DNA of 64,000 nucleotides from positions 36,861,536-36,925,535 of the forward strand of contig OZ024897.1 of the NCBI GenBank assembly GCA_964017195.1, in the 5' to 3' direction. The notes under the pieces were generated by a model. The model was not told the DNA's origin and did no database searches. It saw only the letters and a list, made by a program, of their open reading frames with translations. This document shows positions 1 through 64,000 of this stretch, piece after piece; position 1 is the stretch's first letter, and every line of letters begins with the position of its first letter. The stretch is from Siderastrea radians. Taxonomy: Eukaryota > Cnidaria > Anthozoa > Scleractinia > Rhizangiidae. The translations under genes and the position numbers were made by a program.

Positions 1-642
1 GGGCTAAAATTTGGCCAACAAAGCGCCTATTATATAAGAACCAATTCAGCCTGTGAAATGAAGCAGGTTCTTATACGAAAAGTTACCAAAGATTAGACTA
101 CGTAACGCTGGGACAGATCCAAGTATGTGTGCTGGATCATTAGAAAGACACAATGTGCAGTTTCAGAATGGAAGGGATTGGTTTTTCCAGAGTAAATTTG
201 CCTAGTTTTCCAATGGGGGGAGGGGGGGGGAGGTAATTTGCCTAATGCCTAATTTTCTATCCAATTTTTGGCTCAATTTCGGGACATACAGAGAGGAGAA
301 TGTCATACTATGGCAGATCATTCGCTAATAACCGAAACTTATGAGTTTTCTGCTAATAATTAAAAGCAACTTTTCAGTAGATACTGTACGCGTCATTTAT
401 ATAAGAAACGCATCAGCCTGAAACAGAGAGTCATAGGTTCTTTTATGCGGGTTTTCAGTGTAGCTCTTGCATCGACGAGAAAACCATATCAGATAGGCAT
501 TTGTTCACAAATAAACCCGCTAATTTCTGAAAAATTTTTGTGTCAGATCCGGAACAATCCTGCGCCGCTCTGATCTGTAAAGTAAATAGTCAAGAATCAA
601 ATAGGTTTCCGTGCCGCGGCTTCTTGGGGCAGCGTGAACAGC

Positions 643-673
<31 letters not shown>

Positions 674-986
674 CAAGAAATCTGTGTATTTCTCAAGTGC
701 AAATTGCAATTTTAGAAAAAGCGATATTTCTAAGTGTCAGACTAGGCGAGAAGCACACTGATAGCTTAGTTTCAAACCGCGCGAGGGAAGGAAAGGAGAA
801 TGTCGAAGACATGGATCCGCCCCCCCCACGACTGAGGTTGATTTCAAGGGGTGAGCAGACAGAGATCATGTCGACTTTCTTTTCCTTTATCTTTAACTTT
901 TTCTTTCTTTCTTTCTTCCTCTTTTTTGTTTACTACAAAAAAGATTTAAAAAAGACAAATAATTGACAAATTGTGGCAGGAAACAA
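1..986. other. intergenic, no gene seen
   Basis: No coding exon or RNA gene is recognisable. A GAAA microsatellite at about 643-677 accounts for the overlapping Lys/Glu/Arg-rich open frames there, and short poly-G (216-231) and T-rich tracts are present. Confidence 0.6.
643..677. repeat. (GAAA)n microsatellite
   Basis: About nine tandem GAAA units. A looser TTTC-rich stretch at 875-925 has the opposite strand bias. Confidence 0.9.
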
Positions 987-2518
987 TTAAGGTATCATGG
1001 TACCCCAAAATTGACCATGTTTTCGAAAAAATACACTTCTGTCATTTTCAGATAGATATTATTTAAACCTCTCTTTTACAAAAAGTTTCAGAAAAAAAGA
1101 TTATTTCTACGCAAAGTTATGGACGAAAAAAGATTTGTGGCATTAATTTTCTCTAATCATGTGTTGACAGTCATCTGTCAACAACGCTGAAAATAGCATG
1201 TGACATAACAGGGCCCCGATGTTTTGACACGCGATCGATTGCATAGCAGCTCCCGCTTATTTCGAGAGTGTCTACAAAGTGGCTTCGATCATATCTGTGA
1301 AAGAGAGAGACAGAAAAGATCGAGCGTTCAGGAATTACTTGCGCTTCCTGACCCCTCGCTTGTCAGTGTGATAAGCTTCGACTGCCAGCTCGCTTTTCCT
1401 AACGCGAACGGCGAAAAACAATCCACCCATTCAAATTCCATAACATTTCTACAAAGCCAGAGGTATCAAAGAATCAACTTGGCGCAAAAGACGGCATGTC
1501 CAGGAAAGTACGGAACTTGTCTCCAGTAATAAAGAAGTTTATTTTTTTCCCAATTGCTCGCATTTCTGACAGGATGTTCTCTCTTAGATCTTCAGCCGAA
1601 CACGTGGCGGCTTCTTCGCAGATTTCAATGTGCTTTCCTTTCGCCTTTCCTTTCGTCTGTCAGGTCCCGGCAGCTTGGGTAGTCTTACCCAGCTCAAATG
1701 ATGATGCCTTCGGCATTTTACAGCCGACGTGATATTATGAGTTTAAAATTTCCGTTTATTGCGTTTGAAGACCCTTTGAACGGCACTCGTACTCAACGAA
1801 AGTCGCTTTCCAACATAAAAACACGCAGAATTTGACACCATCCTTGTCGGCATGTTTGTGCTATTGTTGTAAGGCGGAAGTTGAGCCTCCCCTCTTTCAA
1901 CCGCAGGTAATTATCCTGACACCTAGTAGGTGTTTTAATCTCCTAAGACCGGAAAAAGTTTCCAAATCATATTTTGGCTTTTTTCTCGAAACTAACTTTT
2001 CAAGAAATTGGGTGCACATTTTAAGTTCGCGTTCAGCGAGTTTTCAACCATTTTAGCTCAAATTTGGCGACAATGTTGCCACATAATTTGACACCAAAAC
2101 CGTGTCTCCGAATTTTAATTTTTGCTTTCATTCAAAACTTATGATCCGTAAATGAAAGAGGAGAGGTGTTTCTTCGAACTTCAAAGTTTAACTGAGTGCA
2201 GAAAATAAACCAGGCCAGATACAAAAATTCGGAGACACGGTTTTTGAGACAAAAGTGTGAAGAATTCGGCGCGATGTTCGTCTTTCTCTCCAGATCATTC
2301 TCGACTGTAGCGGAACCGATTTTGTGAACGATGTACTTTTTAAAAACGTAGTCTCTATTTTCGACACAGTTGTCTTTTTTCTTTATCTAAATACGTTTTT
2401 GTAATCTTCAATTATTAAGCTTTCAGAAAATATATAGTTTGTTATGGTCCTTGTGAAACGCCTGACGCTAAAACGGTGAAAACCCAATGTTGCCATTTGG
2501 GGTACCCTGATACCTTAA
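987..2518. mobile_element. 1.5-kb foldback element flanked by TTAA (piggyBac-type target)
   Basis: The ends are inverted copies: GGTATCATGGTACCCC at 991 and the reverse complement of GGTATCAGGGTACCCC ending at 2514. Each is bordered by TTAA (987-990 and 2515-2518), the target duplication typical of piggyBac transposition. Inside, a second inverted pair of about 20 bp (around 2095-2117 and 2222-2244, containing CGTGTCTCCGAATTT) forms another potential hairpin. No transposase frame is visible, so it would be non-autonomous. The superfamily assignment rests only on TTAA. Confidence 0.6.
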
Positions 2519-2542
2519 CTTTGCATGGACCGGCACCGCAAA

Positions 2543-3337
2543 GGCCCGTTTACACAGGCGACTTTTGTCGCGCAACTCAATGCAATTTTTTTCGCGCTGA
2601 AGCTGCAACTTCAATATCGCACGTGTAAACCAGCTGCGATTTCAGCGCGATTTTCATGCAATTTATCGCCGCGATTTCCAAAACACGGTAACTTTGAGCA
2701 GCAGTTTCGCTACAGCGCAGGCGCACAGGTTTTGTTTTGGTTTCATTTTTTTTCATAATGTTTCGTTTTAATTCAATCTCGTTTGTTTTGTTTCAATTTT
2801 GTTTTGTTCGTTTTACAACTCGGCAAAGACCTCGAACTGAACTGGAGTGACTGAACTGGCGTGACTCCAATTTTCATCTCCAAAAAGAAAGAAAATATTT
2901 AGTTATTTGAATTCGTATGATAGAGAGGTTTTACAAAATCTAACGGTACTGCCATTAGACAATTCTTTGGTTGGTTTACAACTCGGCAAAGACCTCAACA
3001 AATGTAAATAAGGTTAAAAAGCATGGATGACGAGGAGGAAGTTGCTTTTTGTTGTTTTTAGGACGTTTTTTGTCCTAGTTTACGCTCATGGCTGTACAAA
3101 TTGCGAGCGACAAAACCTCCCGAGAGGTCCCTTCTGATTCACGATTGTCACATGTTAATCAAAAATCGCAGCAAAATTGCATCAGGTTTCGAACAGGTTC
3201 AAAACTCCTGCGATGTCGCGGCGATAAAATCGCGCTGAAATCGCAGCTGGTTTACACGCGCGATATTGAAGTTGCAACTTTGGCGCGACAAAAATTGCAT
3301 TGAGTTGCGCGACAAAAATCGCCTGTGTAAACGGGCC
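2543..3337. mobile_element. 0.8-kb MITE with long inverted ends
   Basis: Inverted termini start GGCCCGTTTACACAGGCGA on the left and mirror it on the right. Homology between the arms extends over about 150 bp (2543-2700 against 3180-3337) and is rich in GCGAT/ATCGC motifs. The right end abuts TTAA (3338-3341); the left has CAAA at the equivalent place, so a TTAA duplication may have decayed. The open frames inside are short and lie in the arms. It sits only about 24 bp from the preceding element. Confidence 0.65.
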
Positions 3338-3341
3338 TTAA

Positions 3342-4741
3342 CAAAATATAAGTGCCGGATCCTGTAATAAAGGATCTAATCAGCAAAAAATAAAGAACCA
3401 AATACGATAAAAAAGCAATACTGATTCAACGGTAGGGAAACTGAGTGTGTATTTTAACCAATATTTCAAGAGGCGATAACGTACAGCGTTAAACTCTAAA
3501 TACGTTACAATTCGAAGTTACAAAGGTACATGTTCCTTGCTTTGTTCTTTCTCTCTTCTAAATCTTGCCTTCTTGACGTCAGAAATGTTTTTATTCGGTC
3601 GGCGTTTGCCGACCCAGCCCTGGTGGGTGGGAGGCAATCCTGATGAACTGTGACAAATATATTTATTAGTATTAAAATCTTTTAATTGCAGGACGAATTA
3701 TCATAAAAAGTTTTAAAGTGTAATTAGCGCGCTTAACAGGCGTTTACTTAGCGGTGAGCGCAAGACGCGAAAAACGAAATATATATTTTCGCGTTTCGTG
3801 CTTCTCACTCGGCAACACAACAACTGTAGCACTTCCCCTCAGAAATAGCTCATGGAAACAGTGAATTTCTTGAGACATTTCTTGGTCGAATTTTTCAGTT
3901 TTTGTATACTTGCAAGTCGAGCCGCGACCTCATTAGTTATAACTTTTCAGATTGATACATTGCAAGATGTTTTGGGCGACTATGAAATTTCAGTACATTA
4001 ACAAATATAGCCGCTTTTGCGATTTTACTTGATTGATTTCGAATTTAATTCATGTAGTGGCTTGTCTCTGTGAAAATTCTTCCATGTAATGTAAGATATG
4101 CGTCCGAGAAAGCGCATTTTGTATCAAAGTTACGTTCGGGGTACTTTGTTTTCATTGCGTATACGGAAATTATTTCCATGTCGCAGGAAGTTGCTCTCCC
4201 GCATTTTAGTGCAATTTCCCCATGAAATTTCCACTGCAATGTTTTCTCTAATAAAGAACTCAGATTATCGAAAGAAGAAAAGTTACATTTCAGCAACATA
4301 GGACGAACAAATCGTTTACCAGGCATATGCTGTTTATATTTTACTAAGGCACGCGATTCGCGCAATTGGCTTCACCTTAATTCTCTTGCTGCTTACTGGT
4401 CTTCTAATTTGTCCCTTATTCAATAAATAGGTTCGACTAATTTCCAACCAAACAATACCCAAACAAAGAAGTGACAAAAAATAGAGCTTTGCATTGGTGA
4501 TCAACGCGTTTCAGTTGACGCGATTCCGTAATGTCAGTGAAATCTCTTAGCACTGGACTGAGTGCTAACCTAAACGTGGCTTGCTTTTGCAGAAACAATC
4601 TAAAACCTAAATTGTACTACAGAAAAATAAATGACACACAATAGTGTTTCTAACTAGATCAATAAAAAGGAAACCTTCAAATTCAATAAATACGTTCACA
4701 AAAACTCTTAACAGCGGGGGCAGCTGTAGTGTCAACTGTTA
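3342..4741. other. intergenic, dispersed repeat fragments only
   Basis: No exon with coding character was found. The stretch near 3478-3515 (AACGTACAGCGTTAAACTC) recurs with few changes at about 25,194-25,232, so it is part of a dispersed repeat. Confidence 0.5.
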
Positions 4742-5040
4742 CTAGTGATACCTCCTATTCAACTCACTCTGTAGAGCCTGTGGGGTATCAATTCCATAGG
4801 TGTCAATAAGATGCTCGACGTCTTGCACCATTAATGGTTGTCTTTGAAAATGTCTGCCTATCCCAACGGTTTTTTTCAAATATTTCTTTATGGTGGCTGC
4901 CAAACTGGAATACGGGATACGAGGGCTCGTTGCACATGTGCTGCAAAATCGTCGAAGAATAATGTTCATAAATGGTTTGAACCCATGAGTCGCATCATTA
5001 GTCGGTAAAGTATGATCGTCCGGGTGAGTGTAGTCCTGAA

Positions 5041-5280
5041 AAGGACATACTAACACATACTAACATACGAAACAGCGCACCACAGCCAGAAAAAAAAAAA
5101 CATATTAACATATGAAACAGCGCCCCGGGAGCTACGCCACAGCCAGGCATTCACTGAAAAAAAAAAAAAAAAAAAAAAAAAACACGTACTAACATACGAA
5201 ACAGCGTGCCACAACCAAGCATTCACCATACGAACTACTGACATACAAAACAGCACATCTGGAGCTACGTCACAGCCTGA
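5041..5280. repeat. degenerate tandem repeat with ACATACGAAACAGCG motif
   Basis: Four imperfect units of roughly 50-65 bp, each with a CTAACATACGAAACAGCG-like core followed by CCACAGCCAGGCATTCAC-like sequence and A-runs. A second set lies at about 12,750-13,005 in copy B. Confidence 0.7.
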
Positions 5281-5895
5281 AGATGTTTGTACAAATGGTC
5301 CCACTTCACGAAGGCTGCCCCACAGCCCTCCGTTGTGCACATCCAACACCAGCCGGGATTCGCCTCTTCAAACATGTCAAATCGCCCCCATCCACAGTGT
5401 TTGGCCTCTTTCTGGTGAGAGGCCATGCCCACACCAGTGTACGCCAAGAACGACACGACACTGGTGTGGACAGCCTGTCACCGTATTCCTGAGGGGAGAA
5501 TCGCCACAGCGACAGATCTTCCTGGCATCTGTGTAGTGACAAATAGTTCACGACATCCAAGGCTTCTTGGAAGGGCTAAGAGAGGAATGACAATCATTTA
5601 TAATAATAATTAATAAAAAATAATTACAGAGATCCTTTACAAATTTGAGACCGTGCTACGTTTAAATCATATGTAGCTGTCAGGTTCCAAGTTATTGTTC
5701 AAATGGAGTACAAAATTTTAGTTGAAGAAGGAAAAACAAAAACAAAAACAAAGAAATGATTAAAGAAAGAAAAGACAAGAATTGTCCCATTTTCCCGAAC
5801 GTTTCAACATATGAAATATGGACTGCAGCCATTATACTCCGTGCGCCACTATTTCCAAGCCCAATTTTCAGTGCTCTCCTTCTGTTCTCGTAGTG

Positions 5896-6485
5896 GTCTA
5901 CGTCCCCAGGGGGGGGGGGGGGGTACTCCGGATTTCAAGTGACGGGGATGATCGAAGGATTTTTTTGGGTTTGAAATTTTTGATTCCGGGATTTTTTTCG
6001 GCAGGAAAATTTGGCAAGTATTTTTTTGGGTGGCTTGATTTGAGTAGGGATTTTTTTTGGGTATTAGAAACAATCTGAAGATTCGTGGTAATGCCCGCGT
6101 ATCCCGGCCGCGTAGTTCTGCGAATAAAGTACGACCAAACTTGTTCTTGCCCGGGTGGTCTTGTTTAGAGTTGTCATTCATAATGTTATTGTTGAAACAG
6201 AAGATGGGTGTCCCTAGTGTTTTTAGAATGACTACCAGATGAGGAAAAGATAAAATCAACTGGTATGATGAACTATAAACAAACAAAAACATTCAATTTC
6301 TAGTTTTTTCTCTTGTTACATCATTTAATCCTTTCTGGAAATTTTTAAGGCTCGGAAATTTTTGGCCCAGGGATGTTTTTGGGTTTTGTTGGAAGCCCTA
6401 GGGATTTTTTTGGGTTTTGATTTTTGCCCCCATTCGATCATCCCCGTCACTTGAAACTCGGAATACCCCCCCTGGGTCTACGTCC
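5896..6485. mobile_element. 570-bp GGGTACTCC foldback element with 10-bp target duplication
   Basis: The element runs 5906-6475, starting CCAGGGGG and ending CCCCCTGG, with inverted subterminal sequence including TTTCAAGTGACGGGGATGAT on the left. It is flanked by the direct repeat GTCTACGTCC (5896-5905 and 6476-6485). Copy B at about 13,934-13,945 has this site once and uninterrupted, which proves insertion. A 9-10 bp duplication suits Mutator-like transposases. The interior is T-rich with repeated GGGATTTTTTTGGGT and has no transposase frame. Relatives with similar ends lie at about 44,610-45,050 and 48,471-48,766. Confidence 0.8.
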
Positions 6486-8930
6486 GCCCCACAATTAATC
6501 AAACTACTCGGTACCTTGGACAAGGCCCACTGTTTATCGTGGGCTTCGTTATTACGAGCAGTGGCAAACTGTGCCACTGCTCGGATCTTCACTGCTTTGA
6601 TGGTTTTTCCAAGCTCTTCTTTCTTCATATCTAGCAAAGCATGGGTATATCATTGTGCGTGAGAATTTCATTCCTTCAGCCATCCATTCATGGTTTCAGT
6701 AAATTTTTTATCATTATATAGATGTACATAAACTACACCGAATATTGTCTTGCCAATATGCAATTCCCTACTTAATTTAACTACTATTTTTAATACCTTC
6801 GGACTGGGATACCCCTTCAAGCCCTTGATGCTCAGAGCATCGTGGATATATACGGCACATCACACTTTCTTTAAGTACGTTAAATCAAAAAAGTGTACTT
6901 TGAAGAAAAAACTCCCCGTTGGAGGCCTTGTTCGTCGAGGGTGTCCAGTCTGCATTAAAAATATCTTCACTGACATTCAATGTTAGATGTAAGGATTACG
7001 TTATTGTTGATGATATGATTTGCAAAATGATACGTCATATTTATAACTACCTGTACAGGAAAGCGTTCCCATCTAGGTAAGTTTCAAACACCTCTTTGAT
7101 ATATATGGCCCAGGTGCCACCTTTCTCTGACCAGCCGGCCAGCTGGCACAGGGTTGCTATGGCTTCACGGGGGAACATCCCATTGTTTGCAATCGCTTGG
7201 TTTATAATGAATGTTGTGGCCATCCCCTGTAAAGTACACAATATGTATTGCTATTAACGGTCGAATTGTATCAAACCCTAATATTAGTATTGTAAGTTTG
7301 TTTCACTGTAGGTTACGTTCTTGTTGTAGCCACCCGCAGAAATCACTTGACTAAATTATACTTATTATGAGGTCCTGAACGTTCGTCGCATTCATCAGTA
7401 CTTGTAACTTAAAGTAGTTTTCTCGTAAATCATTTCAGTTCTTCGCGTTATTAATAAGTGAAACTTACAGATCTGTGACAATGGTGTGTTTCACGACGGG
7501 CATCGAAGCCAGACTTCTGTACAATTTTTTTGAAGTTTCCTGTCAACTCTCGGATAGGTCTTTCATTCTAATTGAAAGCAACGATAACAACAACAGCAAC
7601 AACAATATTAGCTTTATTTGCCATTGGTGTGAACATTTTATCAAAAACTATCTCCCAAAATCTTATTAAGAGAATTACGGTCATATGAAATTTGACGTCG
7701 AGCAAATTTCTCAATACATGCCATTTTTTTCAGAGTTACATACAGTTGCTAGTTTGAAACATTGCATTCCTGTCTTTTAATGAGAAGTTCTATGCATTCG
7801 ACCATGCATATGTTGTAGTTCAATTTTATCCTTGGTTCAATTTTTATTTTTTATTTTTTGTTTCATATGCACTATCAGATATTAACATCAAAAGAACAAA
7901 GGAAAGTAAAATTTGGACCAATGATAAACTGATTGAACTACTTCCGACAAGTAACAACTTCTACGAATGATTTCTGTAATCACATAATCGCATCGGACAT
8001 TAGTTAGTGTTGCTTAAATCACATGTTCCTATAGTTATACTTACGTTGATGGTGCCACTTGATTGGTCGATGTGGCAAAGGAGGGGCCATTGCTTGGCCT
8101 CCTCCTTTAACTGGAAATTTCCAGTGGTAAATGCCTCCATCGGCTCAAGCAGAAAGGCTTCCCTTACCGCCAGGAATATAAATCCCAAAGTGGCGGCATC
8201 ATAAGGGGAGCCTTTCTCTAGCGGTGTAAATGTAAAGGGTCTCCTACGAAAAACAAAATGGAAATTCAATAAGTTTGTAGTACTTTTTTCCGTAGCGTAT
8301 TTTTCTCGCCTGATTTTGCAAAAACCACCCCCCTCAAGACGTATGTCATAAGTTGGTGGCGACACTGTAGATTAATGTGACACATAGCTGTCAGTTCAGA
8401 TGATGGAATGAAAGGCTTAAAATTAAAATATGACTATGAATAAAAGAAAACATATTGTTGTGGCATCTTAAGGAAATCTATCTCTTATAGTTCAATTCAG
8501 TATTACTTGACTAACGGCAACAAACACAGGAGGAATAAAACGAAATGATTTAGCTCCTGTAGACTTTTTGTTCAGTGACTGCATCTTTCGGATTTATGTC
8601 AGTGAAAGTTAGCGTCTTTGCACAAAACAAATTCATCGAATAAAGTCAGTTACATAAACAATGCCACAATGACTGGCACAAACGAAGTATTTTCCGTTGC
8701 TACTGTCATGATTTGCTCACCTGTCAGACTTATTGACGGCGTTCTGTTTTTCCCTCACGAAAACGATCGTCAAACTAAATTGGCCATTATCCTCCTTTCT
8801 ATTAAGAGAAATATAATTACTTCAGTTAAAACTCATAATCACAAACATAACGCAAGTTATAAATGTAAAGAAGATCATCGCAGTTATTAACGCAACTTAT
8901 GCAGTTGCGAAAAGAAAGCCTGAAAAAATC

Positions 8931-9002
8931 AGGCTTGCCGGGATTCGAATCCTGACCTCTGCGATACCGGTGCAGCGCTCTAACCGATTGAGCTAACAAG
9001 CC
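8931..9002 (-). tRNA. tRNA-like unit, left arm of palindrome (pseudo-tRNA)
   Basis: Reads GGCTTGTTAGCTC..., with a D arm (GCTC/GAGC), a B box and a 3' side pairing with the acceptor. The anticodon position reads GGT with C rather than T before it, the anticodon stem has an A-C mismatch, and the T-arm/acceptor side is one base short. This copy also has an A in the B box (GGATTCGAATCC). I read it as a SINE head, not a translating tRNA. Confidence 0.6.
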
Positions 9003-9042
9003 AACTGGGAGCTGGAACCAACTTAATGACCAGCTCCCAGTT

Positions 9043-9114
9043 GGCTTGTTAGCTCAATCGGTTAGAGCGCTGCACCGGTATCGCAGAGGTCAGGGTTCGA
9101 ATCCCGGCAAGCCT
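9043..9114 (+). tRNA. tRNA-like unit, right arm of palindrome (pseudo-tRNA)
   Basis: Mirror copy of the unit at 8931-9002, with an intact B box GGTTCGAATCC and an A-box-like TAGCTCAATCGG. It has the same structural faults. It is followed by a TGATTTTTTCA hairpin/T-run that could terminate pol III. Confidence 0.6.
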
Positions 9115-9478
9115 GATTTTTTCAGGCTTTCTTTTCGCAACTGCATAAGTTGCGTTAATAACTGCGAGGACCCTCTTTACATTTATTTCTTCATTCCGCA
9201 GTTCAAATATATGAATTTCATATATTCATAATTTCATAACGCAAGTTACTTATCAATTTTTAGGAAATTTTACTTGTGTTTCCAAAAGGAGCTAAATTGT
9301 TAAATTGATACCCGTAAGTTAATTTATTTGGCGTTTAAAATGGTGTAAAATGGGTTCTGTTTCAGAAGTAGCTAGGACGTTGCCTATTGACAGTGCTTTA
9401 ATAATTGAAGCTGATTTTTGTGTTTTACGCAACCAAGTCGTTAATCGTTATCAAATTACTGGAATTCCCCCATTGTTA

Positions 9479-10876
9479 TTTGTGGATTAGCCTCCCACGC
9501 AGTCGTTTTTAGGGGAGTCGTATTACCCTCCTTCGTTTTTAGGGGAGTCGTATTACCCTCCTGCCCACAAACGCCTGCTTACCCGAGTTCGACATTCCTT
9601 TCCCATTGTTTTACTTGCGAGGCAATCTAACCAATCACCATTGAGGCATTGTCTGACGAAGAGCAATCAAATTAATCGTTATAATGTACGCTTCTGTATT
9701 TCCCTTGTTTTTGTTCAGAGATGCTGGTGCCGGGAAGTTGGAATATATTTTTTACTTCTAGAATGGCGAATTATGGCTAAAACATCGGAAAAATATATTG
9801 CGTGTGATTAAAAGTGTTTCCTGTGCGACGCTTTTATCCCGTTATCGATCGAAAGAGTTCGAATTTTCTGACAAAGCGTTGTTGATCTTGCTCGCCTGAT
9901 CAAACGGACGGTCGGTGAAGACTTCAGCACTGCTCAAACTGCTGGTGCCAATGCAATGCGAAGTGATATAAGAGACTTCTACGACTTGAAAAGACAAAGG
10001 GTAAGACGACAAAGGACCGAGCGAGATGATAAACCGATGAATGAGATGAAAATATCACACATGGCACAACAACCAAGTGCGTTTCGGCGGCGAAATCTGT
10101 CATACTCAATTCGCTGGCATATCCATTAACGTTTCTGCTATCTTTGGGTCGAGGGACGAAGGAGGTTTTTGTAACGTGAGTTCGCATGCTCTTTTCGCAC
10201 GATATTCACTATTAAAGCAGAAGGGACTGCTAGTCCTAGTTTATAACGCGTAGTCTAGTTAACAATCACCATTGTGATTACACAGAGCTTATCTCTTGCG
10301 TTGAATTTATCAGTTTTAAAATCTCTCGAGGGATTTCTAAGTTTAATGTTGCATTTGAAAGCTTATAGACTATAGATAATCCTACACTTCTAAGTTAAAT
10401 GAACCATTTGAGAGCTCAGAGAATGTATTTATAATTATCCCCGCATTTAATCAGTGATTTAATGCTTTTGGAAAAATTTAGTGCCGCGTGGGATTGCAAC
10501 GCGATATCGTAAATATTATGCCTAAACAGGGTTTATCGAGCACATAAATAAAATTATTTCATCAAAATCTAAGCACCGATTTTGAAGTTTAACTTGCCAT
10601 TTGAAAGCTTAGGAGACTTAGTTATCCCTGCAGTCAAGAACGATTTTGAGATGACCTTTTACTTTACGTTTTAAAATTTATACCGCGCGTCTGCTTATCT
10701 GCATGTGGTCCCGCGAAAGCGTCCTGCGGTCAAGGTCAACCTACCAGCCATAAGTAGGTACAATGTGATTGGCTAAGCGGCGGAAAGGAATGTTGAACTC
10801 GGGTAAGCAGGCGTTTGTGGGGAGGTGGGTAATACGACTCCCCTAAATACGACTGCGTGGGAGGCTATTTGTGGAT
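9479..10876. mobile_element. 1,380-bp inverted-repeat element with 9-bp target duplication
   Basis: Ends are TAGCCTCCCACGCAGTCGT at 9488 and its reverse complement ending at 10,867. Flanks are TTTGTGGAT at 9479-9487 and 10,868-10,876. Terminal homology covers roughly 100 bp, including an internal duplication of AGGGGAGTCGTATTACCCTC on the left. A 9-bp duplication suggests a Mutator-like or related cut-and-paste family. The interior has no transposase-like frame. Confidence 0.75.
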
Positions 10877-12780
10877 AGACTCACCGAAATGTTAGCTGAT
10901 CCAGGGTCATCTTACTATCCAGTTCTTCAGAACTGATCTCCTCCGTGCTCAGACGTTTCTTCGGTGCGGTAAGAGAACCTTGCCGGCTTCCAACATGAAA
11001 GCTGGCAGACATCATGAATGCCACTATGAGTAACAAAACAAAAAGTAACGCGATTAATTCCTACTAACGTAATTTTCAAGTTTCTACTATATTGCGATGC
11101 ATGTCGATTATTAACCTTTTTTTTTCTTGTCAAAGTGTTGAGAGCAGTTTCAGCGTACACGTGGGGGATAGAGAAATCGAATCAAACTATTAACATATTT
11201 TTGATTTTGCACCCATGATAGAGGGATTTAAATTAACAGACAAACCAACAGAGGTGAATTCATATATTGGATTTGACCGTTGCTCTTGTTGTTGTCGTTG
11301 CTGTACTATACTAAACTAATATCTGGTAGCTTTTTGGTGGAGTCTTGATTATCTTCCGCTTCTTTTTATCACTCATGTAAGCTGACTAGATCTTCTAAAC
11401 GATCGTATGAAGAATTTATTAGAGCAATCGGAGAAAAATGGAAACGGTTTGTATTACGGTGCCTTCGTAATTCAGAATTCCGACAAGATTGTTCAATTTT
11501 TCCGTATACCGAGATTGTAAGCGCTCTTATCACTCCAATTCGACTTCGACTCCGTTTTTGTCTCTAGTAAAAACCATCCTTCAAGCCATTCAAACCGGCA
11601 CACAATAAATGTAGATCATTATTTTTTTTAATTCAAAGACTGAAATGATCCATCACAATTTTCACCTATCTCGGGTCATACTAAAAATAATTTAAATGTT
11701 TCAACTGAAAGATTTATATGGTCTCAAAAATAATCTTTTTACAAAGTTAAAAGCTCCTTGGACCTTGCTTCAATACAGCTATCCTCATCATACACTATGA
11801 CCAGGCTATTTACACAATTACACTACTTGGTTTAGTTTTGCTCAGTATTTTATGACTCTCATCAATAGCCTGAACCTCCCTCAGTTATCCTCATTTTACA
11901 CTATATACACTATTTACACAATTACACTACTGGTTTACATTCACTCGGTATTTTTGTGATTCTCACCAGCAGCCTTATTCGGTTAACACTGACACAGTTC
12001 GACATGAAGCTACATGATCAATCTGATTGTTTTCATATCGGCACATGGCGGTCATTTCTATTTATGCACACAACATAAGCATTATGTAATCGAATATTGA
12101 CCGACGAAAAGTTAATATGTGAATTATGCCATAAACAGCCCCGTCATTTTTCAATCATGATTTTTCTCTGTAAGATACTTCAATACGAATGGCAATCATG
12201 GAAAAGTCCTTCTAGTGGACTAAGATGATATCATACAAATCTTCTCATATGTTTACTCCATGTGAATTTAAATCGGGGAGAATCGGTATGAACATTTAAA
12301 CTAAACGGAAATTGCGACGAAACTAGAAGTCATGGTTTCCTACCCAGCCGTTTTTAATGTCGCCACGCGAAAAAAAAAAACAATATTACAGTCAGTTATC
12401 ACTCAATTTCCCAACTGACAAATGCAAAGTTGGGTCGATCTGATTTAAAAGTTATCCCGAAACCCCCCCCCCCCCCAAAAGTTATTGATATTCATAAGCC
12501 GACGAAGGCTTTTATATCATCTAATTGATAGAACGGTCACTGGATTACACCCAGCCAAACGTCCAACGTTAATATTGTCAGGTGAACAGGCATTAGAGTA
12601 TCGGGAAGTAGCTTGTTAATGGTGTCAATAACATTTCATGTGATTACTTTTTTTTTTTCACGTGTCAGGTCAATGCCGAGCTCCCAAAAAGGGCCCTGAG
12701 CAGGGTGGTAACGAGGTATGTTTTTTTCAATCCTGATCCCGGCATTTTTGTACGCACAGCCAGGCATTCACTGAAAGAAA
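10877..12780. other. intergenic; one direct repeat, no gene
   Basis: No coding exon recognised. A direct repeat of period about 104 bp (cores TATTTACACAATTACACTAC at about 11,807 and 11,911) covers 11,780-11,985. Poly-A near 12,370 and poly-C near 12,463 are also present. Confidence 0.5.
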
Positions 12781-15700
12781 CACATACTAACTTACGAAAC
12801 AGCGCACCTCAGCCAGAAATTCACTTGAAAAGCTTATTAACATATGAAACAGCGCCCCGGCCACAGCCAGGCATCCCCCCCCGCAAAAAAAAAAAAACAC
12901 GTACTAACATACGAAACAGCTCGCCACAACCGAGCATTCACAATACGAACTACTGACATACAAAACAGCGCATTTGGAGCTACGTCACACCCTGGCATTC
13001 ACAATCAAGATAACCGGATTAGAAATTGTGTGACCAATAACGCAAAGTAAGGGTGATGTCATACTTATGAATCTGTGGAAGAAACCAATAATGTTCGTGT
13101 AATAGTAACCCTGTTAGCGTTGATGTTGACACAATAGAGCTATTGCTCCTTTAACAAGCTAGTTCCCGTAACTCTTGTCCAGTGACTTGAGGCAGGCTCT
13201 TTGATTCGGAGCATGATGCTCCTCTTCCTTCTGGTGCCTTTGTAGTCGCTTCGGGCGGTCTGTCCGATAAGGGCATGCGGGGCAGCCAAATGGTTTGGAG
13301 TGGGACTGAAGAAGTTTGTACAAATGGTCCCACTTCACAAAGGCTGCCCCACAGCCCTCCTTTCTGCACTCCTAACACCGGCCGGGATTCGCCTCTTCAA
13401 ACGTGTCAAATCGCCCCCATCCGCAGTGTTTGGCCTCTTTCTGGTGAGAGGCCATGCCCACACCAGTGTACGCCAAGAACGTGCAGTCCTTAAACGGACA
13501 CGCCACTGGTGTGGACAGCCTCTCACCGTACTCCTGAGGCGAGAATCGCCGCAGCGACAGATCTTCATGGCATCGGTGTAGTGACAAATAGTTCGCGACA
13601 TCCAAGGCTTCTTGGAAGGGCTAAGAGAGGAATGACAATCATTTATAATAATAAACAATAATTACAGAGATCCTTTACAAATTTGAGACCGTGACACGTT
13701 TAAATCATATGTAGCTGTCAGGTTCCAAGTTATTGTTCAAATGGAGTACAAAACTTTATTTGAAGAAAGAAAAAAAGAAACAGGGAAATGATTAAAGAAA
13801 GAAAAGACAAGAATTTTCCCATGTTCCCGAACGTTTCAACATATGAAATATGGACTGCAGCCATTGTACTCCGTGCGCGACTAATTTTCTTTCCAAGCCC
13901 AATTTTCAGTGCTCTCCTTCTGTTCGCGTAGTGTCTACGTCCGCGCCACAATTAATCAAATTACTTACACGACACAACAATCTGAGTACATACCTCCTTG
14001 TTAGGATTCGGTGCCTTGGACAAGGCCCACTGTTTATCGTGGGCCTCATTATTATGAGCAGTGGCAAACTGTGCCACTGCTCGGATCTTCACTGCCTTGA
14101 TGGTTTTCTCAAGTTCTTCTTTCTTCATATCAAGCAAAGCATGGGTAAATCATTGTGCGTGAGAATTTCATTCCTTAATTCATCCATTCATGGTTTCAGT
14201 AATTTTTTTATCATTATATAGATGTACATAAACTACACCGAATATTATCTTGCCAATATGCAATTCTCTACTTAATTCAAGTACTATTTTTAACACCTTC
14301 GGACTGGAGGGATGCCCCTTCAAGCCCTTGATGCTCAGAGCAACGTGGATATACAAGGCACATCACACTTTCTTTAAGTATGTAGATGTAAATCAAAAAA
14401 GTATACTTTGAAGAAAAAAACTCACCGTTGGATGCCTCGTTCGTCTGTGTTCTGATCTTTTGTAGTTCTGTAATGAGTTAAACAACGTTGCATTAGATTT
14501 TGCGTCAGTTTACCGTATAATGATCGCCTTTATCTGCAAAAATAGCGATAATTGAATTAGACCCCAACATTAAGCTACATTTGAAAATAAATGAATTTCA
14601 AGAAGCTGTATAATATCCGTCACTCCAATTACTCACTTTCACATGCTTGCGAAATTGTTAGTTCACCAAGACGTTTGTCCCTAAAGTTTGCCATGTAGGA
14701 ATCGAACTCAGGAATCTCGCTACAGTCTCCTGCAGTGATAAGATTTTTGGCCGGTGGGACGAGTCTGTAGTTGTAGTTGGAATTGACTCTTTGCAGAAAG
14801 GTCGTTGCATCCGTTCTGAGGTCCCTGTTGTAAGAAAACCAAATCAAGAAACAGTTTCTACATATTGGCCAATTATGTTATCCTCGAGGGTGTCCAGTCT
14901 GCATTAAAGATATTTTCACTGACGTTCAATGTTAGATGTAAGGACTACGTTATTGTTGATGATCTGATTTGCAAAACGATACGTCATATTTATAACTACC
15001 TGTACAGGAAAGCGTTCCCATCTAGGTGGGTTTCGAACACCTCTTTGATATATATAGCCCACGTGCCACCTTTCTCTGACCAGCCGGCCAGCCGGCACAG
15101 GGTTGCTATGGCTTCGCGGGGGAACACACCATTGTTTGCAATCGCTTGGTTTATAATGAATGTTGTGGCCATCCCCTGTAAAGTACAAAATATGTATTGC
15201 TATTAAAGGTTGAATTGTATCGAACCCTAACATTAGTATTGTAACTTTTGCTTCACTGTAGGTTAGGTTCTTGTTGTAGCCACCGGCTGAAATCACTTGA
15301 TTAAATTATACTTATTATTGGGTCCTGAACGTTCGTCACATTCATACTTGTAACTTAAAGTACTTTTCTCGTAAATAATTTCAGTTCTTCGCGTTATTGA
15401 AATAAGTGAAACTTACAGATCTGTGACAATGATGTGTCACACGACGGGCATCGAAGCCAGACTTCTGTACAATTTTTTTGAAGTTTCCTGTCAACTCTCG
15501 GATAGGTCTTTCATTCTAATTGAAAGCAATGATAATAACAACAACAACAATATTAGCTTTATTTGCCATTGGTGTGAACATTTTATCAAAAACTATCTCG
15601 GCCCCAAATCTTATTAAGAGATATGACGGTCATATGAAGTTTGACGTCGAGCAAATTTATCAATACATGCCATTTTTTCAGAGTTACATACAGTTGCTAG

Positions 15701-15937
15701 TTTGAAACATTGCATTCCTGTCTTTTAATGAGCAGTTCTATGCATTCCACCATGCATATGTTGTAGTTCAATTTAATCCTTGGTTCAATTGTTATTTTTA
15801 TTTTTTTGTTTCATATGCATTATCAGATATTAACATCAAAAAGAACAAAGGAAAGTAAAAATTGGACCAAGGATAAACTGATTGAACTACTTCCGACAAG
15901 TAACAACTTTTACGAATGATTTCTGTAATCACATAAT

Positions 15938-15943
15938 CGCATC
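15938..15943. repeat. target site duplication CGCATC, left
   Basis: CGCATC directly precedes the element start AGTAG. The single-copy empty site is at 7989-7994 in copy A. Confidence 0.95.
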
Positions 15944-16014
15944 AGTAGTAATGTGGGTCACTATGAGTCAATTTATGCAGAAACGAGAACAATGGGGAAC
16001 CCAATCGAACCCAA

Positions 16015-16140
16015 TCGAACTAACCCTAACCAATCGAACCCAATCGAACTAACCCTAACTTTATTTTTGTTTTAACCCTAAGTCGCCATCTTGGATTTAA
16101 CCCTAACTTTATTTTTGTTTTTAACCCTAACTTTAAGTCC
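16015..16140. repeat. telomere-like CCCTAA motifs near left tip
   Basis: Five TAACCCTAA-type motifs are interspersed with AACCCAATCGAAC and TTATTTTTGTTTT spacers. The right arm has the mirror set of TTAGGGTTA at about 23,375-23,500. Confidence 0.85.
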
Positions 16141-16349
16141 ACCATTTTTATTTCTTGTTCCTTCGAGGGGAAGGTTTCTTCTCAAAATTCGCCATTTTGG
16201 ATCGGGAAGGTTTCTTCTCCAAATTCGCCATGTTGGATTTAAAGACTGTAATTCTCTCTGTGACTTTCACCTTATCTCTTACGAAAGTAAAGACTTTCTT
16301 ACTAAGTCTCTTACTTGAAAAAGAAAAAAGAAATTTGGTTGTTGTTGCT

Positions 16350-16400
16350 GGATTCGAACCTGGCAAATTTAGAAAACCTGATACTTACCTGACTGCGCCA
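16350..16400 (-). promoter_or_regulatory. pol III A box / B box pair in left arm
   Basis: On the minus strand TGGCGCAGTCAGG (16,388-16,400) is followed 27 nt later by a perfect B box GGTTCGAATCC (16,350-16,360), the internal promoter layout of tRNA genes. The surrounding sequence cannot fold an acceptor stem, so this is a tRNA-like promoter rather than a tRNA. Transcription would run outward toward the element tip. Confidence 0.55.
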
Positions 16401-16671
16401 AGCCCGGGCTGACTGAAAGAGTAGGACAATTTGTTCTAGGGATCAATTGGAACAATAGAGTTTTTTTGGAAAGCTGTCTACGTATAGATGTTGTTATCTT
16501 ACGCAAAAATTCTTTTTGCTATGTATTACTCGCTTGTAAAACAAACTCTTGCAAGGTCATAAACCTTTGTCTTACGGATATCATTAGCCACCCAACCAGT
16601 TTACGGCCGCTCGCGTCGGGGCTTAACTTACGGATACCGATCACACTTAGAAATTTTTATCATCAAACTAC

Positions 16672-16860
16672 ATGATACCGATCAGACTTGGAAATTTTTT
16701 ATCATCAATCTCTAAACCTCCTCCTCCTCCTCAACATAGTTATCAAAACGAATTCACTCCTCCTCCTCAACATAGTTATCAAAACGAATTCACTCCTCCT
16801 CCTCAATTTCTACCATATATTTGGTATGTAGACCCTGAGGAAAAAACAAACTTCAAATAG
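16672..16860 (+). CDS. small proline-rich ORF in left arm (62 aa, hypothetical)
   Basis: The frame starts at ATG in a tandemly repeated stretch and contains two copies of a 12-residue unit (PPPQHSYQNEFT), from a 36-bp DNA repeat, then a short tail ending NFK. It converges on the 309-aa finger gene, with 55 bp between the stops. The same frame exists in the right arm. Arguments for a gene: intact in both arms, tight packing. Against: short, repeat-derived, no promoter recognised. Function unknown. Confidence 0.3.
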   Translation: MIPIRLGNFLSSISKPPPPPQHSYQNEFTPPPQHSYQNEFTPPPQFLPYIWYVDPEEKTNFK

Positions 16861-16915
16861 GTTACACAAGTTTTATTCGACAAGGAACGAAACAGATCGA
16901 TTGTACTAGTAGGTT

Positions 16916-17845
16916 CTACAAAGGTTGTGTGAAACTGGGTGGTATACCAAACGGGTCGTATCGAGGACGCTCATTACCCTCTTCCGGACTGCGCTCGTCA
17001 GGACTTTCGTCTGGACTTTCGTCCTCTTCATCAGTGTCTTCATCGTCCATATCATCCTCTTCGTCTGTGTCGTCTTCATGGTTCTCTTCGTCGTCTTCGT
17101 CCATGTCCTCATCATCTGTGTCGGGTTCTTCCATGGGTTGGAAGACCCGATTCAACAGATACTTGCGCTGGTTCACAGCAGCTTCCACGGCTTCATTGAA
17201 ATCCATATCTTCCTCTTCTTGGAATTTCTTACGGGTTTCCAAGATGGCCTCATGGATCGGATCCTCTCTAAGTACATGAACCCATTTGACATGGTCAATA
17301 TAGACCTGTCTCAATGCTTTCCGTAGCTCAGGCAACATCTCATTATAGGCTCGAATTTGAGCCAATTTCTTACCAAGACCCTCTTTTCGTAGTGTTTTCA
17401 TCACAACTTTAAAGTCCTTTAACTTTTCGATCTTAACCCTTTTTCGAAACTCGTCCCAGGGAACCATATCTGAGACTTCATCTTCCATCTTGACGGGGGA
17501 TGTAGGTGATTCGGGGAATACATCCAGTGGTTTCAGACTATCGGGGGACATGGGATCTCCAAACGCGTCGTACATAAACTTCTTTCCTGTTTTTGGATTA
17601 ATGTGTACTCTAGGACTCTCTAGATCTGTAGGTTCAACTGATTCAACGGGTTCAACTGTTTCTGTTGTTTCCGCTGGACTCGGCGGCTCCAAAGTTAGAC
17701 TGAGTGGCTCTGCCTGTCTTGACGGAATGACTTGCTGGTTCAAAAAATGTTCTCTCTCGTTTTCTACTAAATGAGTGTTTTCGTGACGCTTTCGATTATC
17801 CGGTCGAGTAAATTGTTTCAGACAGTAACGACACGTCGTACTCAT
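16916..17845 (-). CDS. 309-aa zinc-finger acidic-tail protein, left copy
   Basis: Intronless 309-codon frame in the left inverted repeat. Residues 5-25 form one C2H2 finger (C5, C8, F12, H21, H25). A Pro/Glu/Thr-rich linker follows (about 45-75), then a segment with PKTGKKFMYDAFGDPMSPD, a charged helical region (about 120-230), and a strongly acidic Asp/Glu tail (about 238-285) ending in a PRYDPFGIPPSF-type motif. It is nearly identical to the right-arm copy, differing at one noticed residue (Pro instead of Arg in FQ-x-MEEPD). A finger plus an acidic tail suggests DNA binding or transcriptional/packaging regulation; this is inference. No family recognised. TATATAAG lies just upstream and overlaps the preceding gene's stop. 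Confidence 0.75.
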   Translation of the reverse strand: MSTTCRYCLKQFTRPDNRKRHENTHLVENEREHFLNQQVIPSRQAEPLSLTLEPPSPAETTETVEPVESVEPTDLESPRVHINPKTGKKFMYDAFGDPMSPDSLKPLDVFPESPTSPVKMEDEVSDMVPWDEFRKRVKIEKLKDFKVVMKTLRKEGLGKKLAQIRAYNEMLPELRKALRQVYIDHVKWVHVLREDPIHEAILETRKKFQEEEDMDFNEAVEAAVNQRKYLLNRVFQPMEEPDTDDEDMDEDDEENHEDDTDEEDDMDDEDTDEEDESPDESPDERSPEEGNERPRYDPFGIPPSFTQPL

Positions 17846-17906
17846 CGAGACATCTGCACGGTTTGATGATTGAACAAAAATGATCTAAAATGATCAGAAT
17901 TGTGAC

Positions 17907-18128
17907 TTATATACATTGCTCACAACATGAGGTCGAGGCTACATCAGACTGTGATAAGTCCGCTAGTACCTCTTGAAGCGCTTTTTGAATTTTTTCCAAA
18001 GCCTGATGTATGTCATCCTTCGGTTTTGATACCTTTAGCTTATGTTTCCAACAGTAATGTTTTTCGTGACGATTTCGATTCCGATTGATGTTAAAGGGTT
18101 TGTCGCAATATTGACATAGATAAGACAT
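17907..18128 (-). CDS. 73-aa single-finger protein, left copy
   Basis: Starts with a finger at the same spacing as its neighbours: C5, C8, F12, H21 and C26 (or H24). A Lys-rich stretch and an amphipathic helix (about 40-62) follow, ending with a Cys pair. It lies 61 bp upstream of the 309-aa gene in the same orientation. A TATA box (TTTATA at 18,184-18,189 on the plus strand) lies about 57 bp before the ATG. Identical in the right arm. Probably a small DNA-binding protein; role unknown. Confidence 0.65.
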   Translation of the reverse strand: MSYLCQYCDKPFNINRNRNRHEKHYCWKHKLKVSKPKDDIHQALEKIQKALQEVLADLSQSDVASTSCCEQCI

Positions 18129-18424
18129 GTTTGCTCCATCAAGTGTTGACTCCGAATGGTATTTTAGTGTCTAGAATGACCCCTTTATAGTCAATTTTGT
18201 AACGCATGCATGACCCAAGCTAGACCCAGTCCCTACTCTTTTTCTGGAAACCTAGTAGCCATATTTACTTGGTAATCATTTCAACGAGCTTCTAAAAGCT
18301 TCTAAAAGCGCTAATACTTAACGCTGATTGGTTCATTTACTTGGTGGTCAAAAGATTTTTGCTAATACTTAACGTTGATTGGTTCATTTACTTTGTTGGT
18401 CAAAAGCTTCTAGTAAAAATTGGT

Positions 18425-18440
18425 GGTTCCTAATAGAACC
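18425..18440 (-). terminator. 16-bp dyad downstream of left D-x-D-G gene
   Basis: GGTTCCTAATAGAACC lies 85 bp after the stop codon at 18,525. The same dyad with small changes follows two other genes of the element (20,147-20,162 and 21,119-21,134). Called as a possible 3'-end signal by position only. Confidence 0.4.
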
Positions 18441-18524
18441 GTTTGTTTTAGTCTTGCACAAACTTCATTCCTTCGTTTGTTTTGTATCTCAGCAAACCTT
18501 TGCCACTGAATACAAGTCGCTTTT

Positions 18525-19049
18525 CTACGAAAATCTGTGTGAAACAGACTGCATCCATTGGTAAAACAGATAGGTTTCTTGCTTGGGACAATGTAGTTGA
18601 GGTTGTGTATGATGACCACATCTGAACCCAGGATTCAATCCGATAGCCACCAATGTTTCTATCTTTGGACAACCAAAGTCTTCTAAATTCACACAAGGAA
18701 TCTGTAGCTCGTTGAGTAGATTCTTTTCCAGACATCCACCCTTGTAAGCTACTAACCAACGCTCTGGCGTTCGACAACTTCGATACAGAGTATCCACGAT
18801 GGGTTTGACCATATGTTGTGGGTGGGCTTTTTCTTGAGATCTGGTTTGCCAAGGGAGTCCATGCACATGTCGGTAGACATAGTGACAAGTCCGTTGATCT
18901 TTCTTATCCAAGTAGAAGAACGGTAGTGGGTTGTCAAACATCCAACTGAGACGTCCTTTTTTCAGACTATAAACACCTAGTTCGCGTGCAATAAATCCTG
19001 AACGGATACGATATCCATCCAAATCAACAATCATACAGATGTGTTCCAT
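18525..19049 (-). CDS. 174-aa D-x-D-G protein, possible RNase H-fold nuclease (left paralog)
   Basis: Intronless 174-codon frame starting next to the divergent promoter. The N-terminus has a hydrophobic strand running into D9-L10-D11-G12-Y13, followed by a conserved Arg-Glu-Leu-Gly (about 24-27). The C-terminus has a Cys/His cluster (FGCPK, CGHH, HCPKQE). A leading D-x-D/E strand plus a distal Cys/His set resembles DnaQ/RNase H-fold exonuclease-like and Maelstrom-type domains, but that is a hypothesis and catalytic completeness cannot be judged. Its paralog at 20,562-21,073 is inverted, about half identical and frameshifted, so this is the intact member. Confidence 0.65.
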   Translation of the reverse strand: MEHICMIVDLDGYRIRSGFIARELGVYSLKKGRLSWMFDNPLPFFYLDKKDQRTCHYVYRHVHGLPWQTRSQEKAHPQHMVKPIVDTLYRSCRTPERWLVAYKGGCLEKNLLNELQIPCVNLEDFGCPKIETLVAIGLNPGFRCGHHTQPQLHCPKQETYLFYQWMQSVSHRFS

Positions 19050-19277
19050 GTCGACTAAGCTCGCTGTTAACTCAAACTGATTAAAGCTTACCTTGGATCA
19101 TACCTAACAGGTCCTGACTTACCCCTTGACGTCATTGTTGTATAATGTCGCTATCTCTTTGTCGGTATGGTAGACTTATGACGTCACGTGTCACACCCTA
19201 AACATGTCCCAACATGCCCAATGACGTTACACCCAACTTGTTATAACCAATGGGTAGTCATTTCTAAAAGCAAAAAG
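19050..19277. promoter_or_regulatory. divergent promoter with two TGACGTCA sites
   Basis: The 228 bp separates the left D-x-D-G gene (minus) from the plus-strand ORFs. It contains two perfect palindromic CRE/ATF sites, TGACGTCA at 19,127-19,134 and 19,179-19,186. The second runs into CACGTG (19,185-19,190). TATAATG lies at 19,141. CRE sites bind CREB/ATF bZIP factors in animals; activity here is inferred. Confidence 0.55.
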
Positions 19278-19586
19278 ATGGTTGGTTGTTTTCTCTATCT
19301 CTCGTCAAGTTTTACGGATTGGTTTCTTTACAAGACACATCTCTACTTGTGTAAGCAGCTCTATGAAGGACATGATTTACCAGACTCGACAGACGACCCT
19401 TTACAAGTGATTGAACTCTGTCAAGGGAATATCGGGCGTTGGATCGTGTTTATGGTTTGGTTGGAAACATGCCCAAACGCATTCTATTGTTTTCAAGAAA
19501 TACGTCGACGTTACACTATTCCTTCTATTGTGACGTTGGATGGTCTGCTACGGTTAAAAGAGACAACTCAGAACCAGACAACCTAA
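19278..19586 (+). CDS. 102-aa hypothetical protein of the element
   Basis: Frame open from ATG at 19,278 (AAGATGG context); an upstream in-frame ATG at 19,221 would add 19 residues. The product is rich in aromatic residues and Cys, with a hydrophobic start (MVGCFLYLSSSF) and a middle reading WIVFMVWLETCPNAFYCF. It lies 8 bp before the finger gene's ATG, in a different frame, implying a shared transcript or internal initiation. No recognisable family; no clear signal peptide. Confidence 0.45.
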   Translation: MVGCFLYLSSSFTDWFLYKTHLYLCKQLYEGHDLPDSTDDPLQVIELCQGNIGRWIVFMVWLETCPNAFYCFQEIRRRYTIPSIVTLDGLLRLKETTQNQTT

Positions 19587-19594
19587 CTTCGACT

Positions 19595-20092
19595 ATGGCT
19601 TACCTTTGCTTTCGTTGTGGCAAATTGTTTACTCAAAGAACTTATCGCAATTATCATGTTAGAGACGAAATTTGTATAAGACCTCTGGTAGAACGAAGAA
19701 GATATCAGTGTCGTTTCTGCGTATCCAAGTTCACTCGCAAAGACAATCAACAACGACACGAAAAGACTTGTAAAGAAAGACATAGATTTCCTTGTAGCTA
19801 TTGCGATGCAACATTCACTACCGAGGGACAACGTCAGAGACATGAAGGTTGTTGTTTTCAAGTCCCACTAGAACCTATGGGAGAAGAACGGATGGAAGAT
19901 CGATTTGAAAAATTACAGATTCTTCAACACAACCCAGAAGTTTGGCAAGGTTATGTTCATGCCTCCAATGGAACCAGCTATGGATATTGGTTGTCTCAAG
20001 ACGATAGACTCTGCTATCTTGGTTTGGATCATGAAACCCTGAATAAACGGTTAGCTACGATCGAAGAATGTCAACGATGGATGTACGCTTAG
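19595..20092 (+). CDS. 165-aa triple zinc-finger protein
   Basis: Starts at ATG in a favourable context (ACTATGG). Three C2HC-type fingers are visible: C5-C8-H21-C27, C39-C42-H55-C59 and C67-C70-H83-C87. A C-terminal part of about 75 residues reads LGLDHETLNKRLATIEECQRWM near the end, probably helical. The first finger occupies the same residues (5, 8, 12, 21) as in the 73-aa and 309-aa proteins, so these genes share an ancestral N-terminal module. A 16-bp dyad follows the stop by 55 bp. Likely nucleic-acid binding; no precise role can be assigned. Confidence 0.7.
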   Translation: MAYLCFRCGKLFTQRTYRNYHVRDEICIRPLVERRRYQCRFCVSKFTRKDNQQRHEKTCKERHRFPCSYCDATFTTEGQRQRHEGCCFQVPLEPMGEERMEDRFEKLQILQHNPEVWQGYVHASNGTSYGYWLSQDDRLCYLGLDHETLNKRLATIEECQRWMYA

Positions 20093-20146
20093 GTGATACA
20101 TTCAAAACAAACGAAGGAATGAAGTTTGCGCAAGACTAAAACAAAC

Positions 20147-20162
20147 GGTTCTTTTAGGAACC
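20147..20162 (+). terminator. 16-bp dyad downstream of triple-finger gene
   Basis: GGTTCTTTTAGGAACC, 55 bp after the stop. About 40 bp upstream of it (ACGAAGGAATGAAGTTTGCG...) is also shared, in inverted orientation, with the 3' region of the left D-x-D-G gene. Confidence 0.4.
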
Positions 20163-20561
20163 ACTCAATTCTAAGTAAAGTTTATGACCAACAAAGCGTA
20201 AGAAATAACAAGCCTATACTCGGAAGGTAAGCTATACTCACTCACTCACTACATGGTTTGGACTACATAAAGTCACTCACAGATACATAAAATCTTCGGA
20301 GATGAATAATTAAGGTTCAGGTGGCAGCTTCGCTGCCGACGACTATAAGTTCGGGTTATGTTCGGGTTGCTAGGAATAGGGTTGCTAGGTTACCTCACCG
20401 CTAATTTATTTCCTGTTGTCTCACTTCCATGTTGAACTCACTTCCGGTTAGGGTTGGCCCGCTTTGCGGGCTAGGGTTAGAGCCCTCATTAACTCCCTGC
20501 ATATTCACTTCCGGTTTACGACCTCAAACCTGCCCACCTAGTGAGGTTGACTAAGAAGAAC
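20163..20561. other. unique centre segment with short hairpins
   Basis: No gene. Contains perfect short hairpins (GGCAGCTTCGCTGCC at about 20,322; GCCCGCTTTGCGGGC at about 20,457) and TAGGGTT motifs resembling the telomere-like units of the arms. Confidence 0.5.
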
Positions 20562-21073
20562 ATGGAACACATCTGTATGATTGTTGATTTGGATGGGTAT
20601 CGAGTGAAGCATCAATCGTATATTGTTAGAGAATTAGGTCTTTACAGTTTACAACACGGTAGTTTCAGCTGGTTTTTCGAAAACAAACTACCTTACCTCT
20701 CGTTGGAAAAGCGAGATCGTAAAACAGTCAACTATGTCTACCATCATATTCACGGCTTTCGATTTGAATCAAGCAAGCAAGAAAAAGCCCTACCTCAACC
20801 TATGGTCAAACCCATCATGGAGTCAGCCTATCTACGATCCAGAACACAACAACATACCACGGTCGCTTACATTAGGGAGGATGTTTGGAAAAGAATCTAC
20901 TCAACGAGCTACAGATTCCTTGTGTGAATTTAGAAGACTTTGGTTGTCCGAAAGTAAAGAAACTCATGGGGATGGATGAAGGATTCACCTGTGGTCGTCA
21001 CAAGAAACCCACTCACCACTGTCCCAAACAAGAAACCTATTTGTTTTATCGATGGATGCAGTCTCAACTTTGA
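20562..21073 (+). pseudogene. right D-x-D-G paralog with frame break
   Basis: Begins with ATG and the same D9-x-D11-G12-Y13 motif as the left copy, and ends with the same Cys/His cluster (CGRH, HHCPKQE). The reading frame is interrupted. Comparison with the left copy shows two extra bases near 20,870-20,885, so the first frame stops at 20,927 while the conserved C-terminal part continues in another frame to 21,073. Either a pseudogene, a sequencing error or, less likely, a programmed shift. Flanked downstream by the 16-bp dyad at 21,119. Confidence 0.65.
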
Positions 21074-21118
21074 AACCTTTTTTCTCAGCAAAGAATTTGT
21101 GTGGGATTACAAACCAAC

Positions 21119-21134
21119 GGTTCTATTAGGAACC
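21119..21134 (+). terminator. 16-bp dyad downstream of right paralog
   Basis: GGTTCTATTAGGAACC, 46 bp after the stop at 21,073; the third copy of the shared dyad. It is the mirror of 18,425-18,440 and forms the inner edge of the inverted repeats. Confidence 0.4.
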
Positions 21135-21369
21135 ACCAATTTTTACTAGAAGCTTTTGACCAACAAAGTAAATGAACCAATCAACGTTAAGTATTAGCAA
21201 AAATCTTTTGACCACCAAGTAAATGAACCAATCAGCGTTAAGTATTAGCGCTTTTAGAAGCTTTTAGAAGCTCGTTGAAATGATTACCAAGTAAATATGG
21301 CTACTAGGTTTCCAGAAAAAGAGTAGGGACTGGGTCTAGCTTGGGTCATGCATGCGTTACAAAATTGAC

Positions 21370-21375
21370 TATAAA
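21370..21375 (+). promoter_or_regulatory. TATA box of right 73-aa gene
   Basis: TATAAA within CTATAAAGGG, about 60 bp upstream of the ATG at 21,431. Mirror copy in the left arm at 18,184-18,189. Confidence 0.5.
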
Positions 21376-21430
21376 GGGGTCATTCTAGACACTAAAATAC
21401 CATTCGGAGTCAACACTTGATGGAGCAAAC

Positions 21431-21652
21431 ATGTCTTATCTATGTCAATATTGCGACAAACCCTTTAACATCAATCGGAATCGAAATCGTCACGAAAAAC
21501 ATTACTGTTGGAAACATAAGCTAAAGGTATCAAAACCGAAGGATGACATACATCAGGCTTTGGAAAAAATTCAAAAAGCGCTTCAAGAGGTACTAGCGGA
21601 CTTATCACAGTCTGATGTAGCCTCGACCTCATGTTGTGAGCAATGTATATAA
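21431..21652 (+). CDS. 73-aa single-finger protein, right copy
   Basis: Identical in sequence to the left-arm protein (C5, C8, F12, H21, C26). Its stop codon TAA at 21,650-21,652 is embedded in TATATAAG (21,646-21,653), which sits about 65 bp before the next ATG and looks like the TATA box of the 309-aa gene. Promoter and stop therefore overlap, a sign of virus-like compaction. Confidence 0.65.
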   Translation: MSYLCQYCDKPFNINRNRNRHEKHYCWKHKLKVSKPKDDIHQALEKIQKALQEVLADLSQSDVASTSCCEQCI

Positions 21653-21713
21653 GTCGCAATTCTGATCATTTTAGATCATTTTTGTTCAATCATCAAACCG
21701 TGCAGATGTCTCG

Positions 21714-22643
21714 ATGAGTACGACGTGTCGTTACTGTCTGAAACAATTTACTCGACCGGATAATCGAAAGCGTCACGAAAACACTCATTTAGTAGAAAAC
21801 GAGAGAGAACATTTTTTGAACCAGCAAGTCATTCCGTCAAGACAGGCAGAGCCACTCAGTCTAACTTTGGAGCCGCCGAGTCCAGCGGAAACAACAGAAA
21901 CAGTTGAACCCGTTGAATCAGTTGAACCTACAGATCTAGAGAGTCCTAGAGTACACATTAATCCAAAAACAGGAAAGAAGTTTATGTACGACGCGTTTGG
22001 AGATCCCATGTCCCCCGATAGTCTGAAACCACTGGATGTATTCCCCGAATCACCTACATCCCCCGTCAAGATGGAAGATGAAGTCTCAGATATGGTTCCC
22101 TGGGACGAGTTTCGAAAAAGGGTTAAGATCGAAAAGTTAAAGGACTTTAAAGTTGTGATGAAAACACTACGAAAAGAGGGTCTTGGTAAGAAATTGGCTC
22201 AAATTCGAGCCTATAATGAGATGTTGCCTGAGCTACGGAAAGCATTGAGACAGGTCTATATTGACCATGTCAAATGGGTTCATGTACTTAGAGAGGATCC
22301 GATCCATGAGGCCATCTTGGAAACCCGTAAGAAATTCCAAGAAGAGGAAGATATGGATTTCAATGAAGCCGTGGAAGCTGCTGTGAACCAGCGCAAGTAT
22401 CTGTTGAATCGGGTCTTCCAACGCATGGAAGAACCCGACACAGATGATGAGGACATGGACGAAGACGACGAAGAGAACCATGAAGACGACACAGACGAAG
22501 AGGATGATATGGACGATGAAGACACTGATGAAGAGGACGAAAGTCCAGACGAAAGTCCTGACGAGCGCAGTCCGGAAGAGGGTAATGAGCGTCCTCGATA
22601 CGACCCGTTTGGTATACCACCCAGTTTCACACAACCTTTGTAG
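21714..22643 (+). CDS. 309-aa zinc-finger acidic-tail protein, right copy
   Basis: Same architecture as the left copy: one C2H2 finger at residues 5-25, a PEST-like linker, a charged helical middle and a long Asp/Glu-rich tail. It differs from the left copy at one noticed residue (Arg in FQRMEEPD). Intact 309-codon frame with no intron. The persistence of two intact copies in inverted arms implies either recent insertion or arm-to-arm gene conversion. Function unknown. Confidence 0.75.
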   Translation: MSTTCRYCLKQFTRPDNRKRHENTHLVENEREHFLNQQVIPSRQAEPLSLTLEPPSPAETTETVEPVESVEPTDLESPRVHINPKTGKKFMYDAFGDPMSPDSLKPLDVFPESPTSPVKMEDEVSDMVPWDEFRKRVKIEKLKDFKVVMKTLRKEGLGKKLAQIRAYNEMLPELRKALRQVYIDHVKWVHVLREDPIHEAILETRKKFQEEEDMDFNEAVEAAVNQRKYLLNRVFQRMEEPDTDDEDMDEDDEENHEDDTDEEDDMDDEDTDEEDESPDESPDERSPEEGNERPRYDPFGIPPSFTQPL

Positions 22644-22698
22644 AACCTACTAGTACAATCGATCTGTTTCGTTCCTTGTCGAATAAAACTTGTGTAAC

Positions 22699-22887
22699 CT
22701 ATTTGAAGTTTGTTTTTTCCTCAGGGTCTACATACCAAATATATGGTAGAAATTGAGGAGGAGGAGTGAATTCGTTTTGATAACTATGTTGAGGAGGAGG
22801 AGTGAATTCGTTTTGATAACTATGTTGAGGAGGAGGAGGAGGTTTAGAGATTGATGATAAAAAATTTCCAAGTCTGATCGGTATCAT
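22699..22887 (-). CDS. small proline-rich ORF in right arm (62 aa, hypothetical)
   Basis: Mirror of 16,672-16,860 with the same two PPPQHSYQNEFT units. It converges with the 309-aa gene, which stops at 22,643. Confidence 0.3.
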   Translation of the reverse strand: MIPIRLGNFLSSISKPPPPPQHSYQNEFTPPPQHSYQNEFTPPPQFLPYIWYVDPEEKTNFK

Positions 22888-23158
22888 GTAGTTTGATGAT
22901 AAAAATTTCTAAGTGTGATCGGTATCCGTAAGTTAAGCCCCGACGCGAGCGGCCGTAAACTGGTTGGGTGGCTAATGATATCCGTAAGACAAAGGTTTAT
23001 GACGTTGCAAGAGTTTGTTTTACAAGCGAGTAATACATAGCAAAAAGAATTTTTGCGTAAGATAACAACATCTATACGTAGACAGCTTTCCAAAAAAACT
23101 CTATTGTTCCAATTGATCCCTAGAACAAATTGTCCTACTCTTTCAGTCAGCCCGGGCT

Positions 23159-23226
23159 TGGCGCAGTCAGGTAAGTATCAGGTTTCTAAATTCTCATCTT
23201 CTTCTAAATTTGCCAGGTTCGAATCC
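23159..23226 (+). promoter_or_regulatory. pol III A box / B box pair in right arm
   Basis: TGGCGCAGTCAGG at 23,159-23,171 and GGTTCGAATCC at 23,216-23,226, with 44 nt between. The spacing is longer than in the left arm because of a small duplication (TTCTAAATT repeated). T-runs follow at about 23,242-23,260. Confidence 0.55.
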
Positions 23227-23374
23227 AGCAACAACAACCAAATTTCTTTTTTCTTTTTCAGTCTTTAAATCCAACATGGCGAATTTGGAGAAGAAACCTT
23301 CCCGATCCAAAATGGCGAATTTGGAGAAGAAACCTTCCCCTCGAAGGAACAAGAAATAAAAATGGTGGACTTAA

Positions 23375-23500
23375 AGTTAGGGTTAAAAACAAAAATAAAG
23401 TTAGGGTTAAATCCAAGATGGCGACTTAGGGTTAAAACAAAAATAAAGTTAGGGTTAGTTCGATTGGGTTCGATTGGTTAGGGTTAGTTCGATTGGGTTC
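23375..23500. repeat. telomere-like TTAGGG motifs near right tip
   Basis: Five TTAGGGTTA motifs within about 125 bp, mirroring the left tip. They are spaced, not a pure tandem array. Confidence 0.85.
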
Positions 23501-23563
23501 GATTGGGTTCCCCATTGTTCTCGTTTCTGCATAAATTGACTCATAGTGACCCACATTACTACT

Positions 23564-23569
23564 CGCATC
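23564..23569. repeat. target site duplication CGCATC, right
   Basis: CGCATC follows the last element base; sequence then continues GACATTAGTTAG as at 7,995 in copy A. Confidence 0.95.
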
Positions 23570-24443
23570 GGACATTAGTTAGTGTTGCTTAAATCACATG
23601 TTCCTATAGTTATACTTACGTTGGTGGTACCACTTGATTGGTCGATGTGGCAAAGGAGGGGCCATTGCTTGGCCTCCTCCTTTAACTGGAAATTTCCAGT
23701 GGTAAAAGCCTCCATCGGCTCAAGCAGAAAGGCTCCCCTTACCGCCAGGAATATAAATCCCAAAGTGGCGGCATCATAAGGGGAGCCTTTCTCTAGCGGT
23801 GTAAATGTAAAGGGTCTCCTATGAAAAAAAAAAAGGAAATTCAATAAGTTTGTAGTACTTTTTTCCGTAGCGTATTTTTCTCGCCTGATTTTGCAAAAAC
23901 CAACCCCGTCAAGACGTATGTCATAAGTTGGTGGCGACACTGTAGATTAATGTGACACATAGCTGTCAGTTCAGATGATGGAATGAAAGGCTTAAAATTA
24001 AAATATGATTATGAATAAAAGAAAACATATTGTTGTAGCATCTTAAGGAAATCTATCTCTTATAGTTCAATTCAGTATTACTTGACTAACGGCAACAAAC
24101 ACAGGAGGAATAAAACGAAATGATTTAGCTCCTGTAGACTTTTTGTTCAATGACTGCATCTTTCGGATTTATGTCAGTGAAAGTTAGCGTCTTTGCACAA
24201 AACAAATTCATCGAATAAAGTCAGTTACATAAACAATGCCACAATGACTGGCACAAACGAAGTATTTTCCGTTGCTACTGTCATGATTTGCTCACCTGTC
24301 AGACTTACTGACGGCGTTCTGTTTTTCCCTCACGAAAACGATCGTCAAACTTAATTGGCCATTATCCTCCTTTCTATTTAGAGAAATATAATTACTTCAG
24401 TTAAAACTCATAATCACAAACATAACGCAGGTTACTTATCAAT

Positions 24444-25810
24444 ACTGAAATCTGTGAATTGGCCGGAATAACAGAGAAAAACTGTCAGAAACACTGCTTT
24501 CCTTCTGAAAGGTAAACACGTTCAATTTCCATTGCTGTGAAGAAAACTCTCAAGCCATTCGGCCCGATGCACAAACATTTCTGGAAGCCAAATTTGCGAG
24601 TTTTTCACGGTTGTCACTCTAAGTAAGTAATATCAGTAGTCGGTTCAGCTAACAAAATAAATTTGTAATGACTGTACTTGAATTGACATGTTATTTACGT
24701 TACCGTTTTGATCCAGAAACTGGTTTCAGAAAAATGGGCAGGAAGTTCGAGGCCATTCGCAGGGGGTCGCCAACTGAAAAACTCTCTTTGGTGACATCGC
24801 GTCGCCTTGGAAAATGGCGGGAAACCATTGCCCGCTTTTTGACCCCGCTGGCCGCTGGGCTCGAACTCGCGGTTTGTTACAGCTAGCGAGACGCGAGTTC
24901 GAGCCCAGAAACAGGTAATTTATAAACATCTTATTGGCTCCAGGTATTATAAACCCGAGTTTCACGGTGGATTGACCGCGCAGTCTTTTCTGTTGACAAA
25001 AAGTAAGAATAAGAAATTATAAAATTAATGAAGAACTTTCCGAGACAGAGGTTTTCACGATCAGTAATACCATGCATAAAATACTGCTAAGACCCTCATA
25101 AAAGAAACAGCAGAGCCTCCCCCCCTGAATATGATGCGATTTTAAATTTGAAAAATATATTACAAAAGGATACGTGATACTATAATAACAGGTATAACGT
25201 ACGGCGTTAAACTCTAAACACGTTAAATCCGAAGTTAGAAAGAGGAAAAATAACCAACAAATACCACAAGAAAATACAAAAAAAACAAAAAAACAAAAAC
25301 AAAACACACGGAGGATGAAAAACCGGAAAATGTGTCATGTTTCATCATCTTAAGCCTGTCGGTTCCAAGGTTTGACCTCTATCGGTGAGGTATCCTCTCT
25401 AGCTTTTCGTACACTGTCACGGTTAGATTTCATTAGTTCAAGAGAAATAAGTTGCATGTCAATCGTAACGTTTTTAGTTTTTACGCCAGTTTTTTACGTT
25501 GTTTTGTAAGCTGTTTTCTTTTGTTATTCTAGTATCATATTCAGGTATACCCTTAGTTTAAATTGTAACGTTTTTGCCCTTAGAGTCAATCTCCGTAACA
25601 CCCTGAAGAAGAAAGGCCGTGCCTTTTCAAATTTTGGTTAAAAAATAAATATACACAATATCCCTACCATTGCTTTTTAACGTAATTTTATAGTGGCAGC
25701 AATGTCAGAAAGTGATAACGAAAACGGATCTATTTTTGGATGTAATTTTCAACTTGAATTGAAGAAAGAAAAAAACAGGCTTTAAGAAAGAGAAAAAAAA
25801 AATTGCCCCC
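24444..25810. other. intergenic with one strong hairpin
   Basis: No gene recognised. Contains the inverted repeat described at 24,855-24,908 and a fragment (25,194-25,232) shared with 3,478-3,515. A/T-rich spacers otherwise. Confidence 0.5.
24855..24908. repeat. 17-bp perfect inverted repeat with tRNA T-arm-like arms
   Basis: CTGGGCTCGAACTCGCG (24,855-24,871) and its exact complement (24,892-24,908) enclose 20 nt. Each arm contains a B-box-like GAGTTCGAGCCC. Possibly the fused T-arm remnants of two tRNA-like repeats. Confidence 0.7.
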
Positions 25811-25925
25811 TGCTCCCGGCGAGGCTCGAACTCGCGACCTTCGCATGTCATAACTAGCACTCTCGGGACAAGCCCACAGGTACTGCTTATAAGTACGACG
25901 CTCTAACCGACTGTGCTACGGGAGC
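25811..25925 (-). tRNA. tRNA-Ile(UAU) gene with intron
   Basis: On the minus strand GCTCCCG (5') pairs with CGGGAGC, followed by discriminator A (25,811). The anticodon loop is CTTATAA with anticodon TAT; stem TCGTA pairs with TGCGA after removal of an intron of about 41 nt placed 3' of position 37. The T arm GCGAG-TTCGAGC-CTCGC is perfect. The D arm has one A-A mismatch. tRNA-Ile(UAU) genes in animals typically carry an intron at this site, which supports a functional gene. It charges isoleucine and reads AUA. It lies head-to-head with MUL1, 182 bp from that ATG. Confidence 0.85.
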
Positions 25926-26107
25926 TCAGGCTGCGAGGAGGCCGAATAATTTAATAATTATTACAATTACCACGTGGTCTTGGCTTAAATAGTTTGCGTA
26001 AGACTGGTAACTAGTGGTGAGGATAATATGGCGAATGACATTGGCGGCTGAGAAGGTCATTCTGTAATGTTGGTGTTGAAGCCTTAGAACTCATGTGAAA
26101 ACTTAAA

Positions 26108-29100
26108 ATGTCTGATTACATTTGTTTGTGGGGCTGTTTAGGCAGTGCTGCCGTTTCAGCTATTTTCTACGCAGTATACAGGAACAGGGAAGGGGCAATA
26201 AAAAGCTTACAGGTACAGGCTTCACTTCATATATTCGACTTTCTATTTCGCTTTGATCAGCACTACAATTTAACATAGATTTTAGATATTTAAGCTTGTC
26301 TACGCAGCGTGACGGTAAGTTTCAGTTGTAGAGTCTTTTGATGAGCAGTTATAGCAATCTTTTTCCAAAGTATGTGGTACACACCTGAGCTGTGTAGGAA
26401 TATTAATGGTGTAATGTCTGACTTTGGTCGCACCATGTGCTTTTAAGTGTAGGTAAATGTGATTTACCTACTAGTAGTAATCAAAGGTTAAGAGGGTGCG
26501 TTCGACTGGTTGTTTCCTCTCAGAAAGGCAACATTTCTGGTTCCCCCACGTTGGTCACCAAGAAAACGAGAGCCTTTGCTTTCTGTTCATATGAATGCAT
26601 GGCTCTTGGGGACGAGCTTGGGTTTACATATTGTTTTGACTGAGAATTTCCAGGGAAGTATTATTTTTCTAGAACTCTACAAACAGGACTTTGAGAGCTA
26701 TGTCTACTGTTCAAGTTGCGTGACTCATAACCTGTCCTAAAAGAAGTAATCAACATAATCTCAAGTCTTTAGGCTCATCTCTTGTCCACTCTTGTCACTC
26801 TTATCCGTGTAAAACATGAGTAATATTTAGCCTTTCTGTCAGTCTTTGTTGTCTGTTTGTGCTTTAGCTACATTTTCATCCTTCCCCTTTCTTCCTTCCC
26901 CATCGCTGGGGCTAATTTGGTGTCCATCCATTAAAGAGAAAATCTCAAATTCTTATGGCTTAGAGACACAGGTCACCCAACACAAGTTTAGGCTTGCGTT
27001 CTCCTTCGTCAAAGTAAAAAGGTCATCTAAGACGATGAGATAACAACTGAGTCAAATTTCTGAGATAGGGTTGGTTTGGGACCTGGAGGTAGTTGCAGTA
27101 ATTGCCTATATTATATTTTTTAGAATTGACTGGTTCTTTTAAAATGACCAACCATGTCAAAACAGTAGTTAAAACCATAACCTCTGCACATGAACTAGGC
27201 TACATTTTATGAGGGCTATGCCAAAGATCTTCGAGTGGGTTTGGTTTACAATGTCTTGGAAGACTTGAGTATCTCTCTAGTGTGGGTTTAACGTGGAATG
27301 CAGCTAGGAACTTTAGTCAGGTGTTGTCATTACCGGGCTGCAGTACAGTATATGTGAACTGTATGATTTTATTTCAGCAGTTTCATGTGTGCCCAGCCTA
27401 TAGAATCAAGTTTTAGATAATAGAACTCAATTCTTGTGTTGAATTTGATTGAGTTTGGTTATTGAACATGATCAAACAGGACACAGGACCAAACTTAAAC
27501 ATACTCAATCTGTGGAATATTTAATTATAATGTTTGCAACTGTCTGCTCTGAATAAAATAATATAGTTCTCTTGCAGGTACAACCCAATCCTTCAGAAAA
27601 GCTTCAGTTTTCTTGGGGTTGTTTATTCATTACTTGTCAAAACCAAACTGTTGAGGGACACCATACAGCTTGTTTTAGCAGATGTCTGTTTGGTTATCTA
27701 AAAATTGGCCTCGAGACATCCAGGTTGAATTGTAATGAAAAACCAGGGTTTTCTTTATTGAAATGTCTTCTCACGCTTTCATCACGTGGAAAAATTATTT
27801 TTTTAGAGAGGCAAATATTCCCACATAATGTCGGCTAGCATCTTCAGAAAACTAGCAGCTGCTCAGCTAACATTTTCTGAAGTTTAAATTTTTCTGCTAA
27901 AGAATCTGAATGGATCACTTATTGAAACAAACAGAGAAAACAGAGAATAACATTCCAAACGTTTTGCTAAAATTTTCTGGGTGGGTGGCCCTAACTGTCT
28001 ACAGCAGGAGTCGCTAGCTCAAAAATTCTGTATTTGAAGATACTGATTAATTTTGGGTGCTGAACTAATCAAACAAACTAATTTAACTCAATCAAATAAT
28101 TCAATCAAACTCAATCTATGTGACTGGATTGAACAAATTTTATTTTGTCAGTTCAATTATGTTTGGTTACAGAGAATACAGTCACACTCAATCCATGTGA
28201 GTTTGATAAGAATTTCTATTGGGTACATTTGAAACTCCATTCAATTTTGCTCTATTAGTGAATAGATGGGCCAGGTATGTGACATTTTCTTCCATATTGC
28301 TACGACCATTTATGTCATATCAGCGTTCTTCTTGGATTTCTTTGTCAATTACTTTCATCTATCATTAAGTTTTACAAACCACACAGGCTTATTGTGAGAC
28401 GTTTTTTAAAAATATTAGTTACAAAATGCATTTTCCAGGATGCAGTGGAAATGGAAATTGGACCAAAATTGATTCACACCCTGAAGGCTGCAGAAAACCA
28501 TTCAATACCTTACGGTGTCATCCGAGGAGAGGCTAGACCAGTGAAAAGGACAGAAGTAATAAAAAGTCCCTACGTGTCAGATGTTATTGGACTAATACAG
28601 CGTATCAAGACACGAGAGCATAAGAGTGAATGGAGTAGAACAACTAGACTGTGGTATGTTAAGTGTTTAGTTAGGACATTGACAATGAATAGTCTTCCTA
28701 TACGCATCTAAAGATGACTGAATTTTGTTGCTTGTAACTTGATGGGTGTCCACTAGCCTGTTTTTATAGAGGTGCCAAATATAAGATGTTTTAAAGCTGC
28801 AATGTTCTACAACTTGCTGGGACTCGGTGGTAGTTGTACATGTAATAGTGGGTTGTCAGTAAGGATAGGCTTAAACTAAAGATTAGCTTCCATGTTGCAT
28901 CCAGTTTTCTAGTTAATGAAAGTAAAATTAATATTAATTAATAATTAATAAATTTTCCTGCCTTTTTGCTTTGATTTCTATTACCAGTAAATCTTCTTTA
29001 AAATCAGCAAAGAAAACACTTTTAAACAAACAAATACCTTAAGACCCTTGGATAACTTTTAGAGCTGAAACTGTAAGCAATAACATTGGTTTTTGAACAA

Positions 29101-32100
29101 CCTTTAGTTAATACTGGTACCTTGATTTTTTGCATCAACAATATTGGAATCTTCCATTGCTAAAATAAGTGGTGAAACCTGTTGCTTTTTTTTTACACTG
29201 GTTTAGCATGAAATTAATTTAGCTTTCATGATAATTAGACCTTGATTTTTGGTCAACTGGAAATTTAAATTCTACTTGTACAACATTCAAAGATTATCTA
29301 CTTGTGCTGTTACAAACTGGTGCTGTACAAACTGAGTTAATTATGAGGGAGAGTGAGGAGAAGAACAGAGTCCTTTGAAGAAAAGGGAGTGGAAAGGCTA
29401 CGAAGGAGAGGTGGCAGCCACCAAGGAAAGAATAAAAATGAGGGTTTATTAAACATGGAGTGATTCTATAAGTTGAGGCTGAGGATCTGAGCAAGTCAAT
29501 CATAATTCCCAACAGGCACCAAATGAGCGCATTTGATTGGCTCACTGACCAGATGGGAAGCCAACAAGGTGCACTCCAAATTTACTTTAAACATTCCCAC
29601 AAATCTCTGCAAGATCTCAGTAAGATCTTGGTGAAGAATTTTGCAGGAACTTACAAGATTCTTAACCAAGATCTTAAAAGATCTTGCAAGATTCTTGTAA
29701 GGTTTTTAATTAGGAAATAGGTAAGATCTTAATAAGACAATTTTTTCCACCTGGGTTGTTTTTAGCTCTGCAAAAGAGAAAGTAAATAGGTAAATAGCAA
29801 ATTTCAGGTCATCATATGACTTGAAAATAAAGTCTTTGTTTTTGCAAATGTGCAGCGTTTTTGGACCGTTTTTTTCCGTGGAGTTTTTGGTCAAGCTCGA
29901 CGTTACCTTGACTGGTTGTGTTGCGTTGCATTGCGTTGTGTTGCGTTTTGTTGTCTGCTTGGTTTTGCGTCGTTTTGTGCTGTGTTGTGATGTGATCTGA
30001 CTCTTATGTTTTACTCTAGTTTGTTGGCTTAAAATTTCTCAGTTTTTCCTGTTCCATTGTTGCACAACTTGACGCAACAACTAGACCGATGTACAACGGT
30101 TCGACCAACTCGACGACTTAATAAGCAAAACTTCCACTGTGTATTCTCCACAGGTAAACGAGGTTTCGTAAACACTACTACTTTTTTTATGTGCCTTCAG
30201 TTGCCCTGGTTAAGTTAGCCAAAATTTCATCTCTTTCACTAACGAACGCATTTTGGTGGCCATTTCGTATGCTAAAGAAATTGCTAACCTTAAAGGGGCA
30301 CTGTCACCAATTTTTAGGATTGCTATAAAAAGCTGAAAGAGATAATGCAACCACAGGACCGAAATACTGGTTCAGTCTAGTTTAAATTTACTCTAACAGT
30401 TCTCTGAAACTTCAACGAAACTATAACTACGTCCGTTTGGCAGCAGATCGCTGGGATGAAAACGGATTGAAACTCGAAAAATTTTGGCTAAAGTTTCTCC
30501 TTAGTTTCTTGGGAAAATTGCCAGAAACTGACTATGGTTTGTTCTCCCTTTGAGAAATCTTTTGATTCCTTTCTAATAATGTTCTAGGAGCATTTTGTGT
30601 ACGAGAAAAGGTGTATGAAATATTTTTCAGAACATTCTTCTACCAAAAACCGGACTTGAGAATCACGGTGACAGAGCCCCTCCAAATATAGTGCAAGCTT
30701 TAACAAGGCACCCCTTTACCCAAAAACTTAACAAATACTGTATAATTCAGTTGCAAAAAATTGGTCTACCTTTTGAGTAAAGCCAACAGAGTTTACAGGG
30801 TTGAAAGTTTAACCTTTAAGAGGAATATACTGATGAGTTGGCTCATAGATGAAAATAAAATGGTGAAAGAGTTAACATCATTGAAAGCAATTGCTAGTAG
30901 AGTCGGTGGAGTTTGTTGAGTTGGTTGTTTGCCAAGTTTACAGTGTTCGGTGAAATCCAGGGGTTGATTTAGGGAGAGGGGGGAGCGGGCCACGGCCCCC
31001 TCCCCCTTTTTCTTGTATTTTAAGAAAGTTTTTGTATTAACCACCCCTCTGCACTGTTGCTGCTCTTTATTCGCAAGTATAATGCAATCATTTACGACTT
31101 TGCCAAACGTAACCAGAGAGAGATGACATTCATCAATCCCCTGCAGTGGTTTATTTCCAGTTATCTGTATGATGTATGAATGCAATGGGATGACTCTGTA
31201 AATAGTTCGCCTACCACTACCGTTCGATTACGTTTTGCAAATCATTTCAAAAAAATCCTCTTTAAGTCTGTCTTTCGAAGGCTTAACTTTTGGTCAGGAA
31301 TGCTCTCAGAATGCTTTAAGCAGCATCTCCTCGAGCGAGAATTTTTCATTTGTGGAGGGGGGGGGGGAGGGGACGCTCTTGCCACAATTTCTTCGGCCCC
31401 TTCTTTCTTAATTTTCTGGATCCGCCCCTGAAATCCGTCCATTGACTTTGTCGAGTTGTCGAGATGTTTTGCCGGTCGGTTGAGTTTGTCTAGTTGGTTT
31501 GGATGCAGGGAGTGCGGATTGTTGAGTATGTCGAGTTGTGTGGTTCTTACTGTCTTAGAGAAAGTGAGCATTATTGAGTTTGCCTATTTGGCAAGGAGTT
31601 GCTTTGAGGCGTGAATTTTAGTCTGCCTCAGCACGTGACAATTAGTCGACTTCATCGAGTTGGTGGCGTTGTGGGTTCGTACTGTCTTAAAATAAGTGAG
31701 GATTGTTACATTTGTCTGTTTGGTAAGGGTCGTTGTCTTTGTCGAGTTGTGTTGAGATGAGGAGATTTTGTCTGCCAGTGAGTGAGGGTTGTGGAGTTTG
31801 TCGAGTTGGTCACGTAGTGGGATTCGTACTGTCTTAAAGTAAGTAAAAGTTGTTGAGTTTATCTATTTGGTAAGGGTGGTTGAGTTTGTTTAGTTCTCTG
31901 GTGTAGAGATTGTCTGCCAGTGAGTGAGGTTGGTTGAGTATGTTGACTAATGTACAACTTTAACATACAGAACTGTAGAGGGAATGCTAGAAATGCTGAA
32001 CTCGTCAACAAGGCAACACAGCACAAGGCAATGCAACACAACGTATCACAATGCAACGGATCACAACGCAACGCAACTCAACAGATACAACACAACAGCA

Positions 32101-34799
32101 ACACAACGGATCGCAATACAATGCAATGCAACAAAACAGACACAACACAATGGATCGCAACACAACGCATCGCAACACAACATAATGGATTACAATGCAA
32201 CACAACGGACTGCAATACAACACAACAGACACAACACAACACAACAGAACTCACCTCAACACAACAAAACAGGAACAAAAACCACGCACATATGCTAAAC
32301 AAACCAGTTGAGGTAACGTTGAGCTCGACCAAAAACTCCATGGAAAAAAACGTTCAACAAACGCTGCAGGTATATGTTTTTGTGCTCTGATTTTTGCATT
32401 GCAACGTTTTAAGAAGAAATAATCAAGAGGCAAAATACCTGCAATTTTAATTATGCTTGAAAACTGAAGCGTGCTTAGTAAAAATACTCCTTGAGCACGG
32501 TGAAGATGACATGCTATCAGTGATAAGCATCAAGCAACAAGGCATTAGTGGCTAAAATGTTGTCTCATTTCATTCCTGATGTTTCAGAGAAAGTACTTTT
32601 TGTAATGTCTTAGTAATGCGAGGGAGCAGTTCAAAACAACATCGCATATAAACAAAACAGTCAAAATAAATTTTAAAACTTGTAGCCAATTATATTTAAC
32701 ATGATGTGACCAAAAATTATATTTAACATGATGTGACCAAAAAATTAAAATGTATTAAATGAATTTTTTGACTTTGATGATCCATGTTAAAACTGTAGAC
32801 ACAATTTTTCAGTTATTTCATGAATAATCTGGACAAATCAGTTCAGGATCAGGTTAAATGATTGCAACTTTTAAATGCTCTACCTAAATTCCATAAAAAG
32901 CAGCAGCAAAACTGAAAAGGAAATTTCACACATGGAAAATTTTTTAAATTCTTCAATGCCCCATTAGGGCAGTGAAAAAGGCGGGAAATACGTGCAATGT
33001 TTATAATAATATATTTTCATTTTTATAGGTGGAGTCTTTTTGCTGAAAAAGCAATGCTTAGCTACAATATTTACCAAATTCTAACTTTTAAAAGTAACAT
33101 TTGAATTATCGTTTCCACAAAAAGAAACATGATTTCAAAAGATTTGTCCCATAAACAGAGGGGAAAGCACCGAAAAAATGTTCTCCTCAACTCAACTGCA
33201 TGGGGAATGAAAAAGAGCAACAGGAAAACTCATCTCAGGAACAAAATTACTGGAGGGACTTGAAGACTCATGCCAGAGCAAAGATTTGTCCCATAAACAG
33301 AGGGGAAAGCACCGAAAAAATGTTCTCCTCAACTCAACTGCATGGGGAATGAAAAAGAGCAACAGGAAAACTCATCTCAGGAACAAAATTACTGGAGGGA
33401 CTTGAAGACTCATGCCAGAGCCAAATTTTTTGCTCACCAAACAGATGTAGTGTACTTGTAGAAATTTGTTCAGGGACTTTCCTTTGCCAGCTTTCTCAAA
33501 AGACAAAGAAAGATGTTCCTTACATGTTCAAACAAATTCTGCTGTGAAGCAAACTGAAGGACTTTGTAGACATCCTTAGAATATGGTGAATTTTTGGCGC
33601 TAGAACCAATGTGGTCATGCTTGTTTTCCCACCCTTATTTTAGTGTTGACATAAACACTTGGGTATTTCAAGACGTTTCCATGTGTGTAATTTTCTTTTC
33701 TAATTTGTTGCTATTTTTTTAATGGAATTTCGGTAAATCATTTAAAAGTTAAAGTCATTTAACCTAATCCTGAATTTTTTTGTCCAGGGTACTATCATAT
33801 CGCATCAGGGCAATTTGTAGTTGTAATTTAGCTTTTATTGAGTTCATTGCACCAAATAAATTCAGCATTTATTTTTTTGTGGCCAGATTTAGGTCATGGA
33901 AAATATTAAAATGTCATGGAAAAGGTTCAGGAAAATGCTGAAATTTTAAAATTGGAAAATTTGAATTCTTTCATACCCCTCCAAATTAAGTCAAAATGTT
34001 TGAGTTGCTATACCAGGTCTGTAATCCAATCAAACACTTGCAATAATTCCTTATAATATCCATCACCTAGTTTCTAATAATTTAGTTTCTTTCAATCTGC
34101 AGGCATGACATAGAAAGAACAATTAGTTCTGCATCTACTTCGGTCCCATTCTCCTTGTTGAACAATGGAGTTCCTGTTCAAGTAATGGAGCCTCTGTTGG
34201 CAGAAAAACTAGAACTTAAAGTTATCCATGATAAGTTTGAGCCAGTCTCCAGCTCTGTTGCAGACTCGCTGGTGCAGTGGGCCACAGGAGACAAAACGAA
34301 GGGATTTCAAACAATTGAGCAGATGCTCCCTGTTGGTACAACATTGACTGGCATTGGAGAGATCACCTTAACTGATGATGGTGTCAAGATAGGACCTCCA
34401 AAATCTGGTGTGACCTACTATCTGTCACAGCTTACTTTTGATGCTATTGTTCGACAGCTGCAATCTGGAAAGAGAGTTTGGAAAATTCTGAGTGCAATCT
34501 TTGCTTGTGGTAGTGGAATTCTGTTCCTTGTTTCCCTATACTTCTATTTCAAGAGACGGCATGACAGACAGCTAGAGGATGACCTTATTAGGAGAATGCA
34601 ACAGGAGATGAATGTCCTTGGTGAAGGCGAAGCCATAGATCAGCAGGGAGCATGTGTCATTTGCATGGATAGACCACGCAGTGTGGTTATTTTAGACTGT
34701 GGGCACATATGCTGTTGCTTAAATTGTGCACGGCAGGTCAACAATTGTCCAGTTTGCAGGCGTTCAATTGCCCGGCTTGTTCCTACTTACAACAGTTAA
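26108..34799 (+). CDS. MUL1: mitochondrial E3 ubiquitin/SUMO ligase MUL1 (MAPL), 338 aa
   Basis: Coding exons 26,108-26,212, 28,439-28,653 and 34,103-34,799, with GT..AG introns (phase 0 then phase 2), give 338 codons; the human protein has 352. Layout matches MUL1: an N-terminal membrane segment (about 5-25, CLWGCLGSAAVSAIFYAVY), a BAM/MULAN domain with PYGVIRGEARPV and TTRLW motifs, a second membrane segment (about 230-255, ILSAIFACGSGILFLVSLYF) and a C-terminal C3HC4 RING (C291, C294, C306, H308, C312, C315, C322, C325) ending PTYNS. The family sits in the mitochondrial outer membrane with the RING in the cytosol and modifies mitofusin, DRP1 and MAVS-pathway proteins. The start is the first ATG in frame with the first membrane segment. 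Intron 2 (5.4 kb) holds a DNA transposon and a 142-bp tandem duplication. Confidence 0.93.
29851..32368. mobile_element. 2.5-kb non-autonomous DNA transposon with GTTGTGTTGCG-rich ends
   Basis: Inverted termini of about 67 bp: left starts TGCAGCGTTTTTGGACCG, includes GGAGTTTTTGGTCAAGCTC and ends near GACTGGTT; the right is its reverse complement, diverged by several bases. Inside each end lies a subterminal array built on GTTGTGTTGCGTT (29,908-29,990 left) or its complement CAACACAACGCAAC (31,999-32,270 right). 31,430-31,950 is full of GTTGAGTTTGTC-like words. The long Gln/Asn/Thr-rich frames over the right array are artefacts. No target duplication is certain and no transposase is present. 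It lies in MUL1 intron 2. Confidence 0.65.
33138..33421. repeat. exact 142-bp tandem duplication
   Basis: 33,138-33,279 is repeated as 33,280-33,421 without a visible difference (both contain ATTTGTCCCATAAACAGAGG). It is a recent duplication inside MUL1 intron 2, or an assembly artefact. Confidence 0.85.
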
Positions 34800-37239
34800 A
34801 ATGTTGACATTCCAAACTCTGCAATTCATTAAGTATAAGAATGGTACAATTACATTGTGATGTACCTTATGATATAATTTATATATATTTTGAAATTCTT
34901 CTTACTGGTTGTTTTTAGACTTAACTCTCTTGTAATCTTTAATTAGTAGAATTTTAAAACTAACTTACCAATGACTTTCATTAGAAGACTCTGTCACCTA
35001 ATGCTTCAACTACCTTTAGGTTTTGTAAGACAAATTGGGTCTAAATCAGAATCTAAATAGGTGTAATCCACAAACGTTCTATACCCATCACTGCGGAAGT
35101 GTGTGTGCCTGTGCAAATAATGAAATCAGTGGGTGCAGGTGAAATAAAATAACAAAATGTCAAGGTTTATGTGAGGTAGGCAGTGGTCGGTCATTGAATA
35201 AGGAATTTGTTAATTAAGGTTTTTAGGTACTTTGTAAAATTGATGACTTAAACACAGGGCTTGAGTTGCTGTAGCCACAGAGGATGCAGCTGAGCTTCAA
35301 AAGTGTTTTTGTTTCTATTCAGTTCAGAGAATGAAAAATGACTGATCAATTTGATTTGCTTGAGACCTATTGTTGGTGTCAGAGTTTGGATCACAGTAGG
35401 TATTGGCTTGATTGCAGACTAATTTTGCTTGATTTATTCTATTTTTTATTACTATACAAGTTTGAAAAGTTTTAAACATGCACTCAACTTAAGATTAGTT
35501 AGTCTGGTTTCATTTGGACAATTGGCGACAGATCTGGAGTCAGATTCATGAAGTTAAGAAAAATCCTTACTATTGTTCCTTAACAAACAGTAGGTTTTGA
35601 TATTCAAACAATAGCTAGCATAAACTTAAGGAAACTGGCTCCTGGATAGTTAGATTAGAAAAAAAGCATGATGGAAGAGTTTGATTGAAGATTTGATATT
35701 AGGAATTGTTATCAATAAATAAAGTAAACTTAGTATGAGAAGCTGGTGTCCATTTCAATATTTAATGTTAACTGGCATTAAAATGGGTAAAGGGTTTGAC
35801 TCATTGTGAGTATGCTTTTAGTGAAAATGTAGTAGTTTGCTTCTGAAGTTTTTCCTAGAAGAAAGCTCACACACAGTTAACCTATGTCACTGGACAACCA
35901 CCAGACTGAAGGAGAGTAGGAGGGCCGTTGTTTTTCTTTTCATGTTCTGTTTTTTATCTGTTTCCTATGGTGTGGTTGATTGAGTGGAATTTCGTGTTCT
36001 TGAAACAACCAAAATTAATGACCAAAAGTATTTATTGACCAACAGTTACTAGAGAATCAAAAGTTGCATTCCAGTGACATTTACCCAGTAAGCCAGAAGT
36101 GAAGCTTAGCACAAAAACAGGTTCTATAATTATTCATACCCCCGCACTCCCTCTTTCCTGGGTAGACTGCTAGCAGTCTCTTTCTGGATAGTTGAGAGGG
36201 CGCGCCAAATAGCTGTGGGAAAAAGCCGAAACCTGGAGCAAATGTACGGAGGGTTTCAATCTCGCCACGCTGTTGATAGCTCGCACTCTCAATTATTTTG
36301 CAGACTTTCTTGACTATCCAGAAAGGGACGGCTAGCAGTCCATTTCATGGGTGGAAAACTTACTAGTCCATCAGGGATGCCAGCCAGCATTTTGCTATGT
36401 TTCCTTATTACAATTTGGTGGTCCATTTATGAACCTGGGCTGTAAGAAACAAAATGACAACAGAGACCAAACCCGAACCAATGCCAACCATTAGAACAAA
36501 GTCTGACGTGCCAACCACTGATCAACATACCTTTTTCAACAATATTAGGTTAGGATTCAGGAAATTTGGGTTTATCTCATTGTAAGAACCTGACAAGATT
36601 TTCTTTGTTTGTTAGCTATTTTTTGCTGTACCCTATTATTAAAATGTTTTGTTTCCTCTATTTTAGGTCATCCGTGAGTTTATCAGGTTCTTATATAGAG
36701 GTAAAGCTGGAAATATAACACAAGTCAGAATAAAAGGCAATTTCTGAGTTGTCTTAAGCCTCTTTATCAAAGCAAGGCCAGGTGTACAACCTTTCAAATT
36801 ATTAACCACATCAATCAATGAAAACAAGTTTGGGCTAAAATATTCGTTTAATTACAGATTAAGAAATTGAGTCCCCTGGGAGGGGGGGAGGGGTTTCGAA
36901 ATTACACAGCGAACTTAAACTGGACCACGAGGGAATGTAACCAGAAACCTACAGCTATGACGCGATCGATCAAGATAATAATTAACCATTTTGACTCGAA
37001 TCAAAGCAACACAATTATTAACCACAACAATCAATGAAAGACACGTTTGGGCTAAAATATTCGTTTAAATACAGATTAAGAAATTGAGTCCCCAAAAATG
37101 CCCAAACGTGTGATTAGGCAAAAGTGAAAAGGTAAAATAATAGTAAAATTAAAGGCAAAAGTTATAGATTGAAAAGAAAAATAAAAATAATAATGATAAT
37201 AATAAAAGCGATCTGTCAAAAGTGTTAACACTACGCTAT
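34800..37239. other. MUL1 3' flank; repeats only
   Basis: No further gene. Holds the 176-bp MITE at 36,165-36,340 and an imperfect 80-bp direct repeat (36,800-36,877 and 37,013-37,093, core TTTGGGCTAAAATATTCGTT). Confidence 0.5.
36165..36340. mobile_element. 176-bp MITE
   Basis: Inverted ends of about 30 bp: GACTGCTAGCAGTCTCTTTC on the left and its near complement on the right, including CTTTCTGGATAGT on both. Too short to code. Confidence 0.7.
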
Positions 37240-38870
37240 CAGGAAAGGAGAGCCGAGGCAGAGTTCAGGTACTGTTTGAATATAGGCCTGCGGCCATTAT
37301 GTCGGCGACTCGTGAGCGCGTGGCTAGAGGCAATGTCAAATAGGCCCGAAAGGCGTCTGAGCGCCAGTCCCCGTGGAGCTTTATCAAGTGTTCTGGTACA
37401 CCAGACTGGTAGGCGAAAGTGGCGCCACCGCGACGGAAGCTGTGCGGGAAAAAATGCTGGGGATCGAGGCCGATGGCAGAGATGAGACGCTTGAGGGAGG
37501 TGCTGAAGATGGAGAAGGTGAGGGGACGAAGACCAGATGCGGTAGGCAGGCAGAAAAGTGGCGCTGTCAAGGAGGCTGGAACTAAGGAGAAGAAATGGAG
37601 CAGCGCCGATACGGGGCACAAGGCGGAGCCCGGAATGCTGGGGAGCGGAATTAGGAGGATGCCTTCATTATGTTGCAGGGTCTTGGTCCAACGAATACGA
37701 AGGATGGCTCCAGACTCTGTAAACTTGATATCGCGGCGAGCAAGATGGCGGCTAGGCTTGAAGGAACCAAAAGAGGCGACGGTGAGGTTGGACTTACGGA
37801 GAAAGGAGAAGAAAGCGGTGCAGAATAAAGCCCAAACCGCAGCGTGAGAAGGAATTTCCAAGGACAAATGTTGGCGAAACTGGTGCAGTATAGCGGGAGT
37901 GATCGGGTGTTTCTGACGTGTAGCAGTTCCTAATAGGCGTTTCAAACCACGCTTGGTTAAAGAGACCGCAAAGCTATCCAAGGCGTCAGCAGAGAAACCA
38001 TTGTAAAGATGTAGGAGACGAACAGCATTAAGGTGATTCAAAATATACTGGAATGAAGATGTTTTGCAAGCTAAGTAGGAAGCGTAGGACGCGACGGTGT
38101 GCGGTGACGCTGGGAGAGGTACCAGGCAATAAGTACAGCAAAAGTGTAAAAACGATTTCCACTGCGAATGCTAGTTGCGGAAAGTGCCGGGGGCATAGGC
38201 GTGGGGTTGTATCTGTGGGACAAGTTGTTGCAGTGTAGAAGCGGACAGTAGCGGGGTTAACTTTGGTAGAGGAGGCGAGACGACATCTGCGAAGTAAGAG
38301 AGAAAGCATTAAAACGCGATCTGAAGGTCAAAAAATCGCATTGGACAAGCCACGTGGGTGGTTGAAATATGACTGGTCAGCGCGTGAAATTGGGCCTTGT
38401 GATAAGGATATAGGTGCCAACGGCTAAGGTGATCAGCGAGAGAGTTTTGACGACCGGGAATGTGAATGGCAGACATTTCAAAATCGTAAAGGGAGGAGAG
38501 GAACTAAATTTCATGTAGACATAGTTGCATGCCGAGGGTTCTGGAACGGCCCGAATTCAATGCCTGAACGCTGTTGCTATTGTCGCAGTGAAGAATAAAC
38601 CGTAGTCCACGCAAAGCAGGGCCCCAGAGCTTGAGAGCCACCATGATGGAGAGGAGCTCCAAGGTGTTGATATCATCACCAAAATGGTGGAGGATTGGTG
38701 CCGGAAAAGGGGTATGGAAAAACTGACCATTAAAATAACCGCCAGCGCCAGTGTTGCAAGCGTCGGTGGAGAGGTGGAGGGAATCGCTGATCCAGGGGGA
38801 AGTCTTGATAAGAGAGATGCCGTTGAAGTTGGGAAGGAAATGACAGTTTCAGTCACGTTATTTATTTAAA
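37240..38870 (-). mobile_element. DIRS-like tyrosine-recombinase retrotransposon fragment, degenerate
   Basis: Minus strand, 5' to 3': an RNase H domain (about 38,815-38,430) with the acidic set TDAC, NTLELLSIM, CDNSNSVQALN and ADHLSRW, then a tyrosine recombinase (about 38,290-37,265). The recombinase shows the first catalytic Arg in FLRKSNL, HSFRRGG (H-x-x-R), HGDWRSDAF and the Tyr of RAYL. RNase H joined to a tyrosine recombinase is diagnostic of DIRS-type elements. In-frame stops at 38,504-38,506 and 38,171-38,173 and absence of the reverse transcriptase show a dead, truncated copy. Its 5' end meets a poly-C tract just before the NF2 promoter region. Confidence 0.85.
37265..38041 (-). pseudogene. 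tyrosine recombinase of DIRS-like element (partial frame)
   Basis: A 258-codon open segment with the C-terminal catalytic domain of the phage-integrase fold. Catalytic residues visible: Arg in SFLRKSNLTV, H-x-x-R in PHSFRRGGATF, His/Trp in LHGDWRSD, nucleophile Tyr in AFRAYL. In DIRS elements this enzyme integrates circular DNA copies without target duplication. The N-terminal part lies upstream beyond a stop at 38,171, so the gene is broken. Confidence 0.8.
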
Positions 38871-39192
38871 AGTTCCATTTCCTCCTTCCCCCTCCCCCCC
38901 CCCCCCCCCGCTCCCCGCCACGGTGGTAGAGGCCTCTGCATGCAAAAATTCACGCGCGGTACACGCGCGGACGTTCCCGCGACGTTTGGAGGACTGTTTG
39001 TGCTGTCTACACGATGGAAAGTGGTTGGTCAGCGGAGTGCTCTAGAAGAACGGATGTTTTCAGCGAGGCACGTCAAAAATTCTGAACATCGCTAGGATAT
39101 GTAGCTAAAAAAAAACCATTTCAAATGTAGAATGCTTAGGATAGTGTAGTGCATTTGCGATTTGTAAAAATCTTTCCAAATGGTGCGTGAAT
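38871..39192. promoter_or_regulatory. NF2: NF2 upstream region
   Basis: The 320 bp between the DIRS remnant and the NF2 ATG starts with a poly-C tract (38,885-38,909). It then has a GC/CpG-rich stretch with a repeated ACGCGCGG motif (about 38,951-38,970). No TATA box is evident. Probably contains the 5' UTR and part of a CpG-type promoter. Confidence 0.4.
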
Positions 39193-56881
<17,689 letters not shown>

Positions 56882-58045
56882 AAGACATCTCACTTTTCGT
56901 TGACTTAACGTTATGTCAACAGCGTTGGTGACAGAGTCCTTGCAACCTTTACCGTGGGTGTTTTTGTGCGTTGGAAGAGCGTTTTTCCGTTCTTTTTGCC
57001 TTTGCGTGCCAAAAAAGCGAAAAATTCTTCCTACTCGCAGAAAAATACACGAAAACGCTTGTAACACGGGCTATTCTGTTTTACAAGAAAAATAGAGATC
57101 TTTGGCGATATTTAATTCATTTTCCGTTACTGAGATATTTAATCCACAGTAGTAGATATTATAAGAAGTCAAATCTATTCTTACCACTGTGTTAGAAACT
57201 CGTATACGAAAGTGAGAAATTCTACCAGAAGAAATCGACCTTTAATACTGTCCAGTCTCCATTTCGCGTCACCGCAAAAAAATTATATTTCACCACAAAA
57301 ATTTTATATTGAGTAGATTCGTTTACATTTCAACTTGCGCCACCTGCGAGGTTAACTGGCTGACACTGAGAAACGGTGGAGGTGTTTTCGTTAATGTGAA
57401 AATAGCTACAATCAATATGTAGTGAAATACTGAAATATATACTGTTACACACCGTATTCAAGAGTGGCGGCCAAGAGAACTGAAAACCAGTCTATGATTT
57501 TTTGGTTAACTGAGCGAAACAATGAAATTTATTTTGGCCGTCTTTGGTTAAGATCTATAAATTGACTTAATCGTCTTGGTGAGTTACTTGGCGAATGTGT
57601 TGTCTGCAATTTTGCATTTGGGCTGGGTAACTAGTTACCAAATGACTTAGTGTTATCTCAGTCTTGGTATTCATTGTGATTGGTTAAAACTAATTGGAAT
57701 TTATCTGGATCAACCAATCAGAAGCCTTGCTTCTGATCTGGTCGAAATTTTTTCTTTGTTCTCACATTTAACACAGAGGTTCATTTTGTTATTTTATTTG
57801 TGAGTTGAGTTATATATTATAAAAAAAGTATCCAGAAACATAAAAATGGTAAAATGTTTAATTTATTTTAGCTTTGGAAGAGAAAGATACACGATGATGT
57901 TGTCTTGTCATCAAAGAAAGATCAGTTCAAGATTTTTCGAAATTTTTAAAACCTTAATAATTTTATTTAATAATTAGGTAGGTTTTCTTGAAGTTTCCTT
58001 GTGGCGCTGTTTACACATTTTATTAGCTAATTCAAAAATGATTTC
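56882..58045. other. NF2 3' flank
   Basis: Probably NF2 3' UTR followed by A/T-rich intergenic DNA. No other gene seen. Confidence 0.5.
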
Positions 58046-58368
58046 CAAATAAAGACACACGGTTTTAAGTTTGAAAAACATGTTTCGGATGATCTACATA
58101 TCTTCAGTTTCGAATGGAAATTAGACCGCTAGTCGGTGTGATATAAATACAATGTACGTAGAATATTAATTACTAAATAACAACATGAATATGAATGACT
58201 GAAATACAATGGTGTTGAAAACACAAAAAATTAATTAATTAATTAATTCTCTACGTACATTGCATTTATATCACACCGACTAGCGGTTTAATTTGCATTC
58301 GAAACTAAAGATGGATGTCGATCATCCGAAACATGTTTTTCAAACTTAAAACTGTGTGTCTTTATTTG
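58046..58368. mobile_element. 323-bp foldback MITE
   Basis: Inverted arms of about 120 bp: the left starts CAAATAAAGACACACGG, the right mirrors it, and both include AAACATGTTTCGGATGAT and GACTAGCGGT-type blocks. The centre has an AATT repeat (58,233-58,248). Few differences between arms. Confidence 0.8.
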
Positions 58369-59042
58369 AAGATTATTTCTTGTCTGCTGTTATTTCGTAA
58401 ATTTGATTCAAAAATATAAAATATAAAAATTATCCTCATCGATCAAGAGTCTTCAGATCGTGAGGCAACACCTCTTTGGATGAGAGAAGTGTTTGCATTA
58501 GATTGTTTATTGATGTGACCAAAGGAGAGTTCTCGTAATTCAAAACAAAAAGAAAGTCATGACACCCTTAAGTGGCTTTGGTTGGTGCAAGTCCTCTGAG
58601 GGAATTTTTTAAAATTGCAACAGTAGCAAGCGTTCCCTTTTTGTTCACGCAAAAGCACCTTATTATACTGAGGCCCTAATGCGATCATGTGCAAGTTCAT
58701 AAAACACACTAACGGCTCTTGATTGATTCGGATCCACATAACTAGTTTACAAATTATAATTGCAAAGTGGCATCTCAAGTTTAGTATATTGTTTTTCATT
58801 GATAACGCCTTTTTTAAATCAATGTAGATAATTAACAAATTGGCTAAGTGCACGCCTGATCTTAATTTCTAGTCATTCTAGCGGACCCAAATAAAGCTAT
58901 TAGGAGGGCCCAAATAAAGCTATTTGTCTGTTTTACTGTTTTGTAGTCCGCTACCAATGCTTACTTCAATGCTAGACTCGGGGACTAATGACTAGCGAAA
59001 AATCAAAGACATCTGCGAAGATCTCTCTCTTCTTTCCTTCTC

Positions 59043-59251
59043 AGCGTTCTCATTCCGACAAACTGCCCATTGTAGCGGGTAAACGAAATGCGCTGGGCTG
59101 CTCGTACATGCGAGTGTCTCGTGAGCGTCTTCCCAACGTCCACTGTATGGCGAGCTGGCAACTGGCCTACGCTCCCGAGGTGGACAAAAGAAGACACAAA
59201 GATCCTTTTAAAGTGTTCCACAGGCTGTCAGATATAGACACGAAGAACTAG
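59043..59251 (+). CDS. candidate orphan coding exon (hypothetical)
   Basis: A pyrimidine tract and CAG at about 59,030-59,042 precede an open, relatively GC-rich stretch encoding about 69 residues (with PIVAGKRNALGCSYMRV and APEVDKRRHKDPFKVFHRL) up to TAG at 59,249-59,251. The frame also extends back to an ATG at 58,988. Base composition is more coding-like than its surroundings. No partner exon found and the family is not recognised. It could be the last exon of a plus-strand gene, a processed fragment or chance. Confidence 0.3.
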
Positions 59252-60093
59252 GTAACTCTTGCCTTGGATAGATCTCTGAGGTGCACGGCTGATTGTTAAA
59301 GGGAACCTAATCCATTAAGGACAAATGCATACACGATACAGAGACCAAACGACCAGCTGGAGAGTCCAGAGGAACAGGCAGTCACCCAAGCGCTGAAAGC
59401 CATATTCAGGTCCCTGAATGCCACAGTTCATTCCTTGTACGAATTGCCTGAGCCAGCTATCCAGCTATCAGCGTACACCCAACATCTAAGTTTCCTTAAT
59501 GATAATCACTTCTGTTCTCTCGTTATACGGCCCTATGAGTTTTATTTGCTTTGGGCACGCTTTTTTTTTGTTTGTTTGCTTTTTCTTTTTTTTTTTCTTG
59601 TTCTTGTTTTGTTAAGACAGAAAACAGAGTCACCAAGCTTGAGTTTGTATGAAAATGCGAACTGGAGTTGTTGTCAATGAATTGTCTGGATTGGTGTGTT
59701 TCTCGTTAAATCAGGTAAAATCAAAATCGAAGAACATTTTTCTATACACAAGACGAAGAAATCAAGTCAATTCTTGAAAGGGGATCAAAACATTGCCAGG
59801 TGATAAGGTTTTTTTTTTTTGCTAAACATATACCATGAATAAGGAAAAACTTGAAAAAGGGGCCCGATTTTCTCAAGCTGCAATCCATTCCCACCCGATC
59901 TTCCCACCCTAACCATACGTGGCCAAAGGCACTTATTTGTAGTTTCAATGCACTGGGGGAGTAGTTTTGAAATTTTTCCTTGATTGCCATAATTCTTTAT
60001 GGTTTCCTGTGAGCAGGGTAGTGCCCGAGCTGGTGCCTGGGAACTATACAGAGGTATCTCGTTCCCAGTACCTCATCTACTAGAAAGGTAAAC
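59252..60093. other. intergenic
   Basis: No gene seen. T-rich tracts near 59,560-59,610 and 59,809. Confidence 0.5.
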
Positions 60094-60213
60094 ATGGCGG
60101 AAAGTTCGAACTTGCAGCTCGAGGAAAAGGCGTCGTTTCTTTTCTTCTTTTTCTTCAAGAAGACCACCTGTTTACTCGCTAGTACACTCAGCTGTATCTT
60201 CATTATATCAACG

Positions 60214-61016
60214 ATGGGCAACGCTCTTAGTAAGTATAGTATCTTTTAACTGTAAAAGAAAAACTTGCTCGACCGTGATGATAACTTCTCTGCTGCTTCT
60301 CTGAGGGCGCTGTCGAAACGTCAGTCAATGCCGACAATGTCATCAAAACAGTCCTTCTCAGGACTACACTAACCCGGATGATCATACTTAACCGTATCCA
60401 GGGGGTTTTCAGTAGTTCAGAAACATGTACATGTACATCTACAACTACACTTTATTAAGTCGGTAAATAATCCCGAGATATCACACCAAAACGTTTGCAC
60501 TAGAGAAGCACAATAGGTTAAAAACACTTTGCGACTCAGGACTGCCGTTGTCATTTATACATAAACACTGAAAGGATTGAATCCTTTACGGGTGTGCATG
60601 AAAAATGATGCGTTTCTTTGGTTCATACGCTCTTTTTAATGGATTCTACAGAAGGATTACTCGGTTAATTGATAATCGAAAATGGTCAATAATGCGTGGT
60701 TCAATTCTAGCTGTTACCATCTATAGACATTATTGCATATTGTATCCAGGGATTTGGAGTGTGTTAGTTATTTATTTCATTCTTTAGTTGAGACAGTGTG
60801 GACTTGGATGTCTCTCCTGATTTCTGATTTTGAAATGAAGTGCTCATGCTTTTTAAAAGAGTCTATTCCCTCTACTTCAGAAGGGTGTTTAATTGTTCTA
60901 AAAGTTAAGTTTTTGTTTTAAACATCAAAATAAATGTTTTCATTTTCTTGCAATGGGGAGCAGTTTATTTTTAGTCAGTCCCAGGGATGGGGAATTAAGT
61001 TACACTTAATCAATTC

Positions 61017-61052
<36 letters not shown>

Positions 61053-63634
61053 CTTCCACAAGAGTTTGCACTTTCCAACATACAAAAACATATTTCTGTT
61101 AAGTTATGAATTTGTTTATTTAAGCAAAAGGCACATAAGCACATACATGCAATCATGCAAGCATACATACAGGTTGATCTAAGAACTTGGATTATATCAT
61201 TATTATTATATATTGGGGATTATTTCCAAAAGCTCTTAATCGTATCTGCTTGAATCTTACAGCTGACACATTCTGGCTTTGCTTTGTGTCCTTGTTGTGG
61301 GGATCCACTAATCCACTCATTAGAAAGGGAAGTAAGGGAATTGAAGAAATTCGTAGGTCAAGTCGTATTCAACAGTTTCTTGCAGAAGTCATATTTCTTG
61401 CATCCAACTGGAAGGTAAGAGTAGTTTTTTAAGTACTTCAACTTCAACTTACTAGTTTTCTTAAGGGCTAATTATGTATGATTTTATCTCTCCTAGTATT
61501 TGGTTCCTTTCTTGTTAAACCAATGCGGATCGGTAGTTTTCTACTTGACACTTGCTTCTGTAGGTAAATGATTTGTTCTTGAATACAGCTTCACAATTTA
61601 CTACATAACCAAAAACACCAGCATTATTTAAGAGACCACCAAAGTGGCTCCTACAGCAGCCACCAAACTTACAAAAGCAGTGACTGGTAACCTATTCTCT
61701 CAGTTTCATGAAGTATTTGTCATTGGTTAAGTAAAAAAGGACTCATGACCTTCTCAAAAGAATTGATTTGTAGTAATTTGCAGTATGTTTCCTACATGTT
61801 CTTCCAGATAAGCTACACCCCAAACATTGAATGAGATTTTGATTTAAAAAAAGAGCAGCTTGTATTCCAATGTTTACAGTACTTGTTTATTTGGTCAGAT
61901 TTTGTTACCACATTTTAATAGAGAAGTGATATGAAAAGTCACAGTGCTAAATAGGTTTGCTCACTTTTGGCTGATTTGATGTGTATATCACTTCTGCGCT
62001 CAGTTGGCTTCAGATTTTCAAACAATGTTCTCTTCTTAGTTTTTTTCTCTTGGTTTATAGTCAAAGTATTTTACAAAGACATTTTCATGACACCAAATTG
62101 TGTGATACTATTACAGATTTGTCTATTGCTGTACCCATTACCAACTCTCTGACTTTGCTCATAACAACACTAGTTGGGAGGATTTTGGGAGAAGGCAAAA
62201 TCAATGCAGGTATTCATTATCTCTGACTGATTGACGAGGTTACATGCATGCGATTCTATAGAAAGTATTATAATGTAACATGAGCAAAACATCTGCCTCA
62301 TACCCAGGCATCTCAAATGTGTCGGAAAAAAGCAGAAAGAAGAGGCCGATGAGTAGCTCGCGCAGTGGAACATGGGAAAGTTTAGCATTAGTGCAAAGGA
62401 CCTTGTGCACTCAGTCAATCTCATGCTCGATTCGAAATCCGGTAGAACCTGCCAAGGAACAAGGCAGTTCTTGGCTGATCTGTGTAATTCATTTGCCTGT
62501 AGTATAGTTTCATACCTTTATTAGAAGCAGGTAATTTAAAACTAGAATGCTAATGCATACGTGCATATTTTCATAATACAATGTTACCTGCAGATAATAA
62601 AATTCTACCAGTGAAAGAAAAAAATTTGTAGTCCTGAGACCTGGATAGGTTTGAATTCTGGGGTGCATGTATCCTAACCACAGTGCAACACATTACTGAA
62701 TCAATTTTAAGAGGGAAATTAAGCCTAAAAGTCATTTGAGTCTGCTGAAAATAAGTAAGTAAAGTAAATAACAAGTAAATAAACAGACTATGCATGGGGT
62801 AGTAGACATAGTAGACTAAAGCCAATTAAAAATCAAAATGGCTAAGCCAGAAATGACTGAATGCCCATACACCACTGCAACACTGCAAGAAATTCCCATA
62901 GGATGCCCAAGAACTCTGTAGTTGAAGGGTGGCATAGTTCCAAGGATGGACACTGAAACCATGTTTTATTGTAATGTTTCATGCAGAATTGCAACACGAA
63001 TGTAGGCTTGAAGTTTGTTTACCCAGAAAACACAAATGCAAGAGAGCTGGTTAAATCCGGCAGGTTTCTCTTACAAGTCACATTCCACGGGTCACCCATA
63101 CAGGTCACATTCCACAGGTCACCCATACAAGTCACATTCCAGAGGTCACCCATACAGGTCACATTCCACAGGTCACCCATACAGGTCACATTCCACAGGT
63201 CACCCATACAGGTCGCATTCTTCAGGTCACCCATACAGGTCACATTCCACAGGTCACCCATACAAGTCACATTCCACAGGTCACCCATACAGGTCACATT
63301 TCACAGGTCACCCATACAGGTCACTGTGTTACTGATAAATAAACAAGCTAAACAGTGTCTCCTAGCCCTAAATCAGGCTAAAGCATCACCTAGTATGCCA
63401 GGGGACACTGTCCATTGTGTTTATATGTCAGCATTACAGTGATCTGTACTTGTGACCTGTAAAATACACCTCTTTATTAAGTCAGAATTTCAAGTTAACC
63501 TTTCCTTGATAATTGTAACCATGATTACCATCAAAAGCTGACAAGAAATTGTTTATTAATTTACAGGGACCTTCCTTGGAATGGTCCTGGTTATATCTGG
63601 TGTGAGCATTTGTGTTATGGATCAAGCTACGTAA
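60214..63634 (+). CDS. TMEM234: transmembrane protein 234 homolog, 131 aa
   Basis: Coding exons 60,214-60,229, 61,263-61,414, 61,497-61,563, 62,117-62,209 and 63,567-63,634 with GT..AG introns and continuous frame give 131 residues, close to the family's usual 130-165. Four predicted membrane helices: about 8-22 (WLCFVSLLWGSTNPLIRKG, the EamA-like LWG motif), 57-75 (VPFLLNQCGSVVFYLTL), 80-100 (SIAVPITNSLTLLITTLVG) and 112-128 (GMVLVISGVSICVM). NQCGS and AVP-x-x-NSL are hallmark motifs. The family is small, related to drug/metabolite transporters; a role in kidney filtration has been reported in vertebrates, but substrate is unknown. An in-frame ATG at 60,094 (AACATGG) could add 40 residues; I chose 60,214 because it matches the family N-terminus. 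Confidence 0.88.
61019..61049. repeat. (TA)n microsatellite
   Basis: About 15 TA units in TMEM234 intron 1. Confidence 0.95.
63075..63317 (+). repeat. 27-bp minisatellite, nine units, TMEM234 intron 4
   Basis: Unit AGGTCACATTCCACAGGTCA plus CCCATAC, nine consecutive copies and a partial tenth. A 27-bp period keeps long frames open on both strands (a QVTFHRSPI repeat on plus), which is an artefact. Each unit has two AGGTCA hexamers and, in seven of nine units, a CATTCCA word. Confidence 0.95.
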
Positions 63635-64000
63635 AGGCAGGTGTAATAGAATTCGTGATTCTGCCACCTGTCAAATGCGAGGAAAAGTATGTTTCTTACT
63701 GGTCATGGAAAACCTGTGGTGTCTGGAATTTTATAGCTTTATTATCCCGGCTTGGAAAGTCATGGAAATTTAGAAGTGTTTGTCATGAATAACAAGAAAA
63801 GAGAAGAGAAAATGAAGCAAGTAAAGAATGGAACTATTACCACGAAGCCAGAGGCTAGTTTTGACATTTTTTTGGAAAGGATTGGGTTGACATCAGGTCA
63901 TGGAAAAGGGTGGAAAGTTCAGGAATTTCAGCAGCTCAGAAGGATATGAACCCTGTAAAGGGAAAACAGAAGGGTGTGGTTCCCATCACTAAAACAAATA
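63635..64000. other. TMEM234 3' flank
   Basis: Presumed 3' UTR and flank. No other gene visible before the window ends. Confidence 0.5.

Follow-up and report, generated by a model that had tools for sequence, protein, structure and literature searches.

A probable gene-carrying, non-autonomous Polinton satellite with histone-type 3' stem-loops in Siderastrea radians

Non-autonomous Polinton families (e.g. in Repbase) keep the tips and use the machinery of another element, and virophages and satellite viruses are gene-carrying parasites of larger DNA elements with helpers. The element described here, located in a 64,000-nucleotide stretch of the Siderastrea radians genome (the window), differs from the former in keeping at least five gene types together with histone-type 3' stem-loops, and from the latter in being an integrated transposon family in which no capsid or polymerase genes were found. 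It resembles two Polinton/Maverick (adintovirus-like) elements of the same genome, C1 and C2, in the tips, the 6-bp duplications, the AGTAGT..ACTACT ends, the DEDDh-fold DLDG gene, the p124/p134 frame and the histone-type 3' stem-loops. Unlike them, it has no integrase, PolB, protease, ATPase or capsid-type genes, and has instead p309, p73, a 165-aa finger protein and arms of about 3 kb. For vertebrate Mavericks the terminal motif (AGT)2//(ACT)2 is given in the available part of PMC8097293. Histone 3'UTR stem-loops were counted (n = 6) in a PLV/virophage set in the available part of PMC12220804, and this count of six is the one mention of such stem-loops in Polinton-like elements that searches of openly licensed PMC papers turned up; here they are tied to specific genes, to the host downstream element and to a satellite. 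We suggest, with a probability of roughly three in four, that the element is a gene-carrying non-autonomous Polinton satellite with helpers acting in trans, histone-type endings and tip exchange.

The ends of the element read AGTAGTAATG...CATTACTACT, with exact AGTAGT...ACTACT (Table 1). The 7.6-kb length, the exact inverted ends, the CGCATC duplication and the intact empty paralogue of the original prediction are all present in the sequence. The empty site matches the right flank at 98.1% over 875 bp and the left flank at 93.7% over 1,071 bp, and a search for the 20-base tip that tolerates up to 3 mismatches finds nothing in the window besides the ends of the element (shuffle mean 0.01). The arms were first given as 2.45-2.5 kb; the outer ~2.5 kb are indeed nearly identical, apart from two length differences (69 bp and 17 bp) and a few single-base changes, but the true arms are longer, 3.1 kb at 90.2% identity. 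tRNA-like A and B boxes are visible by eye in the arms (~16340-16420 and 23147-23235), and ARAGORN and Rfam both report no tRNA at these places.

Table 1. Features of the element and its surroundings (window positions)
Feature	Position	Strand	Remark
Whole non-autonomous Polinton (satellite) element, probable	15944..23563	.	7,620 bp; inverted ends, duplication, empty paralogue
Left target-site duplication	15938..15943	.	CGCATC
Right target-site duplication	23564..23569	.	CGCATC
Uninterrupted paralogous target site	7989..7994	.	single CGCATC
Left tip	15944..15990	+	AGTAGTAATG type; resembles tips of two long Polintons
Right tip	23517..23563	-	inverse of left-tip sequence
Left arm of long inverted repeat	15944..19051	.	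90.2% to right arm
Right arm of long inverted repeat	20560..23563	.	
p309, left copy	16916..17845	-	weak C2H2 finger, conserved central domain, acidic tail
p309, right copy	21714..22643	+	one residue different from left
p73, left copy	17907..18128	-	small C2H2-like protein; finger by eye
p73, right copy	21431..21652	+	
DLDG1	18525..19049	-	174 aa; DEDDh-exonuclease fold; relative in long Polinton
DLDG2, N-terminal piece	20562..20927	+	frameshifted in window copy
DLDG2, C-terminal piece	20876..21073	+	other frame
p134 open frame	19182..19586	+	ATG at 19221, 121 aa; relative of Polinton p124
165-aa C2H2 protein, central gene	19595..20092	+	207 aa from ATG 19469
Histone-type 3' stem-loop	18401..18445	-	80 nt past DLDG1 stop; 35.8 bits
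Histone-type 3' stem-loop	20142..20186	+	50 nt past 165-aa gene stop; 32.8 bits, just below cut-off
Histone-type 3' stem-loop	21114..21158	+	41 nt past DLDG2 C-terminal stop; 36.0 bits
AATAAA after right p309	22682..22687	+	left copy: mirror signal starting 16877, minus strand

The cargo had been described as small zinc-finger proteins and a D-x-D-G pair without core genes. Core genes are indeed not detected: neither Pfam and PHROGs nor tblastn with Polinton proteins finds a polymerase, integrase, ATPase or capsid gene in the window element. The gene list itself was incomplete, since the second D-x-D-G gene is frameshifted in the window copy, and the 121-134-aa frame at 19182-19586 and the three histone-type stem-loops had been overlooked. 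All five gene types are detected in every short element (the window copy and 11 further ones), while capsid, ATPase and protease genes are found in 0 of these 12. The set is also less unfamiliar than supposed, as full Polintons of the same genome hold relatives of the D-x-D-G gene and of the central 134-aa frame: DLDG1 is 43% identical over 176 columns to its C2 counterpart, and p134 is 40% identical over 98 columns to the C2 p124, a frame overlapping the integrase frame at the latter's start. DLDG and the 134-aa frame are thus two Polinton accessory genes kept in 12/12 short elements. The genes for p309, p73 and the 165-aa finger protein are three further ones, likewise in all 12; neither long element yielded p73 or the 165-aa protein. 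Candidate CRE-like TGACGT sites lie between DLDG1 and the finger gene.

The DLDG protein has a DEDDh 3'-5' exonuclease fold. Its candidate active-site residues, assigned by motif and not by coordinates, recur among 30 aligned sequences as D9 (29), D or E at position 11 (28), E108 (29), H153 (26) and E158 (25), with E where the DEDDh active site usually has D. The same fold class includes 3'hExo, the histone stem-loop exonuclease. Profile searches against Pfam, PHROGs and PDB left DLDG without a name and identified p309 by nothing more than a C2H2 finger, and p73 has no Pfam finger match. Among 30 DLDG relatives, Lipl32 came up weakly in four (best E 0.002) and other Pfam families in one or two each; these matches were set aside. 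In the viral and prokaryote collections (viral_contigs and genome_contigs) no relative was found for the alignments of DLDG and p309, and the element tip had none in viral_contigs.

The host genome holds full Polintons with matching tips, namely C1:1546841-1568483 (21.6 kb) and G000:C2:31362219-31385435 (23.2 kb), and the helper comparison covers these two long elements. Both of the two read have matching tips and 6-bp duplications. They carry an integrase (rve, PF00665) with a chromodomain, DNA_pol_B_2, an adenovirus-type protease (PF00770), PLA2 and a kinase, an ATPase with an A32-type match below the cut-off, and capsid-type frames recognised by position and length only; in the C1 copy PolB and DLDG lie in broken frames. 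The window tip is 94.4% identical over 54 columns and 91.7% over 60 columns to those of the two long elements, and the short copy L021 is identical to the C1 tip at 60 of 60 bases. Terminal inverted repeats that begin with AG, of the (AGT)2 type, are present in the window element and the short copies, and an exact 6-bp duplication flanks each of the 11 additional short copies retrieved (12/12 with the window element). The proposal of a Polinton-like parasite or satellite is thereby strengthened. The alternative of an unnamed class is not supported. Of the two outcomes that would have refuted the original prediction neither arose: it is a Polinton that the tips match and not some other family with its own transposase, and the other short copies do show the 6-bp duplication. 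We suggest that the element likely rides on Polintons, because it has the same ends and none of the core enzymes.

An internally deleted Polinton remnant that spreads passively, with its leftover genes idle, would also have lost the core genes and would share the tips and two accessory genes with Polintons. Scraps agree with such an origin: PolB in one of the 12 short elements (L025, not the window copy) and p126 in L025 and L027. DLDG2 is broken in the window copy, and close pairs differ by so few changes that dN/dS, which reaches 1.35, is uninformative. Against a remnant, five gene types are detected in 12/12 copies, among them p73 and the 165-aa protein, which the two long elements do not show. 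p309 and DLDG1 are under purifying selection, as judged by sequence comparison: dN/dS is 0.10-0.48 in the eight pairs whose dS exceeds 0.1 (0.18-0.38 in the four p309 pairs), none of the 55 best-matching segments, a number of them partial, contains a stop, and DLDG1 against DLDG2 gives 0.29 at dS 0.94. We consider the remnant unlikely. It is more improbable still that the element moves itself, with p309 or one of the finger proteins as a new recombinase and borrowed Polinton-like ends. The strongly conserved p309, for which Pfam gives nothing beyond a weak C2H2 finger and low-complexity matches, would suit this role, but tips up to 60/60 identical to a Polinton tip and shared accessory genes speak against it. 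Another superfamily with 6-bp duplications that merely resembles Polintons, e.g. IS3EU/GingerRoot, is scarcely credible. These elements do make 6-bp duplications, but in the available part of PMC10045372 complete IS3EU families end in TA..TA, with occasional TG..CA in GingerRoot, as against AG..CT here (AGTAGT..ACTACT), and the ends match the tips of an integrase- and PolB-bearing Polinton in the genome. Ginger1 and Ginger2, as far as the accessible text of PMC2836005 describes them, have TGTNR ends, and Ginger1 has 4-bp CCGG/CCGT duplications, in contrast to AGTAGT and unrelated 6-bp duplications here.

Matches to the Rfam histone stem-loop model RF00032 (cut-off 34 bits) exceed the cut-off in 11/11 short copies and in both long elements, the latter holding eight matches (E up to 0.0014), each 11-32 nt past a stop codon. 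The signal is a hairpin with a 6-bp stem and a 4-nt loop, followed by ACCA, shortly 3' of the stop codon. Across the genome 75 matches were scored, and the following counts cover the 35 that were classified: 11 lie behind histone frames (nine were put to Pfam and all nine confirmed) and 19 behind Polinton-related frames, the latter not all independent because L041-L044 are near-identical and L030 and L055 lie inside the long C1 element. Allowing no more than a single mismatch, the host downstream element AAAGCAATGACC follows in 9 of the 11 histone cases and 11 of the 19 Polinton ones, shuffles giving about 5 mismatches on average; that of the short elements is mostly 4-5 mismatches from the host's, with TGACC kept. 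The stem, the ACCA, the short distance from stop to stem and, in many Polinton genes, the downstream element are like those of replication-dependent histone genes, while the satellite and Polinton genes are not histones, the downstream sequence of the short elements has diverged and AATAAA is often nearby. A degenerate stem-loop pattern also hit two viral contigs, taken as chance; one of them, L002, is phage-like by its frames.

The proximity of AATAAA makes polyadenylation possible, and the hairpins might be genuine but frozen, captured from a host histone gene, with the mRNAs polyadenylated normally. AATAAA overlaps or closely follows several Polinton stem-loops and over half of the 35 that a pattern located in the short elements, whose diverged downstream element fits a frozen capture as well. 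However, there is no AATAAA within 1.5 kb past the three stem-loops of the window, and some host histone genes have it nearby too (3 of 11 in the stretch inspected). The stop-to-stem spacing is short, as in host histone genes, and the stem-loops stand behind a variety of Polinton genes (kinase, p126, p140 and DLDG). All 90 stem cells are paired in the 15 distinct sequences, which also argues against it; C-G to U-A double changes occur at one stem pair only and may be a single old change, and 328 of 500 shuffles have at least as many changed pairs. On balance we regard frozen capture as rather unlikely. U7 snRNA (RF00066) has no match in the host and none in the control genomes either, and a U7 pattern search gave two matches against two for the reversed control, neither of which looks like U7.

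For the satellite reading we propose that the integrase and PolB, and perhaps capsids as well, would come in trans from helper Polintons and work on the tips; it is the sharing of the tips that suggests helper action. Stem-loop transcripts would be processed and regulated like replication-dependent histone mRNAs, i.e. bound by SLBP, without a poly(A) tail and abundant in S phase, and such an ending would link expression to the period in which DNA replication can be drawn on. If functional, it offers a nuclear DNA parasite a simple means of timing its expression to S phase. A bolder proposal, which we regard as possible but less likely than not, is that Polintons took over the host histone mRNA 3'-end code, both stem-loop and downstream element, for a set of their accessory genes, and that satellites live off them, keep the stem-loops and swap the terminal ~45 bp at both ends simultaneously, and with them maybe the helper; the exonuclease-fold protein encoded by both may act on these RNA ends. 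The pair would be a helper and a satellite of virus-like transposons in an animal genome, with shared tips, retained genes and apparent tip exchange, and thus a natural system for the study of how Polinton satellites arise and persist.

The exchange of tips among satellites, which may allow the use of different helpers, is suggested by near-identical interiors that carry two tip types: satellites with 99.8% identical cores bear either the AGTAGTAATG tips of the window element or AGAGTATATG tips. The view that the two types are unrelated was dropped, for by eye both have AG at positions 1-2, ATGT at 8-11 and mostly CA at 16-17; a single integrase might thus recognise either.

The element inserted in the window is best described, on its sequence, as a gene-carrying satellite of Polintons. 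It lies in a host segmental duplication, one copy of which holds the element and the other retains the uninterrupted site. Homology between its arms extends over 3.1 kb at 90.2% identity; the outer ~2.5 kb is near-identical, except for length differences of 69 bp and 17 bp and a few single-base changes. The finger-type proteins p309 and p73 are each encoded twice, once per arm, and two genes with a DEDDh-exonuclease fold, DLDG1 and DLDG2 (the latter frameshifted in this copy), occupy the inner arm ends. With dS of 0.94 and dN/dS of 0.29 between them, the DLDG genes are duplicates much older than the arm copies. The centre carries a 134-aa open frame (p134) and the gene of a 165-aa C2H2 protein. 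The region between DLDG1 and p134/finger genes is possibly a promoter shared by them.

Coordinates of the features in the window, the fetched copies (L) and the long Polintons (C2, C1)
Feature	Position	Details
Whole element	15944-23563	7,620 bp; identical inverted ends AGTAGTAATGTGGGTCACTATGAGTC...; 6-bp duplication CGCATC
Uninterrupted site	7989-7994	other copy of the host duplication
TATA boxes upstream of p73 and p309	21370, 21646 (+); 18189, 17913 (-)	both arms
tRNA-like A/B boxes, then T-runs	16340-16420; 23147-23235	both arms, by eye; no tRNA called here by ARAGORN or Rfam
CREB/ATF-like sites	19127-19228	two TGACGTCA palindromes and one TGACGT in ~100 bp, between divergent DLDG1 and p134/finger genes
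Long Polinton C2	C2:31362219-31385435	6-bp duplication CCAAAG
Long Polinton C1	C1:1546841-1568483	6-bp duplication ATTGTT
tRNA genes near long-Polinton end	L011:647-1170	Val(tac), His(gtg), Trp(cca)
tRNA genes near long-Polinton end	L014:796-1100	His, Trp
tRNA genes near ends of a short element	L027:900-1178; L027:8269-8450	His, Trp, Met, Ala
Broken p309 fragments in C1 Polinton	L014:5076-5627 (-)	
tRNA-Thr genes, two	8929-9116	inverted orientation, near the duplicated host segment
301-aa open frame	37265-38170	

Queried with a 157-bp stretch from the tip region, the 804.8-Mb host genome yielded 49 matches. Many of these pair into elements of ~7-9 kb or 21-26 kb, and 11 short and two long copies were fetched for reading. 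The long element C2 encodes an integrase with a chromodomain, PolB of 1,285 aa, an adenovirus-type protease, PLA2, GRF-finger proteins, a kinase and an ATPase whose A32-type match is below the cut-off. Its frames of 345 and 458 aa have no Pfam match; from their position, their length and the usual Polinton gene order, we take them to be putative capsid proteins. The gene set of C1, judged by frames, is similar, with PolB and DLDG broken. The p309 fragments inside this full-length Polinton hint at one of two histories: p309 formerly belonged to the Polinton gene set, or a satellite inserted or recombined at this place.

When 17 frames of C2 were searched against the 12 short elements (the window element and the fetched copies), DLDG and p124/p134 were found in all 12, scraps of PolB in one and of p126 in two, and the other 13 frames in none. 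Since the core genes are absent, the element is not an autonomous Polinton; it appears to work like a Polinton and to be in part Polinton-derived. The 6-bp duplications are exact in 11/11 short copies and differ in sequence in each. All 12 elements have detectable p309, p73, p134, DLDG1 and 165-aa gene, some copies only as pieces (p73 of L027 has an identity of 42%). Both strands carry p309 in 10 of them, and L025 and L027 have a single copy; the repeats of these two are also shorter, hence the long arms look derived.

Pairwise against the window copy, dN/dS is 0.18–0.38 for p309 and 0.10–0.48 for DLDG1 (four pairs each with dS >0.1), and 0.63 and 0.35 for the two such pairs of the 165-aa gene. 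Closer pairs hold a handful of changes each, with values up to 1.35 (DLDG1 of L024); p134 gives ~0.5 at dS 0.06, and p73 of L025 gives 0.82. Relatives in public protein clusters number 39 for DLDG, 44 for p309 and eight for the 165-aa protein, and the sole informative name among them is the coral Oculina patagonica. This name and the shape of the assembly make a stony coral the probable host. Several clusters match in longest contig size (for example 8,452,029 and 4,266,177 bases), which suggests that the genes are linked elsewhere.

The tip of the window element is 94.4% identical to that of C2 over 54 columns and 91.7% to that of C1 over 60, and the tip of the short copy L021 equals that of C1 across all 60 nt compared. 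Two tip types occur among the short elements, AGTAGTAATG in 5/12 and AGAGTATATG in 7/12; by eye, both share AG, ATGT at 8-11 and, in most, CA at 16-17. The window element and L018 are 99.8% identical over a 912-nt core, and their first ~45 nt give no BLAST alignment, homology resuming at about nt 43-48. At both ends of L023 the AGAGTATATG tip is followed inward by an AGTAG-type tip from which the first six bases are missing. We read the two tip types on near-identical cores, together with this arrangement, as probable tip exchange. The A/B boxes of the arms, where the 69-bp and 17-bp inserts also fall, are perhaps remnants of a tRNA gene like those near the ends of the long Polintons and L027. 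PMC12220804 gives 558 tRNAs in its virus set, polinton-like viruses included.

The Rfam family of histone 3' stem-loops, RF00032, matches the element 80 nt past the DLDG1 stop, 50 nt past that of the 165-aa gene and 41 nt past that of DLDG2. Two of the three exceed the gathering score, at which the rest of the 64-kb window has no further match. Above the cut-off, 26 matches cover 11/11 short copies and both long elements. Relaxing the threshold gives nine matches in the long elements, eight of them (E <=0.0014) 11–32 nt past the stop codon of kinase (two), p126-type (two), p140 (two), 73-aa and 56-aa frames. In the C2 pieces no stem-loop comes after the genes for integrase, PolB, ATPase or protease or after the capsid-type frames. 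The middle pieces L012 and L015 lack any match, even at the looser threshold. Pairing holds in 90/90 pair cells of the 15 distinct stem-loops, and in six of these a double change turns C-G into U-A, always at one pair. Their covariation score exceeds all 500 shuffles, and the count of changed pairs is reached by 328 of the 500. For its virus set, PMC12220804 counts six histone 3'UTR stem-loops.

Genome-wide, 75 matches were scored, 73 of them above the cut-off. Among 35 examined (the best 30 and the last five), 11 follow histone frames at 25–29 nt, 19 follow Polinton-related frames and five are without assignment; Pfam confirmed 9/9 histone frames submitted. In host histone genes the downstream element AAAGCAATGACC sits 12-13 nt past the stem, with at most one mismatch in 9/11; it also occurs, to within one mismatch, in 11/19 Polinton cases (nine exact), and shuffled downstream sequences average ~5 mismatches. 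Behind most short-element stem-loops TGACC is kept and the part upstream of it has diverged, giving 4-5 mismatches.

We suggest that a Polinton satellite with predicted histone-type transcript ends best explains the element as a whole, with a probability of about 0.76. It is a more tentative thought, and one we would not favour as it stands, that Polintons adopted the host histone 3'-end code, that satellites keep the stem-loops while exchanging tips, and that the exonuclease-fold protein may act there. The stem-loops might instead be a frozen capture from a host histone gene, with transcripts polyadenylated normally. AATAAA overlaps or follows many satellite and Polinton stem-loops, which leaves room for polyadenylation; in the stretch inspected 3/11 host histone genes have it too. 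We consider such a capture unlikely. The frequency of AATAAA signals speaks for this third reading and against the other two.

Elsewhere in the window, the 301-aa open frame looks by eye, from its motif, like a tyrosine recombinase of Crypton/DIRS type.
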